In this document: one piece after another, positions 1 to 64,000 of the stretch
Numbering within the stretch: the stretch's first letter is position 1
Layout of the letters: each line of letters starts with the position of its first letter
DNA from: Paraburkholderia caffeinilytica
GTDB lineage: Bacteria; Pseudomonadota; Gammaproteobacteria; Burkholderiales; Burkholderiaceae
DNA length: 64,000 nt
NCBI RefSeq assembly: GCF_003368325.1
Contig: NZ_CP031466.1
Coordinates: 1-64,000 of the forward strand
Direction of reading: 5' to 3'
Translations under genes and position numbers: made by a program
The notes under the pieces: generated by a model
What the model saw: the letters and a program-made list of their open reading frames with translations, nothing else
Told to the model about the DNA's origin: nothing
Databases searched by the model: none

Positions 1-26
1 GCCCTCTGCGATCCGGATGATCCGCA

Positions 27-3023
27 ATGGCTACCCTCGAACGCACCGCGTACCCGCGCTTCCCCGAGGTTCTGGCACCCCGGGAACTGCAAGCCAGCTA
101 CACGCCGCTGTCCGACGAACTCGAGTGGGCACGCCGGTCAACGCGCGGCGAGCGGCCTCGATTGGGCCTGCTCGTGCTGCTGAAGGTCTTTCAGCAACTG
201 CACAATTTCCCGCCGCTCGACACGATTCCGGGTGCCATCGTCGATCATGTGCGGGCGGCCGCCAACATTGCGGACACCGTGCCATTTGGCTACGACACCG
301 CGTCGTCCTCGACGCTGTTCCGGCATTACGCCGCGGTACGCGCCTGGCTGAACGTGAAGCCGTATTACGGCACCGACGCGAACGCGATCGCGACACGCGC
401 GGCGCACACGGCGTCGCTGACGATGGACCAGCCGGTCGACATCATCAACGCGACGATCGACGAGTTGATCGCACGCGATGTCGAACTGCCCGCGTTCTCG
501 ACGCTGGACCGGCTGACCGAACAGATCCACGCTCGGGCTCAGTCCCGACTGTTCAAGCGCGTCACGCGACGCCTGACCGATGCACAGAAGCTCACGCTCA
601 ACCGGATGCTCGCACGCGACCTGTCGAGCCGGCAGACTGCCTACAACCGCATCAAGCGTCATGCGAAACGCCCATCGCGCCAGCATCTGAACCTGCTGAT
701 CGACCAGATTGCCTGGCTTGACGAACTCGGCGATTTTTCACTGGCCGTCGCTGGAATTCCCGCCTCAAAGCTGCGCTCGCTCGCGAATCAGGCGATGGCG
801 CTCGATGCGTCGGCGCTCAGGAACGACACACTGCCCGAGAAGCGCTACACACTGATCGTCGCGCTGCTCAACCGCATGCGCGTGCGCGCCCGCGACGATC
901 TTGCCGACATGTTTGTACGGCGCATGGGCGCCATCCACAAGCGCGCGAGCGACGAGCTGGACGTGATCCAGCGCAAGCAGCGTGATCAGGTCGAGGACCT
1001 CGTCGTCCTGCTGGATGGCGTGGCCGACATCCTCGCCGACGAATCCGACGAGACGGCCATCGCCAGGGCAGTCAGGAAGCTGCTCGCGCCGAAAGGTGAT
1101 CTGGAGCCGCTGCGCGAGAGCTGTGCGGCGATCCGTGCATTTAGCGGCCGCAACTATCTGCCGCTGCTCTGGAAGCACTTCAAGGCCCACCGTTCAGTCA
1201 TGATGCGTGTCGCCCGTACGCTCGAATGGGATTCGACCAGCCCGGTCCGTTCGCTGCTCAATGCACTCGACGTCGTGCTGAAAAACGAGTCGCGGCATCG
1301 CGAGTGGATCGAGGCCGACGTCGATCTGGGCTTTGCCGCGCCGCGGTGGCGCAAGCTCGCGCGTCGCTCACACGGCGACGGAGCGCCGACCAATCGCCGG
1401 TACCTCGAGCTCTGCGTGTTCTCGTACATGGCCGAGGAGCTACGGGTCGGCGACCTGTGCGTATCCGGCTCTGACGCCTACGCTGACTATCGCGACCACC
1501 TGCTGCCGTGGCGGCAATGCGAGCAGCAGTTGCCAGACTATTGCGACAAGCTCGGCATGCCAACGACCGGCAGTGACTTCGTGCACCATCTGCGTCAATG
1601 GCTGACGGCCGCCGCCCGCAAGCTTGACGACGAACTGCCGCGCAAGCGCGAGCACGTCGTAATCGACCGTCATGGCGAACCGATCCTGCGCAAAACCGTC
1701 GCGAAGGAGATTCCGGCGAGCGCGATCGCACTCCAGGAGCGGCTCAACGCCCGCCTGCCGACGCGGAACATGCTGGACATCCTCGCGAACATCGAACACT
1801 GGACGCATTTCACGCGGCACTTCGGGCCGCTGTCCGGGAGCGATCCCCAGATCCGCAAGGCTGCCGAGCGCTACCTGCTGACCGTTTTCGCGATGGGCTG
1901 CAATCTCGGCCCGACCCAGGCGGCCCGCCATCTCGACTCGGATGTAACCGCGCACATGCTCTCGTTCGTCAACCGTCGGCATATGAGCCTGGACAAGCTC
2001 GAAACCGCACAGCGCGAACTGATCGAACTGTACCTGCGGCTGGATCTGCCGAAACACTGGGGCGATGGCAAGACGGTAGCGGCCGACGGAACACAGTACG
2101 ACTTCTACGACAACAACCTGTTGGCCGGCTATCACTTCCGCTACCGGAAGATGGGGGCGGTCGCGTACCGGCATGTCGCCGACAACTATATCGCGGTGTT
2201 CCAGCACTTCATTCCGCCGGGCGTCTGGGAAGCGATCTATGTGATCGAGGGGCTGCTGAAAGCGGGTCTGTCGGTCAAGGCCGATACCGTCCATGCCGAT
2301 ACGCAGGGGCAGTCGGCTGCCGTTTTCGCGTTCACGTACCTGCTCGGCATCAACCTGATGCCGCGGATCCGAAACTGGAAGGATCTCGTCCTGTACCGGC
2401 CGGACGGCAAGGCCAGGTACAGGCACATCGACAAGCTGTTCACGGCGACCATCGACTGGGTGCTGATCGAGCAGCACTGGCAGGAGCTGATGCAGGTCGC
2501 GCTGTCGATTCAGGCGGGTACGATCTCGTCGCCGCTGCTGCTGCGCCGGCTTGGCTCCGAAAGCCGCAAGAACCGGCTGTACCTGGCCGCGCGCGAACTC
2601 GGCAACGTCGTTCGCACGGTGTTTCTGCTCGAGTGGATAGGCAGCCTCGAATTGCGGCAGGAGGTCACCGCGAACACGAACAAGATCGAGTCGTACAACG
2701 GCTTCTCCAAGTGGCTGTCGTTCGGTGGCGACGTGATCGCCGAGAACGAGCCGGAGGAGCAGCAGAAACGGCTACGCTACAATGACCTGGTCGCGTCGGC
2801 CGTGATCCTGCAAAACACGGTGGACATGATGCAAGCGCTGCGCGAGATGGCGGCAAACGGCGAGAAAGTGCGCGCCGAAGACATCGAGTTTCTGAGCCCG
2901 TACCCGACCCACAACATCCGGCGCTTCGGCCACTATAAACTGCACCTGGATCGTCGGCCGGAGGCCTGGATCAAAGACCCGCTGTTCGGCCATGCAGCCC
3001 GTACCTACGCATCCCGCCCATGA
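27..3023 (+). CDS. tnpA: Tn3-family transposase
   Basis: This 998-residue protein has the usual length of a Tn3-family transposase. Such enzymes cut at the terminal inverted repeats and move the element by replicative transposition. The C-terminal half carries the DDE catalytic domain: an Asp in AADGTQ near residue 688, an Asp in HADTQGQ near 757 and a Glu in NTNKIESYNG near 887. The N-terminal half is the DNA-binding and DUF4158-like part. Its stop codon overlaps the start of the next gene (ATGA), so the two are translationally coupled. The left inverted repeat should lie before base 27 and is not visible. The reading frame is intact, so the transposase could still be active. Confidence 0.95.
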   Translation: MATLERTAYPRFPEVLAPRELQASYTPLSDELEWARRSTRGERPRLGLLVLLKVFQQLHNFPPLDTIPGAIVDHVRAAANIADTVPFGYDTASSSTLFRHYAAVRAWLNVKPYYGTDANAIATRAAHTASLTMDQPVDIINATIDELIARDVELPAFSTLDRLTEQIHARAQSRLFKRVTRRLTDAQKLTLNRMLARDLSSRQTAYNRIKRHAKRPSRQHLNLLIDQIAWLDELGDFSLAVAGIPASKLRSLANQAMALDASALRNDTLPEKRYTLIVALLNRMRVRARDDLADMFVRRMGAIHKRASDELDVIQRKQRDQVEDLVVLLDGVADILADESDETAIARAVRKLLAPKGDLEPLRESCAAIRAFSGRNYLPLLWKHFKAHRSVMMRVARTLEWDSTSPVRSLLNALDVVLKNESRHREWIEADVDLGFAAPRWRKLARRSHGDGAPTNRRYLELCVFSYMAEELRVGDLCVSGSDAYADYRDHLLPWRQCEQQLPDYCDKLGMPTTGSDFVHHLRQWLTAAARKLDDELPRKREHVVIDRHGEPILRKTVAKEIPASAIALQERLNARLPTRNMLDILANIEHWTHFTRHFGPLSGSDPQIRKAAERYLLTVFAMGCNLGPTQAARHLDSDVTAHMLSFVNRRHMSLDKLETAQRELIELYLRLDLPKHWGDGKTVAADGTQYDFYDNNLLAGYHFRYRKMGAVAYRHVADNYIAVFQHFIPPGVWEAIYVIEGLLKAGLSVKADTVHADTQGQSAAVFAFTYLLGINLMPRIRNWKDLVLYRPDGKARYRHIDKLFTATIDWVLIEQHWQELMQVALSIQAGTISSPLLLRRLGSESRKNRLYLAARELGNVVRTVFLLEWIGSLELRQEVTANTNKIESYNGFSKWLSFGGDVIAENEPEEQQKRLRYNDLVASAVILQNTVDMMQALREMAANGEKVRAEDIEFLSPYPTHNIRRFGHYKLHLDRRPEAWIKDPLFGHAARTYASRP

Positions 3024-3385
3024 CTGCACGCCCGGCCATCACTACGACCTGTTTCGGCGATGTCGACACCGCCGCGCTTGAGCGGCTCGAATCGAGCTAC
3101 GACACAACCCGCTTGCTGACCGCCGTCGATATCGTCGATCGCCTCCGCGCGCAGTTGCACGATCCCGAAGGGCTGCGCGATGATCTGCTGGGAATTCACA
3201 GCATGGCGCACGCGGTCTTGAACGGCGCACCGTCTGTGCCATCGCGACACGATGGCTCCTTTCCGGAGCAGGTGCTGGATGCACTGCACCTGATTGACGA
3301 ATTTATCGTAGAACTGACGCGGGTGAGAACGATTCTTGATCCGCTCGAAGCGTTGTACCCGGACGATGCGTTCGGCGAAGATTGA
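3020..3385 (+). CDS. tnpC: TnpC-like small partner of Tn3 transposase
   Basis: This 121-residue acidic protein starts inside the tnpA stop codon. By size, position and general composition it matches the TnpC protein of Tn4652-type Tn3 elements, which lowers transposase level after transcription. It has no cofactor motif or membrane segment. A long helical centre is predicted from the Leu/Asp/Arg pattern (DIVDRLRAQLHDPEGL). The family assignment is recalled from the family pattern, not from a search. The strict coupling to tnpA supports a role in transposition control. Confidence 0.7.
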   Translation: MTARPAITTTCFGDVDTAALERLESSYDTTRLLTAVDIVDRLRAQLHDPEGLRDDLLGIHSMAHAVLNGAPSVPSRHDGSFPEQVLDALHLIDEFIVELTRVRTILDPLEALYPDDAFGED

Positions 3386-3559
3386 GTGTGTGTGGGCGAA
3401 ACGCTTGCAGGGGTAATCGCGGGACTCAAATGACTCTGAGCGCCTCGGGCGATGTAAGAGCCGCGTTTACTGTGGCTCTCGGAATGTGCCCACACTTCCT
3501 GGGTCGTTTCAGGCCGATGCAGGTGGCAAAATCAGCCAAGTCTGAAGGGCACCCCGGAT

Positions 3560-3642
3560 GGCGGCCGAAGCTCGGCCGCCTGCCGTGACCGGTGAGCCGA
3601 AACGGGAGACGACGGCGCGGCTGCTGTGCCGCCTGCGCCGTC
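3560..3642. terminator. Hairpin pair between convergent genes
   Basis: The gap 3386-3683 separates tnpC from a convergent minus-strand gene. It contains a perfect 9-bp stem with a 3-base loop (3560-3568 with 3572-3580) and a second stem GACGGCGC/GCGCCGTC (3611-3618 with 3635-3642). Neither is followed by a T run, so they are hairpins that may stop transcription from both sides, not textbook terminators. The right end of the Tn3 element may also lie in this gap, but I could not identify its inverted repeat. Confidence 0.4.
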
Positions 3643-3683
3643 GCCGTACCTGATGCCGACGTGGGTCCTGACGGACCGTGTTG

Positions 3684-4208
3684 TTAGCTGGTGGTCTTCG
3701 TTCCACTCACGTCTGTCTCCCTCCTTTCGAGACGCAGATAGGTGTCTGCCGCTACCAGCCCGAACACGATGTGGGCAATGAGGCTCATCCAGCCTCGGGC
3801 GTCTGCGAACCACGGAAACAACCGGGTCATGCCGTAGAAGTTGACCAGGTACACGGCGACACCGAATAAAGCCCCCACCAGCGAGGCCATTCCGATGCTC
3901 GAATCAAAGCTGAACGGCGCCATGATCACCGCCAGAATGAGCGCGAAGACGATCGATAGCGCAAAGTGGACGACGAGCGCCACCAGCATGATGCCCGGGT
4001 CAAACGTGGCAGGTCGGGCAAGCGCATCACGTCCCAGGGCGATTGCCGCGATCATTTGCGGTGGTCCCCATGGGCTCTGCCCCGTGACCCACATGGCTAC
4101 GAGCTCGAGCACCAGGAAAACCACGCCAGCGACACAGCCGCCGATCACGGCCGCGCGCCAGTCAGGCGTACGGCGAGTGAAATGGTGCGAATGCATGTGA
4201 AGTTCCAT
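3684..4208 (-). CDS. Small integral membrane protein of the stress island
   Basis: This is a 174-residue protein of unknown function. The start at 4208 is chosen because AAGGAGG lies five bases upstream; an in-frame extension to 4271 has no such signal. After a His-rich N-terminus (MELHMHSHHF) there are about four hydrophobic segments: residues near 22-40, 75-100, 107-125 and 140-155. They suggest an inner-membrane protein with both ends in the cytoplasm. It is the last gene of the minus-strand chaperone cluster, about 160 bases beyond the preceding gene. I do not recognise the family with certainty. The context suggests a role in envelope stress, which is inference only. Confidence 0.7.
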   Translation of the reverse strand: MELHMHSHHFTRRTPDWRAAVIGGCVAGVVFLVLELVAMWVTGQSPWGPPQMIAAIALGRDALARPATFDPGIMLVALVVHFALSIVFALILAVIMAPFSFDSSIGMASLVGALFGVAVYLVNFYGMTRLFPWFADARGWMSLIAHIVFGLVAADTYLRLERRETDVSGTKTTS

Positions 4209-4366
4209 AGCGACCTCCTTACAGTAAAACAGCTCACCTGTGCCGCTCGCGCGAGCCATCCTGGACGACATTGGCGCGCCTGCGCCCTGATTGATATATT
4301 TCGGGTTCCCGACAGCGTGCCTCGTCGCGCAGCTTCCGCCTTCGACGTTCCGTTCCGCACGAAAAC

Positions 4367-4630
4367 CTACTGCGGCTGCTCGATCATCAGATAGCGAACG
4401 ACCAGCGCCGGATCGACGATTTCCAGAATGAGCCGGCGCAGAATGCGATTGCGCATGTGGTCCTCATCCAGCAGCCATGGACCGCCGACGTCGCTCAGAT
4501 GACGGGAAATCGCGTCGCGCATGGCGTCGCCTTCCGAAGGCGCGTCCAGCCGCACCGCCAGCAGCCCGGCGATTACGTCATCAAGCTCAATGCTCAAAGG
4601 CGTGGAATCAATCGTCAAATTCAGCTTCAT
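4367..4630 (-). CDS. Hypothetical protein downstream of dnaK
   Basis: This 87-residue protein begins MKLNLTIDSTPLSIEL. The start at 4630 follows a weak TGGTGA-type ribosome site, and the longer in-frame extension has no better one. The sequence is acidic with alternating hydrophobic residues. It ends with an Arg-rich helix (MRNRILRRLILEIVDP) and YLMIEQPQ. There is no signal peptide or known motif. It lies about 120 bases after dnaK on the same strand and is probably co-transcribed with it. It could be a small co-factor of the accessory chaperones, but no homology supports a function. Confidence 0.55.
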   Translation of the reverse strand: MKLNLTIDSTPLSIELDDVIAGLLAVRLDAPSEGDAMRDAISRHLSDVGGPWLLDEDHMRNRILRRLILEIVDPALVVRYLMIEQPQ

Positions 4631-4753
4631 GTTCACCAAAAATGGAAATCGTGTCCGCCGCAACAGCGAACGGCGCGGACCGGCTATTACGAGATGTCCG
4701 TGTATCGATTCGTCCAAGCCTGGAATCGAGCCGAAGCATGGCATTGCTGCGGC

Positions 4754-6688
4754 TTACCGCTTCGTCTTCACCTCCTTGAACTCGGCATCGACCACGTCCT
4801 CCTCCCTTGTTCCGCCACCGGCCTCCTGACTGGCCGAGCCTTCTGAGCCACTGGCTGCCTGCGACTGCACGTCGGCATACAGCTTTTCGCCGAGCTTCTG
4901 CGAGGCCGTGGCGAGCGCATGCACCCGGGCGTCGATCTCGGCCTTGTCGGATCCCTTGAGCGCTCCCTCGAGCTCCTTGATCGCGGCTTCGATCTTTTCC
5001 TTCTCACCCGCCTCCAGCTTGTCGCCGTACTCGGTGAGCGCCTTCTTCGTGCTATGCACCAGGGCATCGCCATGGTTACGCGCGTCAACCAGCTCACGCA
5101 TCCGGTGATCTTCAGCGGCGTGGGCCTCGGCATCCCTCACCATCTTCTGTATTTCCTCCTCGGACAGACCTGAATTGGCCTTGATGGTGATGCGGCTTTC
5201 CTTGCCGGTCGCCTTGTCTTTGGCCGACACGTGCAGGATGCCATTCGCGTCGATGTCGAACGTCACCTCGATCTGCGGCACGCCGCGCGGCGATGGTGGG
5301 ATGCCTTCGAGGCTGAACTCGCCCAGCAGCTTGTTGCCCGTGACCATCTCGCGCTCGCCCTGATAGACCTTGACCGTCACGGCAGGCTGGTTGTCGTCGG
5401 CGGTGGAGAAAATCTCCGAGAATTTGGTCGGGATGGTGGTGTTCTTCTCGATCATCCTGGTCATCACGCCGCCCTGTGTTTCGATGCCGAGCGACAGCGG
5501 CGTGACGTCAAGCAGCAGCACGTCCTTGCGCTCACCTGCGAGCACCGCGCCCTGGATGGCCGCGCCCGCCGCCACGGCTTCGTCAGGATTGACGTCCTTG
5601 CGCGGCTCGCGGCCGAAAAACGCCCGAACCTTGTCCTGCACCCTGGGCATGCGGGTCATCCCGCCCACCAGAATCACGTCATCGATCTTGTCCACTGCCA
5701 CGGCGGCGTCCTTGATGGCGATGCGGCATGGCTCCATCGTGCGCTCGATCAGATCTTCGACCAGTGCTTCGAGCTTGGCCCGCGTGAGCTTCAGCGTGAG
5801 ATGCCTGGGTCCGCTCGCGTCGGCCGTGATATACGGCAGATTGATTTCGGTCTGCTGGGTCGACGACAGTTCGATCTTCGCCTTTTCGGCCGCCTCCTTC
5901 AGGCGCTGCAGTGCGAGCACGTCCTTCGACAGGTCGACGCCTTGCTCCTTCTTGAACTCGCCGATGATGTAGTCGATGATGCGCTGGTCGAAGTCCTCGC
6001 CGCCAAGGAACGTGTCGCCGTTGGTCGAGAGCACTTCGAACTGTTTCTCGCCCTGCACGTCGGCGATCTCGATGATGGAGATGTCAAAGGTGCCGCCGCC
6101 GAGGTCGAACACGGCGATCTTGCGGTCACGGTTTTCCTGCTTGTCCAGGCCGAACGCGAGCGCCGCCGCAGTCGGCTCGTTGATGATCCGCCTTACTTCA
6201 AGGCCGGCGATGCGGCCGGCGTCCTTCGTGGCCTGCCGCTGGCTGTCGTTGAAGTAGGCGGGCACCGTGATGACGGCTTCAGTGACAGGTTCGCGGAGGT
6301 ATTCCTCGGCGGTCTTCTTCATCTTGCGCAGCACCTCCGCCGATACCTGCGGCGGGGCAAGCTTCTTGTCCTGCGCCTCGACCCATGCGTCGCCGTTGTC
6401 GGCCTTGAAAATTCTGAAAGGCATCAGGCCGATGTCCTTCTGCACTTCCTTCTCTTCGTAGCGGCGGCCGATCAACCGCTTGACGGCAAACAGCGTGTTT
6501 TTTGGATTGGTCACGGCCTGGCGCTTCGCCGGTGCGCCGACGAGCACTTCGTCCTCGTCCATGTAGGCGACGATCGACGGCGTGGTGCGCGCACCTTCCG
6601 AATTTTCGATTACCTTGACCTGACTGCCTTCCATCAGCGCCACGCACGAGTTCGTGGTGCCGAGGTCGATGCCGATGATCTTGCCCAT
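4754..6688 (-). CDS. dnaK: Accessory Hsp70 chaperone DnaK
   Basis: This is a full-length Hsp70 of 644 residues. It is an ATP-driven chaperone that binds exposed hydrophobic peptides. The nucleotide-binding domain shows [10 protein letters not shown] at the N-terminus, [13 protein letters not shown] and [11 protein letters not shown]. The substrate domain and helical lid follow, and the tail [13 protein letters not shown] keeps the usual DnaK C-terminal motif. The start at 6688 matches the [12 protein letters not shown] beginning of known DnaK; a GTG three codons earlier is possible. No dnaJ or grpE is adjacent, unlike the housekeeping locus, and groEL lies just upstream. It is therefore probably a second, island-borne dnaK that borrows co-chaperones from the chromosome. 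Confidence 0.96.
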
Positions 6689-6769
6689 GGTTTTCACTCG
6701 CTCGATCTGGTTCGGGGAATGCCCCGTGAATCCCGCTCCGTTACGCCGTCATCCCACTGCGCATCCCGG

Positions 6770-8413
<1,644 letters not shown>

Positions 8414-8458
8414 TCAGACAAAATGCAACACCGTGCGATGGCGCCGCCATCGATCTCC

Positions 8459-8761
8459 TCATGAAGCGGAATCCGCGGTCACCACCGCCAGTAGGTCAGC
8501 TTCGCGCATGACCAGCAGCTCTTCGCCTTCGACCTTGATGGCGGTGCCGGCATACTTGCCGAACAGCACGCGGTCGCCCACCTTGACGTCCGGTTCGCAA
8601 CGGCGGCCATCCTCGAGCCGCGTGCCGGGGCCGACGACAATCACTTCTCCGTGGTCGGGTTTTTCGGCAGCAGTATCGGGGATGACGATGCCTGCTGCGG
8701 TCCTGCGCTCCTGTTCCTGCCGCCTGACCACGACCCGATCATGCAAAGGACAGATTTTCAT
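8459..8761 (-). CDS. groES: Accessory co-chaperonin GroES
   Basis: This 100-residue protein has the normal GroES length and forms the heptameric lid of the GroEL chamber. It begins [18 protein letters not shown], the usual N-terminal strand. The mobile-loop region includes [15 protein letters not shown], and the strands GEVIVVGPG and VLFGKYAG are typical. It precedes groEL directly, so a matched GroES-GroEL pair is encoded. No convincing heat-shock promoter lies in the 85 bases upstream. Transcription more likely comes from the promoter upstream of the sigma-like gene. Confidence 0.96.
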
Positions 8762-8846
8762 GATTGGCTCCGTGTCGTCACAGATGCTGTCTATGGGGAT
8801 TCGGTAGTATGCCGAATCGACTGCATGGCGATTCCGCGCGGGGTGC

Positions 8847-9095
8847 TCAACCGGCCCCCGACCTCACTGCGGAGCGCCTGATCGCCGATCTTCCGCGGGT
8901 TGACCAGATCCCCTGGCCGGGGGCAACAGACGCACCTTTTGCACGTCCCGACGCCCGGCGCGCCCGCGGCGCACCGGCCTCGGACGCCGGCGTGCACGCA
9001 ATGGGGTCGCTGGCCAGAAAGGTTTCCCGCAGCGCCTCGTCGAGCAGCGCATCTGCATCAGCGAGGTCCGAGTGTGGCGTCCTGAGGGTCTTCAT
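8847..9095 (-). CDS. Small protein coupled to the HPF-sigma fusion gene
   Basis: This 82-residue protein starts at an ATG that overlaps the stop codon of the upstream gene (ATGA). A strong ribosome site, GGAGGTGA, lies inside the end of that gene, and this coupling is the main support for it being real. The N-terminus [22 protein letters not shown] is acidic and helical. The rest is Arg/Ala/Gly rich and may be disordered. No motif or membrane segment is visible. It lies between the sigma-like gene and groES and could be a small regulator or antagonist of its partner. That role is inference. Confidence 0.55.
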
Positions 9096-10237
9096 CGTTC
9101 ACCTCCATGCCGAGCCCTACGCGGCGTATCTCCCCGCGTGGCGTCATCGAACTCCCGGGTCAGCCGGGACGCCGGTGGCGGCATGCCGGCCACGACGTAG
9201 TCTCCGGCCACGCCTGCGTCCTGGGGCGTGAATCGCAGCTCGCGGAGTCGGGCCTTGAGAAACGCATCGGCATCCACGAGCCAGCGCTTGAGTTCGTGCT
9301 CGCTGGTGCCGAGCACCTGAGCGGCGGAGGCTCGGGGCACGGCTTCCATCCGGCACAGCACCAGCGCCTGGCGCCACGACGTCGGCATGTCTGCAATAAG
9401 CGCTGCCACGAGTCGACGTGTTTCCTTTGCGCTCAATTCCTCTTCGGGCGTACCGTCGGCCGCCGGCGTCACGTCTTCGAGTCGCAGCACTTCGTCGGGT
9501 TGCCAGTATTCGAACAGGATCTCGTCATCGTCTTCGTGCGGCTCGCGCAACTGAACCGGCGGTCTGCCTTCCAGGGAGATCCAGCGGCCCTCGTCGGTCT
9601 GCCGGCGGCTCACGTCCTCGGCGAGCAAGTCGAGCGCGATCTGGTAGAGCCACTGTCTCGGCTCGAGCTTGCGTGGACGCCGCGCGAGTCTTTCGCAGGC
9701 GCGGGCCAGCGTCTCGTCGACGACCTCATCCACGGCGGGGTCCCCTGGTGCGAGGTCGCCGCGCGCCTGCAGGTAGGCGAGTTCGCGCTCCACGAAGCGC
9801 TTGAGCTCCGGCAGCAATGGGCGCACGAGCTCACTGAACAGCGCTAGCCCGGCTGCGACCGGACCGGCCGCCGCGCCTTTGAGCCGACGCAACCCGGCGC
9901 GGCGCTCCTTGCGGCGCCAGTTGTCCTCGTGACGCAGGTGGGCGCTGTGGCGCTCGAGTTGCCGCTCCAGTTCCACGAAGGACAGTTCGAGGGCTTTTTC
10001 GAGTTCGGGCGACTCGTCCGAGCAGGCGAGCGTGGCACTCGGCAATCCGAGCCGGAGCCTTGCCCGGTAGAGACTGCGATGGCCGCTTCGTTCGAGGGTC
10101 GCACGCAACCGGACGAGTTCGGCGGGGAAGTGCGACAGGTGCGGCTGGAGGTGTCGGCCGAGGAGATTGCCAACCAATCGTTCCAGGTCGGGGCGGGCAA
10201 GCTCCGAAATGTTCCGGTAACTGATCGCCGTTTTCAT
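9092..10237 (-). CDS. Fusion of HPF/RaiA-like domain with ECF-type sigma factor
   Basis: This 381-residue protein appears to join two unrelated modules. Residues about 1-112 resemble the ribosome hibernation/sigma54-modulation (HPF, RaiA) fold: a long N-terminal helix, strands such as HRSLYRARLRLGLP, then a helix with the ELERQLERHSAHLR pattern and a basic end. Residues about 145-215 resemble sigma region 2 (DETLARACERLA, QWLYQIALDLLAEDV). Residues about 283-345 resemble sigma region 4, with a helix-turn-helix at ASAAQVLGTSEHELKRWL. Family limits are judged by eye. It heads the minus-strand chaperone cluster and is coupled to the next gene, so it may sense translational stress and drive these genes. 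Confidence 0.75.
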   Translation of the reverse strand: MKTAISYRNISELARPDLERLVGNLLGRHLQPHLSHFPAELVRLRATLERSGHRSLYRARLRLGLPSATLACSDESPELEKALELSFVELERQLERHSAHLRHEDNWRRKERRAGLRRLKGAAAGPVAAGLALFSELVRPLLPELKRFVERELAYLQARGDLAPGDPAVDEVVDETLARACERLARRPRKLEPRQWLYQIALDLLAEDVSRRQTDEGRWISLEGRPPVQLREPHEDDDEILFEYWQPDEVLRLEDVTPAADGTPEEELSAKETRRLVAALIADMPTSWRQALVLCRMEAVPRASAAQVLGTSEHELKRWLVDADAFLKARLRELRFTPQDAGVAGDYVVAGMPPPASRLTREFDDATRGDTPRRARHGGER

Positions 10238-10260
10238 GACAGTCCTGCACGTCTTCCAGT

Positions 10261-10282
10261 GGCCGCCGCATCGGAGGCGGCC
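10261..10282 (-). repeat. Hairpin in the leader of the fusion sigma gene
   Basis: A perfect 7-bp inverted repeat GGCCGCC/GGCGGCC with an 8-base loop lies 24 bases upstream of the start codon, just ahead of a weak AGGA ribosome site. It falls in the predicted 5' leader and could modulate translation. No U run follows. Confidence 0.45.
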
Positions 10283-10481
10283 GTCACTCCCTCAGGGGCG
10301 GGCGCGCGATCGCCGGCGGGACCACCGGCCCGACGCTTGCGCTGCGAGGCTCACCGTATCCGGTGAGGTTTCGCTTCGCACCCCTGACTCTGCCCGCTCG
10401 CTGTGTTTCCCAGACACTCGTCATCCGACGTCACGGGCATACGCCATTTGCCCTTCATCGCTATCCGGGCTGGCAACACAA

Positions 10482-10509
10482 AATATAAAAACAGTGGCGA
10501 AAAAATCAA
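10482..10509 (-). promoter_or_regulatory. Sigma70-like promoter for the chaperone cluster
   Basis: On the minus strand TTGATT (10504-10509) and TATATT (10482-10487) are separated by 16 bases. This is the best promoter match in the 399-base gap 10238-10636. It points toward the fusion sigma gene and implies a leader of roughly 240 bases. The preceding C also makes CTTGATT, a weak match to a sigma32 -35 box. The rest of the gap shows no gene that I trust. Confidence 0.5.
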
Positions 10510-10636
10510 GGGCCGCGATGCATTGCTGGACGTCGCAGGCGACTGCGAGGACATCCGCCCGAGCGGGCGGATTGAAGGCGCAGAAAATGGACACCGCGCA
10601 CGGTCGTGCATGCGCCTTCGAAGCTCTCCTGTCGGG

Positions 10637-11014
10637 TCAGTAGATCGGAAACACGAAGTCCGGCGTCGGTGCAAACTGGATTCCGGTATCCGGACAGGTG
10701 ATGCGCCCTCTCACCGCGACCCGCTGGTTCAGATACGGCAACAGCAGCAAGTGTTCGGTGGTGCCGGCCTGGCCGAGCAGGATGTCGGTCACGACCTTGT
10801 CGCTGCACGGTGAAGCGGCCGGGCGATCCAGCCGGATCGTCGTATAGTCTCCCGGCGCGAACTGCCCGTTGCCCCGCTGGATAGTACCGGCGATCCAGAT
10901 GTCCTGCTGGACTGGCAATGCCCGCGGCAGTGGCGCAATAGCGACCACTGCTGCAGGGAAGGCGCCCGCGGCCAGGGCGGCCGCGGCGAGTAACCCGCGT
11001 GATCGTATTTTCAT
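10637..11014 (-). CDS. Small exported protein of the stress island
   Basis: This 125-residue protein starts at 11014, where GGGAGC precedes the ATG. The start MKIRSRGLLAAAALAAGAFP is a clear Sec signal peptide with cleavage probably near residue 25. The mature part is about 95 residues. It has two cysteines (SPCSDK and RITCPDTG) that could form a disulphide, and a beta-rich pattern (IWIAGTIQRG, RVAVRGRITC). It recalls DUF4431-type periplasmic domains, but I cannot confirm this. It follows the 127-residue gene on the same strand, so both may be driven by the sigma32-like promoter at 11527-11556. Confidence 0.6.
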   Translation of the reverse strand: MKIRSRGLLAAAALAAGAFPAAVVAIAPLPRALPVQQDIWIAGTIQRGNGQFAPGDYTTIRLDRPAASPCSDKVVTDILLGQAGTTEHLLLLPYLNQRVAVRGRITCPDTGIQFAPTPDFVFPIY

Positions 11015-11110
11015 GGTGATGCTCCCATTCCGCGACAGACGCCGCCGCGTCCGCACTCGCCGGCAGGAGACGAGAGCCGGCGCCTGCAGGACGGCGGGAC
11101 GCAGGCTCGA

Positions 11111-11494
11111 TCATTGGATCGGCGGTGCTGCACCAATCTTCTCTGACAACATCCGCTCGTAGACACCAAAGTGCAGATCGACCTCCTTCTGCGTAACATG
11201 TGTGACCGTGATGTTGATCTGGTCAGGTAACAGGCCCAGCACGACCGCCACCGCGGCTTCAAGTTGCGGTGCACAAACCTTGTCTTCCACCATCGTCGTG
11301 CCGACCAGCACGTCGTAGGTCTTTTCCTGCCGACAGACAACCTCGACGAGTCGCGCCCGTGCGCTCATGTTGTTGTCGATCGCGAGCCTGACGACCTCCA
11401 CCACGGTGCGCATCGTCTCGGTCGGAAAGCCCTTCGTCGAGCGCAGCCGGATACGATGCCTGCCCAGCGTAAGCCAGTCCGTGTCGAATTCCAT
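11111..11494 (-). CDS. Hypothetical cytoplasmic protein under heat-shock-like promoter
   Basis: This 127-residue protein starts at 11494, five bases after GGAGG; an earlier in-frame ATG at 11518 lacks a ribosome site. It has an alpha/beta pattern with strands such as HRIRLRSTKGF and INITVTHVTQKEVDLHFGVYE, two cysteines and no membrane segment. No family is recognised. It is the first gene leftward from a sigma32-like promoter and is divergent from the Hsp20 genes. Co-induction on heat stress is therefore predicted. Confidence 0.65.
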   Translation of the reverse strand: MEFDTDWLTLGRHRIRLRSTKGFPTETMRTVVEVVRLAIDNNMSARARLVEVVCRQEKTYDVLVGTTMVEDKVCAPQLEAAVAVVLGLLPDQINITVTHVTQKEVDLHFGVYERMLSEKIGAAPPIQ

Positions 11495-11526
11495 GACGTC
11501 CTCCATATGCAGTTCCAAGCCGCTGC

Positions 11527-11556
11527 GATGATAGGTTCCAGCGCCGAAATTTCAAG
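11527..11556 (-). promoter_or_regulatory. Sigma32-like promoter, leftward
   Basis: On the minus strand CTTGAAA (11550-11556) is followed after 14 bases by CCTATCAT (11528-11535). This fits the heat-shock sigma factor RpoH consensus (CTTGAAA, spacer 11-16, CCCATnT-like). It lies about 35 bases upstream of the start at 11494 and mirrors a second site facing the Hsp20 genes. Confidence 0.7.
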
Positions 11557-11577
11557 TGCAAAAATCTGCCGACGCCC

Positions 11578-11607
11578 CTTGAAATTTTCTGCAGAGTTCC
11601 TATCTTA
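11578..11607 (+). promoter_or_regulatory. Sigma32-like promoter, rightward, for hsp20 operon
   Basis: CTTGAAA (11578-11584) and CCTATCTTA (11599-11607) are separated by 14 bases, matching the RpoH consensus. The leader to the first Hsp20 start at 11744 would be about 130 bases. It is back-to-back with the leftward copy and has the same spacing. Confidence 0.72.
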
Positions 11608-11743
11608 AGTTTCGCTCAGGCAGCCGCGCGGATCGCTTCATTCCGTGCGCTGCGTGTTTCGATTTGTTTGTCAGCAGTCTGGCAGGCGAACTGGAGCGCG
11701 TAGGCCCGTTCGCATCCCGGCTGCACTCAAGGAGGATACGATC

Positions 11744-12184
11744 ATGAGCGATCTTTACTTCGGAACCGACCTCTTCGGCGAGTTTGACCGCCTGCAGCAG
11801 CAGATGGCGCAACTCTTCGGCGGTTTCCCGTCCAGCATCCGCGCCGGCCGTTTCGGCGCGTTTCCTCAGATCAACATCGGTGCGACCGACGAGTCGATCG
11901 AGATTGTCGCCTTCGCCCCAGGCATCAACGCCACCGAACTCGACGTATCGGTCGACAAGGGCCTGCTGACCATCAGCGGCGAACGCAAATCGACACAACC
12001 TGACACTGGTAGCGAGACGCGCACCTATGCGCAGGAGCGCTTTGCCGGCATCTTCCGGCGCGTCATCGAGCTGCCGGAGACCGCCGATCCCGATAAGGTT
12101 CAGGCGCGCTACGAAAATGGCTGCCTGTCGATCAGCATCGGCAGGCGCGAATCGTCCAAGCCGCGCGCTATCACTGTCCAGTAA
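11744..12184 (+). CDS. Small heat shock protein Hsp20, copy 1
   Basis: This 146-residue protein contains an alpha-crystallin domain and is an ATP-independent holdase that keeps unfolded proteins soluble. The start at 11744 follows AAGGAGG; a longer in-frame reading from 11645 has no ribosome site. The N-terminal arm DRLQQQMAQLFGGFP is followed by the domain from about residue 40. Typical signatures are GLLTISGERK, FRRVIELPETADPDKV and YENGCLSISI. It is the first gene of the rightward heat-shock operon, and the next Hsp20 begins 15 bases after its stop. Confidence 0.94.
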   Translation: MSDLYFGTDLFGEFDRLQQQMAQLFGGFPSSIRAGRFGAFPQINIGATDESIEIVAFAPGINATELDVSVDKGLLTISGERKSTQPDTGSETRTYAQERFAGIFRRVIELPETADPDKVQARYENGCLSISIGRRESSKPRAITVQ

Positions 12185-12199
12185 TCCGAGGAGGCGATC

Positions 12200-12607
12200 A
12201 TGACTGACACGACCCAACTGGCTGAACGCGACCAATCCGCAGTGGCGCGTCGCGACACTGAACAGCCCGCGCGCCGGATCACGCTCACCCCGGCCGTCGA
12301 CATATACGAGGACCCCCAGGGCGTCACGCTGTGGGCTGATCTGCCCGGCGTGACGAAGGACAAGCTGGACGTCAAAGTTCACGACAGCAGCCTCTCGATC
12401 GAGGCCGAGGCGGTGGTGCCGACGCGGGCAAACCTGCGGCTGCAGCATGCCGAGGTCCGCGAACCGCACTTCGCCCGGACGTTCACGCTGTCACCGGACT
12501 TCGATACGTCAAAGATCGAGGCGAACCTCCAGGACGGGGTGCTGAAGCTGACGATCCCACGCCGCGACGAGGCGCGTCCACGGCGCATCGAAGTCAAGAC
12601 CAGCTGA
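12200..12607 (+). CDS. Small heat shock protein Hsp20, copy 2
   Basis: This 135-residue alpha-crystallin protein differs clearly from copy 1. Residues 25-130 form the crystallin domain (ITLTPAVDIYEDPQGVTLWA, LPGVTKDKLDVKVHD, FARTFTLSPDFDTSKIEA, LQDGVLKLTIPRRDE). It starts after AGGAGG at 12190. Paired dissimilar Hsp20s are common in stress operons and may form mixed oligomers. It is co-transcribed with copy 1. Confidence 0.93.
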   Translation: MTDTTQLAERDQSAVARRDTEQPARRITLTPAVDIYEDPQGVTLWADLPGVTKDKLDVKVHDSSLSIEAEAVVPTRANLRLQHAEVREPHFARTFTLSPDFDTSKIEANLQDGVLKLTIPRRDEARPRRIEVKTS

Positions 12608-12636
12608 CCCGCCAGCAATGGCAGGTCAGAAGCATG

Positions 12637-12660
12637 GGCGGCAGCGCGTGCGCTGCCGCC
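12637..12660 (+). repeat. Intercistronic perfect hairpin in hsp20 operon
   Basis: GGCGGCAGCGC (12637-12647) and GCGCTGCCGCC (12650-12660) form a perfect 11-bp stem, GC only apart from one A-T pair. It sits 30 bases after the stop of Hsp20 copy 2 with no T run. It could protect the upstream mRNA, or reduce expression of the distal genes. It also argues that the next gene starts after it. Confidence 0.5.
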
Positions 12661-12687
12661 GCCACGAACCAGAAACAGGGGGCGCCG

Positions 12688-12969
12688 GTGTCTGATGTCA
12701 CGCAGGAGTCCTGGAAAGGACATGCGATCCGCATCCGCACGATTCCCGTGCGACAGATCCTGACACGCATGTCCGCACCGGACGGCTATATCGCGATCGT
12801 CCGGATCGACCGGAACGACGAGGTGTTAGCCGACTGGCATCTGCCGCGCTTCAGCGAACGCTGGACGAGCGCGGCCGAAGCGCAGCGCGATGCGGTCGAG
12901 TACGCGGTGAAACTGATCGATCGCGGGGTGCCTGGAGCAATCGAAGCTCAGGGCGCGCTCGCTACCTGA
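12688..12969 (+). CDS. Hypothetical protein within hsp20 operon
   Basis: This is a 93-residue protein if it starts at the GTG at 12688 behind a GGGGG-type site. An ATG at 12634 is in frame but would place a strong hairpin inside the first codons. The sequence has short beta strands (IRIRTIPVR, YIAIVRIDRNDEVLADW) and a helix (SAAEAQRDAVEYAVKLID), a compact alpha/beta pattern. There is no signal peptide or known motif. It lies between two Hsp20 genes on the same strand and is presumably heat-induced with them. Function unknown. Confidence 0.6.
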   Translation: MSDVTQESWKGHAIRIRTIPVRQILTRMSAPDGYIAIVRIDRNDEVLADWHLPRFSERWTSAAEAQRDAVEYAVKLIDRGVPGAIEAQGALAT

Positions 12970-13019
12970 TGCGCTGGCCGTCACGCTCAAAACAGATTGA
13001 AGCTGAATCGGAGGACGCT

Positions 13020-13583
13020 ATGAATACCGATCTGAAAAAGTGGAACCCCTTCAAGTTCCTTCGCGGAGCTGCCCGCAAGTCCGATGCAGAAGGCCCGGAA
13101 AGCCCACCGACAAGCGAACAGTGGCGAGCCTCGTGGCCTGACATTCCGCGACTGTTCTCACGCGAACCGTGGCGTGCGGTGGAGGAGTTCTTTCATGACC
13201 CGTTTGCAGGCCGTGGCGCGCTCGAACGATGGTTTGGCGACTTCAGTTCATCGCGCTTCCAGCCGCGCATCGATGTCGTCGATGAAGGGCAGGTGCTGCG
13301 CGTGACCGCCGAACTGCCCGGAATGGAGCGCGAAGACCTGAATGTGAGCGTCGAGGACGGGGCGATCGTGCTGCGCGGCGAGAAAAAGCAGGATGTGCGC
13401 AGCGAGGAAAACGGCTGCTACCGGCTGGAGCGCGCCCATGGAAGCTTCATGCGCACGATCCCGATGCCGGAAAACGCCGACCCCAATCATGCCTTGGCAA
13501 AGTTTGACAACGGTGTACTCACGTTGACCGTGCCAAAATCCGAGCCGGCGCGATCCGCGAGTCGCACGATCGATATCGGCTAG
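13020..13583 (+). CDS. Small heat shock protein Hsp20, copy 3 with long N-terminal arm
   Basis: This 187-residue Hsp20 starts at 13020 behind GGAGG; an in-frame ATG at 12969 has no ribosome site. It has a longer N-terminal arm than copies 1 and 2 (about 75 residues, with Pro/Glu and Trp/Phe patches such as WRAVEEFFHDPF). The crystallin domain follows: FQPRIDVVDE, LPGMEREDLNVSVEDGAIVL, RTIPMPENADPNHALAKFDN, GVLTLTVPKSE. It ends the rightward heat-shock operon, 49 bases before the tRNA-Lys. The arm length suggests a different client or oligomer state from the other two. Confidence 0.94.
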   Translation: MNTDLKKWNPFKFLRGAARKSDAEGPESPPTSEQWRASWPDIPRLFSREPWRAVEEFFHDPFAGRGALERWFGDFSSSRFQPRIDVVDEGQVLRVTAELPGMEREDLNVSVEDGAIVLRGEKKQDVRSEENGCYRLERAHGSFMRTIPMPENADPNHALAKFDNGVLTLTVPKSEPARSASRTIDIG

Positions 13584-13632
13584 GGCAGGCACGCAAGAAG
13601 TGCCATGATGGCGGGCGGATATCGGGCGAGCC

Positions 13633-13705
13633 GGGCCGTTAGCTCAGCTGGTAGAGCAGCGGACTTTTAATCCGTTGGTCACTGGTTCGACTCCAGTACG
13701 GCCCA
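13633..13705 (+). tRNA. tRNA-Lys (anticodon TTT)
   Basis: The sequence folds as a 73-base cloverleaf. The acceptor arm is GGGCCGT with ACGGCCC, the D arm starts GCTCAGCTGG, and the anticodon arm is GCGGA-CTTTTAA-TCCGT with TTT at the anticodon positions. The T arm is ACTGG-TTCGACT-CCAGT and the discriminator base is A. The 3' CCA is not encoded (ACATCC follows), which is unusual for a betaproteobacterial chromosomal tRNA. It lies between heat-shock genes and an integrase, so it may be island cargo or a reconstructed integration site. Confidence 0.93.
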
Positions 13706-13966
13706 CATCCAACTGCATATGCCGACGCCACTCGACAAATGTACTCCGAGCCTCTGATTGGCTGCGGGGATCGGCTAGAAGCATGCCGTCACCGATATAC
13801 AGCGCCGCAAGGGCTTGTCAGGAAGGGCCACGCCCGCGCCCGGCGTGCTGTTTTCGTGGGCCGACCGCGTGACGGCAAGCGAACGAAACGGGTAAGCTTC
13901 CAGTCGATTCTGGACAGATAACCGCTATTATCAGTCCATAGTCGAATTTGATCTAAACTGCTGATC

Positions 13967-15658
13967 ATGAAAACGCGCGAGACCCTTCCCGTCGACGACA
14001 ACGGGCCCGACTTCCCGGGCGAAGCCGAACTCGCCACACTGCGCGGCTGGTACGCCGGCCTGGACGCGCGGACCGCCGTTGCCCGCTATCTGGGCGACCG
14101 CCGGGCGGTCGGAGCGTCGTCGCGTGGCATGCTCGGCCGGATTCGCCGGCAGCTCATCGCGTACGCACAGGCCCGCCACCGCGCAGACCTGGCGGCCGCG
14201 TTCGTCGATTACCCGACGCGTGCGGCGGCCGACGGCGTGGCCCGCGCGATCGAGGTTCTCCGCAATCTACCGGCGCCCGCGCCACTGATCACCGACGCGG
14301 TCGACCTGTGGCTGCCGCCGCGCATTGTCGAGGCGCTGCATGCACATGGGCTTCGGACGCTGGCCGACCTGACCGTGCGGATTCCGCGGCGGCGTCGCTG
14401 GTGGTCCGCGATCGCCGGACTCGGCGTCGCCAGCGCTCGCCGCATCGAGGCGTTCTTCGCCGCCCATCCGTCCCTGACCGAACGCGCACGGGCATTGATC
14501 GTCGCAGCACCGTCCGGCGGCATCATGCCGTGGGAACAGCTGCGCGTGCCGCATGAGGTCGACGGTTCGCGCGGCCAGTTCCGCGCGCCGCGAACCGCCT
14601 GCCTGCTGAATGCGCCCAACGACTACGAGGCGATCCAGTCCTGGCTGTCGCTGCACGAGTCGACCGCCACGCAGCGCGCGTACCGAAAAGAGGCCGAACG
14701 CCTAGTCCTGTGGGCGATCGTCGAGCGCGGCCGCGCGCTGTCGTCGTTGACGACCGACGACGCGATCGCCTATCGCGGTTTCCTGCGGCGGCCGACGCCA
14801 CGCGAGCGCTGGGTCGGACCATCACGGCCGCGGCACAGTATCGAATGGCGGCCGTTCACCGGTCCGCTGTCCGCCCGCTCGGCAGCGTACGCGCTAAACG
14901 TGCTGTCGGCGTTGTTTCGCTGGCTGGTCGAGCAGCACTACGTGCTCGCGAATCCGTTCGCCGGCGTCAAGATCAAGAGCCACGCGCAGCGTGCGGGACT
15001 GGACGTGTCCCGGGGATTCACCGAGGGCGAGTGGTTGTTGATCCGCGCACTCGCCGACGGCCTCGAATGGTCGTACAGCTGGAGCGTGCCGGCCGCGCAG
15101 CGCCTCCGCTTCCTGCTGGACTTCGGCTACGCGACCGGCTTGCGCGCGAGCGAACTGGTCGGCGCGACGCTCGGCCACATCCGCCGCGACGAGCACGGCG
15201 ATCACTGGCTGCACGTACTCGGCAAAGGTGGCAAGCTCGGCAAGGTGACCCTGCCGTCGCTCGCTCGGACCGCGCTGGATCAGTATCTCGTGCAGCGCGG
15301 GCTGCCGGTCACGCCGACACGCTGGAGCCCGGCGACGCCGCTCGTCGCGAGCCTTGAGGAAGATGGCGCGGGCATCGAACCCAGACGGCTCTGGCGCGTG
15401 CTGCGACGGTTCTTCGTGCTGGTGGCCGATGCAATCCAGGATGATCGGCCGGCGATCGCCGAAAAGCTGCGCCGCGCGAGCCCGCACTGGATGCGCCACA
15501 CGCATGCGTCGCACGCGCTGGCCCGAGGCGCCGAATTGATCATGGTGCGCGATAATCTGCGCCATTCGTCGATCTCGACAACGTCGACCTATCTGCATAG
15601 CGACGAAGTACAGCGAGCACGGCAGTTCGATCAGGCATTCGGGGTGCGTAAGACCTGA
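13967..15658 (+). CDS. Large tyrosine recombinase (DUF3701-type phage integrase family)
   Basis: This is a 563-residue site-specific recombinase. The first 200 residues form an extra N-terminal region with a helix-hairpin-helix-like segment (LADLTVRIPRRRR, IAGLGVASARRIEAFF). A SAM-like core-binding domain follows (YEAIQSWLSLHESTATQRAY). The C-terminal catalytic domain has Arg in TGLRASEL near residue 393, the box HWMRHTHASHAL near 507 and Tyr in TSTYLHSDE near 541, so all key residues are present. It lies about 260 bases after the tRNA-Lys. It may integrate the island or resolve Tn3 cointegrates, and the sequence does not decide between these. Confidence 0.92.
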   Translation: MKTRETLPVDDNGPDFPGEAELATLRGWYAGLDARTAVARYLGDRRAVGASSRGMLGRIRRQLIAYAQARHRADLAAAFVDYPTRAAADGVARAIEVLRNLPAPAPLITDAVDLWLPPRIVEALHAHGLRTLADLTVRIPRRRRWWSAIAGLGVASARRIEAFFAAHPSLTERARALIVAAPSGGIMPWEQLRVPHEVDGSRGQFRAPRTACLLNAPNDYEAIQSWLSLHESTATQRAYRKEAERLVLWAIVERGRALSSLTTDDAIAYRGFLRRPTPRERWVGPSRPRHSIEWRPFTGPLSARSAAYALNVLSALFRWLVEQHYVLANPFAGVKIKSHAQRAGLDVSRGFTEGEWLLIRALADGLEWSYSWSVPAAQRLRFLLDFGYATGLRASELVGATLGHIRRDEHGDHWLHVLGKGGKLGKVTLPSLARTALDQYLVQRGLPVTPTRWSPATPLVASLEEDGAGIEPRRLWRVLRRFFVLVADAIQDDRPAIAEKLRRASPHWMRHTHASHALARGAELIMVRDNLRHSSISTTSTYLHSDEVQRARQFDQAFGVRKT

Positions 15659-15717
15659 AGCATAAGCGCACCGACCGTGAACCGGCCAAATGAGACAGGC
15701 TTGGGAACGAACGAAAA

Positions 15718-16158
15718 ATGGGCTACGCGATTCGAACGTTTCTGATCACGCCGGACGACGGCATCCGAAAGATCGGAGTGACGCGTTACTGGAACATGCT
15801 CGGTGCTCCGGACAGTCATCGCCTGCCGGAGTTTGCAGATCAGCGTGTACACCTCGCAAACCTGACCATTGAACTGGTGGACCGCAAGCCCGTGCAAGTA
15901 ATCAATCGAGATTTTGTGATTGTCACTTTTGATGCGCAGGGCCGTCTCAATGTCGATCAGATCAAGCAGCGCGGTAGCTCGCTGTTTGAAGTCTTCATGG
16001 CATCCAACCTGGGCCGTAACGACAAGGAGGGCACTGCGAAGGTTGTCGATGCGACGGCCCGCTTTACCGTACAAGGCAGTCGATGGACGCCAATACCCGC
16101 CTTGATCCAGGCCCTTGACGAGGCAGCACTGGGATTGCGACGGTGTCCTGGCATTTAG
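15718..16158 (+). CDS. Hypothetical protein at island right end
   Basis: This 146-residue protein starts at 15718, 59 bases after the integrase stop, on the same strand. It begins MGYAIRTFLITPDDGIRKIG. The pattern is alpha/beta with no signal peptide, membrane segment or recognised motif. The N-terminal stretch ITPDDGIRKIGVTRYWNML and strands such as VQVINRDFVIVTFDAQG suggest a small globular cytoplasmic protein. It is the last intact gene before the broken dctB-like gene. It may be carried with the integrase, but its function is unknown. Confidence 0.6.
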   Translation: MGYAIRTFLITPDDGIRKIGVTRYWNMLGAPDSHRLPEFADQRVHLANLTIELVDRKPVQVINRDFVIVTFDAQGRLNVDQIKQRGSSLFEVFMASNLGRNDKEGTAKVVDATARFTVQGSRWTPIPALIQALDEAALGLRRCPGI

Positions 16159-16217
16159 GCGGCCAGGCAATTATGGCGATCTAAATATAAGCCGACCGCA
16201 TTTCATAACTTCAAGGC

Positions 16218-16673
16218 TTATGATAGAAAATTGCGCTTACCTTGTTCATCCCCCAAGTACGGCCGATACGATACGTTGGTGCCAATGAAGCTCACCGGCA
16301 GGTTCCAGTTGCTCGCCGCAATAACCGACCCGTGCAGGTCAATGACGTCCACGGCGACGCTGCCGGCTTCGCGATTCACTGCCTCGAGATAGGTATTGAC
16401 GGTTAGCAGCAGATCCGGGGGGGCCGGGGGCGGGGCGCTCAACAATGCGCGCACGCTTTCCTGCCGCGCAACGATCGCCGGTATCATCTCGTGCCGCACC
16501 AGCTCGCTTTGCAGATCGGCAGCGTATAAGGCGAGCCGATGGGCACCGACCTCCGCCAGCACGTCGATCGCGCGGTCCCACACGAATTCGACGGCGGCCG
16601 CTGCGACGCCAAAGTAAAGCGCCGCTGCGGCCGCCCACCCCCATAAGGGGACGCCTCTAATCCTCATGCGCAC
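16218..16673 (-). pseudogene. Truncated dctB-like sensor kinase, N-terminal part
   Basis: This frame of 151 codons matches only the beginning of a DctB-type C4-dicarboxylate sensor histidine kinase. It has an N-terminal membrane segment (GWAAAAALYFGVAAAAVEF) and then the start of the periplasmic Cache sensor domain (ALYAADLQSELVRHE, VIDLHGSVIAASNWN, SYRPYL). The resemblance stops near SYRPYLGDEQGK, five codons before a stop. The HAMP, kinase and ATPase domains (over 400 residues) are missing. The break near 16,235 is therefore probably the right boundary of the inserted island. No other part of the gene is in the window. Confidence 0.75.
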
Positions 16674-17074
16674 GTTCGACCCCGGCCGTCGTGAAGGAAC
16701 GAACTTTTACCTACATGCGACTCGCCGTCGTGCCTGAGTACGTCGTGGCTTGCTTCGCCCACGGCCATATCGTTTCGTCCAATCCGCACCTCGTGCCCGC
16801 GCCGATACGTCAGACCTGACTCTAGTGACAGCTTGCCAGCTCCGCCTGCGGGCCGCCCTGCACCGGCCAGTTGTGGCCGACCTGCCGACAACAGTCTACC
16901 AGTCTAAGCAGGCCGTGCTGCAACGTGACGGCGCCTACATTCCGGCCGATAGTGCGCGCGATGCGCTCGACTCGACATCCTGTTGCAGAGGCGTCGCGAA
17001 CAACTTGATGTGACAACGCCGACGCGTGGCGAGAATCGTGGAGGCAGGCAAGAGAGGTTTGCCTTACGGCATTG
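16674..17074. other. Gap between dctB remnant and chemoreceptor
   Basis: These 401 bases lie upstream of the truncated dctB and downstream of the chemoreceptor. They contain no frame I trust as a gene. They should include the original dctB promoter. No clear RpoN or sigma70 site was recognised by eye. Confidence 0.4.
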
Positions 17075-18661
17075 CTATGCGTCACGTGGATTCTCGCTAA
17101 CGGCAACCTTAAACACCGCAACTGCATTCTTGAGATGCGCGGCCTGGCCTTCAAGTGATTGAGCCGCAGCCGCTGCCTGTTCGACGAGCGCAGCGTTCTG
17201 TTGCGTCACTTCGTCCATCTGACCAACAGCCTGGCTTACCTGCTCAATACCACGGCTTTGCTCTTCAGAAGCGGCGGCGATTTCCCCGACAATATCGGAA
17301 ACCTGCTTGATCGCCTGCTTGACCTGCCCCATGTTGGCCTCAACTTCTGTCGCCTGTTTCGAGCCTTCCTGAATCACGGCTACGGATGAGCCGATCAGGT
17401 CCTTGATTTCCTTCGCGGCCGTAGCGGACCGCTGGGCCAGGCTGCGAACTTCACTGGCAACCACTGCGAAGCCGCGTCCCTGTTCACCGGCACGAGCAGC
17501 TTCAACAGCAGCATTTAGTGCCAGAATATTGGTCTGGAACGCAATGCCTTCAATGACGCCGGTGATTTCGGAAATCTTGCTTGAACTACTGCTGATCTTT
17601 CCAATTGTCCCGACCATCGCCTGAACTGCGTCGTTACCTGTATCGGCCATGTCCGTGGCCCTTGTCGCCAGTGCGTTCGCCTGCCGGGCATTGTCAGCGT
17701 TCTGCTTTACCGTCGCGGTCAACTGGGTCATGCTCGCGGCTGTCTCTTCAAGCGACGCAGCCTGCTCCTCTGTGCGTGCAGAGAGATCCATGTTGCCCGA
17801 TGCGATCTCGCTGACGGCAACGGTAATTGTCTCACCGCCCGAGCGAACAGTCGCTACTGTCTCAGAGAGGCGCGACTTCATGTCCGCAAGCGCGTGCAGC
17901 AACCGCCCCATTTCGTCGTTCGAAGAGACCAGCACCTCGCGGCGAAGATCTCCTTCCGCCATTTCGGTGAAATGTTTCAGCACCGCATCGAGTGGGTGGT
18001 TGATCGCGCGGGTCAACGCTAATGCCGTGAGGAAGGACGACGCGAGTGCAAATATGATCAAGGTATAGGCAACTGCGGTGAGTCTGGCATACCCAGTTTC
18101 GGCGTCTTCGTAAGCCTGCTTGCCCCGCGCGTTCAGCAGCGCTTTCAGTGCGTCGTTCGCGCTCACGAAGGCGGTATAGGCTTTGCCAACGCGGGTCGCT
18201 TCGGTGTAGTACGCTGTGGATCGGGTGTCGCGTACGGTGTTCGAAAACGCCGTAAACGCTTCTTCAAGAATCTTGCGTTTGTCTGACACGGTCATAGCGA
18301 GATGCTTCGCCTCGTCATCGGAGGGCCTCGCCAGATACGTGCGCCATGCCTCATCCGAGGCCGCCCAGTACTGCCGGCCCTTTGCCAGATCCTCGACAAC
18401 CAGCTCAGGCGCCGGGGCAAGCGGTGCGCGCAGCACTACCGCACGCGCGCGACCGATCTGGATCTCGGTGTCGCCAAGCAGGCGGACACCAACCAGTGCG
18501 TCACCGTACACTGAGCGAAGACCAAGCACTGCCCCGTGCATGCCGATCAGCGCCACGACGCCCAAGGTCACTACAAGCGCCGCAAGAAAGGCGACCGTCA
18601 TTCGCAAACGCAATCTGATCGACAGATTTTTCAATATCTTTACTCCCTGCAGTGCTTTCAT
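17075..18661 (-). CDS. Methyl-accepting chemotaxis protein
   Basis: This is an inner-membrane chemoreceptor of about 528 residues from the ATG at 18661. A TTG at 18634, nine codons further in, has a better GGGAG ribosome site and may be the true start. The first membrane helix ([21 protein letters not shown]) is followed by a periplasmic four-helix-bundle-like domain. A second helix ([17 protein letters not shown]) leads into HAMP ([18 protein letters not shown]), and the long cytoplasmic signalling coiled coil has the hairpin tip [20 protein letters not shown]. There is no C-terminal CheR-binding pentapeptide. The ligand is unknown; proximity to a dctB remnant hints at an organic acid, but this is weak. 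Confidence 0.93.
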
Positions 18662-19014
18662 TAACGCCACGCTGGCCGTTTGGGGCCGAGGCCGACGGCA
18701 TGAGAGAGTTATCGGCATGTCGTGGATTAAATGAAGGCCAAGAAATATTGACCCTTTTCAGATACGGCTCGTGAGGGCATTGTGACAACGCCCCTGGATG
18801 ACCTTGAGTCGTTCCATCTCGCGCACGCTCATCGTAGTCATTTCTAGGCTTGCCACACACAGCCTCCACAGAAATCGGACGCAAAGCATGGCATGCCGTC
18901 GCAGCGTACTGCGACTTCTGTCTTTAGCTCAGACGCGACATGATGAAATGGCCATCCCGATCCCCGCGACCGTTCTACGATATGAAGTACGGTACGAACG
19001 TGAAGGAGGGCGCC

Positions 19015-19062
19015 ATGAATGAGGTCACGCTGATCAGCATAGATCTGGGCAAGCATGTTTTT
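19015..19062 (+). pseudogene. IS110-type transposase N-terminal remnant
   Basis: After an AAGGAGG site the codons give MNEVTLISIDLGKHVF, the typical beginning of IS110/IS1111 transposases, where the Asp belongs to the DEDD RuvC-like site. The match ends after about 16 codons and the frame then runs into unrelated sequence. Only the start of the IS remains, with its upstream leader (about 18,860-19,014). The rest of the 551-base gap 18662-19212 shows no intact gene. Confidence 0.7.
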
Positions 19063-19212
19063 TGCGCCAAATCGTTTGGGCTAGTCGGCATGAGAGAGCG
19101 CGCTGATGCTGGGCGGCGAGATCCCGGTGCATAGCGCGCCCGTTAGCGACACGTCGATCGCGGTACGCGTACCCGCGGATGACGAGGCACACCGCCAGGC
19201 CGGCGGCTTAAC

Positions 19213-22200
19213 TCATACCTCGGACGCTACTCCATACCCACCGCCACCCGGCGTCTGAATCACGAAAACATCGCCGGCATTCATCTGTACCTGGTGACGC
19301 GCGCCGAAGGTTTCCTGCGCGGACGAACCCGCTCGTTCGACCCAGTTGACGCCGAGCTTGCCCGGCGATCCGCCAGCCATGCCGAACGGCGCCACCCGCC
19401 GTCGGTTCGACAGAATCACGGCGGTCATCGGTTCGAGGAAGCGGACTCGCCGTTCGGTACCGTCGCCGCCTCGCCATTGCCCATCGCCGCCGCTGCCGTG
19501 ACGCACCCGGAAGTCATCAAGGCGAACCGGGAAGCGCCATTCGAGCACTTCGGGATCGGTGAGCCGCGAGTTGGTCATGTGGGTTTGCACCGCGCTGCAA
19601 CCCGCCGACGACGCACTGGCTCCGGCGCCACCGCAGATGGTCTCGTAGTACTGGTAGTGATCGTTGCCGAACGTGAAGTTGTTCATCGTGCCCTGGGCGC
19701 CCGCCATGACGCCAAGCGCGCCGTAGAGCGCATCGGTCACGACTTGTGACGTCTCGACGTTACCGGCGACCACCGCGGCCGGATAGCGCGGGTTGAGCAT
19801 CGAGCCCACGGGAATGCGAACGTCCAGAGGTTTCAGACAACCCGCGTTGAGCGGAATGTCATCGTCGACCAGCGTGCGGAATACGTACAGCACGGCCGCC
19901 TTGCAGATGGCGGAGGGCGCGTTGTAGTTATTCGGTTGCTGTTCGCTCGTGCCGGCGAAGTCGATAACGGCCGAGCGCGCCTCGCGGTCGATCGACACGG
20001 CGACGACGATCTTCGCCCCGTCGTCGAGCTCGTATTCGAAGCGTCCGTCCCTGAGCACCGACAGCGTGCGCCGCACGACCTCCTCGGCGTTGTCCTGCAC
20101 GTGCTGCATGTACGCCTGCACCACGTCGAGGCCAAACTGCCTGCACATGCGGTCGAGTTCCTGCGCGCCCTTCGTGCACGCGGCGATCTGCGCCCGCAAA
20201 TCGGCAATGTTCTGTTCGACGTTTCGAACCGGATAACGACCCGAGGCGAGCAACTCGCGCATTTCGTCTTCGAGGAAGCGGCCCTGCGCGACAAGTTGGA
20301 CGTTATCGAGCAGGACGCCTTCCTGATCGACGTGCGTCGAGTCAGGTGGCATCGAACCCGGTGAAATGCCGCCGATATCCGCGTGATGGCCGCGCGCCGC
20401 GACATAGAACGTCGGCGCCGCGTGCTCCTCGACGAAGACCGGCATGACCACCGTCACGTCCGGCAGATGCGTGCCGCCGCCATACGGCGCGTTGAGCACG
20501 TAGACATCGCCAGACTGCATGGTGCCCCCACGTCGCTCGATGATGGTCTGCACGCTCTCGCCCATCGAGCCGAGGTGGACCGGCATGTGCGGCGCGTTGG
20601 CGATCAGGTTGCCGTCCGCGTCGAAAAGCGCGCACGAGAAGTCGAGACGTTCCTTGATGTTGACCGAGTACGACGTGTTCGCGAGCGTCACACCCATCTG
20701 CTCGGCAATCGACATGAACAGGTTGTTGAACACTTCGAGCAAGACCGGATCGGCTTCGGTGCCGATCGCATGACGGTTCACGAGCGCGCCCGTGCGGTTG
20801 ACCACCAGGTGATTGTGCCGGCTGACCTCGACTTGCCAGCCCGGTTCGATCACGGTCGTTCCGGTCTTTTCGCTGACGATGGCTGGTCCGTCGATACGCG
20901 CGCCGGGCGCCAGCGAATCGCGATCGAACACGGGTGTGTCGTGCCACTCGCCGCCTGAAAACACATGTGTCATGGCGAGCGGTTCAGGATTCGCGGAAGC
21001 ACTCTCGGCGAGGGGCCAATGTTCGTCCTCGACCTCGTGCGCCTGGCCGATCGCCTCCACGGCAACGGCTTCGATCACCAGCGCCTTGTTCGGCATCAGG
21101 AACCCGTAACGGGCGCGGTACAAACGCTCGAACGTCTCGACAATGGCCGGCGCGTCGCGGCTGAATTCGATCTCCAGTGCAGTGTCGGTACCGTCGTATT
21201 TGACGTGGAGCGTGCGGCGCAGCGTGATGCGGTCCCTTGCGATGCGCTGCTCGGCGACTTCGCTTTCCGCCGCGGCGCCCAGCGAAGCGAACGTTTCCTC
21301 GCAGGCGGCGAGCGATGCCGCGTCGAGGCGCGTTTCGACTGCCAGTTGGCGCAGTGCGCGCACGTCAGCGAGACCCATGCCGTAGGCCGACAACACGCCT
21401 GCGAGCGGATGGATGAACACACGCGTCATGCCGAGCGCATCCGCGACGAGGCACGCATGCTGACCGCCTGCGCCGCCGAAGCACGCGAGCGTGTACTTCG
21501 TCACGTCGTAGCCGCGCTGCACTGAGATCTGCTTGATCGCATTCGCCATGTTCTCAACGGCAATCTTCAGAAAGCCCTCGGCGATTTCGGCCGGTGAGCG
21601 CGCGAAGCCCGTCGCATCCTCAACCTGCGCCGCAACTTCCACGAACTTGTGCTGTACGACGGCGGCATCCAGCGGCAGGTTGCCTTCAGGTCCAAACACG
21701 TGGGGAAACCACTGCGCGCTGATCTTGCCGGTCATCACGTTGCAGTCGGTGACGGTCAGCGGGCCGCCGCGCCGATACGACGCTGGACCGGGATTCGCCG
21801 CCGCGCTCTCGGGGCCCACGCGCAAGCGCGCGCCGTCGAAACTGCAGATCGACCCGCCGCCAGCCGCAACGGTATGGATTTTCATCATCGGCGCGCGGAT
21901 GCGAACGCCCGCCACTTCCGTGGCGAACTCGCGTTCGTACTCGCCCGCGTAGTGCGTCACATCGGTCGATGTGCCGCCCATGTCGAAGCCGATGATCGAT
22001 TCGAAGCCCGCGAGCTTCGACACCTGCGCCGCTCCCACGATGCCGCCTGCGGGGCCGGACAGGATCGCGTCCTTGCCCTGGAAGCGATGCGCGTCGGTGA
22101 GGCCGCCATTGCTCTGCATGAACTGCAACGGAACAGCGCCCAGATCGCCTTCGACTTGCTGAACGTAGTGGCGCAGAATCGGCGAGAGATACGCGTCGAC

Positions 22201-22860
22201 GACGGTCGTGTCGCCGCGCGAGACCAGCTTCATCAGCGGGCTGACTTCATGACTCACCGAGATCTGCGTATAGCCGATGTCCTGCGCGATTTCCTTGAGC
22301 CTGCGTTCATGTTCGGCGTACCGGTAACCGTGCATCAGCACGATTGCGCATGAACGGATTCCATTTTCGTAGGCCTGTCGCAACGCAGCCTGCGCCTGCC
22401 TCGTATCGAGTTCGCGCACCACTTCGCCATGCGCGCCGATCCGCTCGTCGATTTCCACCACGCGCTCGTACAGCAGCGTTGGCAACTCGATGTTGCGCAC
22501 GAACAGCTTCGGACGGCTTTGGTAGGCGATCCGCAGCGCGTCTGCAAAGCCCCTGGTAATCGCGAGCACGGTAGGCGCGCCCTTGCGTTCGAGCAGTGCG
22601 TTGGTGGCGACCGTCGTGCCCATCCGTACGCTATCGATCAGATGTGCCGGCACGGGCTCGTGGGCCGCGACGCCCAGCAGGTCGCGAATGCCTTGCACCG
22701 CCGAATCGCGATATCGCTCGGGATTCTCCGACAGCACCTTGTGCGTGACGATCTGCCCATCGGGGCGGCGCGCGACGACGTCGGTGAACGTGCCTCCGCG
22801 GTCGATCCAGAATTGCCAGCGGCGATCACGCGGTAGCTGAGTGTCGGCTTGATGTGTCAT
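19213..22860 (-). CDS. oplAH: 5-oxoprolinase, fused hydantoinase A/B type
   Basis: This is a 1215-residue protein, the usual length of ATP-dependent 5-oxoprolinase, which opens 5-oxo-L-proline to L-glutamate. Residues 1-215 are the HydA N-terminal domain ([17 protein letters not shown]), about 230-530 the HydA ATPase-like domain ([22 protein letters not shown]), and about 700-1210 the HydB domain ([35 protein letters not shown]). The start follows GGAGATA. The stop is 31 bases before the end of the permease gap, so the three genes form an operon. Related acetone or hydantoin enzymes share the fold, but the adjacent D-glutamate cyclase-like gene favours oxoproline. Confidence 0.88.
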
Positions 22861-22891
22861 CAGAAGATATCTCCGGTGAATGATGGGGTGC

Positions 22892-24199
22892 TCACGATTC
22901 GAGTTGCGCGCCGCGCGTTTCAGGCAGCGTCAGCGCCGCGAGAATCACGACGCCGTAGGCGGCCGCGGCGAAGGTGCCGATCGCGACGCCGAGCGTCATT
23001 TTTTGCGCGACGAAACCGATCAGAAACGGGAAGGTCGCGCCGACGGCGCGGCCGAAGTTGTAGCAGAAGCCCTGGCCCGAGCCGCGAATCCGCGTGGGGA
23101 AGAGTTCGGTCATGAACGCGCCCATCCCGGCGAAGATGCCCGAGGCGAAGAAGCCGAGCGGGAAGCCGAGCACGAGCAGCAGCGCGTTGCTCATCGGCAC
23201 GCGGGTATAGACGAGAGCGATCGCCATCGAGGCAATCGAGAACGCGATGAAATTGAGCTTGCGGCCAAAGCGGTCGCTGAGAAAGGCGCCGCACAGGTAG
23301 CCCGCATACGAGCCGGCGATGATGACCGCGAGATAGCCGCCCGTGCCGACCACGCTCAGGTGCTGTTCGGTCTTGAGGTACGTCGGCAGCCAGGTGGTGA
23401 TCGCGTAATAGCCGCCTTGCGTGCCCGTGGCGAGGATCGCGGTGCGCAGCGTCGTCAGCCAGACGCCGGGGCCGAAGATCTCGAAGAACGAACTCGTGTT
23501 GCCGGCTTCGGCGTCACGCTGCTTTTGTTGCAGATGAACTTCCGGTTCCTCGACGAAACGGCGAATGAAGATCACGAACGGCGCGGGCAACACGCCGAGC
23601 GCGAACAATGCGCGCCATGCGATATCGCCGGGCAGCAGCGAAAACACCAGCGTATAGAGTCCCGCCGACGCCGCCCAGCCGATCGCCCAGCCCGCCTGCA
23701 CCATGCCGACCGCCTTGCCGCGATCGCGCGGCCGGATTACCTCGCCGATCAGCACCGCGCCCGCGGTCCATTCACCGCCGAAGCCGAAACCCATCAAACC
23801 GCGCGCGATCAGAAGCTGGCTGTAGTTCTGCGCGAACGCGCAGAGCAGCGTGAAAAAGGCGAACCAGACGATGGTGATCTGCAGCGTCTTCACCCGGCCG
23901 ATGCGGTCGGAAAGAATGCCTGCGACCCAGCCGCCGAGCGCGGAGGTCAGTAGTGTGACCGTGCCGATCAGGCCGGCTTCGCCCCTGCTGAGACTCCACG
24001 TGGCGATCAGCGTCGGAATCACGAAGCTAAGGAATTGCGTGTCCATCGCATCGAGCGCATAGCCGACCTTGCAGCTCCAGAATGCCCGCCGCTCGCTCGC
24101 GTTGGTGTGCCGGTACCAGCCGAACATGCCGCGGCTCGCGGTGGTGTCCGCCATTGCGTCGTCGACGGGCGTGCCTGCGTATTGCGCTTCCGTATTCAT
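22892..24199 (-). CDS. MFS transporter, probably for 5-oxoproline or a related acid
   Basis: This 435-residue protein has twelve predicted membrane helices. The start is at 24199 behind AGGAGA; an extension to 24223 lacks a site. The loop between helices 2 and 3 has the MFS signature GWVAGILSDRIGRVKTLQ, and a matching loop after helix 8 reads LSDRFGRKLNFIAF. It resembles the metabolite:H+ symporter group (sialate, benzoate and niacin type carriers). It lies between the 5-oxoprolinase and the D-glutamate cyclase-like gene on one strand, so uptake of the pathway substrate is the natural inference. The true substrate is not shown by the sequence. Confidence 0.88.
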   Translation of the reverse strand: MNTEAQYAGTPVDDAMADTTASRGMFGWYRHTNASERRAFWSCKVGYALDAMDTQFLSFVIPTLIATWSLSRGEAGLIGTVTLLTSALGGWVAGILSDRIGRVKTLQITIVWFAFFTLLCAFAQNYSQLLIARGLMGFGFGGEWTAGAVLIGEVIRPRDRGKAVGMVQAGWAIGWAASAGLYTLVFSLLPGDIAWRALFALGVLPAPFVIFIRRFVEEPEVHLQQKQRDAEAGNTSSFFEIFGPGVWLTTLRTAILATGTQGGYYAITTWLPTYLKTEQHLSVVGTGGYLAVIIAGSYAGYLCGAFLSDRFGRKLNFIAFSIASMAIALVYTRVPMSNALLLVLGFPLGFFASGIFAGMGAFMTELFPTRIRGSGQGFCYNFGRAVGATFPFLIGFVAQKMTLGVAIGTFAAAAYGVVILAALTLPETRGAQLES

Positions 24200-24231
24200 G
24201 TGTTTCTCCTGTGATGCGGCCAATCCGGGCG

Positions 24232-25002
24232 TCAGAACACCGCGAGCGATGCGTTGGGGATGTCGGTGACCAGCATGTGGCCAGGCCGATGCGCGATCGC
24301 GAACGGCAGCCGCGCGCTTTCAATGGCGCTTTGAGGCGTCACGCCGCAGGCCCAGAAAACCGGCAGTTCGTGTTCATGGATCGATACCGGATCGCCGAAA
24401 TCCGGGCTCGACAGATCTTCGATGCCAAGTACCGCCGGATTGCCGATGTGCACCGGCGCGCCATGCACCGCGGGAAACCGGCTCGTGACCTGCACGGCAC
24501 GGATCGCATGGGGGCCGCTCATCGGCCGCATGGAGACGACGAGCTGGCCGCCGAACCGTCCCGCCGCCTGGTTCGCAATGTGGGTGCGGTACATCGGCAC
24601 GTTCACACCTTCGTCGACGTGGCGCAGCGGAATGCGTTCGCGCGCGAGCATCTGTTCGAACGAGAACGAGCAGCCGATCGCGAACACGACCAGATCGTCG
24701 CGCCAAACCTCGCGGATATCGGAAGGCTGCTCGCACAGCACGCCGTCGCGATAGACGTTGTAGCCGGGCACGTCGGTGCGGATATCGAGGTCGCGACCCA
24801 GCACCGGCAGATCGAATTGTCCCGGTTCGCCGACGCCGAGCAGCGGGCAGGCTTTCGGATTGCGCAGGCAGAAGCGCATGAAATCCTCGGCGTAGGCGCT
24901 CGGCAGAATGGCGAGGTTGGCCTGCGCGAAGTCGCCGCAATAGCCGGCCGTAGGCCCCGAGAATGTCTTGCTGCGAACTTGCTGGCGAAAGGTGTGCGGC
25001 AT
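24232..25002 (-). CDS. D-glutamate cyclase-like putative hydro-lyase (DUF1445)
   Basis: This 256-residue protein matches the DUF1445/YcsI-type putative hydro-lyase family, one branch of which converts D-glutamate to 5-oxo-D-proline. Visible family features include [17 protein letters not shown] near the N-terminus, [30 protein letters not shown] and [16 protein letters not shown]. It is the first gene of the operon and is followed by the permease and the oxoprolinase, which fits degradation of D-glutamate through 5-oxoproline. The family also includes members with other or unknown activity. Confidence 0.82.
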
Positions 25003-25361
25003 GACGGCGATTCCGTTCGTGAGTGCGATGGCGTGCAGATTAGGGCCAACAAAATAGCTGCGCCAGCGAGTTATTCGTGCCGCTGGCGTTCAGGTTTTCT
25101 TAACGGTCTTGTGCGGGTTTTTACGTAGCCGGTCGTTGGGTGCACATCGGGAGGAGCGCGTGGTCGGTGGCTTGAAAACCTTTGCCGACAGGCCTTACAG
25201 GGGGGGCGTGGCAAAGCTGCGTTCATGCATGGCGAATACCATGCGTCGTTTCGGCATAACGGCCATAAAGGCACTCCGTTTCGTATAAATGGAGCTTTTT
25301 GTTAAGGCATACTACGAACAGAAACAATGAAGGAATCCGCCCCAGTCTTCAGGCATAACCT
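25003..25361. promoter_or_regulatory. Divergent control region of the oxoproline operon
   Basis: This 359-base gap separates the minus-strand catabolic operon from the plus-strand LysR gene, the usual layout when a LysR protein controls its neighbour. It contains no supported gene. An AT-rich stretch at about 25,270-25,330 is the likely promoter zone for the regulator. I could not pin down a LysR T-N11-A site. Confidence 0.45.
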
Positions 25362-26294
25362 ATGAACACGCGCTTTCTCGAAACCTTCGTGACGCTTGCC
25401 CAGCTCGAAAGCTTTCGGGCGACGGCGCGTGTGCTGCACGCGACACCGGCCACGATCTCGCTGCGTATCCGCTCACTGGAGGACGAACTCAAGACGGAAC
25501 TCGTCGACCGCTCGACAACGAGCTTCCGGCTGACACCGTCGGGCCAGAATCTGCTCGGGCCCGCGAAGAACGTCGTCAATGCCACGCGCACATTGCGGGA
25601 GGCCGCGGGCCAGGAAATCGTGGTTGGCGGCAAGCTGCGCCTGGGCGTCATCGAGACCGTAGTGCACAGCTGGCTCGCGCACTACGTCACCCAGCTGAAC
25701 GCGAGCTTTCCACGGCTCGAAGTGGACCTGACCGTCGATTCGAGTTCGGTGTTGCAACGGCGTCTGCTGAGCGGCGAGCTCGACCTCGTAATACGGGTCG
25801 AGGGCATCGACAGTACGAAGATTGTCTCCAGCGCGATCGCCAGTTATCCGGTTCGGTGGATCGCGAAACGGGGCTTGTTGTCCAGGCGCGCCGAAGGGCT
25901 CGCGCTGCGCGTGCTGGAGCGTCCGGTTCTGACCTTCGGGCGCGGCACGGCGCCGCAAGTCGCGCTCGAGAGCATCGTTCATGCGCTCGCGCAGCAACTC
26001 GGCATGCCGGCCGGGCAAACGCGCATCACCTGTTCGCCCTCGGTGGCCGCGATCGTTCAACTGGTTCGCGACGGCTATGGCGTCGCCGCCATTCCCGGCC
26101 TGTTCGTCGCGGAGACATTGCAAAGTGGTGAATTCATCGAGTTGCCGCTCAAACCCGTGCCCCCACCGATCATCGTGTCGATTTGCAAGCCGGTGAACGC
26201 GAGCCCGATGATTCACGCTGCCGCGAATGCGGCGCAGCTTGCGTGCTCGGCGTATTGCCAGACGCGGCGCAAGGATCTGGTCGAGGCGCTTTGA
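25362..26294 (+). CDS. LysR-family transcription regulator of oxoproline operon
   Basis: This 310-residue protein has the standard LysR size. Residues 1-60 form the winged helix-turn-helix (MNTRFLETFVTLAQLESFRA, HATPATISLRIRSLEDEL). Residues 90-295 form the periplasmic-binding-like effector domain (LRLGVIETVVHSWL, SGELDLVIRV, VRDGYGVAAIPGLFVAE). It is divergent from the cyclase-permease-oxoprolinase operon and is its likely activator, with an intermediate of that pathway as probable inducer. That is inference from layout. Confidence 0.9.
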   Translation: MNTRFLETFVTLAQLESFRATARVLHATPATISLRIRSLEDELKTELVDRSTTSFRLTPSGQNLLGPAKNVVNATRTLREAAGQEIVVGGKLRLGVIETVVHSWLAHYVTQLNASFPRLEVDLTVDSSSVLQRRLLSGELDLVIRVEGIDSTKIVSSAIASYPVRWIAKRGLLSRRAEGLALRVLERPVLTFGRGTAPQVALESIVHALAQQLGMPAGQTRITCSPSVAAIVQLVRDGYGVAAIPGLFVAETLQSGEFIELPLKPVPPPIIVSICKPVNASPMIHAAANAAQLACSAYCQTRRKDLVEAL

Positions 26295-26430
26295 CTGAGA
26301 CAGCGTGGCAGATTGATTTCGTGCGGTGAAAAAACGGTTCGTCTCGCGCCAACCTGGTTCGCTATGGGCGCGGCTCGGACGGGCCATCAGTACGATGGAT
26401 GGCTTTTTTCAATCGCGAGGGGGATTCGGA

Positions 26431-26715
26431 ATGTTGCTGCCGCGTTCATTCAACCTGACCGCTGGCGTTGCCTGCGCACTGCGGCTCGCATCTGCGAATG
26501 CGTTATCGCAACCTTGTGCAACGGCTGACGACCGCAGGAGCTTGCTGCAAGTCAGCACCCACGACGACGATGTGCGCGCCGAACGTCGCAGGGAGGAACA
26601 GCTGCGCTCAGAACGTTTGCGCTCGGATCGATTGCGTCAAGAGCGCCTGCGCGAGGGTAGTTCATCGCTGCATTGCGGCGGTCCCGTTCAACGGGCCACC
26701 TCGACGCACGGGTGA
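26431..26715 (+). CDS. Short possibly exported charged protein
   Basis: This 94-residue frame starts at ATG 26431 behind GAGGGGGA. The beginning MLLPRSFNLTAGVACALRLA may be a weak signal peptide. The middle has a charged repeat (RREEQLRSERLRSDRLRQER, with the unit LR-S/Q-E/D-R recurring). It ends by overlapping the end of the convergent subtilase by 28 bases, which weakens the case. No homology is recognised. Confidence 0.35.
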   Translation: MLLPRSFNLTAGVACALRLASANALSQPCATADDRRSLLQVSTHDDDVRAERRREEQLRSERLRSDRLRQERLREGSSSLHCGGPVQRATSTHG

Positions 26716-28097
26716 TGAAGCGCGGCAATCGCGCGGCACGCATTGATGACGCGGCCATGCTGCCGGCTCGGGCCGCTTGTCTGGTCGAGCAGCACCTCGA
26801 TCGAATGTGCGTCGAGATTCGGTTGCAACCCGAGCAGCAACGCAATGGTGCCTGTCACGTTCGCCGCCGCGAACGACGAGCCCGACACGAAGTCGTAATG
26901 TCCGCCCGGCGTGAGCGTCAGGATGTCACGGCCCGGCGCATACAGCACGTTCGAGCCTGCATCGGCTGGCGCACTGCCCGCAGCGTGAGCCGAATCGACG
27001 GCGATCACGCTCCTCACGCCGACCGGAAACGCCTTGAGGTCGCCGTCCGGCAGAACGGCCCCGACCACGATCACACCTTTTTTCACCGACAGTTCGATCA
27101 GTTGACTCAGCAGCGGGTCCGCCGGCCCGCCCAGACTCAGGTTGATGATCTGTGCGTGCGCCTCGAGCGCCGACTGGATCGCTTCGGCGAGTGTGAACGA
27201 ATTGCACCGCGAAGTCCCGCTGCGATTGTCCGCTTGCCAGCAGGCCTTGACCGCGATCACTTTCGCGTGCGGCGCGACGCCTTCGATGCCGGCGCTGCCG
27301 TCCGGGCCGCCGGCGCGATCCGCCGCGATGACGCCCGCGACCGCGGTGCCGTGCTGGTCGCGATTGAATTGCTGCCAGTCCTCGTCGACGAAATTGCGGG
27401 TCCCGGCAATGCGGCCGTGCAGATCGGGGTGGGTGGTGTCGACGCCGGTGTCGATCACCGCGACGCGCACCGAATCGCCGCGTGTGACCTTTTGCGCAGC
27501 GTCCGCGCCGATCTCGCGAAAACCCTGCTGCAAGTCGGTATAGCCGCTGCCATGCGGCGCCTCGCCGAGCAGATCGAAGGTCTGTAACGGCTGCGCGAGA
27601 CGCACGCGAGGATCGGCAGCGAGCCGCGCGAGCACTTCATCGCGCCGCGCGCCGTCGGCGATCTCCAGCATCGCGCAATGCACCTTCAGCGACGGGATCG
27701 GCCACGCCGACACCTCGTGCAAGCCGTATTGCCGCGCGAGCGCAGCGACCTGAGCCCGCGCGCTGCCGCCCGGCGAATAGCCGCCAGCAGCGCCGTAGCC
27801 GGCGGCAGTCGAGCCGGCTCGCAGCATGAGCGTTTCCGGAGGATTGGCGACAGCCAGCACGATCATTCGCTCGGGACGCGCTTTCATCTGCTGCGTCGCG
27901 ACAGCGGGGTCGGGCGTCGCGGGCACGAGCGCGCACGCGGACACCGCGAAGGCGGCGCACAGGGACAGCCAGCAAAGGCACGCGCGCCGCACCATGGCGG
28001 CCCATGTGCCACTGACGCCGCGGTTCACTGCCGAACCCGCGCCGAACGGAAAATGCGGGACATAGCGGTCCTTGGGCGTCATGGCAACTCGATTCAT
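26688..28097 (-). CDS. Subtilisin-like (S8) serine protease lipoprotein
   Basis: This 469-residue protein is predicted to be exported: a hydrophobic stretch (LCWLSLCAAFAVSAC) ends in a lipobox with Cys near residue 55. The true start may be the ATG near 27995. The S8 catalytic triad is visible: Asp216 in AVIDTGVDTTHPDL, His249 in DQHGTAVAGVIA and Ser408 in VSGSSFAAANVTG. The usual GTSMAAP motif is altered, and the region that normally supplies the oxyanion Asn reads VVGAVLPDGD. It lies at the left border of the secretion cluster beside a porin-like gene. Whether it acts on secretion components is unknown. Confidence 0.85.
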   Translation of the reverse strand: MNRVAMTPKDRYVPHFPFGAGSAVNRGVSGTWAAMVRRACLCWLSLCAAFAVSACALVPATPDPAVATQQMKARPERMIVLAVANPPETLMLRAGSTAAGYGAAGGYSPGGSARAQVAALARQYGLHEVSAWPIPSLKVHCAMLEIADGARRDEVLARLAADPRVRLAQPLQTFDLLGEAPHGSGYTDLQQGFREIGADAAQKVTRGDSVRVAVIDTGVDTTHPDLHGRIAGTRNFVDEDWQQFNRDQHGTAVAGVIAADRAGGPDGSAGIEGVAPHAKVIAVKACWQADNRSGTSRCNSFTLAEAIQSALEAHAQIINLSLGGPADPLLSQLIELSVKKGVIVVGAVLPDGDLKAFPVGVRSVIAVDSAHAAGSAPADAGSNVLYAPGRDILTLTPGGHYDFVSGSSFAAANVTGTIALLLGLQPNLDAHSIEVLLDQTSGPSRQHGRVINACRAIAALHHPCVEVAR

Positions 28098-28148
28098 GAT
28101 GTAAATAGCCGTAGGTGCGCGTTGCCGGGTGAAAAGTTACGCCGCCGC

Positions 28149-28904
28149 TCAGAAATGCCAGATGACATCGGCGATCCAGCGATTGCTCGCGCCCGGCCCA
28201 AGCTTCGTCTTGGCTTCATTGTTCGTCGCGATGTACGACACGTCAAATTGCCACGCGCGAAACTGATAAGTCAGCCCGACGTTGCCGTAGACGTACCCAA
28301 GGTCGATCACCGAGTGCAGATCGTAGTAGCCGATGCCGGCCGTCGCGGTCCACCCGTGCACGAGCGGCAGGCGACCCACCAGGTCATATGAGACAGCGCG
28401 CGAAATCGGCGTCGGCCCAAAGCCGGTGTCCGGCGAGAGCGCGACCGAGGCGAACACAGAGTCGCGCCAGCCGGCGGTTAGCACCAGTTCGTCGTAGTTG
28501 AGGCGCGAGGACTGCGATCCCTGTAGGAACTGGTAGTGCGAAAGCATGGCCTGGGCGCTCCAGTCGCCGGCCAATCGCCAACCGTATCCACCGTTGGCGA
28601 CGGCTTCCGCGCCGTTGGTCGGGCTGCGAGCGGACCGGAGTGACGCCACGGACGCGCCCGCAAAGAAGCCGTTGCCCGGATACCAGTTGGCCCCCGCACT
28701 GACCGACGGCTGCCCGTTTCCGATGTCCATGCCGCGGGTGACCTTGTTGGTGGTGATGCCCGCCTCGAACTGCCAGTCGTCGCTTGTGGCAGTGGCGGGT
28801 GCGGATAAAACTGCAAGCGTGACGAGCGCAGTGCAGCATCGAAGCATGCCGGGCAAGCAGGCTGCCACGCGGCAACGCGGGGACGAAGGACGCTGCAACT
28901 CCAT
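28149..28904 (-). CDS. TorF-family putative outer membrane porin
   Basis: This 251-residue protein has an N-terminal signal (LVTLAVLSAPATATS). It then has alternating beta strands, ending in ADVIWHF, the terminal aromatic residue typical of outer-membrane barrels. DDWQFEAGITTNKVTRGMD, FAGASVASL and WQFDVSYIATNNEAKTKLG resemble the TorF/TIGR02001 family of putative porins. It is 51 bases upstream of the subtilase on the same strand and may be co-transcribed. Function is otherwise unknown. Confidence 0.78.
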   Translation of the reverse strand: MELQRPSSPRCRVAACLPGMLRCCTALVTLAVLSAPATATSDDWQFEAGITTNKVTRGMDIGNGQPSVSAGANWYPGNGFFAGASVASLRSARSPTNGAEAVANGGYGWRLAGDWSAQAMLSHYQFLQGSQSSRLNYDELVLTAGWRDSVFASVALSPDTGFGPTPISRAVSYDLVGRLPLVHGWTATAGIGYYDLHSVIDLGYVYGNVGLTYQFRAWQFDVSYIATNNEAKTKLGPGASNRWIADVIWHF

Positions 28905-29449
28905 ATTGTTCGTTCACGTTCCGGTAGATCGGGGACTGTGACCGTGGTCAAGCCATCTGAACGACCCGGCGCGGCGCCGCGCCGCTGCCAGGATCGTGCC
29001 AATCCTAACCGATAAACGTGAACGGACAAATTTGCTCGCGATCTGCCGGAGTGAAATTGGAAATATGACCGTAAGTGACGTCGACCGTGAGCGGAGTTGC
29101 GAACGACCGAAGAAATTTGTCGGCAAGCCACGATGCACGATACGAGCGCCGCAACCATGTCGACGCGAGCAATAGAAGCCTGGTCAGGATGCACGGATTC
29201 TCATGTCAGTGCATCCTGACCGCTTTGTAGGGGTGTGCCGACGCGTGCGCCGCGATGCGCCGTGGCTGCGAGGGTTCAGCGATATGCGCATGCCCGCCAC
29301 GCGACGGGGCGCGTGGGCAAGACGCCGGACCGCCGGCGCGGCAGCGCATCCGGTTTCGCTCCCGGAGGCACTTACCGGAACCGGGACCGAGAACGATCCA
29401 ACCCGTCCGTATGAACGATTCATTGACATCAGGCCGACCAGGAGAAGAC
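28905..29449. other. Regulatory gap upstream of HrpG-like regulator 1
   Basis: This 545-base gap separates the porin gene from the divergent regulator. It contains a perfect 12-bp inverted repeat (listed separately) and no supported gene or hrpII box. Absence of an hrpII box is expected, since HrpG acts above HrpB. Confidence 0.4.
29183..29220. repeat. Perfect 12-bp inverted repeat upstream of hrpG-like gene
   Basis: GTCAGGATGCAC (29183-29194) and GTGCATCCTGAC (29209-29220) are perfect complements around a 14-base spacer. No T run follows, and it lies 230 bases ahead of the regulator start. It is either an operator for a dimeric protein or an RNA hairpin. Confidence 0.55.
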
Positions 29450-30178
29450 ATGCGATTCGCTCTAGTGACCGAGGACCCCATATTGACCCGCGATCTGGCC
29501 GGCTGTCTTGCCGGTGATTCGATTGCCGTCGAATCGTTTGACGGCGAGTTGCCGCTCGTGCGTGCAATGCGCGCCTCCACGTACGACCTCGTGTTGATCG
29601 ACGCGAAGAACGGATCATTACTGCTCGATTCGTTGCTGTCGTGGCGCCATTGCAACGCGGCTGCGTGCACGCCCGCGATCGTTCTCACGCCGTTTCCGGA
29701 CTGGACCGCCATGCTCGGGTGGATCAACGCGGGCGCCACGGACGTGGCGTATCGCTTCGATCTGGAGCAGGTGCGTCTGCGCGCGCATGTTGTGCTTCAG
29801 CGTGAAAATCATCGGGCGGGTGCGGACACCGTCACGCTGGGCGGCTATGTGTTGAGAAGAGATCTCGGCGTGCTGACCCTCGACGGCGTCGAGATTCCGC
29901 TCACGCCGCGCGAATTCACGATGGCGTGGCTGTTCTTTTCGAATCCAGGCAAGTTCGTGACCCGCGCGCAGATCGCTGGCGGCGTGTGGGGCTCATGCGA
30001 GGACGTGGCCGCGCGCTCCATCGAGCAACACATCTACAAGCTGCGCAAGAAGCTGCGTTTGTCGCCCGGAAACGGCCTGAATCTGAAAACCGTTTATGCG
30101 CTTGGCTACAAGCTGGATAGCGTTGCGTCGATTGGCGAAGCAGGCAACGCGCTGGCGTGCGTTGAGCAATTCGCCTAG
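29450..30178 (+). CDS. HrpG-like OmpR-family response regulator 1
   Basis: This 242-residue protein starts at 29450 behind AGGAGA. Residues 1-118 form a receiver domain with phospho-acceptor Asp51 in LVLIDAKNG. Residues 135-230 form an OmpR-type winged helix (LDGVEIPLTPREFTMAWLFF, ARSIEQHIYKLRKKLRL, NLKTVYALGYKLD). HrpG of Ralstonia and Xanthomonas belongs to this class and turns on the AraC-type HrpB/HrpX. No sensor kinase is adjacent. A close paralogue lies at 32936-33790 on the same strand. The last four bases overlap the convergent methyltransferase-like gene. Confidence 0.85.
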   Translation: MRFALVTEDPILTRDLAGCLAGDSIAVESFDGELPLVRAMRASTYDLVLIDAKNGSLLLDSLLSWRHCNAAACTPAIVLTPFPDWTAMLGWINAGATDVAYRFDLEQVRLRAHVVLQRENHRAGADTVTLGGYVLRRDLGVLTLDGVEIPLTPREFTMAWLFFSNPGKFVTRAQIAGGVWGSCEDVAARSIEQHIYKLRKKLRLSPGNGLNLKTVYALGYKLDSVASIGEAGNALACVEQFA

Positions 30179-31002
30179 ACCACTGCCTCGAGTTCCAGGG
30201 CCTTCTCGCGATCCAGCGCTTCGCCGTCGCGACGAAAAAACACCCACGAAGACGCGGGGATTCCAGTAAGCGACTCGAGCGCGGCCGCTTTCACTTTCAG
30301 TTGCTGCATATCGATCGCCGGCGCACGCTTGAAGCAGATGAGAATGTTGTTGTCCTCGCACGGCAACCGCAGAACCGCATCGAATAGCTCGGACAGCCAT
30401 TGCAGGTTCTGCCGCGTCACCGCCGCCAGGTCCGGGCCGAAGATGTTGATCGTCATCATGCCGTCCGTCGCGAGGCTGTCGAAACAGGCCCGGTAGAATG
30501 CGCTGCCTTGCCCCACCGGCCCATCGTGTTCGCTTAGATAAAGGTCCACCTGCAAGATGTCGATCGATGCCCGGTGCTCTTGCGCGCTGACATAGTCCAT
30601 CGCGTCCGCTTCGATGAGAGCGAGGCGCTCGCCCTCGGGCGGCATGCAGAACATCTCGCGGCACGCGTCGATGACCGCGGGGTTGATGTCGACGACTTCG
30701 ACACGCGCGAGCGGAAAGCGGGCGTGACAGAAGCGGGTCAACGCTCCGGCGCCCAGTCCCAGTTGCACGATGAGGCGCGGCTTTTCATAGAAGCGTTCGG
30801 CGAAGAGCATCCACGACATCATCTTTTGCGCATACTCCATCCAGAGAAACGTTGGATGATCGAGCACCATACACCCGAACGTCGAATCCCACTCGTCGCC
30901 GTTGTGCATGTACAGCAGCCCGTCCCGCTTGGAAAAAGTGAGCGGCGGGCAGCGTCCTTCGTGACTGGCGTCAACATCTTGCAGGTTGTCGTGTTTGAGC
31001 AT
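30175..31002 (-). CDS. Spermidine-synthase-like SAM-binding protein with hrpII box
   Basis: This 275-residue protein has the Rossmann fold of class I SAM/decarboxy-SAM enzymes: motif I VQLGLGAGALTRF near residue 97, acidic loop VEVVDINPAVID, adenine loop IEADAMDYV, and ILQVDLYLSEHDG near 150. The order resembles spermidine synthases (SpeE). No SAM decarboxylase or other polyamine gene is adjacent. A TTCG-N16-TTCG box on its strand lies 82 bases upstream, with TATGAT 31 bases after the box, so it should belong to the HrpB regulon. It may be a secreted effector or may supply polyamine for host interaction; the sequence cannot tell. Confidence 0.8.
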   Translation of the reverse strand: MLKHDNLQDVDASHEGRCPPLTFSKRDGLLYMHNGDEWDSTFGCMVLDHPTFLWMEYAQKMMSWMLFAERFYEKPRLIVQLGLGAGALTRFCHARFPLARVEVVDINPAVIDACREMFCMPPEGERLALIEADAMDYVSAQEHRASIDILQVDLYLSEHDGPVGQGSAFYRACFDSLATDGMMTINIFGPDLAAVTRQNLQWLSELFDAVLRLPCEDNNILICFKRAPAIDMQQLKVKAAALESLTGIPASSWVFFRRDGEALDREKALELEAVV

Positions 31003-31083
31003 GTCGTTCGCGATAGAAATGTCAGGGGCGCACTGCTTGGGTGTTCATCATAAGCAGCACGATCGGACGCGTTGACATGGCAC

Positions 31084-31107
31084 CGAAACGAGGGGGCGTT
31101 AGGCGAA
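31084..31107 (-). promoter_or_regulatory. hrpII box for spermidine-synthase-like gene
   Basis: On the minus strand TTCG (31104-31107) and TTCG (31084-31087) are separated by exactly 16 bases. A TATGAT hexamer (31047-31052) follows 31 bases later. The gene starts at 31002. The rest of the 254-base gap 31003-31256 shows no gene. Confidence 0.75.
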
Positions 31108-31256
31108 CGTTTTCTACACCGGTTGCGCTGCCACGAGCTGGGGGGGGAACATACCTATTCGGTTCGTCGCCAGGCGGATCGATATCGCTTTCGTTTTCTA
31201 ACACCACCTTGCGTTTTTCGGCTAGTCGCCCTGCGGCGCCGGCCGGTTCGGGGGAA

Positions 31257-31751
31257 TCATTTTTGAGCGACATGCTCCGGCTGCCGCAGTTGATGCCAGC
31301 TCGCGAGGATCGCGGCGATGTGGCGCGCGTATAGGTCCCGCTCGGCAGGGGTCTCCGAATGGTAGGCCCCAATCGCGGCCCAGGTGTTGCCGTATTTGTC
31401 CATCTTGCCGCGCAAATGCCAGGCCGCGATATACACGTTCTTGCACGGCTGCATCAGCGCATCGCGATCGATGTGGTAGCGCGCCAGGTCGCGCAGGTGA
31501 ATGGAGTTGATCTGCATGACGCCGTAGTCGAGGGAGCCGTTTGCGTTCAGATGCGTCGCGTTGGGCCGGTTATGCGACTCCTGCCATGCGATCGCCCGCA
31601 GCACCATTGGATTGACGCGCTGGTACGCCCCTGCGTCGTCGAAGCAGTCGGCCCATGCGGGCTGCGCGGCGAGCGCGAGCGCAAGGTCGACGGCGATTGC
31701 GATCAGCGCGCGGCGCGTAAGCGGCGGACGATGACGGATGGCGTGGTGCAT
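31257..31751 (-). CDS. Type III secretion-associated lytic transglycosylase
   Basis: This 164-residue protein starts at 31751 behind AAGAGA; the long in-frame extension to 31958 is not supported. The first 36 residues (RRALIAIAVDLALALAAQPA) are a Sec signal. The SLT domain has the catalytic Glu in AIAWQESHNRPNATH and the motif NGSLDYGVMQIN, as in IpgF, IagB and Hpa2/HopAJ. These enzymes open peptidoglycan so the secretion apparatus can cross the wall. A perfect PIP box lies 85 bases upstream, which places it in the HrpB regulon. Confidence 0.92.
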   Translation of the reverse strand: MHHAIRHRPPLTRRALIAIAVDLALALAAQPAWADCFDDAGAYQRVNPMVLRAIAWQESHNRPNATHLNANGSLDYGVMQINSIHLRDLARYHIDRDALMQPCKNVYIAAWHLRGKMDKYGNTWAAIGAYHSETPAERDLYARHIAAILASWHQLRQPEHVAQK

Positions 31752-31835
31752 GACGGTCTCTTCGAATGTGTGCTGGTGCGTACCGGTGAACGGCGCGATT
31801 GTGATCGCCCTCCATCTGGATTTCGAAGCGACGGC

Positions 31836-31860
31836 GCGAAAACATGAGGTCGCGTGCGAA
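31836..31860 (-). promoter_or_regulatory. Perfect PIP box for lytic transglycosylase
   Basis: On the minus strand the site reads TTCGC-N15-TTCGC without mismatch. A CACAAT hexamer (31798-31803) follows 32 bases after it, matching the YANNNT -10 described for HrpX promoters. This is the best-formed regulatory site in the window. Confidence 0.85.
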
Positions 31861-31961
31861 CCATGTTGCGCGAGGCGCGCGGGCCCTATGTATGTCCCAG
31901 AATTTGCGCCGCCATAAAGGACGTTGCGAGGAGCGATGATGAAGGCCGCGCATGGCATTCA

Positions 31962-31986
31962 TTCGCGCAAGGGTTCAGCTTTTCGC
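31962..31986 (+). promoter_or_regulatory. Perfect PIP box for candidate effector gene
   Basis: The plus strand reads TTCGC-N15-TTCGC without mismatch, 140 bases upstream of the ATG at 32127. TCCAAT (32019-32024) lies 32 bases beyond and is an imperfect -10. It is divergent from the PIP box of the lytic transglycosylase. Confidence 0.75.
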
Positions 31987-32126
31987 AAGGCGCTTGCGAC
32001 GCGGCGCCTTGCGAATCGTCCAATACGGCATCGAGCGCCTCCGCCGAACCGTCACCGCCAGCGTGCGGCTACGCGGCGGGGCCGTACTACGCCGCTTCAA
32101 CAGACGACGCTCCATTGCGAGGGTTT

Positions 32127-32441
32127 ATGACGATCAACCGCCTTTCGCGTTTCTTCCCCGCGACCCGTTCCAGCGCAGACACGGCCGCGCCGCCGACCGC
32201 AGGCGTCAATCCGAGGCCGGTTGCGCGTAGCCTGACCGCGCCCGGTGCGCTATTGCTGCCGCAGCGTCCGGCAAATGCCGCGGCAGCAGGCGGGAAGACA
32301 TCCATGCCGCCACGCGCCGCGAATCCGCAACCACGTGCGGCAGGCGAGCCGGGCCGGCACAACATCGATTGGCTCACGCGGCGCCATTTGCTTGTGGACA
32401 GCGGCGTCTCCAGGACGGACTCGATTGGCAATCCGGAATAG
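32127..32441 (+). CDS. Candidate type III effector, small
   Basis: This 104-residue protein starts at 32127 after GAGGG. The first 80 residues are rich in Ala, Pro, Ser and Arg and look disordered (MTINRLSRFFPATRSSADTA), as type III secretion signals often are. A more structured C-terminus contains HNIDWLTRRHLLVDSGVSR. No cysteine is present. The perfect PIP box upstream and the position between secretion genes are the evidence; I recognise no homologue. A longer in-frame extension to 31854 would span the PIP box and is rejected. Confidence 0.55.
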   Translation: MTINRLSRFFPATRSSADTAAPPTAGVNPRPVARSLTAPGALLLPQRPANAAAAGGKTSMPPRAANPQPRAAGEPGRHNIDWLTRRHLLVDSGVSRTDSIGNPE

Positions 32442-32935
32442 TAAGCGTGTCCGCGCATCAGCAGCGGAATCCATCATTGCGCAGCCGTCATTGCGGATTC
32501 GTGGCTCGCGTGTCGTAAGGCAACTGTTGCAAACGCGACACGATGCTTCCAGTCGCTCTACAGGCCGTGATTTTTTCGCATGACGCCGCGCAAGCTGGTT
32601 CACGACTGTATGGCGTTGAATGGCGCGCAATTCACGAGAGTTGCCGGAAGATGCTTTGCCTCGCGAACCGGATTCTGGCTCGTCGCATGAAAATATCCAC
32701 GCAATACGCATCCACCGCGCGCTCCCGATGCACTAACGGAGAGAGAGACCTCGCCCGATACGATCAATGCTGATGGCGCAATGCAATGGGTCTTGAATTA
32801 CGCCGCTACAGCCATTGACTAAAACCACGACGACCAGACGGGCGAGGGGACAAAAAGTTGTGCTTTGGGGAAACGCCGCCGTCTCCGCTGGACGGGTGAC
32901 GGCAGGAATCGAGAAGCGTGGATGCCTTTTTGGGG
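32442..32935. other. Gap upstream of HrpG-like regulator 2
   Basis: These 494 bases between the candidate effector and the second regulator show no convincing gene and no hrpII box. The AT-richer stretch near 32,790-32,860 is the likely promoter zone for the regulator. Confidence 0.35.
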
Positions 32936-33790
32936 ATGCGAACCGCGGTGAACAATAACCTGTTATTTGCCATTGCAACCGACGACCGGCTGCTTCGACG
33001 GACTGTTTCTGAAACCTTTACCGGAGAAGGAGTCGTCATCGAGCCGTTCCCGAGTGAACTCGATTTGCTGCGCGCAATGCGTGCGAACCGTTATGACCTG
33101 GTGCTGATCGACGCCAGGACCGATCCGACGCCAACCAGCGCGTTGCTGTCGTGGCGCGACTGCAACGCCGACGTGTGCACGCCGGTGATCGTACTGACGC
33201 ACCATTCGAGCTGGTCGGGACTGTTGCGCTGGATCGACGCGGGGGCGACCGACGTCGTGAATCGCTTCGACATCGAGCAGATCCGCTTTCGCGTCCATCT
33301 GGCGTTGCAGCGGCGCTTTTCCGATACCGTCACGCATCAGATCCAGATCGGCCGTTACGTGCTTCAGCGGGATCTCGGTCTCGCGACGATCGACGGCGTC
33401 GAGATTCCGCTGACAGCGCGCGAGTTCTCGATCGCCTGGATGTTCTTTTCGAACCCCGGAAAATTTCTTAGCCGCGCGCAGATCGCTGCCGGCGTTTGGG
33501 GTGCGACGGAGCAGATCGCTGCGCGCACGCTGGAGCAGCACATCTACAAGCTGCGCAAGAAACTGCAGCTATCGCGCACCGCCGAGTTGAATCTCAAGAC
33601 CGTGTATGCGCTCGGCTACAAGCTGGATGTCGCTCAGGCGGCGCAGTCCTGCTTCGACGCCGACGCGCGAGCGGGGTTCGATACGCCGCCGGTGAGTTTG
33701 GGGCAGGGCGCTACGCGGCGCGGTGGCGACGGTACGTTGTCCGATCGCGCTTGCGATTCATCGGCGCAGTTCGTCGTGACGCTGGCGTAG
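32936..33790 (+). CDS. HrpG-like OmpR-family response regulator 2
   Basis: This 284-residue protein is a clear paralogue of the regulator at 29450. The receiver has the phospho-acceptor Asp in LVLIDARTDP, and the winged helix reads IDGVEIPLTAREFSIAWMFF, ARTLEQHIYKLRKKLQL, NLKTVYALGYKLD. It has an extra C-terminal tail of about 45 residues (GFDTPPVSLGQGATRRG). The start is uncertain: GTG 32918, ATG 32936 or GTG 32948; the last best aligns with the paralogue. It is predicted to activate hrpB. Two copies may respond to different inputs or form heterodimers. Confidence 0.85.
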   Translation: MRTAVNNNLLFAIATDDRLLRRTVSETFTGEGVVIEPFPSELDLLRAMRANRYDLVLIDARTDPTPTSALLSWRDCNADVCTPVIVLTHHSSWSGLLRWIDAGATDVVNRFDIEQIRFRVHLALQRRFSDTVTHQIQIGRYVLQRDLGLATIDGVEIPLTAREFSIAWMFFSNPGKFLSRAQIAAGVWGATEQIAARTLEQHIYKLRKKLQLSRTAELNLKTVYALGYKLDVAQAAQSCFDADARAGFDTPPVSLGQGATRRGGDGTLSDRACDSSAQFVVTLA

Positions 33791-33888
33791 CAGCCCTCCG
33801 CTTGCGTGGCGACCCGCCCGTCGAGGCGGCCGGCGCTGGCGGGCCATCGCGTCACGACGCATGACGCGAACGGCCCGCGCTCACGCGC

Positions 33889-34113
33889 TCAGGCGGCGTC
33901 CTCGTCCTCCTCGCGCGCCTCAGCCCGGCGTTCCTGCTGATCCTGGAAGATCTGCATCATCACCTGCGTGCCGAAGGCCTGGATCGCCGCATCCAGATCG
34001 GCCGGGCTGCCTCCCTGGTCGTCTTTCTTGTCCTTGTTCTTCGTGTCCTTGTCGTCCGTCTTGTGGGTCGAGGGACTGCTGGTCGTGCTGTGACTATGGC
34101 TGACTTGCGTCAT
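33889..34113 (-). CDS. Small charged protein at distal end of T3SS operon
   Basis: This 74-residue protein starts at 34113, where GGAG precedes the ATG by six bases. The first half is very polar (HSTTSSPSTHKTDDKDTKN, KDKKDDQ) and the second half is a helix (LDAAIQAFGTQVMMQIFQDQ) followed by an acidic tail. There is no cysteine. It lies 24 bases after hpaB. It resembles small secreted or needle/pilin-type proteins in composition, but no homology is recognised. Confidence 0.6.
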   Translation of the reverse strand: MTQVSHSHSTTSSPSTHKTDDKDTKNKDKKDDQGGSPADLDAAIQAFGTQVMMQIFQDQQERRAEAREEDEDAA

Positions 34114-34137
34114 TTCATTCTCCATTAAAAAGAAGGT

Positions 34138-34593
34138 TCATGCGCGGATCCATACGTAGTCGCCACGGGCGAGGTTTTCGAACATGTCGTCGCGAGCGAC
34201 GAAGATGTTGTCCCGCCAGTAGCGCCCGTGCTCGACATAGTGCTCGATCAGCTCGAGCATCCACTGCCCTGTGATTTCCTCGCTCAACGCCACGCGCGCG
34301 ATCAGGACGATCGCGCCGGTATCCGCCTCCAAACCGAGTTGCGCCTGGTCCTGCGCATAGACGGCGAGATTCGCCTCCAGCAACAGGCGAAACACGCGCA
34401 ACGTGCGCCCCGCCGTGACGATGCCGAACTGGAACGTCATGTACAGCGCGTCGGGGTCTTCCTCGAAATGGTCGATCGCCGCGTCGAAGCCGTCGATCTC
34501 CAGCACACCGCGCTCCAGCACGGCATCCGGCGCAGGCATGTCGCGCAGTTCGCAAATCTCGCGGATCAGTTCATCACGTCTTTCGATACTCAT
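34138..34593 (-). CDS. hpaB: HpaB-like type III effector export chaperone
   Basis: This 151-residue protein has the size and position (after hrpD6 and hrpE) of HpaB in the Xanthomonas and Ralstonia hrp clusters. HpaB binds effectors, guides them to the ATPase and separates them from translocon export. The CesT-like alpha/beta pattern is visible: an N-terminal helix (MSIERRDELIREICELR), strands LYMTFQFGIVTAGRTLRVFR, and an acidic C-terminal helix. It follows a strong terminator, so it is read at reduced level or from another promoter that I did not find. Confidence 0.8.
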   Translation of the reverse strand: MSIERRDELIREICELRDMPAPDAVLERGVLEIDGFDAAIDHFEEDPDALYMTFQFGIVTAGRTLRVFRLLLEANLAVYAQDQAQLGLEADTGAIVLIARVALSEEITGQWMLELIEHYVEHGRYWRDNIFVARDDMFENLARGDYVWIRA

Positions 34594-34654
34594 CGCTATC
34601 GCCGAATCGCTTCACGAACACAGGTCTGTAGGTGGATGGCCCACGCGGCAGAGC

Positions 34655-34695
34655 AAAAAAAAACCGGTTGGGAACCGCGGACGGTTCCCAACCGG
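34655..34695 (-). terminator. Strong intrinsic terminator after hrpE-like gene
   Basis: On the minus strand a perfect 14-bp stem (34664-34677 with 34682-34695) with a 4-base loop is followed by nine T residues (34655-34663). It ends the transcript right after the pilin-like gene and precedes hpaB. It probably acts as a partial stop that raises the upstream genes relative to hpaB. Confidence 0.9.
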
Positions 34696-34730
34696 CGCAC
34701 CATGCGCGGCCGGATGGCGCGCCGGAGCGC

Positions 34731-34886
34731 TTAGCCTACGATGTCCTTCGCGGCCTTCGGGCCCATCGTCGCAAGCTTCGCGGTCGTGTTGGCCTTGTTG
34801 ATTTCGTTTTCTTCAGCCATTGCCTTGTAGATGTCGGCGATGGAGCTGCCAGTTGCGCCTGCGTCGGTCGGGATCTTGCTCGACAT
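34731..34886 (-). CDS. Small HrpE-position protein (pilin candidate)
   Basis: This 51-residue protein starts at 34886 behind TAGGAGA, a strong site; the longer in-frame extension is not supported. The sequence has a Gly/Ser/Thr start (MSSKIPTDAGATGSSIAD), then a helix (IYKAMAEENEINKANTTAKL) and ends MGPKAAKDIVG. In Hrp2-type clusters the gene between hrpD6 and hpaB is hrpE, the Hrp pilus subunit. This protein is shorter than Xanthomonas HrpE (about 93 residues), so pilin identity rests on position only. The terminator directly after it fits a highly expressed structural gene. Confidence 0.6.
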   Translation of the reverse strand: MSSKIPTDAGATGSSIADIYKAMAEENEINKANTTAKLATMGPKAAKDIVG

Positions 34887-35033
34887 GTTGAATCTCCTAA
34901 AAGAATTGAACAGTGGTACTGCGCTAAAGTGTCCCGCTTCATGCGGAACGCTGGGAAAATGTGCGGCCCTTGCGGATTGCGCACGGTTTGCCTGCATCGC
35001 GGCACACCTCATGTGTGTGTCGCGGTGCAAGTG

Positions 35034-35270
35034 TTACTGCTCGATTGCGCCGCGGCACAACTGCGCCGCGGCGCGAAATCCATCGACAACCACACGTCCT
35101 GCCTGAGCTTCCGTGCTTGCCGCCTCCGTTGAATGCGAGGCGACGGTGTTGGCTATCGCATCGAGTGCGTCTGCCACTTCCCGCACTTCACCGTGACGAT
35201 GCGTCTGCGCCACTGCCTGCGGCAAGTCGTCGAGTACGTCGATCAGTTTGTCGGTCATCGCTTCGTACAT
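35034..35270 (-). CDS. HrpD6-like small secretion protein
   Basis: This is a 78-residue protein from the ATG at 35270 after GAGG; starts at 35279 or 35285 are possible. It is an acidic, helical protein (MTDKLIDVLDDLPQAVAQ, REVADALDAIANTVASH) with one cysteine near the end. It sits directly after sctD, as HrpD6 (about 80 residues) does in Xanthomonas. HrpD6 is needed for secretion and regulates HrpB-type components there. The assignment is by order and size. Confidence 0.65.
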   Translation of the reverse strand: MYEAMTDKLIDVLDDLPQAVAQTHRHGEVREVADALDAIANTVASHSTEAASTEAQAGRVVVDGFRAAAQLCRGAIEQ

Positions 35271-35281
35271 GCTGGTCATCC

Positions 35282-36289
35282 TCAATGAAGGGTGGTGTTG
35301 CTGGGCAGCTCGGCCACGAAGTTCTTCGTGCCGTCGCTCGATTCCACGTATTTCACGCCGTCCGCCGACAAGGCCGAATCGATGTCACCGGCTACTTTCA
35401 GGTCGTCGGTGCTCGTCACTTCCACGTCGATGCGCGCGACGAGCGGCTGCATATCGCTGCGAAACCGTTCGACCACCTCGCGCACTTCGGCGGGATGGCG
35501 CGCGCTGCCGGTTACCTCGAGGCGGCCCGCACCGCCATAACTCACGTGCAGGTTGGCTTCATGCAGCGATTCCGCGAGCGACCCGGCGATCTCGTCACCG
35601 GACCGGACGCTCCAGTTCAGGCGATTGCCTGCCAATGCCTGAAGCGCGGCGCGCGTTCTGCTGGCCTCGGCGGTGCTCGCCGCGATGCCCGTGACGAGAA
35701 ACCCGTCGCCCTGCCGGGCGACCGCCAGATCCGGCTGATGCAGCTGCGCCAGCGCCTGTTGCACATCGGCAAGCGTGGCGCGGGCTTGCGGCCGGTCGGC
35801 GGCCAGCGTCGTCTTGCCGGCCGGCAACACCACCGCGGCTGCGCCCATCGACCCGATCAGCAAGGCGGCGACGCCGGCATGCACCCATGGCGAACGGCGC
35901 GAACGCATAATGATCGGTGTGGAGGGCGGGCCGGCCGGAAACACGCCGTCGCTCGTTTCGCCGTCGTATTTGCGCCCTTCGGGTTGCGCCGCCAGCATCG
36001 ACTCCATCAGTTGCAAATCGGACGGCCAGCGCGTGTCGGCAGGGCCCGCGCACAGCACGACTTCACCGAAACGTCGCGGCATGAAGTCGTCCATCGCGAT
36101 GCCGGCTTCGCCGGGCACAGCGATCGTCAAGTTGTCTTGCGCATCGATTGCCAACTGCATAGTGCACTCGCTCCAGTCGTTGATCAGGATGTCCGCATCA
36201 GGTTTGGCGCCGATCGACATCGTTGTTGTACTCAACTCTATTTGAGCGCCGGCATGGAAGCCGGTCAGTATGCGAATTTCTTTGGACAT
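35282..36289 (-). CDS. sctD: Inner membrane ring protein SctD (HrpD5)
   Basis: This 335-residue protein starts at 36289 behind GAAGAGG. It has the SctD architecture: a cytoplasmic FHA-like domain (IRILTGFHAGAQIELS, IGAKPDADILINDWSE), one membrane helix near residue 140 (VHAGVAALLIGSMGAAAVVL), and a periplasmic ring-building region (VQQALAQLHQPDLAV, LHVSYGGAGRLEVTG). With SctJ it forms the double inner-membrane ring. It lies between hpaA and hrpD6 as in Hrp2 clusters. Confidence 0.88.
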   Translation of the reverse strand: MSKEIRILTGFHAGAQIELSTTTMSIGAKPDADILINDWSECTMQLAIDAQDNLTIAVPGEAGIAMDDFMPRRFGEVVLCAGPADTRWPSDLQLMESMLAAQPEGRKYDGETSDGVFPAGPPSTPIIMRSRRSPWVHAGVAALLIGSMGAAAVVLPAGKTTLAADRPQARATLADVQQALAQLHQPDLAVARQGDGFLVTGIAASTAEASRTRAALQALAGNRLNWSVRSGDEIAGSLAESLHEANLHVSYGGAGRLEVTGSARHPAEVREVVERFRSDMQPLVARIDVEVTSTDDLKVAGDIDSALSADGVKYVESSDGTKNFVAELPSNTTLH

Positions 36290-36333
36290 GAACGAAACCT
36301 CTTCGATTGTGATTGACGGGATGGCGCCCGCCG

Positions 36334-37230
36334 TCACCATCCGCGTCCGCGGCGGATCAGGGCAGCAAGCGCGGACATGCCCATCGCGCGGCCCGCGCGG
36401 GTGCGGCTGCGCCCGAGGTTGAGCAGCGCGATGGGCAACAGCAGATTCATCGATTCCTCCGCGGCGGAGAGCGGGCGTTGAGCGGCCCCGCTCACTCCGG
36501 TTTGAATGTTGCTTTGCGGGTTGTTTTGCATATCGCGTCCGGCGCGCGTGGATGCCGACACGAGCCGGTCGCGTATCTGAGCGAGCGTGGTGCGCGAGGT
36601 GCGCTCGCCATCCGGCATCTGCAGGAATTCGCGGACGATCGCAAGGACGGCATACGTCGGGCTGGCACGCGCGGGCGCTTTGCCCCCAACGGACGGTTCC
36701 TGCTTGCGCGCCGCGGTTTGCACGCCAATCAGCGCGGCCTCGGCCTGATCGCCAGGCGAGCGTGCTGATCCTTGACTGACCGCGCGTGAGTGCTTCAACA
36801 GCGCCGTCTCGTTGCGCGCCGTGCGCTGCGCAAAACGCATCGGCAGCGCGCGCGCAGGCAGATCGTGCGTGTCGTCGGAATCTGTCCGTTTGCCGTTCGG
36901 CTCCGCGCCGGCGGAATGCTCGTCCTGACCGAAGCCATGCTGATTGCCGCGCGGCTCGCGCGCATCGACCCGCATCACGTCGGTCTGACTGCGTCGCAGA
37001 TGCTGGTCGAGCATCATCAGCAGTTCCTCGCTCTCGGCCGCGGGGTCGTTCGCGTCCGGACTCTCGGCGCTGCGGCGTTTCCTCAGCGACGGGCGCTTGG
37101 CACGCGTCAACGCATGCCCGTGACGGTGATGCGGCACGGCCAGCGCCGCCTGCTGCTGGGCGACAGATTCGGCATCCGAAGAAAGATCGGCGGGCGGCGT
37201 GTAGCCGCCGCCTATGCGTGGAATGCTCAT
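36334..37230 (-). CDS. hpaA: HpaA-like type III control protein
   Basis: This 298-residue protein starts at 37230, overlapping the sctS stop (ATGA). The position after hrcS and before hrpD5 is that of HpaA, a secreted regulator of export in Xanthomonas. The N-terminus MSIPRIGGGYTPPADLS is polar. The basic stretch RAKRPSLRKRRSAESP resembles the nuclear-localisation-type signals of HpaA. The C-terminus LLLPIALLNLGRSRTRAGRA is more hydrophobic. Sequence resemblance is weak and the name rests on order. Confidence 0.65.
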   Translation of the reverse strand: MSIPRIGGGYTPPADLSSDAESVAQQQAALAVPHHRHGHALTRAKRPSLRKRRSAESPDANDPAAESEELLMMLDQHLRRSQTDVMRVDAREPRGNQHGFGQDEHSAGAEPNGKRTDSDDTHDLPARALPMRFAQRTARNETALLKHSRAVSQGSARSPGDQAEAALIGVQTAARKQEPSVGGKAPARASPTYAVLAIVREFLQMPDGERTSRTTLAQIRDRLVSASTRAGRDMQNNPQSNIQTGVSGAAQRPLSAAEESMNLLLPIALLNLGRSRTRAGRAMGMSALAALIRRGRGW

Positions 37231-37487
37231 GTGAACATCACCTGCACGAGGTTGCGCGCGAAGTTCTGGATCGCGGCCGCGCCCCATGGCGCGGCGATCA
37301 CGATGACGACCGTGACGACCACCAGTTTCACGCTCTGCGAAATGCTGGAATCCTGCAGTGACGTGACGGCTTGCAGGAACGCGATGAGCAGGCCGGTCAC
37401 GGCCGCCACCGCCACCGGCGGCAACGACACGAGCAGGCACAGGGTGAGCGCCTGCGTGGTGAAATGAGTGATCGCGTCGTATTCCAC
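37227..37487 (-). CDS. sctS: Export apparatus protein SctS
   Basis: This 86-residue protein has two membrane helices, as in all SctS/FliQ proteins. The first is LTLCLLVSLPPVAVAAVTGLL and the second VKLVVVTVVIVIAAPW. The motif AFLQAVTSLQDSSIS between them is characteristic. Several copies join SctR and SctT to make the helical export gate. The gene overlaps hpaA by four bases. Confidence 0.93.
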   Translation of the reverse strand: MEYDAITHFTTQALTLCLLVSLPPVAVAAVTGLLIAFLQAVTSLQDSSISQSVKLVVVTVVIVIAAPWGAAAIQNFARNLVQVMFT

Positions 37488-37491
37488 GGCG

Positions 37492-38139
37492 TTACCTGTA
37501 GGTGGAGATGAGACCGTGGATCAGCGTCGACCAGCCGTCCATCGAAACGAACAGCAGCAGCTTGAACGGAATGGCCACATTGGTCGGATTGACCTGCGAC
37601 AGCCCGAGTGCCATCAGCACGTTGGCGATGACTAGGTCGATCACGATGAAGGCGAGGTACAGCAGGAAGCCCATCTTGAAGGCCGCGGTCAGTTCGCTCA
37701 GCGTGAAGGCGGGCGCGAGCACGATGAGATCGTCCTGCTTGAGTTCGGCGGCGCGCTCGGGCGGCCAGATTTCGCGGGCCGAGCGCAGGAAGAAGGCCTT
37801 CTCGCGCTCCGACGCATGACGTTTCAGAAACACGCGAAACGGTTCGCGCGCGGCGTCGAGAAGCGGCATCACCTGCATGCCCGAGCCTGCATCGCTGGAT
37901 AGCTGCGCGCGGTGCATGGCTTCCATGCCGACCGGCGCCATGATGAAGCACGACACCATGATGGCGACGCCGTTGAGCACCGAGGTGGGCGGCACCTGCT
38001 GCAGACCCAGCGCGTTGCGCAGCAGCCCGAGCACGACCACGATCTTCGTGTAGGACGTGACCACCATCGCGGCGAATGGCAGGACGGCCAGCGCGAGTGC
38101 CGCGACGAGCAGCGAGGCGATTTCAGGTGTGCCGTTCAT
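37492..38139 (-). CDS. sctR: Export apparatus protein SctR
   Basis: This 215-residue membrane protein starts at 38139, overlapping the end of sctQ by 17 bases. Family motifs are SYTKIVVVLGLLRNALGLQQ near the N-terminus, VPPTSVLNGVAI, PAFTLSELTAAFKMGF and GLSQVNPTNVAIPFKLLLF. Five SctR copies form the core of the export gate with SctS and SctT. Confidence 0.96.
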   Translation of the reverse strand: MNGTPEIASLLVAALALAVLPFAAMVVTSYTKIVVVLGLLRNALGLQQVPPTSVLNGVAIMVSCFIMAPVGMEAMHRAQLSSDAGSGMQVMPLLDAAREPFRVFLKRHASEREKAFFLRSAREIWPPERAAELKQDDLIVLAPAFTLSELTAAFKMGFLLYLAFIVIDLVIANVLMALGLSQVNPTNVAIPFKLLLFVSMDGWSTLIHGLISTYR

Positions 38140-39202
38140 CGGAGTTCGCAATGTGCTGGATGAGGAGGCCGAGGTTGTCCCCGACCGCGACGAGTTCGCC
38201 GAGCGCGAGCGTCTGCCCGTGCGCGACGAGACGGATTTCCGCATCGGCGAGCTTGAGCGGCAGCGTCAGGATGTAGCCGGGCCGCAGCGCGGCGATTTGC
38301 CCGAGCGGCAGATTGACGGTTACCACCTCGATATGCACGGGAAGTTCGACCTCGTTCAGATCGACGGTGCGCTCCGCGGCGGCGGTCTCGCCGGTGGACC
38401 CGGCAGCACTCTCAAGGGAAAGATCGGGATCGTGGTTCATCGTCTCAGGGAACGTCTCAAGGATCATGTGGTGGCCGTCGATGCGGGCCTGCGCGCAGGC
38501 GGCGCGGCCATTCGCTGCGCCCCATAGCACGGTCGCGTGTTCGAGCGGTGCGCTTTGTGCATAGCCGCTTGCGCGCGGCCATCCGAGCAGGACGTCGCCC
38601 GCGCGCAGCGAGCCCAGCAGCGCCGTCGTGCAACGACGGGTACGCAAGCGGATGCGGGTTGGCACGGCGATGGCGGCAAGCGCGTCGGGCAGCGCGACCG
38701 AAGCCGCGCGCGTGCCGGTCATGCGGCGCTCCAGCGCGGCCGCGAGAGGCGCGGGGGCTTCGAGCAGCACCGCCGCGTGGGCGGGGTTGTCCGCCAGTCC
38801 GTATTCAAAGTGGAGCGCGCCGGCGGCGTTCTGGCTATCGGTCTGTTCGGCATCGAGCGAAATGTCCAGCACCGAGGGCTGCGCGACACCGTGACCGGCA
38901 AGCGTGTCGAGCGGCGCCGCGAGCCACAGATTGCCGAGCGCCGCGCGACGGTCCGGGTCCGGCTCCAGGGCAATCGCCTCGAGCGCGGCGTGACGGCTCA
39001 CATCGACGCACACACACAGCTCGCCATGCGCGCTGCCGATACGCAGGCGCGCTGTGCGGTGAGAGGACAAGGATTGCGCCGCGGCCGGTTTCACGCCGAG
39101 GCCGCCGCGCGCATCGAACAGCGCGCGCGACACGCCGGCGAGCGCCGGTGTATAGCAGCGCAACCGATCGCCGATGCTGGTGCAGCCATGAGGCATTGAC
39201 AT
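38123..39202 (-). CDS. sctQ: Cytoplasmic sorting platform protein SctQ
   Basis: This 359-residue protein starts at 39202 with GAAGGG upstream. The N-terminal two thirds resemble the FliM/SctQ N-domain (weakly conserved). The last 70 residues form the SPOA (surface presentation of antigens) domain: VELPVHIEVVTVNLPLGQ, LRPGYILTLPLKLADAE, HGQTLALGELVAVGDNLG. It builds the pods that recruit SctL and SctN. Unlike the split HrcQA/HrcQB of Pseudomonas, this gene encodes one protein, as in Xanthomonas. Confidence 0.9.
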   Translation of the reverse strand: MSMPHGCTSIGDRLRCYTPALAGVSRALFDARGGLGVKPAAAQSLSSHRTARLRIGSAHGELCVCVDVSRHAALEAIALEPDPDRRAALGNLWLAAPLDTLAGHGVAQPSVLDISLDAEQTDSQNAAGALHFEYGLADNPAHAAVLLEAPAPLAAALERRMTGTRAASVALPDALAAIAVPTRIRLRTRRCTTALLGSLRAGDVLLGWPRASGYAQSAPLEHATVLWGAANGRAACAQARIDGHHMILETFPETMNHDPDLSLESAAGSTGETAAAERTVDLNEVELPVHIEVVTVNLPLGQIAALRPGYILTLPLKLADAEIRLVAHGQTLALGELVAVGDNLGLLIQHIANSDERHT

Positions 39203-39215
39203 GATCTCGAACCCT

Positions 39216-40034
39216 TCAGATAACTGTAACTTCCACTGCGACGCGCCCGCCGAGACGTGCTTCGAGGCGGGTCCTGAGCTCGTTGCTGTTGTCACAGATT
39301 AGCTGCCGCGCCCGCGCGTCCCGGCTATCGAAACGAAGAGATAAACCCCAGCCCGAAAGACTCAAATGCAGCTCGGTGCGCGGCAGAATGGCCGGGTCAA
39401 GTTCGACGGCGACGTCCCACTGGCCTGCACGTTCGACGGCGGGGTTGGTGCAAAATCCGGCCACGCGTTCCGCGAGATGCTCGGCGAGAAGATCGCCCTC
39501 CGCCGCCCTCGCACAGCGGCGGATCATCTGCATGCCGAATGACGGTTCCGCCACGGCGTGCTGCGCGTCTTGCGTGGCTTCATGCACAGATTTGCCTTGC
39601 GCGCCGCGCACGCCAGCCTTGCGCGCCGGACCTTGTGCGTGCGCCGCGGAAGTGGACGCGCGGCGATTCTCGCGAAGGGCAAGCAACGCGCCGTTCAGCG
39701 CAAGCGACGGCGGCAGCGGAGGCACGGCGGGCAGCAGGGGCAAAGGCGCATCCGTGGCGCTGATGCCCTCGGCTGCTTCCTGGTGTTGAGCGTCGCCGCC
39801 GGAGTCGTCGTCGCCGCCCTGCGCATCGTCGTCAGGCGCGGGTTTGCCGGGCGATTCCTGCTCCTGCTGTTCATCGCGCCAGGCCTCGCTGGCCTGCTGC
39901 CGCGCGCTCTCGTATAAGGTCTCGAAGCGTTGCGCGCCAGCGCCGCTCTCGCCGGTTTTGCCGCTCGTGCCCGAGGTGTGCGGCCCAGTCGGCGGCGTGA
40001 TGCTGACTTCGCGCGTGGAGCGGATGCGTGTCAT
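39216..40034 (-). CDS. sctP: Substrate specificity switch protein SctP (HpaP/HpaC)
   Basis: This 272-residue protein starts at 40034 after GGAGG. The first 170 residues are low-complexity, rich in Glu, Asp, Gln, Ala and Ser (EQESPGKPAPDDDAQGG). The C-terminal 100 residues form the conserved T3S4 domain (WDVAVELDPAILPRTELHL, SLSGWGLSLRFDSRD). It switches export from early pilus components to later substrates. It lies between sctV and sctQ as in Hrp2 clusters. Confidence 0.82.
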   Translation of the reverse strand: MTRIRSTREVSITPPTGPHTSGTSGKTGESGAGAQRFETLYESARQQASEAWRDEQQEQESPGKPAPDDDAQGGDDDSGGDAQHQEAAEGISATDAPLPLLPAVPPLPPSLALNGALLALRENRRASTSAAHAQGPARKAGVRGAQGKSVHEATQDAQHAVAEPSFGMQMIRRCARAAEGDLLAEHLAERVAGFCTNPAVERAGQWDVAVELDPAILPRTELHLSLSGWGLSLRFDSRDARARQLICDNSNELRTRLEARLGGRVAVEVTVI

Positions 40035-40048
40035 CGCGTGGCCTCCGC

Positions 40049-41974
40049 TCAGAAGGCGACGCGGCCGACAGGCTGAAGATCGACTCCATCGCCCAGTTCC
40101 TGGAACGAATAGACCTGCAGCCACTTCATCCGCTGCTCGATCATGCGGCGGAAGTAACGGCGAATGTCCATCGACGTGACGATCGCGAGGTTGGGCTGCG
40201 GCTCTGTGCCGACCAGTTCCTCGAGCGCATCGAGCAACTGTTCGATCTGTTGCGGTTCGAGCGTGAGGAAGTTGCCGGCGGGCGTCTGCTTGATCGATTG
40301 ACGGATGGTCTGCTCGACCTCCACGTCCAGCACGATCGCCGGCAACTGCCCGGTGCCGCCCGTCGCCCGATGCCCGATGAAGCGGCCGAGATCGCCGCGC
40401 ACGTATTCGGTGAGCAGCAGCAGGTCTTTTTCCTTGGCGCCCCAGTTCACCAGGCTTTCGAGAATCGCCCGCAAGTTGCGGATCGGCACGTGTTCTTCGA
40501 GCAGCCGCTTGAGTACATCGGCGATGCGCAGCACCGGCACCACCTTCTGCACCTCGGCGACGAGCCCCGGATACTCGGTGCCGACGCGTTCGAGAATCCA
40601 CTGCGTTTCCTGCAAGCCGAGAAACAGATGTGCGTGTTCGCGCACCGCGTCGCCCACCGCATCGGCAAGCGCCTGTTCGCGGCCGCTGCGTGCAGGCGCG
40701 AGTTCGACCGGCGGCTGCGGCACGTCGTGCAGCAGTAGCTGATAGGAGGCGTCTGGCACAGCGTCCGCCGTCCATACGGCGGTGCGCGGGAACGGCAGGC
40801 CCAGTTCATTGACGAGCGCGCGGCGCGCCGCATCGAATGCGCGATTGAGTTCCGCCGTGTCGAGCTTCGCCGCGAGTTGTGGCGCGAGGCGCACCGAGAG
40901 CGGCGCGGCGAATGAAGGCGGATGCGCGCCGATGGTCGGCGGGTGTCCCTTGTGGCCGTCGGTGCGTAGCGAGGGGAGCTCCGGGCCGGCGTGCGGCGCT
41001 TTGTCCTTCAATTGCTTGCGCAGCACGTGGCCGGCGCCGAACAGTGCGACAGCGAGCACGACGAACAGCGCAGAGGGAAAGCCCGGCACCAATGCGAAAC
41101 CGCCCAGCAGCGCGGCGGCGCTATACAGCGCTCGCGAACTGGTGGAAAGCTGGCGCACGATCTCGGTGCCGAGCGAACTCGGCTTGCTGTGCTCGTCGGC
41201 GACGCGGGTGATTAGAATGCCCGCCGCCACCGAAATCAGCAGCGAGGGAATCTGCGAGACCATCGCGTCGCCGATCGACAGCACGGAGAAGCGGTTGGCC
41301 GCTTCGCCCGCTGTCATGCCGTGGTAGCTCACACCGATCACGATGCCCGCGAGAATGTTGACGAGCGTGATGACGAGGCCCGCGATCGCGTCGCCCTTGA
41401 CGAACTTCATCGCGCCGTCCATGCCACCGTGCAACTGGCTTTCGATCGCCAGCATGCCGCGGCGCTTTTGCGCATCTTCGGCGGTCATGTTGCCGGCGCG
41501 CACGTCGGCGTCGATGCTCATCTGCTTGCCCGGCATCGCGTCGAGCGTAAAGCGCGCGCCGACTTCGGCCACTCGCTCCGAACCCTTCGCAATCACGATG
41601 AATTGCACCGTCGCGATGATTAGGAACACCACCAGGCCGACCACGAGATTGCCGCCCACCACCAGCTCGCCGAAGCTTTCGATGATGTGCCCGGCCTCCG
41701 CATGCAGCAGGATCGACTTGGTCGACGCGATGTTCAGCGACAGCCGGAACAGCGTAGTGAACAGCAGCAGCGACGGAAACGAATACAGCGCCGTCGCGTA
41801 CGGTATGTACATCGTCACCATCAGCAGCACGACGCTGATCGTAATGTTGAGCCCGAGCAGCGCGTCGATCAGAAACGGCGGTAGCGGCAGGATCATCAGC
41901 GAGATCACAGCGACGATCAGCGATGCGATCGCCACCTCGCCGCCGAACTCATTGAGGCGGAGCGTCTTCAACAT
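40049..41974 (-). CDS. sctV: Export gate protein SctV
   Basis: This 641-residue protein starts at 41974 behind GGAGAAG; an ATG four codons earlier is less well placed. It has seven to eight N-terminal membrane helices (IASLIVAVISLMILPLPPF, LVVGLVVFLIIATVQFIVI), the FHIPEP-type signature region with MPGKQMSIDADVRAG, and a long cytoplasmic domain forming the nonameric ring (LRAILESLVNWGAKEKDLLL). It receives substrates from SctN. Confidence 0.96.
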   Translation of the reverse strand: MLKTLRLNEFGGEVAIASLIVAVISLMILPLPPFLIDALLGLNITISVVLLMVTMYIPYATALYSFPSLLLFTTLFRLSLNIASTKSILLHAEAGHIIESFGELVVGGNLVVGLVVFLIIATVQFIVIAKGSERVAEVGARFTLDAMPGKQMSIDADVRAGNMTAEDAQKRRGMLAIESQLHGGMDGAMKFVKGDAIAGLVITLVNILAGIVIGVSYHGMTAGEAANRFSVLSIGDAMVSQIPSLLISVAAGILITRVADEHSKPSSLGTEIVRQLSTSSRALYSAAALLGGFALVPGFPSALFVVLAVALFGAGHVLRKQLKDKAPHAGPELPSLRTDGHKGHPPTIGAHPPSFAAPLSVRLAPQLAAKLDTAELNRAFDAARRALVNELGLPFPRTAVWTADAVPDASYQLLLHDVPQPPVELAPARSGREQALADAVGDAVREHAHLFLGLQETQWILERVGTEYPGLVAEVQKVVPVLRIADVLKRLLEEHVPIRNLRAILESLVNWGAKEKDLLLLTEYVRGDLGRFIGHRATGGTGQLPAIVLDVEVEQTIRQSIKQTPAGNFLTLEPQQIEQLLDALEELVGTEPQPNLAIVTSMDIRRYFRRMIEQRMKWLQVYSFQELGDGVDLQPVGRVAF

Positions 41975-41992
41975 GGTCTTCTCCATCGGATG

Positions 41993-43060
41993 TCAGGGGG
42001 TTGCCTCGGTGCCGCCGCGCCGTCCGCCGATGCCTTCCACCCAGGCGAGCACCGCGGCGACCGCGTCGAACAGCGGCTCGGGAACCGCGTCGTCGAGCGC
42101 CACGCGGTAAAGCGCCCGCGCCAGCGGCGGATTGCGTGCGATTGGTATGCCGTGGCGGGTCGCTGCCTCGCGGATCACGCGTGCTTCCGCGTCCACGCCC
42201 TTGGCGATCACGCGCGGCAAGCCGGATTCGGAGGGGTCATAGCGCAGCGCGACTGCGTAGTGGGTCGGGTTCACCACGACCACATTTGCGTTCTTGATCG
42301 GCTGCTGCCGATCGGAGGAAGCGGCCTCGCGTGCGATCTTGCGGCGCTCGTTCTTGATGTGCGGATCGCCTTCTGAATTCTTGTGCTCGCGTTTGACTTC
42401 GTCCTTGCTCATGCGGTGATCGCGAATGAACAGCCAATGCTGCACGCCATAGTCCGCGGCACCGATCACGAGATAGAGCGCGCCCGAGATGCCGAGCACC
42501 CGGCACAGCGTGCTCCAGGCAATGCTGTCGATGCTGCCGATCGGCTCGTACACCACGCCGACCATTAGCGGGACGAGCAGCACGAGCGTTTTCCACAACA
42601 CCGCCGTGATCACGACCGCCTTGATGACAGTCTTGGTGAGATCGATCAGCGAGCGCACCGAGAAAATGCGCTTCAGGCCGGACGCGGGATTGATCGCGTC
42701 GAACTTCGGTTCGAGCGGCTTGAGCGAAATCTGCAGTCCGACTTGCGCCGCGATCGCGGCGATGCCGACGAGAGCCGCGCCGAGCGCAATCGGAAAGATC
42801 AGCATCAACGCGTGCAGGCCGGCTTCGACGAGCAGGTCGTGCAGCGGCGCATCGGGCGTCTGCAAGTGGGCCACGTCGAGGCCACTGCGCAATACGAGGC
42901 GCAGTTGCTCAGCCATGCGCGGCCCGCCGACGCCGAAGCCGACCGCAGCGGCGAGCAGGATCGCTGCGAACGGGAGGTCCGTGCTCTTCACGGTCTCGCC
43001 GTCGCGGCGCGCGTCGAGCAGCTTTTTGTCGGTGGGCTGTTCGGTCTTCTCGTCAGACAT
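41993..43060 (-). CDS. sctU: Autocleaving switch protein SctU
   Basis: This 355-residue protein begins MSDEKTEQPTDKKLLDARRD, typical of the SctU/FlhB family. Four membrane helices cover about residues 30-210. The cytoplasmic part carries the NPTH autocleavage motif (VVVVNPTHYAVALRY) that sets substrate specificity, followed by the usual KGVDAEARVIREAA. It heads the long minus-strand operon, and its upstream region has an hrpII box. Confidence 0.96.
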   Translation of the reverse strand: MSDEKTEQPTDKKLLDARRDGETVKSTDLPFAAILLAAAVGFGVGGPRMAEQLRLVLRSGLDVAHLQTPDAPLHDLLVEAGLHALMLIFPIALGAALVGIAAIAAQVGLQISLKPLEPKFDAINPASGLKRIFSVRSLIDLTKTVIKAVVITAVLWKTLVLLVPLMVGVVYEPIGSIDSIAWSTLCRVLGISGALYLVIGAADYGVQHWLFIRDHRMSKDEVKREHKNSEGDPHIKNERRKIAREAASSDRQQPIKNANVVVVNPTHYAVALRYDPSESGLPRVIAKGVDAEARVIREAATRHGIPIARNPPLARALYRVALDDAVPEPLFDAVAAVLAWVEGIGGRRGGTEATP

Positions 43061-43146
43061 CGCGAAGCCTTCTGTGGATTGCGGCTAATTGCAGTGGATT
43101 GCGGCGGATTGTCATGGGCATGCGTCGCCTTGGCCCGCGCGCGCTG

Positions 43147-43170
43147 CGAAGCGATGGGTCCGGCGCCGAA
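43147..43170 (-). promoter_or_regulatory. hrpII box for sctU operon
   Basis: On the minus strand TTCG (43167-43170) and TTCG (43147-43150) are 16 bases apart. GACAAT (43108-43113) lies 33 bases further on as a possible -10. The sctU start is at 43060. The 305-base gap 43061-43365 holds both divergent boxes and no gene. Confidence 0.78.
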
Positions 43171-43216
43171 CCGGGCGCAAGCGGGTCGATGCGCAGCCCG
43201 TCGACGAAGCACGCTT

Positions 43217-43240
43217 TTCGTTCGGCGCGCTCGCAGTTCG
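43217..43240 (+). promoter_or_regulatory. hrpII box for hrpB1-sctC operon
   Basis: TTCG (43217-43220) and TTCG (43237-43240) are 16 bases apart on the plus strand. TACGGT (43274-43279) lies 33 bases later as -10. The first gene starts at 43366. It sits 47 bases from the oppositely oriented box of sctU. Confidence 0.8.
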
Positions 43241-43365
43241 TCGTTACTCGCGTTCACGGGAGCTGCCTCGCGTTACGGTTCGCACACCGCCGGCCACAGC
43301 GTTGTCATCCGCCATCTCGGCAGACGCGCAGACATACGGCGTTTTGATCACCAAAGGAGTGCTCC

Positions 43366-43833
43366 ATGTCCCTGACGAAATGCAGTAACCGGCTCGTGTC
43401 GGCATTGATCGAGGCGCTGATGTTCGGCGCGAAACATGGCCATATCGAGCAGTCGGAGCGGCTGCTCGCCGCGCTCCACGTGCTGCGTCCGAACTTCGTC
43501 GAACTGCATGCCTACGACGCGTGGATGATGATTCGCCGGCGCGACTTCGCCGAGGCCGTGCGCCTCTTGCGCCCGCTCGAGCAGCAGGCGCTGCGCGGCT
43601 CGTTCGGTCCTTACGTGGCGGCGCTGCTCGCGGTGTCGCTGTGCGGGCTCGACGATCCAGCGTGGCGCGTCTACGCCAACGAGGTTGCGAGCCGCAATGA
43701 AGACCCCGATTCCGTCGAGCTCGTGATGACGCTGATGGGCAAGCAGAGTGCAGCCGCGGCGCCGGCCGCCGAGGTGCAGATCGACCGCGGCGAGTTTCAG
43801 AAACTGATGCAGCATCGTCATCTGCGCGCCTAG
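43366..43833 (+). CDS. hrpB1: HrpB1/HrpK-family T3SS protein
   Basis: This 155-residue protein starts behind AAAGGAG. It resembles HrpB1 of Xanthomonas and HrpK of Ralstonia, with TPR-like helix pairs (SALIEALMFGAKHGHIEQSE, AALHVLRPNFVELHAYDAW, AVRLLRPLEQQALRG). HrpB1 is a periplasmic or structural component that binds peptidoglycan, although no Sec signal is seen here. It leads the plus-strand operon, just as hrpB1 does in those clusters. Confidence 0.85.
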   Translation: MSLTKCSNRLVSALIEALMFGAKHGHIEQSERLLAALHVLRPNFVELHAYDAWMMIRRRDFAEAVRLLRPLEQQALRGSFGPYVAALLAVSLCGLDDPAWRVYANEVASRNEDPDSVELVMTLMGKQSAAAAPAAEVQIDRGEFQKLMQHRHLRA

Positions 43834-43849
43834 TGCAAGGAGCATCGCG

Positions 43850-44281
43850 ATGAACGTAACGATCCCACCCATCCCGCCGCTCGACGCCGCGTCCGCAGTG
43901 CGGCCCGACGAAGCCATCGGCCGTGCCGGGACCGGCGGCGCGTCGGGCTCCGGCGCGCTGCCCGAGCCTGCCTCGAGCCTCGTCGACCTGTTTCGCAGCA
44001 AGCTCGACGCCGCGCGTCTCGCACCGCCGAGCGCCTCGCACACGCATGGCCCGTCGGCGTTGTCCGAAGTCGTGACGCAGCAAGACCAGGCGGTTGCAAA
44101 CTTGCGTGGCGAAGTGGACCGCTTTGCCGGCGAGGTGCCGACGATGACCATGCAGGAAGTGGCGGCACAGTCGATCAGGATGCAGCTTCAGGTGTCCGAG
44201 ATGGTCGGCAAGATGTACGTCGGTGAGGCGGTCGCGCAGGGCACCAAGGGCTCCGTACAGACGCTGATGAAGAACCAGTAG
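43850..44281 (+). CDS. sctI: Inner rod protein SctI (HrpB2)
   Basis: This 143-residue protein starts at 43850 behind AAGGAG. The N-terminal 70 residues are polar and Ala/Pro/Ser rich. The C-terminal 65 form the conserved rod helix (TMQEVAAQSIRMQLQVSEMV, GKMYVGEAVAQGTKGSVQTL). SctI/HrpB2 forms the inner rod and is an early substrate. It lies between hrpB1 and sctJ. Confidence 0.88.
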   Translation: MNVTIPPIPPLDAASAVRPDEAIGRAGTGGASGSGALPEPASSLVDLFRSKLDAARLAPPSASHTHGPSALSEVVTQQDQAVANLRGEVDRFAGEVPTMTMQEVAAQSIRMQLQVSEMVGKMYVGEAVAQGTKGSVQTLMKNQ

Positions 44282-44309
44282 TTGGCGTACGAACGACAGG
44301 ACAGACTAA

Positions 44310-45080
44310 ATGGCTTCCTATTTGAAACTTGCGCGCACGGTCGTGCTGCTGTGCTGCGTGACGGCGTTGATGACCGGCTGCAGCAAGCAGCTGTTCGCGC
44401 AACTGTCGGAGAGCGACGCGAACGACATGCTGGCCGTGCTGCTCGACGCGCGAGTGGACGTCTCCAAGCACAGCGACGACGGCGGCAAGACCTGGAGCGT
44501 GGCGGTCGAAAGCGACCAGTTCGCCCGCGCGATGGACGTGCTGCGCGCGCATGGCTTGCCTCATCAGCGCTTCCAGAATCTGGGAGACATGTTCAAGAAG
44601 GACGGACTGATCTCCACGCCGACGGAGGAGCGTGTGCGCTTTATCTACGGCGTGTCGCAGCAACTCTCCGAGGTGCTGTCGCGAATCGACGGGGTGGCGT
44701 ATGCGAACGTTCAGATTGTGCTGCCGAATAACGATCCACTCGCCGCGACGGTCAAGCCCTCGTCGGCCGCGGTGTTCATCAAATACCTGCCGGGCACCGA
44801 TGTGTCGACGCTCACGCCGAATCTGAAGAACCTGGTCGTGCATGCAGTCGAAGGGCTGACCTACGACAACGTTAGCGTGACGATGGTGCCGGGCACGGCG
44901 GCGCCCGAGCCGCCGCCGCCGGTTGCACCGAGTGTGCCGCAGGAGTGGTTGTGGGCCGGTGGAATCGCCGGGGCCGCCGCGCTGGTCGCCGCACTCGCGT
45001 ATCTCGCACGCCGGTTTGGCGCGAGGCTGAAGGGCGTGGGCACGCGCTTGCGTGGACGCGCGGGTGGGGCGGCGACATGA
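44310..45080 (+). CDS. sctJ: Inner membrane ring lipoprotein SctJ
   Basis: This 256-residue protein has a lipoprotein signal with the acylated Cys24 ([10 protein letters not shown]). Two ring-building domains follow: [20 protein letters not shown] with the linker [20 protein letters not shown], and [20 protein letters not shown] with [20 protein letters not shown]. One C-terminal membrane helix ([20 protein letters not shown]) follows a Pro-rich stretch. This is the YscJ/HrcJ fold that pairs with SctD. Its stop overlaps the start of sctK. Confidence 0.95.
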
Positions 45081-45784
45081 GCGTGGGTCACGCACAGGCA
45101 TCGGCGGCGGTAATGGCGAGCGGCGCCGACGTGCCGGACCCGCAGCGCCACCTCCGGTGGTTGAATTCGTACGAAGCGCGCATTGCCGACGCTGCGGCCA
45201 GGTTCAGCGAGCGGCAATGCCGGCGTTGGGGCGTGCCGTTCACCGGCAGCGCGCGCGACGCCTGGTATGCGGCGCGCGACTTATGGCTCGGCACGCCGAT
45301 GCCGGTCAGCGCCTATGCGTCGCGCGCGAACCGGCTTGCGTTGCTCGACGCCGCGTCGCTGCGTCCGGTGCTGGCTGCGCGCGCGATCTATCCGTCACGC
45401 GGAACGCTGCGCCGGATCGTGTCGGGCGCTCGGCGGCGCGCGCTCGCCGATGCGCTTGGGGACCATGCGCTGGCCGCACTCATGCAGTTTGGTGTGAACG
45501 CATCGACGGCCAATGCGCCGCTTCCCGCTGATCTGTCCGTAGATGCGCTGGTATGCGCCGGACGCACGCTGTTCGAACGCGCCGACGCCTGGCCGCTCGC
45601 GCCGGCGCGCAGACTGATCGGCTTGACGCTGGACGATGACGCCGGGGAGACCGATCCCGCCGCTCGTGCTCGTCCACCCGAAGCGGCGGCGTCCGATGCC
45701 GGGCCCGAAGCAGAGGACGAATCCGAAGCGTTTCTGTACGCAGCCTGCACGTTGTTTCCGGAGCTGACATGGTTATTTGGCTAA
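45077..45784 (+). CDS. sctK: Sorting platform protein SctK (HrpB4)
   Basis: This 235-residue protein starts at 45077, overlapping sctJ by four bases. It lies between sctJ and sctL and matches the HrpB4/SctK type in size and order: helix-rich with patterns [20 protein letters not shown] and [20 protein letters not shown]. SctK links SctD to SctQ at the sorting platform. Its end overlaps sctL by 16 bases. Confidence 0.82.
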
Positions 45785-46575
45785 GAGCCCAGCAGGGCGG
45801 CATCGGCATTGAGAGCGATGTTTTGCGAGCAGCGGAACTGGCGCAGTTGATCGAACTGGATCGCGCGTCCGGCCACTTCGAACGGCGTGCCGAAGAACTG
45901 CTCGCGAGCGCGCGGCGAGAGGCTGAAAAGATACAGCGCACGGCCGATGCAGAGGCCGAACGCACGCTGCGTGCCGCCCAGACGAAATATGACAACGCCG
46001 CGCGCCTGGGTTACGAGGCCGGACGCCGTCGCGCGATTCGGGAAGCGCATGAAGCGATGCTGCACGGCGCGGCGTCCGAGCGCGACCTGCTGGTGGCGTT
46101 GCGCGAGCGGATTGCCGACATCGTCATGCGCACCGTCACGCGGGTGCTTGGCGAAGCCGATCGCGACGCGTTGTTTGCGCAGATTGCGGTGGGGCTGTCG
46201 CGCAGCCTCGAGGGCACATCCTTTCTCACCGTACGCGTCGCCGAATGCGACATCGATGAAGCGGCGCGCGCGTTTCGGCGCGTGTGCGACGAGCATCGCT
46301 GGCCGGTGAATCCCGAGGTGGTGAGCGACGCCGCGGCGGAGCCCGGCAGTTGCGTGTGCGAATGGGACCACGGCCTGATCGAAGCCGGACTGCCGATGCA
46401 GTTGCGCGCGATCGCGAGCGCCATTCGCCGTGTGACGCGCACCGACACGGAGCAGCAGACTGCCGCCGCCGTGAACATCACCGCCGACGAACTGCTCGAC
46501 GATGCTCCGCCGCTTGACGGTCAGCATTTCGATGCCCCGCAGTTCGACAACCAGGCCACCGGAGCGCCGCAATGA
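45769..46575 (+). CDS. sctL: ATPase stator SctL (HrpB5)
   Basis: This 268-residue protein starts at 45769 and overlaps sctK. It has the SctL/FliH pattern: a central coiled coil ([20 protein letters not shown]) followed by a vacuolar-E-subunit-like domain ([20 protein letters not shown]). SctL binds SctN and anchors it to the sorting platform. The C-terminal 35 residues ([20 protein letters not shown]) are acidic and extra. Confidence 0.9.
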
Positions 46576-47894
46576 ACGAAGTCGCCGCTTTCATCGACGC
46601 GCTGACCCAGGAGCTCGCCATGTCCGACGGGACGACGCGTCATGGCAAAGTGGTCGAGGCCGTCGGCACGTTGCTGAAGGTTGGCGGGCTCGACGCCACG
46701 CTCGGCGAGCAATGCGAGTTGCGCGACGCGCGCGGCGTGCTGCTGCAACGCGCGGAAGTGGTCGGTTTCACGCGTCAGTTCGCGCTGCTCGCGCCGTTCG
46801 GCAGCGTCGCCGGCTTGTCGCGCACGACGCGCGTTACCGGGCTCGGGCGTCCGTTGTCGGTGCCGGTCGGCGAGATGCTGCTCGGACGCGTGCTGGATGG
46901 CCTTGGCGAACCGATCGACGGCCTTGGGCCGTTGCACTGCGACGCGCCGCGCCCCGTGATGGCCGCCGCGCCCGACCCGCTGAAGCGACGCATGGTCGAC
47001 ACGCCGCTGCATACCGGCGTGCGGGTCATCGATGGGCTCATGACGGTGGGCGAAGGCCAGCGCGTCGGCATCTTCGCGCCGGCGGGTGTCGGCAAGAGCA
47101 CGTTGCTCGGCATGCTTGCGCGCGGCGCGGCGTGCGACGTCAACGTGATCGTGCTGATCGGCGAGCGCGGCCGCGAGGTGCGTGAGTTCATCGAACTGAT
47201 TCTGGGGGAGGCAGGCATGGCCCGCAGCGTGGTAGTGTGCGCGACGTCCGACCGCTCGTCGATCGAGCGCGCCAAGGCGGCCTATGTGGGCACCGCGATC
47301 GCCGAGTACTTCCGCGATTGCGGCTTGCGCGTGCTACTGATGATGGACTCGCTGACGCGCTTCGCGCGCGCCCAGCGGGAGATCGGTCTGTCGGCGGGCG
47401 AGCCGCCGACGCGGCGCGGTTTTCCGCCATCGACTTTCGCCGAACTGCCGCGGCTGCTGGAGCGCGCCGGCATGGGGGAGGAAGGCTCGATTACCGCTTT
47501 CTACACCGTGCTCGCCGAGGACGAGGAGGGCAACGATCCGATCAGCGAGGAAGTGCGCGGCATTCTCGACGGACACCTCGTGCTGTCGCGTGCGATCGCG
47601 GCGCGCAACCGCTATCCGGCCATCGACGTATTGCACAGCCTGAGCCGCGTGATGACGCTGGTCGCAAGCCCCGGGCATTGCAGCGGCGCGGGGCACGTGC
47701 GCAAGCTGCTCGCCCGTTACGATGAGGTCGAACTGCTGCTGCAGATGGGCGAATATCAGCAGGGCGCCGATCCGCTCTCCGACGAAGCGATCTCCCAGCA
47801 CGAGGCCATCGAATCGTTCCTCGGCCAGAGCACCGAGGAACTGACCGAAGGTGAGGACAGCCACGCGTTCGTCTCCGGCTTCGCACAGTCATGA
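46572..47894 (+). CDS. sctN: Type III secretion ATPase SctN
   Basis: This 440-residue protein is the hexameric ATPase that unfolds substrates and releases chaperones. Walker [16 protein letters not shown] lies near residue 170 and Walker [15 protein letters not shown] near 255. The family signature YHPAIDVL-like segment here reads [16 protein letters not shown]. It starts four bases inside the sctL end (ATGA) and overlaps sctO by four bases. Confidence 0.97.
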
Positions 47895-48382
47895 GGGCGA
47901 TTGTGATTCGCAAGTGGCGCACCATCGTCGCCGCCAAGGTCCGGCGCTGCGAGCGCATCGAGGCCGATCTGGCACGGGAACACGAGGCGCTCGCCGAGCG
48001 CGAGGCCCAGTTCGACGACGCCGCGCACGCACATGTCGAGGCGCAGCAAAAGCGCGCGGAGCACGAAGCGCGCATCGTCGCCTTGCTCGACGGCGACGCG
48101 CGCGTCGCGACGTCCGACTATCTGTGTCACGACGCGTGGCGCGCGCCGCTGAAGGAAGCGCTGGAAGCCGCGCGCGCGGCGGAGCAAAAGCGCCGCACGG
48201 CGCTGGATCGTCAGCGGCAGAAGGTGGCCGAGGTGCAGGCGGCGCTCGCACGCGCGCAAGCCGCGGTGGACGAATGTCGCCGCAAGCTCGATACCTTGCT
48301 GCGGGCCGCCGCCACGGCCGTCGAGCTCGCCGCCGACGAGGAAGCCGCGGAAAACCTGCTGGCGCGCCGTTACGCGAGGTAG
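47891..48382 (+). CDS. sctO: ATPase stalk protein SctO (HrpB7)
   Basis: This 163-residue protein starts inside the sctN stop. It is almost all coiled coil ([40 protein letters not shown]) with many Ala, Arg and Glu residues. Size and place between the ATPase and SctT match HrpB7/SctO, which couples SctN to SctV like FliJ. A single Tyr/Trp patch ([14 protein letters not shown]) breaks the coil. Confidence 0.85.
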
Positions 48383-48385
48383 CCG

Positions 48386-49216
48386 ATGACACATGATTTT
48401 CACGCGTGGGCCGAGGCCCTGCTCGGCTTCTTCGAGGCGTATCACAACTTCATCGTCATGCTGATGCTCACGGGCATTCGCATCATGGTGACGTTCATCC
48501 TGCTGCCCGCCACCAGCGACACCGTGTTGCCCGGCACCGCGCGCAACGGCGTGGTGTACGTGCTGACGATGTTCGTCGCGGCGGGCCAGGTTCCGCAGGC
48601 GTTCGACTCGCTCAACAGCGCGGCGCTGCTGGTGCTGGCCTGCAAGGAAGCGTTTCTCGGTTTCGCGTTCGGCTATTGTGCGGCGCCGGTGTTCTGGATC
48701 GCGCAGTCCCTCGGCACCCTGATCGACGACCTCGCGGGTTTCAACAATGTGCAGATGACCAACCCGCTGCGGGGTGATCAGAGCACGCCGGTTTCGACGC
48801 TGCTGCTGCAACTCGTCGTGACGCTCTTCTATATCGGCGGCGGCATGCTGTTCGTGCTGGGCGCGCTCTTCGAGTCCTTCAAATGGTGGCCGCCGTATGT
48901 GCTGTATCCGTCGCTCTCCAATACGGCGGAGACGTTTCTGATCCAGCGCACCGACACGATCTGGACGGCGCTCGCCAAGCTCGGCACGCCGGTGATGCTG
49001 GTGCTGATACTGGTCGATCTCGGCCTCGGCATTGTCGCGCGCGCGGCTGACAAGCTCGAACCCAGCTCGCTCAGTCAACCGCTGCGCGGCGTGATCGGCG
49101 TGCTGATGCTGATCGCGCTCGTCGCGGTGTTCGCTTCACAGGTTGTCGGTGATGTGCAGCTTGGTGGTCTGTCGGCGGCATTGGCGAACGGCATGCTGTC
49201 GAAGCCGGCGCACTGA
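48386..49216 (+). CDS. sctT: Export apparatus protein SctT
   Basis: This 276-residue membrane protein has about six helices. Family regions visible are IVMLMLTGIRIMVTFILLPA, LLVLACKEAFLGFAFGY and RAADKLEPSSLSQPLRGVIG. One copy joins SctR and SctS to form the export gate core. It is three bases after sctO and ends the apparatus genes before the regulator hrpB. Confidence 0.95.
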   Translation: MTHDFHAWAEALLGFFEAYHNFIVMLMLTGIRIMVTFILLPATSDTVLPGTARNGVVYVLTMFVAAGQVPQAFDSLNSAALLVLACKEAFLGFAFGYCAAPVFWIAQSLGTLIDDLAGFNNVQMTNPLRGDQSTPVSTLLLQLVVTLFYIGGGMLFVLGALFESFKWWPPYVLYPSLSNTAETFLIQRTDTIWTALAKLGTPVMLVLILVDLGLGIVARAADKLEPSSLSQPLRGVIGVLMLIALVAVFASQVVGDVQLGGLSAALANGMLSKPAH

Positions 49217-49367
49217 ACATTGTTGTGAAGTCCCCTGCGGATTGTTGAGTTTTGTTGAGCACGATGTCTCTACCATGGTTTCCGTGCCCGGCGAATTGTC
49301 GGGACCACAGGTTCTCAGGGCGGATCGAATGGTCCGCCACATCGGTCACTCCTGAGGTGGAACCATT

Positions 49368-50816
49368 ATGTTTTCGACAATCTATTTCGCGCTGTCGTCG
49401 GGGCTCGCGCAGAAGAACCGTTTGCCGGCGTATGCGGCCGCCATGCTCGACGGCGCATCGGAACGCGGCTATTGCCTCGTCGACGACGTGCTCGAACGCC
49501 CGTCGCACAAGCTGGATGACGCGGACGTCGCGCGTCTGGTCGCGGTAGCCGATGCATCGCTTCTACTCGGCTACGATCAGGATGCCGAAGAGATGTACCG
49601 GCGCGCTCAGAAGACGATCGTTGGCGACGATGATCGCCTGCGCATCATGTCGTGCCGCAACACCGGCTGGCAATTGATGATGCGTGACCGCTACGCGGCC
49701 ACCGCCAAGTGTTTTGCGCGGATCGTCCAGGACGAGGCGGCGAGTCCCGCCGAAGTACTCGAAGCATTGATCGCCTCGGCCATGGTGCAACATCAGGTGG
49801 GACGTCAACGCGATGCGGACGACGCGCTCCTGCAAGCCGCCGAACTGGCCGACATGCATGAGGAACCCGGCTGGCGGCTCGTGATCGCGCTGCTCGCCCG
49901 CGAATTCGACGTCCAGTTGCGCATTCGCACGGCGACTACGCTGAGCGACCACGCGTTCTGGAGCTCTGCGCACGTGACGCGCGCGCAGAGTGCGAGCGAC
50001 CGCGCCGACGTGACGCGCAAGCTCACCGAGACAACGGTCCTGATGTCGCCGATGCCGGCGCTTCTCGCGCAGCGCCACGAGTATCTGGAACAGCTCGCGG
50101 CGCTGGCGCGCGGCGAGCGTATTGCCGCCGCGCCGCTCTTCGACGCGGTCAGCCGGCCGCAGCATTTTCGCGGCGCCGGCCAGGCGTTCCTCGCGAAGCT
50201 GGACATCGTGCTCGCCGGACTCGCTGGCGGCCTCGACGATGTCGCCGATTCGGTGCTTGCCAAGATCAGCCGCTCCGAAGCGGATATCGGCACGCGTCGC
50301 TGCAATTTCGACTACCTGTATTGCGTATCCAAGATCGCGGTATGGCGCGGCAACCCAACCGAGGCGCTCAAGCTTTACGCCAGCTATGCATCCGAAGCGT
50401 TGCGCTGCCTGCGCAGCGAGACGCCTGGCCTCGGCGCGATTCAATCGCCAGCGAGCCGCGCGCTGCCCGCGGACGACGTTTCGGCGCGCCTGCCCGCGAA
50501 GTATCGCCGCGCATATCGCTACATCATCGAGAATCTCGATCGCGCCGATCTGAATACCCGCGAAATCGCCTCGCAGATCGACGTCACCGAGCGCGCGCTT
50601 CAAATAGCCTTCAAGCGTTCGATCGGAATGTCGCCGGGCGGGCTGATCCGCAAGCTGCGGCTCGAAGGCATTCGTAACGACCTGTTGAACGACGAGCGCA
50701 TGCAAGGCTCGATCTTCGATACGGCAAGCCGCTGGGGCGTGAAGAGCCGTTCCGCGCTCGCGAAGGGTTATCGCCGCGAGTTCAAGGAATCGCCGTCAGA
50801 GACGATGCATCGTTAA
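49368..50816 (+). CDS. hrpB: AraC-family master regulator HrpB/HrpX-like
   Basis: This 482-residue protein has the length of Ralstonia HrpB (about 477) and Xanthomonas HrpX. The first 370 residues are helix-rich and TPR-like. The C-terminal 100 form the AraC DNA-binding domain: two helix-turn-helices (NTREIASQIDVTERALQIAF and FDTASRWGVKSRSALAKGY, with FKESPSETMHR at the end). It should bind the hrpII/PIP boxes found in this window and itself be turned on by the HrpG-like proteins. No hrpII box is seen in the 151 bases upstream, which fits control by HrpG instead. Confidence 0.93.
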   Translation: MFSTIYFALSSGLAQKNRLPAYAAAMLDGASERGYCLVDDVLERPSHKLDDADVARLVAVADASLLLGYDQDAEEMYRRAQKTIVGDDDRLRIMSCRNTGWQLMMRDRYAATAKCFARIVQDEAASPAEVLEALIASAMVQHQVGRQRDADDALLQAAELADMHEEPGWRLVIALLAREFDVQLRIRTATTLSDHAFWSSAHVTRAQSASDRADVTRKLTETTVLMSPMPALLAQRHEYLEQLAALARGERIAAAPLFDAVSRPQHFRGAGQAFLAKLDIVLAGLAGGLDDVADSVLAKISRSEADIGTRRCNFDYLYCVSKIAVWRGNPTEALKLYASYASEALRCLRSETPGLGAIQSPASRALPADDVSARLPAKYRRAYRYIIENLDRADLNTREIASQIDVTERALQIAFKRSIGMSPGGLIRKLRLEGIRNDLLNDERMQGSIFDTASRWGVKSRSALAKGYRREFKESPSETMHR

Positions 50817-50827
50817 GCGGAGCCGCC

Positions 50828-52912
50828 ATGAAAGCTATCGTTCCCGTCCGCCGCGGCGCGGCTGTCCGTGTGCGCACGCTGTGCGCGGCCCTCGTCGCAG
50901 CCGGCGCGCTGGCGTCGCCGTTGCCGGCTCATGCAGAACGTGTCGCGTGGCAGGGCACGCGCTTCGAATACGTCGCCGATCATAAAGACCTCAAGGACGT
51001 GCTGCGCGACTTCGGCGCGAGCCAGCACGTGATGACGTGGATCTCGCCGCATGTCGAAGGCACCGTGTCCGGTCGCTTCAACGCGGCGCCGCAGCGCTTT
51101 CTGGATCAGATGGCGGAGTCGTTCGGCGTGCTGTGGTACTACGACGGCTCCGTGCTGCGCATCTACGGCGCCAACGAAGCCCGCAGCGCGACGCTAGGTC
51201 TGTCCAACGCCGGCACCGAAGACTTGCGGCGCGCGCTCGGACGCCTGGAGATCGACGATCCGCGTTTCCCGGTGCGCTACGACAGCGTGTCCGGCACGGC
51301 GGTGGTATCCGGACCGCCGCGCTTCGTCGAACTGGTGACCGACGTGGCGCATCTGATCGATCACAAATCCGTGTCCGGCGCGAAGGTCGTCGTGCAACGC
51401 TTTCCGCTGCATTACGCATGGGCGACCGATCGGACCATCACGATCAACGGCCGCGGCGTGACCGTGCGAGGCGTTGCGTCATTGCTGCGCACACTGTACG
51501 GCCAGGGTGTTCCCGGCGGCGACGCCAGCGGCGACGCACCGCCGGCAAGGCGCGATGCATACCGGGTGCCGAGCGTGCGCGAGATGCAGGACGACGGCAT
51601 GACGACGGGTGCGATCCGAACGCAAGGCGGCTCGCGCCCGCCGCCGTTACCGACGCTGCCTGGCCTCGGTGGGAGCCAGTCGTATGCGGGCTCGGGCGAT
51701 AGCGCGGTGGCGCCGCCCGTCGGGAATATCGCGGATGCCGGCATGGGGCCTAGCTCCGAGCGCGATGGCACGGGTTCGGTGTCGTCCACGGCGGGCCGCG
51801 CCAGAGAGAGTGCCGCCGCGAGCGGTGCGCCGACCATCGAGGCGGATTCGCGCAGCAATTCGATTCTGGTGCGCGACCGTGCCGAGAACATGGCCGCGTT
51901 CGGCACGCTCATCGAATCGCTCGACACGCAGCCGGGCATTCTCGAAATCGACGCGAGTATCATCGAGATCACGGATAACGCGTTGCAGGAGCTGGGAGTG
52001 GATTGGCGGCTGCATTCCGGTCACGTCGATTTCGAAACCGGCAACGGCCAGCAATCGCAGACGGGCAACCCCGGTTCGCTCAATCCGCAGGGATTCGGCA
52101 ACCCGCTCGACGCGACCACCGCCGGCGTGCTGGCGACGCCGGCTGGCGGTGTGCTGACCGCGGTGATTGGCGGCGCAGGACGCTATCTGCTGACCCGCAT
52201 CAGCGCGATGCAGCAGACCGACCAGGCGCGCATCACGGCGAGTCCGAAGGTCGAGACGCTCGACAATGTCGAGGCGCTCATGGACAACAAGCAGACGTTT
52301 TATGTGCAGGTGTCGGGTTACCAGTCGGCGGATCTGTATAGCGTGTCAGCCGGGGTGTCGCTGCGCGTGCTGCCCTCGATCGTGAGCGCAGGAAATGGCG
52401 AACAGATCCGCATGGACGTGCATATCGAGGACGGCAGGCTGACCGATCAGCAAGTCGGACAGTTGCCGGTGGTCAGCAACAGCACGATCGACACGCAGGC
52501 GCTCATCAAGGAAGGCGACAGTCTGCTGATCGCGGGCTATTCGGTGGATCAGGACGATCACACTGAAACGGCGGTGCCGCTGCTTTCGAAGATACCGGTG
52601 ATCGGCAACTTGTTCCGCTATCGCAAGCATCAGGGGCAGCGCTTCCAGCGGCTGTTTCTGCTGACGCCGCGCGTGTTGTCGGCGGCTGCAGGTGGGAGTC
52701 CGGGCGGGGCGCCGGGTGGTGCCGATGCGGTGCCTGGCGGTAACGGAGATGGTGCGGGCTTTGTACCGCCGCCGCCCTCGGGCGCGATGAATCTTCCGCG
52801 GCAGCAGGGTGTAGCCCGTATCGCGCAACTCGTTGGTTTGCCGCCGCCGCAAACGGGCGGCGCGGGCGGCGTTGGCGGCAACGTCAGCACGGTTTCGGGC
52901 GACAAGCCTTGA
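50828..52912 (+). CDS. sctC: Outer membrane secretin SctC
   Basis: This 694-residue protein has a Sec signal (ALVAAGALASPLPAHAE) and N-terminal ring domains (FEYVADHKDLKDVLRDFGAS). A low-complexity region at about 235-335 is Gly/Ser/Pro rich. The secretin domain follows (ILEIDASIIEITDNALQELG, ITASPKVETLDNVEALM, DSLLIAGYSVDQDDHTE, VPLLSKIPVIGNLFRY). It forms the outer-membrane ring. It starts 11 bases after hrpB. A Gly/Pro tail of about 70 residues extends beyond the core. Confidence 0.96.
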   Translation: MKAIVPVRRGAAVRVRTLCAALVAAGALASPLPAHAERVAWQGTRFEYVADHKDLKDVLRDFGASQHVMTWISPHVEGTVSGRFNAAPQRFLDQMAESFGVLWYYDGSVLRIYGANEARSATLGLSNAGTEDLRRALGRLEIDDPRFPVRYDSVSGTAVVSGPPRFVELVTDVAHLIDHKSVSGAKVVVQRFPLHYAWATDRTITINGRGVTVRGVASLLRTLYGQGVPGGDASGDAPPARRDAYRVPSVREMQDDGMTTGAIRTQGGSRPPPLPTLPGLGGSQSYAGSGDSAVAPPVGNIADAGMGPSSERDGTGSVSSTAGRARESAAASGAPTIEADSRSNSILVRDRAENMAAFGTLIESLDTQPGILEIDASIIEITDNALQELGVDWRLHSGHVDFETGNGQQSQTGNPGSLNPQGFGNPLDATTAGVLATPAGGVLTAVIGGAGRYLLTRISAMQQTDQARITASPKVETLDNVEALMDNKQTFYVQVSGYQSADLYSVSAGVSLRVLPSIVSAGNGEQIRMDVHIEDGRLTDQQVGQLPVVSNSTIDTQALIKEGDSLLIAGYSVDQDDHTETAVPLLSKIPVIGNLFRYRKHQGQRFQRLFLLTPRVLSAAAGGSPGGAPGGADAVPGGNGDGAGFVPPPPSGAMNLPRQQGVARIAQLVGLPPPQTGGAGGVGGNVSTVSGDKP

Positions 52913-53266
52913 GACGGTGCGTTTGGCGTCTGTAATCGTGTACGACAGCGCAGTCGCTTTTTTTTTTGCGGAAAAGACCGCACACGCCAAAACGATCGTC
53001 GCCACTGACCGCTTTCGTTCCGAACAGATCGTGCAAAAATCACGATCCGGCGCTGACCAACGGCAGCCTCGGCAAGAGCCGCTAACCGAAGCCTTGGGGA
53101 GCACCACATAACCAGTAGTAACGCCGCCAGTCGTGCATGGTGCCGCCAAACGTGTCTTTCGGTTCCCCCAAATGAATACAGCCCGCACACGTGCGGGCTG
53201 TATTCCGATTACTGCTGCAAGGTTACCGCTAGAGCAAGAACGCCGGAGTCTGAAGCCTCGCTGTCC
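52913..53266. other. Gap between sctC and secreted-protein gene
   Basis: This 354-base gap between convergent genes contains a strong 15-bp hairpin near its right end (listed separately) and a T-rich run at about 52,959-52,968. No gene is supported. The reading frames on the minus strand lack start signals. Confidence 0.4.
53174..53205. terminator. Bidirectional hairpin after sctC
   Basis: GAATACAGCCCGCAC (53174-53188) and GTGCGGGCTGTATTC (53191-53205) are perfect 15-base complements with a 2-base spacer. It is symmetrical and lies between two convergent genes, so it can end transcription from both. No long T run follows either arm. Confidence 0.65.
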
Positions 53267-54316
53267 TCAGGCAACGCGTCGCTGGTTGTCCGCAAGATAG
53301 CTGAGCAGCAGCGTATCGAGTACGCCCGGAGGCGGTCCCGCCTGCTGGGTCTTTTCATCCTTGTCCTTTTCCTTGTCCTTGGAGTTATCCTGGTTCTCCT
53401 TGGAGTCGGATCTGGTTTCGGTTTTCCCGTCCTGCTTGTGCCCTTCGGCGCTGCCGTTCTTCGGTGTTTCACCTTCCGCTGAACGGGTTTCATGCGAGCC
53501 TTCCACGCCGCGATGCCCGCCGCGCCGGCCGGAGCCGCCAGAGGCGGAGGCCATCGCCATGAGCGCAACCGCGTCGCCGCCCGTCGTGGTTGCGGTCCCG
53601 GCACTGCCGCCACCCAGCAGCTTGTCGCCCACTTTCTGCGCGCCCTGGCCGACTTCCATCTCGCTGACCGACTTGATGACCTTGCCTACGCCGCCGTGCA
53701 TCGCGGCTGCGATCGTGTTGTCGAGCTTTTCGCTGCCGATATGCGCCGCGGCGAGCGTCGAGGCTGCGACGGTCGTCCCCAGGCCCTCGGGCGTGAGGTC
53801 GGCGGCGGCTTCGAGCGCATCCTCCCCGACCTGTGTCAGGTCGTTCATCATGCCCTTGAAATTGCCGTGGGCGAGATCCTTCACCGCGTTGACGGAACCG
53901 GATACGACGCCCTCGACGGAGGACACGAGGTCCTGGGCAGCGGCGTCGACGCCCTCGTTGACGTCTTTCTTGACCGTCTCGACTCCCTTTTCGACGCTAT
54001 TCAATACCTTGTCGAAACCCTTGCCGAGATGCAATCCCTGCAAACCTTCGAGCGTGGCTTCAGCGCTTGCGGTGGCCGCGTCCGTCGCAGCCTTGCCGAC
54101 GTCATCGGCCGTCTTCAGCAGGTCTTGCATGGCAAGCTTCATATTGCCCTGCATGAGTGCCTCGGTCATTGCCAGTGTGTCCTGCAGCACCTTCTTGAGA
54201 TCCTTTTCCAGCACATGGGCCACATGCTCGACGCCGTGCGCGACCGATTTCGCGGCCTTCTCGATGTCGTGGCCAATATGCTGGAACGCATGCTTGATTT
54301 TCGAAAATATACTCAT
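53267..54316 (-). CDS. Amphipathic secreted-protein or translocator candidate
   Basis: This 349-residue protein is free of cysteine. The first 230 residues show repeated amphipathic helices (MSIFSKIKHAFQHIGHDIEK, DLVSSVEGVVSGSVNAVKDL), then a Gly-rich stretch (GGGSAGTATTTGGDAVALMA), then a highly charged Lys/Asp/Glu region (DSKENQDNSKDKEKDKDEK), and ends LDTLLLSYLADNQRRVA. The position next to a harpin-like gene with an hrpII box suggests an extracellular or translocon protein. A HrpF/PopF-type translocator with long hydrophobic helices is otherwise missing. It starts after GGAGCACACC. Function unconfirmed. Confidence 0.7.
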   Translation of the reverse strand: MSIFSKIKHAFQHIGHDIEKAAKSVAHGVEHVAHVLEKDLKKVLQDTLAMTEALMQGNMKLAMQDLLKTADDVGKAATDAATASAEATLEGLQGLHLGKGFDKVLNSVEKGVETVKKDVNEGVDAAAQDLVSSVEGVVSGSVNAVKDLAHGNFKGMMNDLTQVGEDALEAAADLTPEGLGTTVAASTLAAAHIGSEKLDNTIAAAMHGGVGKVIKSVSEMEVGQGAQKVGDKLLGGGSAGTATTTGGDAVALMAMASASGGSGRRGGHRGVEGSHETRSAEGETPKNGSAEGHKQDGKTETRSDSKENQDNSKDKEKDKDEKTQQAGPPPGVLDTLLLSYLADNQRRVA

Positions 54317-54407
54317 GGTGTGCTCCTCAATGCGCGCGGCCCACGCAAGGCGGGGCCGATCGGATGGTCTGCCAGCAGGGCCGCGCGACGATGTGGGTGG
54401 AATTGCC

Positions 54408-55166
54408 TCAATTCGTCGACGTTTTCTCGTTCATCGCCTTGTTGAGCATCGGCAGCAATTGCGAAAGCAGCTTGAGCAGTTCGTTGGTGAGCGTGCTCGG
54501 ATCAGCCGCGCCGGTCGTGCCGTTGTTCGACCCGTCCGTGCCGTCTGTGCCGTTCGTGCTGGTGTCGCTCGGGTCGCTCGTGCTGTTCGGATCGGTGCCG
54601 CCGTTGTTCGAACCGTCGGTTTGCGACGATCCCTGGAGCTGTTGCAGCAGTTGGATCACTTCGGAAAGCAGATCCTGAATCTGCGAGGTCTGATCGCCAC
54701 CCTTGTTCGCACCGCCGCCGCCGGCCTGGCCGCCGCCTTGCGCGCCCTGGATCTGTTGCAGCAGCTTGAGAATATCGTCGATCATGCTCGCAGTCTGCTT
54801 GTCGAGCCCCTGGCCGCTTTGCGACGACTGCTGCAGCATTTGCAGGATCTGCTGCAACAGCGACATGATCTGGCTTTGCACGTCGGTCGAGTCGTTGCCC
54901 GGATCGACGTTGTTGTCGGTCGACGCACCTTGCGTCGAGTTCGGACCTTGCGTCGAGTTATCGCCGCCACCGCCACCGCCGCCGGCAGACGGGTTGCCGC
55001 CTTGCGAGCTGCCGTTCACCTTCTGTTCGATGATCGCGAGGATCATTTCGAGCAGCTTCTCGATATCGTTGTTGCCGAGCTTGCCGCCGCCTTGCAGGTC
55101 CGATTCCAGTTGCTGCAGATCGGCCTGGATGGCGCTGCTGCCGGAGTCATTGGTAATCTTGCTCAT
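54408..55166 (-). CDS. Harpin-like secreted protein
   Basis: This 252-residue protein starts at 55166 (MSKITNDSGSSAIQADLQQL). It has the marks of harpins: no cysteine, Gly/Ser/Asn/Gln-rich linkers (NPSAGGGGGGGDNSTQGPNS), and short amphipathic Leu/Gln helices repeated three times (LLEMILAIIEQKV, SLLQQILQMLQQS, LLSEVIQLLQQLQ). It ends KLLSQLLPMLNKAMNEKTS. PopA and HrpZ type harpins are secreted and form pores or trigger plant responses. An hrpII box lies 153 bases upstream. Confidence 0.82.
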   Translation of the reverse strand: MSKITNDSGSSAIQADLQQLESDLQGGGKLGNNDIEKLLEMILAIIEQKVNGSSQGGNPSAGGGGGGGDNSTQGPNSTQGASTDNNVDPGNDSTDVQSQIMSLLQQILQMLQQSSQSGQGLDKQTASMIDDILKLLQQIQGAQGGGQAGGGGANKGGDQTSQIQDLLSEVIQLLQQLQGSSQTDGSNNGGTDPNSTSDPSDTSTNGTDGTDGSNNGTTGAADPSTLTNELLKLLSQLLPMLNKAMNEKTSTN

Positions 55167-55318
55167 GAATAGCCTCTTACAGTAAACGATGAGAGAAGCG
55201 CAGCGGCTTTTGAACACGCTGCGCATTTGAAATCCGATTGGCCGCGCGACGGTCGCAGCATGGCGATCGTCCCGTAACAAAGCGTAAGAGACTGGCTTGA
55301 TTGTGTTGTTTCGTAAAA

Positions 55319-55342
55319 CGAAACATCAGGCGTGACGGCGAA
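55319..55342 (-). promoter_or_regulatory. hrpII box for harpin-like gene
   Basis: On the minus strand TTCG (55339-55342) and TTCG (55319-55322) are 16 bases apart. TACGCT (55281-55286) lies 32 bases downstream as -10. The harpin starts at 55166. Confidence 0.78.
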
Positions 55343-55391
55343 TCGGCGGGAAAGGGGGGCGGGGAGAGAGCAGACGAAGCAGGAAGACGAT

Positions 55392-55420
55392 GCGGCGCCG
55401 CGCGAAACGCGCGGCGCCGC
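55392..55420 (-). terminator. Hairpin after AWR-like gene 1
   Basis: A perfect 13-bp GC stem (55392-55404 with 55408-55420) with a 3-base loop lies 41 bases beyond the stop of the minus-strand effector. It is strong but has no long T run, so it may be a terminator or a transcript-end protector. Confidence 0.55.
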
Positions 55421-55460
55421 CCTTACCGGCGAACCGGAAAAACCGGCAAACAACTAACGA

Positions 55461-58400
55461 TCAGGAACGATCGGGCTCCGGCGGCGTGACCGGCCGCTCC
55501 GCGCGCAGCACGCTCAGCTGACGCGGATGGGACACCTCGGTGACGCGCTGCAGCGTTGCAAGGAAGCTCGGTCCAAGCGTGCGCGACGCGCCGTTTGTTT
55601 CCAGCGAGTACAGGAAGCGGTTATCCCAACTGTCGTCTGCCTCGAGCAGGGTGGCGATCTGCGCATTGCGCTCGTTGATCTGCGCGAGGTCGCCCTTGCC
55701 TGGCTTCGCGCCAGGTGGTACCACCGCGTCGCGCAGCTCGCGCAGAATGTTGATCTTGCTCGCCGCTTCAGGCTTCAGCCAGACACGTTCCGCAAAGAGC
55801 TGGTTGCCGCGTAGCGCGTCCTGATCCACTCGCGCGAGGTAGTCGTCGATCGGCTCGGGTTGCGCGGCGCCCGCGGGCTGCTTGTTGTAAGTGTCGTCCC
55901 ACGTTGCGCGGCGGCTGTCGACGTAACGCTTGAACTTCTTCACGCTCGTGAAGGTGGTGTCGCGATAGCTGAGCGATGCGTCGATGTGGCCATCTTCCTC
56001 GGCGATGCGCCATGTGGAACCCGTCTCCGATTGAAGCACCGTGGTGCCGAAGCCGACAATCGAGACATTGGGCAGCACGACCGATTTCACGTGGCCCGTC
56101 TCGTCGGCGAAATTGCCTTGCGGCGCGAGGCCGGCGACGAGCGTAGCCGATGCACCCGCCATGCGCGCGCTACTGCTGCCCGCGAACTCGGCTTTCAACG
56201 GACCGGTTTCCTGACGGCGCGTGCGCGTGAACCAGGTCTTCGTGCCGCCCGCCTGCACCGACGGGCCGATCTTGTATCCATCGTGTTCGTAGCGGACACC
56301 GGTCGATGCGTTGACCGTCGTCGAAAGCGATTGCGCCTTGGAGTCGAGCCAGTTCACCGACACGTCCGGATCCTTGTAGAACGAGTGAGCAATGGCGTCC
56401 CACATCGACCCCGCGTCGTGCGGCAGACCGCGGTTCGGCCCGCTCGCGGTTGCCTCGTCGATCACGCCGAGCATCTTCGCTCGCCACGGGTCGGGCTCGC
56501 CCGCGGGCTGCTGCCCGGCCGGCAGCGTGCCGGTCGGCTGAAGCCGCGCGCGCACCATCACGCCCTTCGGCTGCGACGCGTCGAAAACGGCCGGCAAGAC
56601 TTGCGCCGAGCCGATCGCCTGGAAGCTCTTGTGGAACAGATTGACGCCGCCTGCCGCGCTCGCGCCCGCATGCGACGCCCAGCGTCGATCGCTGCCAATG
56701 AACAGTTGCCCGTGATTCGCCGACGAACCGCCGTTGATCATCGCGTGGCGGCCGTGGATTAACTTGATGTCGGGTCCGGCGAGCACGAACGGCAGCTTGC
56801 TCGCGCCCGGCAAGTTGAGCAGTTCGGCCACGCCGGTGTTGATGCCGAACTGTCCGCCGTCTGACAGGCGCACGTCGTAGGTCATGCGCGGTTCGGTGAT
56901 GACACGCCTGAAGTTTTCAAGCACGGTCTGCGGCGTGGAGCGGTCGGGCGTTGCCTCGCCGTTGCGCTCGAGCGTCGTCAGGTTTTTCAGCGCGGCTTTG
57001 AATTGCGCAGCTTGCGACGCGGCGGGCGCGGTCTGCGTTTCTACTGCCGTGATTTCATCGGTTTCGTCCAGCTGTTCGGATGCCTGTTGCGTCGTCGGCT
57101 GAGGCGTTGCGTCGCGCGGCTCACTGGCTTCGAGGCGGTCGATCCAGCTTTCCAGCGTCGCGGTCGTGAGCCGCGAGCCGGTGCGCGATTTCAGCGCGGC
57201 ATATTCCGGACTGAGCTTGACTTCCGTTTCGCTGACGCCGGTCAGTGCCGCGGCGCGTGCGGCGATCGCATGCCGCATGTGCTTCGGCACGCTGGTCTTG
57301 TCACGCCAGCCCTTGTGTGCCACGCGCTGATACCACGCTTCGAGCGTCGCGGCTTGCACGGCGTCGGCAATGCGCGAATCGGGCGGCCCGTCGCCGTGCG
57401 TTTGCGCGCGCTCCGCGAGCGCGCCGCCCAGTTGCCAGATCACATCCGCCTTGAGCAAATCGTCCTCGGGGTGGCGCAGGCTCGCGCCGCCGGTGCCAAG
57501 CGCAAGCGCGGACATCGGCGACTTGTTGAAGCCGAACATACGCCGCAGGTTCGCGAGCGTGCCCGGTTGGCTGGCACGCCGTGCGTAGCGCGACAGCTTG
57601 AAGAGTCGGTTCTGCGCATGCGCGAGCAGCGTACCGGGCCCTTCATGCGTGAAGCCGCAGCGCCACGTGAAATACGCGGACTTCAGGTGCCGCTCGGGTT
57701 CAGCCGTCGGATCATCGGCAAGCTGCACCGCGGCCAGCAGTGCCTTCGCCGGCACGCTGATATCGCCGTTCATGAGCTGCGACGGCGGCACGTTCGTGAT
57801 GCCGGTCGGACGTTGATGTTCTGGGAGCGCGGCCAACGCGAGGCCGACGACTTCATCCATGCTCTGCGGCGGCGGGTGGCCTTCGGGCAGCGCGGCAATC
57901 AACGTGTTGGCCGCGCGCAACGCGAGCTTCGTGGCGTCTTCGCGCATGGCGTGCTTGACCGGGTCCGCGTCGGCGCCGACGTCACCGCTCAACGTACGCA
58001 GCGTGCCGTAACCCAGCGACGATACCGCGAGCCGGTGCGCCAGTTCGAACGCGCCGCCTTTCACTTCGAGCAGCGGACCCGTGCCGCGCAAGTCCTGAAG
58101 CGCTTTGCTTGCGCGGTCGACATCGGCACCGAACGCCTGGTTCATGCGGCGCAGCACGATTTCCTGACGGGCCGCTACCTTCAACTGGGTGTCCATGTCG
58201 CTGCCTTCGGGGGCGCCGAGACAGGTTTCCAGTTCGCTCGCGAGATCCGTCGTGGGTTTCTGCGGACCGAGCCCCGACCGATTGAAGAGCTGCGCCGCGA
58301 CCGCCGCCGCACCGCCTTCGCTGACGACCCGCTCGGCGGGCGCGGTCTTATCGGTTCCCGCGAGCGTCAGTGCGACGTTGTGCTTGTGCCTCGCGACAGC

Positions 58401-58724
58401 CGCGGGCGGCGTCGCATTTTTATCGGGCTTGTGACGCTGATCTTCTGTCACGCCGATCTTCGCGCGTGCGGTCGTGGGACGCGCGGTCGTGACGGAGCCC
58501 AACAGCGAGTTCGAGACCGTCACCGGCCGCGGCGCGAGCGTGCGCTTCAGGTTCGACCAGAAACCGTCGCGGCGGCGGCTTGCCGTGGGCCGCGTCGTTT
58601 GCGGCCCCGTTGCAGCAGAAGACGACGTGCCGGCGGTGACGTCGCCAGTCGTCACGGGCTCGTGCGTGTAGCCCGAACTGGATACTTTAGGAGGAGTCAT
58701 GGGCGTTGAGATGAAGTGGACCAT
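55461..58724 (-). CDS. AWR/RipA-like giant type III effector 1
   Basis: This 1087-residue protein has a disordered, Thr/Ser/Pro-rich N-terminus (TTGDVTAGTSSSAATGPQTT). A helical middle follows; residues near 353 read AYFTWRCGFTHEGPG with a TWR triad. The C-terminal half is beta-rich (LPFVLAGPDIKLIHGRHAMI, VVLPNVSIVGFGTTVLQS). It is a paralogue of the protein at 58974: both align around the WR triad, the Gly-rich MLGT/LGTGGAS region and a C-terminal FKRYVDSRRATWDDTY segment. AWR (RipA) effectors of Ralstonia have about this size and architecture. The start could be 58724 or 58700. Confidence 0.7.
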   Translation of the reverse strand: MVHFISTPMTPPKVSSSGYTHEPVTTGDVTAGTSSSAATGPQTTRPTASRRRDGFWSNLKRTLAPRPVTVSNSLLGSVTTARPTTARAKIGVTEDQRHKPDKNATPPAAVARHKHNVALTLAGTDKTAPAERVVSEGGAAAVAAQLFNRSGLGPQKPTTDLASELETCLGAPEGSDMDTQLKVAARQEIVLRRMNQAFGADVDRASKALQDLRGTGPLLEVKGGAFELAHRLAVSSLGYGTLRTLSGDVGADADPVKHAMREDATKLALRAANTLIAALPEGHPPPQSMDEVVGLALAALPEHQRPTGITNVPPSQLMNGDISVPAKALLAAVQLADDPTAEPERHLKSAYFTWRCGFTHEGPGTLLAHAQNRLFKLSRYARRASQPGTLANLRRMFGFNKSPMSALALGTGGASLRHPEDDLLKADVIWQLGGALAERAQTHGDGPPDSRIADAVQAATLEAWYQRVAHKGWRDKTSVPKHMRHAIAARAAALTGVSETEVKLSPEYAALKSRTGSRLTTATLESWIDRLEASEPRDATPQPTTQQASEQLDETDEITAVETQTAPAASQAAQFKAALKNLTTLERNGEATPDRSTPQTVLENFRRVITEPRMTYDVRLSDGGQFGINTGVAELLNLPGASKLPFVLAGPDIKLIHGRHAMINGGSSANHGQLFIGSDRRWASHAGASAAGGVNLFHKSFQAIGSAQVLPAVFDASQPKGVMVRARLQPTGTLPAGQQPAGEPDPWRAKMLGVIDEATASGPNRGLPHDAGSMWDAIAHSFYKDPDVSVNWLDSKAQSLSTTVNASTGVRYEHDGYKIGPSVQAGGTKTWFTRTRRQETGPLKAEFAGSSSARMAGASATLVAGLAPQGNFADETGHVKSVVLPNVSIVGFGTTVLQSETGSTWRIAEEDGHIDASLSYRDTTFTSVKKFKRYVDSRRATWDDTYNKQPAGAAQPEPIDDYLARVDQDALRGNQLFAERVWLKPEAASKINILRELRDAVVPPGAKPGKGDLAQINERNAQIATLLEADDSWDNRFLYSLETNGASRTLGPSFLATLQRVTEVSHPRQLSVLRAERPVTPPEPDRS

Positions 58725-58833
58725 GGGAAGCAGGCCGCTGCGGCTTGCGCGGAGCCCAAGTGGCGCGCGAAAGCGGGCGTGCCGGGGTATCGACAGGGTA
58801 GCCGCGAGAGGCGGCGCCCCGGCTGCCGTTGCA

Positions 58834-58858
58834 GCGAAACACGGTGCGCGCCGGCGAA
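58834..58858 (-). promoter_or_regulatory. Perfect PIP box for AWR-like gene 1
   Basis: On the minus strand the site reads TTCGC-N15-TTCGC without mismatch, 110 bases upstream of 58724. TACCCT (58795-58800) lies 33 bases further on as -10. Confidence 0.82.
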
Positions 58859-58890
58859 CTCACTGGACTATCGCGGGGAAGATCGAAGGT

Positions 58891-58914
58891 TTCGTTCCGG
58901 TCGATAAGGTTTCG
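58891..58914 (+). promoter_or_regulatory. hrpII box for AWR-like gene 2
   Basis: TTCG (58891-58894) and TTCG (58911-58914) are 16 bases apart; GATAAT (58946-58951) follows 31 bases later. Transcription would begin near 58,955-58,960. This supports the start at 58974 and excludes the upstream in-frame ATG at 58929. Confidence 0.8.
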
Positions 58915-58973
58915 CCGGTTGGCCGCTCATGTCATGCGCAGTCCCGATAATCAACGGCATCGGAGGAGGAAAA

Positions 58974-61900
58974 ATGCGGCTTACCAACATGTTGCGGAAT
59001 GCGACGTCGATGCTGCGGGGAGCGCCACGCTCGTCGACGACAGTTGCCCCGGCCGCGAGTCCCATCGGGTCGACGGGGGCGGGCGTGCAACCGTCGTCGC
59101 CGGGCGCGCGGGCGGGCGCCAAGGCGAGCTTCGCGGCTACACGGGAGCGTTTCAAAAGCCTACTGGGATTGAGCCGTCCGCCGTACGCGACACCCAAGGT
59201 GCCGACGGATCGCCGGGCGCTCGTGGAAACCGAGTGGCGCATACCGTTCGTGCGCGCGAACAGGTTCGGCCGCTCTTTTCCTGCACACGCCGTGCGGATT
59301 GCGCCGCAGAAACCGGCTCGCCCACTCGATCCGTCCGGCGACTGGGGCGACGCGAGCAAGGCGGGCCCGGCGCCCGGTACGAGCGCCTCCGCTCAGCGGC
59401 GCGCGGTGAAGGCGCAGCGCATGCTGGCCAAGACGATCGGCAAGTTCACGGCGAAGCGCGCGGACCAGTCGGCAAATGCCGACGCGGCGCACGCAAATCG
59501 ACCCCCGCGCGATGCGGCCGAACTCGAGCATTGGCTGGATCATCGGGAAGGGCTGGATAGCTGGGTACGGGAGTACTTCGGCGCACCCGGGCTTGCCGAT
59601 CCAGTCGCCACCCTATCCGCATTGCTGGCCCAGGCGGCGCAGTCAACGGAGTCCGTCCACGCCGCCACGGGCGACGCCATAGAGCAAGCCGGTCCGTCCG
59701 CAACGGACAGCACCCACCGATTCGCGCCTTCGCTGATGCTCGGCTACGCCGTGCTCTCCGCGCTCGGCTCGAACGAACCGGCGCGCGCGGCGGCAGCATT
59801 GCAGGCGTTACCGGAAGTGGTGAGCATTGAAGGCATCGCGCTGCGGGCAGCGGCGTTCGACCCGAACGCCGCGCGCCCCCCCGTCACGACGACGGAACAG
59901 CAGCCACCGCTGAATCACGACCCTGTCCGGGTGAGCCATGCGGACGGAACGTCCGCAGAGGAAATCACGTCGGAAGACGCAGGCGGAACCACACACGACC
60001 ACGGCAACGTGCGCACGACCGATGCGGAAGATCACACTTCGTCTCACGCGCCGGTCAATCGGGCGCACGAAGACGCGTGGCGCATTGCCCGCTCGCTCGC
60101 GAATACTCCCCTAGGGTTCGACGTACTGAAGAGGCTCATCCATAGCGGCGCATCGGGCACCGACAATGCGGCCGCGTTCGCGGTGCTGCAAGCGTGGCAT
60201 GCGTTGCCAGAGCCGCCAGCCGATCTCGATACGGCGCTTGCCGCCGCGCACGCCACGGTTGACGACAAAGGCAACCTCGCTCCACGCGTGCTGCGTGCGC
60301 TGTCGGGTTCGAGCACGCCGCGCGATGCCGCGGCGCTGTTCGCGTGGCGCCAGGAGTTCCGTAGCGATGCGCCTGGCAGCCCGTTGAAGCAGGCGCAAAT
60401 CCGGCTGAATCGTTTCGTGACGCGGGGGATGTTGCGGCTCGACAAGGCCAACTGGTTTTTTCAGCGCATGTTCGGCATGAAGAAGTCCGCGTTGCGCAGC
60501 ATGATGCTCGGCACGTCAAGCGCGGCGCTCGCGTCGTACACGAAAGAGGCAACCCGTTACGCCGACGCGCTTAAGGCGGCCAGCGCGACGTTGGCCGCCT
60601 CGCTGCGCAACCCGCGTCTCGCGCTCGGCGCGCCGGACGGTCCCGAGGCGCGAGCGCGCGAAGCCGCGGCGGCGGCGCTGGAGGCGATTGCCGCGCGACC
60701 CGCGGCGCACATCGGCGATCTCGAATTGGACGAGGCAACCAGGGCCGCGCTGGAAAATCGCGAGCCGGTTCCGAACGCCGCGCAACGCGACGACGCCCCT
60801 CCACTGCTCGACCTCGGCGCGTTGCGCGACTGCGCGAAGCGCTTTCAGGTGCATCGCTGGCAAGACGTGAAAGCCGCGCTCGCTCACGCCGAGAAAGTCG
60901 GCGAGGCCAAGCCACTCAAGCCCGAGCGATTGGGCCGCGAAGAAGTCAGAACCGTGCTACGTCAGTTGATCACCGATCTGCAGCAATCGACCCAGGTCGC
61001 CTTCGCGGACGGTGCGCGCTACGGCTTCAGCACGCGCGGTCTTTCGGTGTCGGCCACCAAGGGTCTGCATCACCACTTGCCGTTCGGAGGCGAACTCACG
61101 CTTGGGCATTACCGCGGCCGCCGCGCCCTCGTGACCCTGCAGCGCAATAACGTCGGATTCGATATCTTCATCGGCACGGAACATAGCAAGCGCTCGCAGC
61201 TCAAGGTGGGCGCCCGCATCGGCTACGCCAGACGTCTCGACTGGCTCTGCGGCTTGCGCCTGGGCGGCTCGCTGCGCATCGCGCCGGTCGATCGCGAGTT
61301 GCGCGAGCCGCGCGGCGTGATGATCCGCGTCGCCCGCGAGCGTCTGACCGACGAGAACCTCGACTGGGTCGCGATGAAGTACGACGATCCGCGCACCACC
61401 GAAACCGTGCTCGACATGGTCGACTTTCTGTTCGAGGAAGCGCGCGAACCGGTGCGCGAAAAGGGCGCCGAAACCTCGCTGTTCGAGCGTCTTGCCGCGC
61501 GCATCGGCGAGCGCACCGATATTTCGATCGGCTGGCAGGACGGTAAGACAAAGGCATCGCGCCAGGGCATTCAGGCAATGGGGGGCGCGTCGGTGTCCGG
61601 TCCTCAGTCGAAGGCACGCGGCACCTTCGGGCTTGACGGCACGGTGACCGTGGACCTGAACAGCCGTAACGACGCGGCCGTCAACGAGGCAACCGGTTCG
61701 CTCCGCTACGACCGCCGCACCGTGACCTCGAGCGTGCGCGTCTCCACGCAGGGCACGGTCGGTGTCGGCCCCGCCTGGCACAAGGGCGACCTGACGGGCG
61801 GGCTGCCGGGCGCGTCGCCGCTCGGGATCGGCGGCGCGTTGCCGGAGCGGCTCGTTGCCGCGCGCGTGATGCTGCCGGAGCGCGAAGGGCGGCTGCTCAA

Positions 61901-62375
61901 TCGCGGCTGCTACGCGGATCAGCAGTTCGCATCGTTCAACGCCTTCGCCGCGGCGGTCAACAGCTCGCGCGAAGAGTGGATCGAGATGTACCGGAATAAT
62001 CACAACTGCGACTATCCGACGGCGGTCGTCAAGCTGAACGCCGACCTCGCGATGCTGCAGAGCCATCAGCGCTCCAATCACACGTTCCTCGTGCGGCGCC
62101 GCCTGAAGCCGGAACACGCGCGGCGTGGCGACGTCTATCGCGCGCTCGAACGCATGCATGATGCCGCCGCGCAAACCGCGGGCGGCAAGGGCGAGGACTG
62201 GTCGCGACCGCTCGACGCCATGTTGCGCGAGCGCGCGTCGTGGCTGCCGGAGCGGATCGCGGTCAACGAAGTGGCGGGACGTGTGCACAGCACACCCGGC
62301 GTGATTACGCCGATCGGCGGCGTCGCTTCCGCAAGCGTGCTCGCGCAGCGTGAACTGCTGCGCTCCAAAGGGTGA
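58974..62375 (+). CDS. AWR/RipA-like giant type III effector 2
   Basis: This 1133-residue protein starts at 58974 behind GGAGGAGGAA. The first 250 residues are low-complexity. Near residue 456 lies an exact AWR triad (AALFAWRQEFRSDAPG), followed by a basic helix (LNRFVTRGMLRLDKANWFF) and SMMLGTSSAALASYT, aligned with effector 1. The C-terminal half has beta-rich repeats (LPFGGELTLGHYRGRRALVT) and ends with FAAAVNSSREEWIEMYRNNH and HQRSNHTFLVRRRLKPEHAR. It is divergent from effector 1 with its own hrpII box. AWR effectors act in the host cell; the exact target is not shown here. Confidence 0.72.
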   Translation: MRLTNMLRNATSMLRGAPRSSTTVAPAASPIGSTGAGVQPSSPGARAGAKASFAATRERFKSLLGLSRPPYATPKVPTDRRALVETEWRIPFVRANRFGRSFPAHAVRIAPQKPARPLDPSGDWGDASKAGPAPGTSASAQRRAVKAQRMLAKTIGKFTAKRADQSANADAAHANRPPRDAAELEHWLDHREGLDSWVREYFGAPGLADPVATLSALLAQAAQSTESVHAATGDAIEQAGPSATDSTHRFAPSLMLGYAVLSALGSNEPARAAAALQALPEVVSIEGIALRAAAFDPNAARPPVTTTEQQPPLNHDPVRVSHADGTSAEEITSEDAGGTTHDHGNVRTTDAEDHTSSHAPVNRAHEDAWRIARSLANTPLGFDVLKRLIHSGASGTDNAAAFAVLQAWHALPEPPADLDTALAAAHATVDDKGNLAPRVLRALSGSSTPRDAAALFAWRQEFRSDAPGSPLKQAQIRLNRFVTRGMLRLDKANWFFQRMFGMKKSALRSMMLGTSSAALASYTKEATRYADALKAASATLAASLRNPRLALGAPDGPEARAREAAAAALEAIAARPAAHIGDLELDEATRAALENREPVPNAAQRDDAPPLLDLGALRDCAKRFQVHRWQDVKAALAHAEKVGEAKPLKPERLGREEVRTVLRQLITDLQQSTQVAFADGARYGFSTRGLSVSATKGLHHHLPFGGELTLGHYRGRRALVTLQRNNVGFDIFIGTEHSKRSQLKVGARIGYARRLDWLCGLRLGGSLRIAPVDRELREPRGVMIRVARERLTDENLDWVAMKYDDPRTTETVLDMVDFLFEEAREPVREKGAETSLFERLAARIGERTDISIGWQDGKTKASRQGIQAMGGASVSGPQSKARGTFGLDGTVTVDLNSRNDAAVNEATGSLRYDRRTVTSSVRVSTQGTVGVGPAWHKGDLTGGLPGASPLGIGGALPERLVAARVMLPEREGRLLNRGCYADQQFASFNAFAAAVNSSREEWIEMYRNNHNCDYPTAVVKLNADLAMLQSHQRSNHTFLVRRRLKPEHARRGDVYRALERMHDAAAQTAGGKGEDWSRPLDAMLRERASWLPERIAVNEVAGRVHSTPGVITPIGGVASASVLAQRELLRSKG

Positions 62376-62445
62376 AGTGTAGAAGGGCCAGATATCGATG
62401 AGTCTGCACCGATTTCGTCGAAGTTGCGCCGGCGTTTCATCGGGT

Positions 62446-62469
62446 TTCGTTAGGGGATGCCATGTTTCG
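62446..62469 (+). promoter_or_regulatory. hrpII box for amidohydrolase-like effector
   Basis: TTCG (62446-62449) and TTCG (62466-62469) are 16 bases apart. TAGCAT (62503-62508) lies 33 bases later as -10. The gene starts at 62548, giving a leader of about 30 bases. Confidence 0.8.
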
Positions 62470-62547
62470 CTGCAACCGCGGAGGAGGGCGCCGGGTGGCG
62501 CCTAGCATGCTTTCGCGCACCACCCTGAAACTCTCTTGGAGAAAGAC

Positions 62548-64000
62548 ATGACTCGCATCAATTCGGCTCACACGTCAGCGACCGATCACAACTCGGAGGC
62601 CAGCTCGTCCGGCACCGGCGAATCCGCCGCGCGCCGCGGCGGCACATCACGCAAGCGCGGCGCAACGTCGCTAGGCGGCACGGGGAGCCCGCAGCCGTCG
62701 GCGCCCAAACGCGCCGCAACCGGCGGTGGCGAGAGCGCCAATCCGCCGGTGCGGGCCGGTGCGGACAAGCTGCTGCGCGCTCACACCCGCTTTTTCGACG
62801 ACAACAGCGTGTCGGTGCGAGGTTTCGACGTGTCTCCCGCAAGGCCTGGCGCAGCGGGGCAGAAGCGCGCGGTTTCGCAGGCTCTGCGCGGCACGCCTGA
62901 ACTGTCCGCCATGCTGACCGCCACCGTCGACACCATGGCGCAGCACCCGCTGGAGAATGCGCATGCGAGCCGCAACGCCACCGGCGACTGGATGTCTGAT
63001 TCGCACTTCCACCCGACGAACTACGTGCAGCAGGGTATGGTGCCGCGCGAGATGTTGAAGATGATGGACGAGGTCGGCATCCACCGCAGCGTGATGTCGC
63101 CGATTCCGACCGACGTGATGCCGTGCGGCAGCCATGACGAGCACACTCACGCGCCGAACCACAACAACATTCCCGCCGAGTCGTACTACGTGCAGCAGAA
63201 GTACACCAACATCCAGCCGCATGAGTTGACGCAGGACGTAGAGAAGGAAATCACGCAGGGCGCGCACTTGATGCTGAACCAGCAGGTGGATGCCGACACC
63301 GCGTTGTTCATGCAGATCGCGCAGCTCTCTCATGCCGAGCGCGATCGCCTGGATCCGATGGTGACCGGCCTGCACCTGGGTTCACCGCTGAGTCCGCAAG
63401 CGCTGCTCCTGAAGCTCGCGACGCACCCGGGCATGTTTACCGGCGTGGGCGAAGTGACGATCCACAAGGAACTGGTGCAGCAGCAATACGAGGGATCGCG
63501 GCAGGCGAATCTCACCAACAACGTGCAGTCATTCAAGCATTTGGTGGCGACGGCCGGCGTGATCGGCATGCCGGTGGTGCTGCATTGCGACGTCGATTCG
63601 ACGGCGAACCAGCGAGCCAATGGCATCGGTCAGCCGCAGTATCTGAACGACCTCAAGAAGCTGTTTGCGTCGCCGGAGACCAGCAAGACCACGCTGATCT
63701 GGGCGCATTGCGGAGGTATCGGACGCTTCGTGCGCAAGCCGATCGACCACGCGAACAATCTGCGCACGATCCTCTCCGATCCGAAGATGAGCCACATCCA
63801 CATCGACATTTCGTGGTCGCGCGTGGCGCGTCAGATCGTCATGAAGACGCAGCCCGACGGCACCGAAGTGCCGGATCACGAATCCGTGCATGCGTGGGCG
63901 GCGCTCATCAACGAGTATCCGGACCGTTTCCTGTTCGGCTCGGACGCGCTCAATCCGCAGGTCAAGGACACGTGGGCGGAAACCGGCAACATGTATAAGC
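62548..64000 (+). CDS. Amidohydrolase-like candidate type III effector, cut by window end
   Basis: This open frame of 484 codons has no stop before base 64,000. The first 90 residues are polar and disordered (TSATDHNSEASSSGTGESAA), typical of a secretion signal. A metal-dependent hydrolase-like region follows: WMSDSHFHPTNYV with an HxH pair near residue 153, VLHCDVDSTANQR near 346, LIWAHCGGIGRF near 385 and FLFGSDALNPQ near 462. This order fits the amidohydrolase superfamily (His-X-His, His, His, Asp). The start follows TTGGAGAAAG, and the hrpII box marks it as HrpB-controlled. The substrate is unknown. Confidence 0.75.
   Translation, partial: MTRINSAHTSATDHNSEASSSGTGESAARRGGTSRKRGATSLGGTGSPQPSAPKRAATGGGESANPPVRAGADKLLRAHTRFFDDNSVSVRGFDVSPARPGAAGQKRAVSQALRGTPELSAMLTATVDTMAQHPLENAHASRNATGDWMSDSHFHPTNYVQQGMVPREMLKMMDEVGIHRSVMSPIPTDVMPCGSHDEHTHAPNHNNIPAESYYVQQKYTNIQPHELTQDVEKEITQGAHLMLNQQVDADTALFMQIAQLSHAERDRLDPMVTGLHLGSPLSPQALLLKLATHPGMFTGVGEVTIHKELVQQQYEGSRQANLTNNVQSFKHLVATAGVIGMPVVLHCDVDSTANQRANGIGQPQYLNDLKKLFASPETSKTTLIWAHCGGIGRFVRKPIDHANNLRTILSDPKMSHIHIDISWSRVARQIVMKTQPDGTEVPDHESVHAWAALINEYPDRFLFGSDALNPQVKDTWAETGNMYK

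What the first reader, a model, noticed from the sequence alone, without database searches (positions are those of the whole stretch)
9092..10237. HPF/RaiA-like domain fused to an ECF-type sigma factor at the head of a chaperone operon
One 381-residue frame appears to join a ribosome hibernation-like module (residues about 1-112) to sigma regions 2 and 4. It is followed by translationally coupled and co-directional groES, groEL and dnaK. A protein that could bind ribosomes when translation stops and RNA polymerase when freed would be a direct link from ribosome state to chaperone expression. I know of no described system of exactly this form, but the domain calls are by eye.
Basis: partly seen in the sequence, partly recalled or inferred. 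Interest (0 to 1): 0.85.

Follow-up and report, generated by a model that had tools for sequence, protein, structure and literature searches.

The report
Hibernation-factor/sigma-mimic fusion in stress islands
A gene on a mobile heat-stress island makes one protein from a ribosome-sleep module and a transcription-factor-like module that seems to have lost its grip on DNA; the same kind of protein is the unexplained "orf11" of the heat-resistance island found in Klebsiella, Enterobacter and E. coli.

Summary
The fusion is real: one minus-strand frame (9092-10237, 381 aa) joins an HPF/RaiA-like domain to sigma regions 2 and 4. Full-length relatives occur in Beta-, Alpha- and Gammaproteobacteria and in Nitrospirota and Acidobacteriota MAGs, so it is no sequencing error. 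[quoted passage not shown] Among 80 loci, groES-groEL-dnaK are neighbours only in Burkholderiaceae; in 46 of 49 alphaproteobacterial loci the nearest is clpG. Both DNA-reading faces have lost basic residues: the recognition helix has median charge -2, against +3 and +5 in ordinary sigma proteins and -2.5 in PhyR, a known sigma mimic. Sigma32-type boxes precede the Hsp20 genes, and a sigma70-like box precedes the fusion gene. Published E. coli work does not list orf11 among the genes needed for heat or chlorine resistance. I propose a hibernation adaptor that docks on ribosomes and probably core RNA polymerase without reading promoters. That is inferred; no structure or binding was tested, and the direct HPF signal of the window's own subgroup is weak. 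Nine literature searches found no description of the fusion.

The parts
9092..10237 (-). HPF/RaiA-sigma fusion gene, 381 aa
   Evidence: ORF; Pfam/NCBIfam; 48 relatives
9899..10237 (-). HPF/RaiA (S30AE)-like domain, residues 1-113, ending in the conserved basic motif W-[KR]-R-x-x-R-R (residues 107-113)
9587..9838 (-). sigma region-2-like domain, residues 134-217, with a family-specific insertion at 152-161 (E-LAYLQARG-D)
9470..9514 (-). family signature FEYWQPDEVLRLEDV in the acidic linker (residues 242-256)
   Evidence: alignments
9236..9430 (-). sigma region-4-like domain, residues 270-334, with an acidic recognition helix (311-326)
8847..9095 (-). 82-aa ORF overlapping the fusion's stop (ATGA); relatives (motif LDEALxETFPASDPxACT) in 6 of 90 loci searched, all six Burkholderiaceae (L006, L020, L021, L023, L025, L027)
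   Evidence: no Pfam hit
8459..8761 (-). groES
   Evidence: Cpn10
6770..8392 (-). groEL (the genome also has a groEL of 75% identity elsewhere)
4754..6697 (-). dnaK
10482..10509 (-). sigma70-like box TTGATT-N16-TATATT, ending 244 nt before the fusion's start codon; same in the near-identical L006 and L020, and a variant in L029; not seen in the aligned upstream regions of L021-L028
   Evidence: consensus recalled; a match, not proof
10637..11056 (-). ORF139, unknown
   Evidence: no Pfam hit
11111..11518 (-). ORF135, unknown, relatives in 10 of 80 loci, all Burkholderiaceae
11531..11556 (-). sigma32-type box CTTGAAA...CCTAT toward ORF135
   Evidence: consensus recalled
11578..11603 (+). sigma32-type box CTTGAAA...CCTAT toward the Hsp20 genes
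   Evidence: consensus recalled
11741..12184 (+). Hsp20 (1)
12200..12607 (+). Hsp20 (2)
12634..12969 (+). DUF6566 protein
12969..13583 (+). Hsp20 (3)

Best explanation
This is an accessory protein of mobile stress-tolerance islands, built from an HPF/RaiA-fold domain and an ECF-derived sigma mimic. SHOWN by sequence: the fusion, its conservation, its presence in three kinds of stress island (Burkholderiaceae groESL/dnaK islands, alphaproteobacterial ftsH-clpG islands, and the enterobacterial tLST as orf11), and the loss of basic residues on both DNA-reading faces of the sigma part. INFERRED: the sigma part does not direct promoter-specific transcription. When translation slows (stationary phase, heat), the HPF-like domain sits on idle ribosomes or subunits, while the sigma mimic and its very acidic linker occupy core RNA polymerase or compete with other sigma factors. 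Both machines would thus be held or protected in step while the island's chaperones deal with aggregates. The partners would have to be something every host already has, because the gene moves among distant hosts and I found no partner gene that travels with it throughout.
For: Architecture. Loss of DNA-reading charge: the recognition-helix core (residues 311-326) has a median charge of -2 in 56 family members, +3 in 18 own-genome sigma-region-4 proteins, +5 in 21 alphaproteobacterial ECFs and -2.5 in 16 PhyR-tagged proteins; family vs PhyR p=0.16. Region 2.3-2.4 has a median of -1, against +3 and +5 (p=4.9e-16; PhyR +0.5), and an Arg present in 38 of 39 sigma proteins at column 210 is Ala, Ser, Glu or Thr in 38 of 56 members. 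The region 2.2 helix keeps an acidic pattern, with D174 in 56 of 56 where 35 of 39 sigma proteins have Gln and 8 of 16 PhyRs Ala. The linker 218-268 has a median net charge of -13. Stress context: 60 of 80 loci have a chaperone or protease relative within 2 kb, made up of Burkholderiaceae 12 of 12, alphas 46 of 49, the remaining groups 2 of 19. Control: within 1.4 kb of the gene, 61 of 80 fusion loci but 0 of 85 loci around ordinary sigma, PhyR and canonical HPF genes have such a relative. tLST proteins rise into stationary phase (PMC8290217 section 6).
Against: No structure could be predicted and nothing was tested biochemically. The HPF part keeps only 4 of 16 canonical basic positions, and its direct profile match to canonical HPFs is weak in the Burkholderia, alpha and tLST-only subgroups (P=0.0038, 0.0048, 0.0019), so ribosome binding may be altered or lost. 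In E. coli carrying the tLST, 7 of 13 genes were needed for heat or chlorine resistance and orf11 is not among the seven named (PMC8407380 section 9); its deletion did not change lipid oxidation after chlorine (same paper, passages). LHR2 variants with orf11 disrupted still confer heat resistance (PMC5383660 passages). Of 13 gammaproteobacterial genome loci only 1 has a stress neighbour, though several of these contigs are short. An RNAP-core contact is inferred from one helix only.
Confidence: 0.38

Rival explanations
1. A genuine ECF-type sigma factor with unusual promoter recognition, held inactive by its own HPF-like domain on ribosomes and released to transcribe the island.
For: Clear homology of regions 2 and 4 to ECF sigmas. 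It precedes chaperone genes in Burkholderiaceae. The Blastocatellia relative L038 keeps a mildly basic recognition helix, +2.
Against: Basic DNA-contact residues are lost in both reading faces across 56 members. Recognisable boxes in the Burkholderiaceae islands are of sigma32 and sigma70 type, with no excess of an ECF-type box in 14 upstream regions. Neighbour genes differ between clades.
Confidence: 0.17
2. A PhyR-like anti-anti-sigma: the sigma mimic captures an anti-sigma factor and frees another sigma, and the HPF-like domain is the sensor.
For: The recognition-helix charge is indistinguishable from PhyR. The PhyR_sigma-like Pfam model matches 34 of 56 members.
Against: No receiver domain among the families shown. 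No small partner gene is shared throughout: the coupled 82-aa ORF has relatives in 6 of 90 loci, and in 20 loci outside the main islands no neighbour was shared by more than two. Region 2.2 does not resemble PhyR's.
Confidence: 0.18
3. Both domains have been reused as protein-binding scaffolds (for example as a decoy or client adaptor for the neighbouring ClpG, FtsH or DnaK), and neither ribosome nor RNAP is a target.
For: Canonical basic residues are lost in both halves. ClpG, GroES, DnaK or FtsH is the nearest chaperone-type neighbour in 58 of 80 loci.
Against: Basic residues 92, 96, 108, 109, 112 and 113 of the HPF part are kept in at least 91% of members, which suggests a nucleic-acid or ribosome surface. 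Copies without such neighbours exist.
Confidence: 0.24
4. Artefact: two genes joined by a sequencing error.
For: The window protein alone scores under the Pfam cut-offs.
Against: Full-length relatives in dozens of independent records and several phyla.
Confidence: 0.01

Closest known systems
[quoted passage not shown]
   Same: Homologous over 95% of the length (about 31% identity, E about 1e-18). The tLST-only profile matches the Burkholderia profile in both halves (N part 2.3e-10, sigma part 8.1e-27). The name orf11 is given by gene order.
   Different: Different operon (clpK, yfdX, hdeD, trx, kefB rather than groESL-dnaK). The common Klebsiella form P0050 alone shows only a sub-threshold sigma4 match in Pfam. 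Published only as unknown (PMC8290217 passages, PMC5383660 passages).
HPF/RaiA (S30AE) ribosome hibernation factors
   Same: Same fold family by profile; the helix-2 motif RQxx[RK][HY] is kept.
   Different: Extra sigma module. 12 of 16 canonical basic positions are not kept, and a new basic tail follows.
PhyR (alphaproteobacterial sigma mimic, anti-anti-sigma)
   Same: ECF-derived sigma2-sigma4 module with an acidic recognition helix.
   Different: No receiver domain seen; an HPF-like domain at the N terminus instead; different region 2.2; also found outside Alphaproteobacteria.
[quoted passage not shown]
   Same: A sigma2-sigma4 core with an extra domain (PMC8999054 passages).
   Different: The extensions in the passages I saw are SnoaL-like, TPR, Cys-rich or membrane domains; the two reviews searched have no word beginning 'ribosom'.
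HibA (archaeal HPF/RaiA-CBS fusion)
   Different: The partner is a CBS module that also binds the ribosome, not a transcription module; Archaea.

Membership tests
HPF/RaiA (S30AE) | significant match of the domain to the S30AE profile or to solved HPFs | tested here: met
   S30AE in 49 of 56 members, best 1.2e-11; N-terminal profile vs E. coli HPF 1.3e-7. The window protein alone is sub-threshold, and the Burkholderia N part alone matches 31 canonical HPFs only at 0.0038.
HPF/RaiA (S30AE) | basic positions shared by canonical HPFs | tested here: not met
   Only 4 of the 16 positions that are K/R in at least 60% of 31 canonical Burkholderiales HPFs are K/R in at least 60% of the family.
HPF/RaiA (S30AE) | binds ribosomes and inhibits translation | not testable with these tools
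   needs biochemistry
ECF sigma factor | homologous regions 2 and 4 | tested here: met
   hhalign of the Burkholderia sigma part vs 18 own-genome sigmas, P=2.4e-16 over 172 columns; 3 column-shuffled controls 0.21 to 0.36; PDB 3e-12.
ECF sigma factor | basic DNA-reading faces in regions 2.3-2.4 and 4.2 | tested here: not met
ECF sigma factor | core-RNAP contact helix (region 2.2) | tested here: inconclusive
   An acidic helix is kept, but Gln is replaced by an invariant Asp.
PhyR | degenerate sigma4 recognition helix | tested here: met
   family -2 vs PhyR -2.5, p=0.16
PhyR | C-terminal receiver domain and a partnered NepR | tested here: not met
   No receiver among the 25 of 34 families shown nor in the ten proteins; no small partner gene shared throughout. 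NepR itself was not searched for.
tLST orf11 | full-length homology and a place in a stress island | tested here: met
   The tree has the tLST-like, Burkholderia and alpha groups each as one clade, so the window protein is a relative, not the same subfamily.

The most novel reading that the evidence does not exclude
A horizontally mobile dual-hibernation adaptor: one protein that parks idle ribosomes through an HPF-type domain and idle RNA polymerase through a sigma mimic that cannot read promoters. It would couple shutdown and protection of translation and transcription during severe stress, and would give a function to orf11 of the clinically widespread heat-resistance island.
Probability: 0.28. 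Interest if true: 0.9.

Novelty: new variant of a known kind. Interest (0 to 1): 0.66.

Why it matters
It gives a first structural identity to orf11 of the tLST, which the papers I saw list as unknown. Relatives of the window protein are on 294 plasmid records, 231 of them from Klebsiella, Enterobacter and Acinetobacter (four tLST records opened), and orf11 itself is in 152 of 5426 complete E. coli genomes. If the inferred mechanism holds, it would be a direct physical link between ribosome hibernation and RNA polymerase occupancy. It is testable at once in an existing E. coli K-12 gene-removal strain.

Tried and rejected
Promoters: Burkholderiaceae islands show sigma32-type boxes before Hsp20/ORF135. 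An alpha-type sigma32 scan of 49 loci gave 3 hits against 3 to 7 in shuffles, and the alpha divergent regions share a TATTATGCAAGCATATATGATGC-like stretch, perhaps a MarR operator (not followed). An ECF-type box was scanned for in 14 upstream regions only. A neighbour shared by the loci outside the main islands was sought in 20 loci; none was shared by more than two (with a crude ORF finder that lost the target frame in some loci). Sequencing error was rejected by conservation. Mapping of the rRNA-contact arginines of Thermus HPF (PMC6177447 passages) onto the family was left undecided because the alignment offset is uncertain.

Limits of the counts: the shuffles for promoters are single-base, not dinucleotide. 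The sigma32, sigma70 and ECF consensus patterns are recalled, not from a call. The PhyR set was tagged by C-terminal tail length; one of 16 (L156, +4) looks mis-tagged, and L140/L155 give duplicate sequences that were not removed. The 31 canonical HPFs come from Burkholderiales and many are near-identical. Of 149 genome contigs relatives only the best 80 were kept by the tool, and the scan used one peptide pattern from the linker motif, so copies without that motif are missed. Several loci without stress neighbours lie on short contigs, so neighbours may be cut off. L040 and L041 are frame-broken copies; they were counted in the context tally but not in the alignments. A5 leaves out the Cupriavidus locus L009. 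Columns in region 2.3-2.4 may be shifted by one or two; the net-charge comparison does not depend on that. Only the Burkholderia and tLST-like sigma parts and the Burkholderia, tLST-like and non-island N parts were given shuffled controls.

Full report
What is there. The frame at 9092-10237 is on the minus strand and encodes 381 aa. Alone it scores just below Pfam's curated cut-offs for S30AE (20.9 bits, cut-off 23.7) and Sigma70_r4_2 (17.8 bits, cut-off 25.7), and it has sub-threshold hits to PhyR_sigma-like and PhyR_sigma2 and to sigma70-ECF (31.7 bits, cut-off 42.9). S30AE matches 27 of 27 and Sigma70_r4_2 26 of 27 members of a close set that includes the window protein; in a broader set of 56 the numbers are 49 and 46. 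Two distant members exceed the cut-offs for both halves in one frame (L038, L043). A profile of the N-terminal part alone finds E. coli HPF at 1.3e-7, with all 17 PDB sequences below E=0.001 being HPF/RaiA/YfiA-type. The whole-protein profile finds ECF sigmas at 3e-12.

A weak point. Compared directly with 31 canonical HPFs, the N parts of the Burkholderia, alpha and tLST-only subgroups reach only P=0.0038, 0.0048 and 0.0019 (shuffled controls 0.04 to 0.75), while the non-island subgroup reaches 9.1e-9 over 91 columns. The HPF identity of the window's domain rests on its homology with that subgroup within one family (Burkholderia N vs alpha N 1.1e-21; tLST N vs non-island N 3.4e-14).

Surroundings. 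Downstream lie an 82-aa ORF that overlaps the fusion's stop by ATGA, then groES, groEL and dnaK. Coupling is therefore to the small ORF, and groES starts 330 nt beyond the fusion's stop. The small ORF has relatives in 6 of 90 loci, all Burkholderiaceae. Upstream are two unknown ORFs, and divergently three Hsp20 genes with a DUF6566 protein. A Tn3-type transposase (27-3023) and a phage-type integrase (13967-15658) flank the block. The own genome has one canonical HPF (95 bits) and a groEL of 75% identity elsewhere.

Distribution. tblastn against 72,556 plasmids finds 294 records, 273 of them over at least 80% of the query, led by Klebsiella (125), Enterobacter (74), Acinetobacter (32) and Escherichia (20). 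In the Enterobacter and Klebsiella records that I opened (three) and in a Salmonella one, the match is the "hypothetical protein" between hdeD-GI and trx-GI of the heat-resistance island, which by gene order is orf11. [quoted passage not shown] Of 149 relatives found in genome contigs, 80 were kept. In alphaproteobacteria 46 of 49 loci have a chaperone or protease relative within 2 kb, the nearest being clpG in all 46. In Burkholderiaceae 12 of 12 do (nearest groES in 7, dnaK in 3, Hsp20 in 2). Among the other 19 loci only 2 do (both FtsH), though several of those contigs are short. As a control, within 1.4 kb of the gene such a relative occurs in 61 of 80 fusion loci and in 0 of 85 loci around ordinary sigma, PhyR and canonical HPF genes. 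In a tree of 56 proteins the Burkholderia, alpha and tLST-like groups are each one clade (98/95, 100/100, 97/89). No match was found in 50,697 phage records.

The sigma part. It is homologous to ECF sigmas (profile comparison with 18 own-genome sigmas: P=2.4e-16 for the Burkholderia set and 5e-7 for the tLST-only set; six shuffled controls made from the Burkholderia and tLST-like sets lie at 0.12 or above), but it has lost what reads DNA. The core of the recognition helix has a median net charge of -2 (56 members, range -5 to +2) against +3 (18 own-genome sigma-region-4 proteins), +5 (21 alpha ECFs) and -2.5 (16 PhyR-tagged proteins). Region 2.3-2.4 has -1 against +3 and +5, with PhyR at +0.5. 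PhyR is the textbook sigma mimic (PMC8999054 and PMC8103513 passages). Unlike PhyR, the fusion keeps an acidic region 2.2 helix, with an Asp in 56 of 56 where the other sigma proteins have Gln in 35 of 39, and it has a family-specific insertion (152-161) and an acidic linker with the motif YWQPDExLRLEDV.

The HPF part. It keeps the helix-2 residues R92 and R96 and adds a basic tail (108, 109, 112, 113), but keeps only 4 of 16 canonical basic positions. Ribosome binding is plausible but cannot be taken for granted.

Expression. In the Burkholderiaceae islands sigma32-type boxes lie before Hsp20 or ORF135. In 12 genome-contig loci there are 13 boxes, 12 of them 41-171 bp upstream of such a gene; in all 83 loci searched there were 19 boxes against 1 to 5 in single-base shuffles. 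The fusion gene itself has a sigma70-like TTGATT-N16-TATATT ending 244 nt upstream, the same in the near-identical L006 and L020 and as a variant in L029, but not seen in the aligned upstream regions of L021-L028. An ECF-type box showed no excess (2 of 14 regions, the two being one sequence; shuffles 0.6). So nothing found points to promoters read by the fusion protein, on a limited search.

Interpretation. The best-supported reading is a sigma mimic tied to an HPF-fold domain. Because the gene moves among Alpha-, Beta- and Gammaproteobacteria and occurs in Nitrospirota and Acidobacteriota MAGs, and I found no partner gene linked to it throughout, its targets are probably universal: ribosome and RNA polymerase core. 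This is inference, and I give it 0.38. Against a major role in acute killing assays: orf11 is not among the 7 of 13 tLST genes found necessary for heat or chlorine resistance (PMC8407380 section 9), and its deletion did not change lipid oxidation. Long-term or stationary-phase phenotypes are not covered by the passages I read.

Novelty. Nine searches of the open-access library brought up no description of an HPF-sigma fusion or of orf11's identity in the listings and passages I saw; subscription papers and supplements were not searched. [quoted passage not shown] HPF fusions (HibA, PMC13324472) and sigma mimics (PhyR) are known separately; the combination appears new.

Noticed in passing
window 1-12631: Identical without a mismatch to the last 12,631 bases of contig C2 of the same assembly, while the window begins at base 1 of C1. 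Probably a contig-end overlap or an unresolved repeat, so the apparent second copy of the island may not be real.
   Followed up: partly
window 27-3023 and 13967-15658: Tn3-family transposase (DUF4158 + DDE_Tnp_Tn3) and a DUF3701/phage-integrase recombinase flank the chaperone block, consistent with a mobile island.
   Followed up: partly
window 8847-9095: Small ORF with the motif LDEALxETFPASDPxACT, coupled to the fusion gene; relatives in 6 of 90 loci, all Burkholderiaceae; no Pfam family.
   Followed up: partly
34 distinct alphaproteobacterial intergenic regions between Hsp20 and MarR (for example in L051): Conserved stretch TATTATGCAAGCATATATGATGC in most of the aligned divergent regions, possibly a MarR operator.
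   Followed up: no
L044-L099 (alphaproteobacterial loci): A gene annotated in L017/L018 as 'NADH dehydrogenase ubiquinone Fe-S protein 4' is a regular member of the alpha stress island (relatives in 47 of 80 loci); why is unclear.
   Followed up: no
window 10237-10482 (minus strand leader): A leader of about 240 nt lies between the sigma70-like box and the fusion's start codon; not tested for RNA structure.
   Followed up: no
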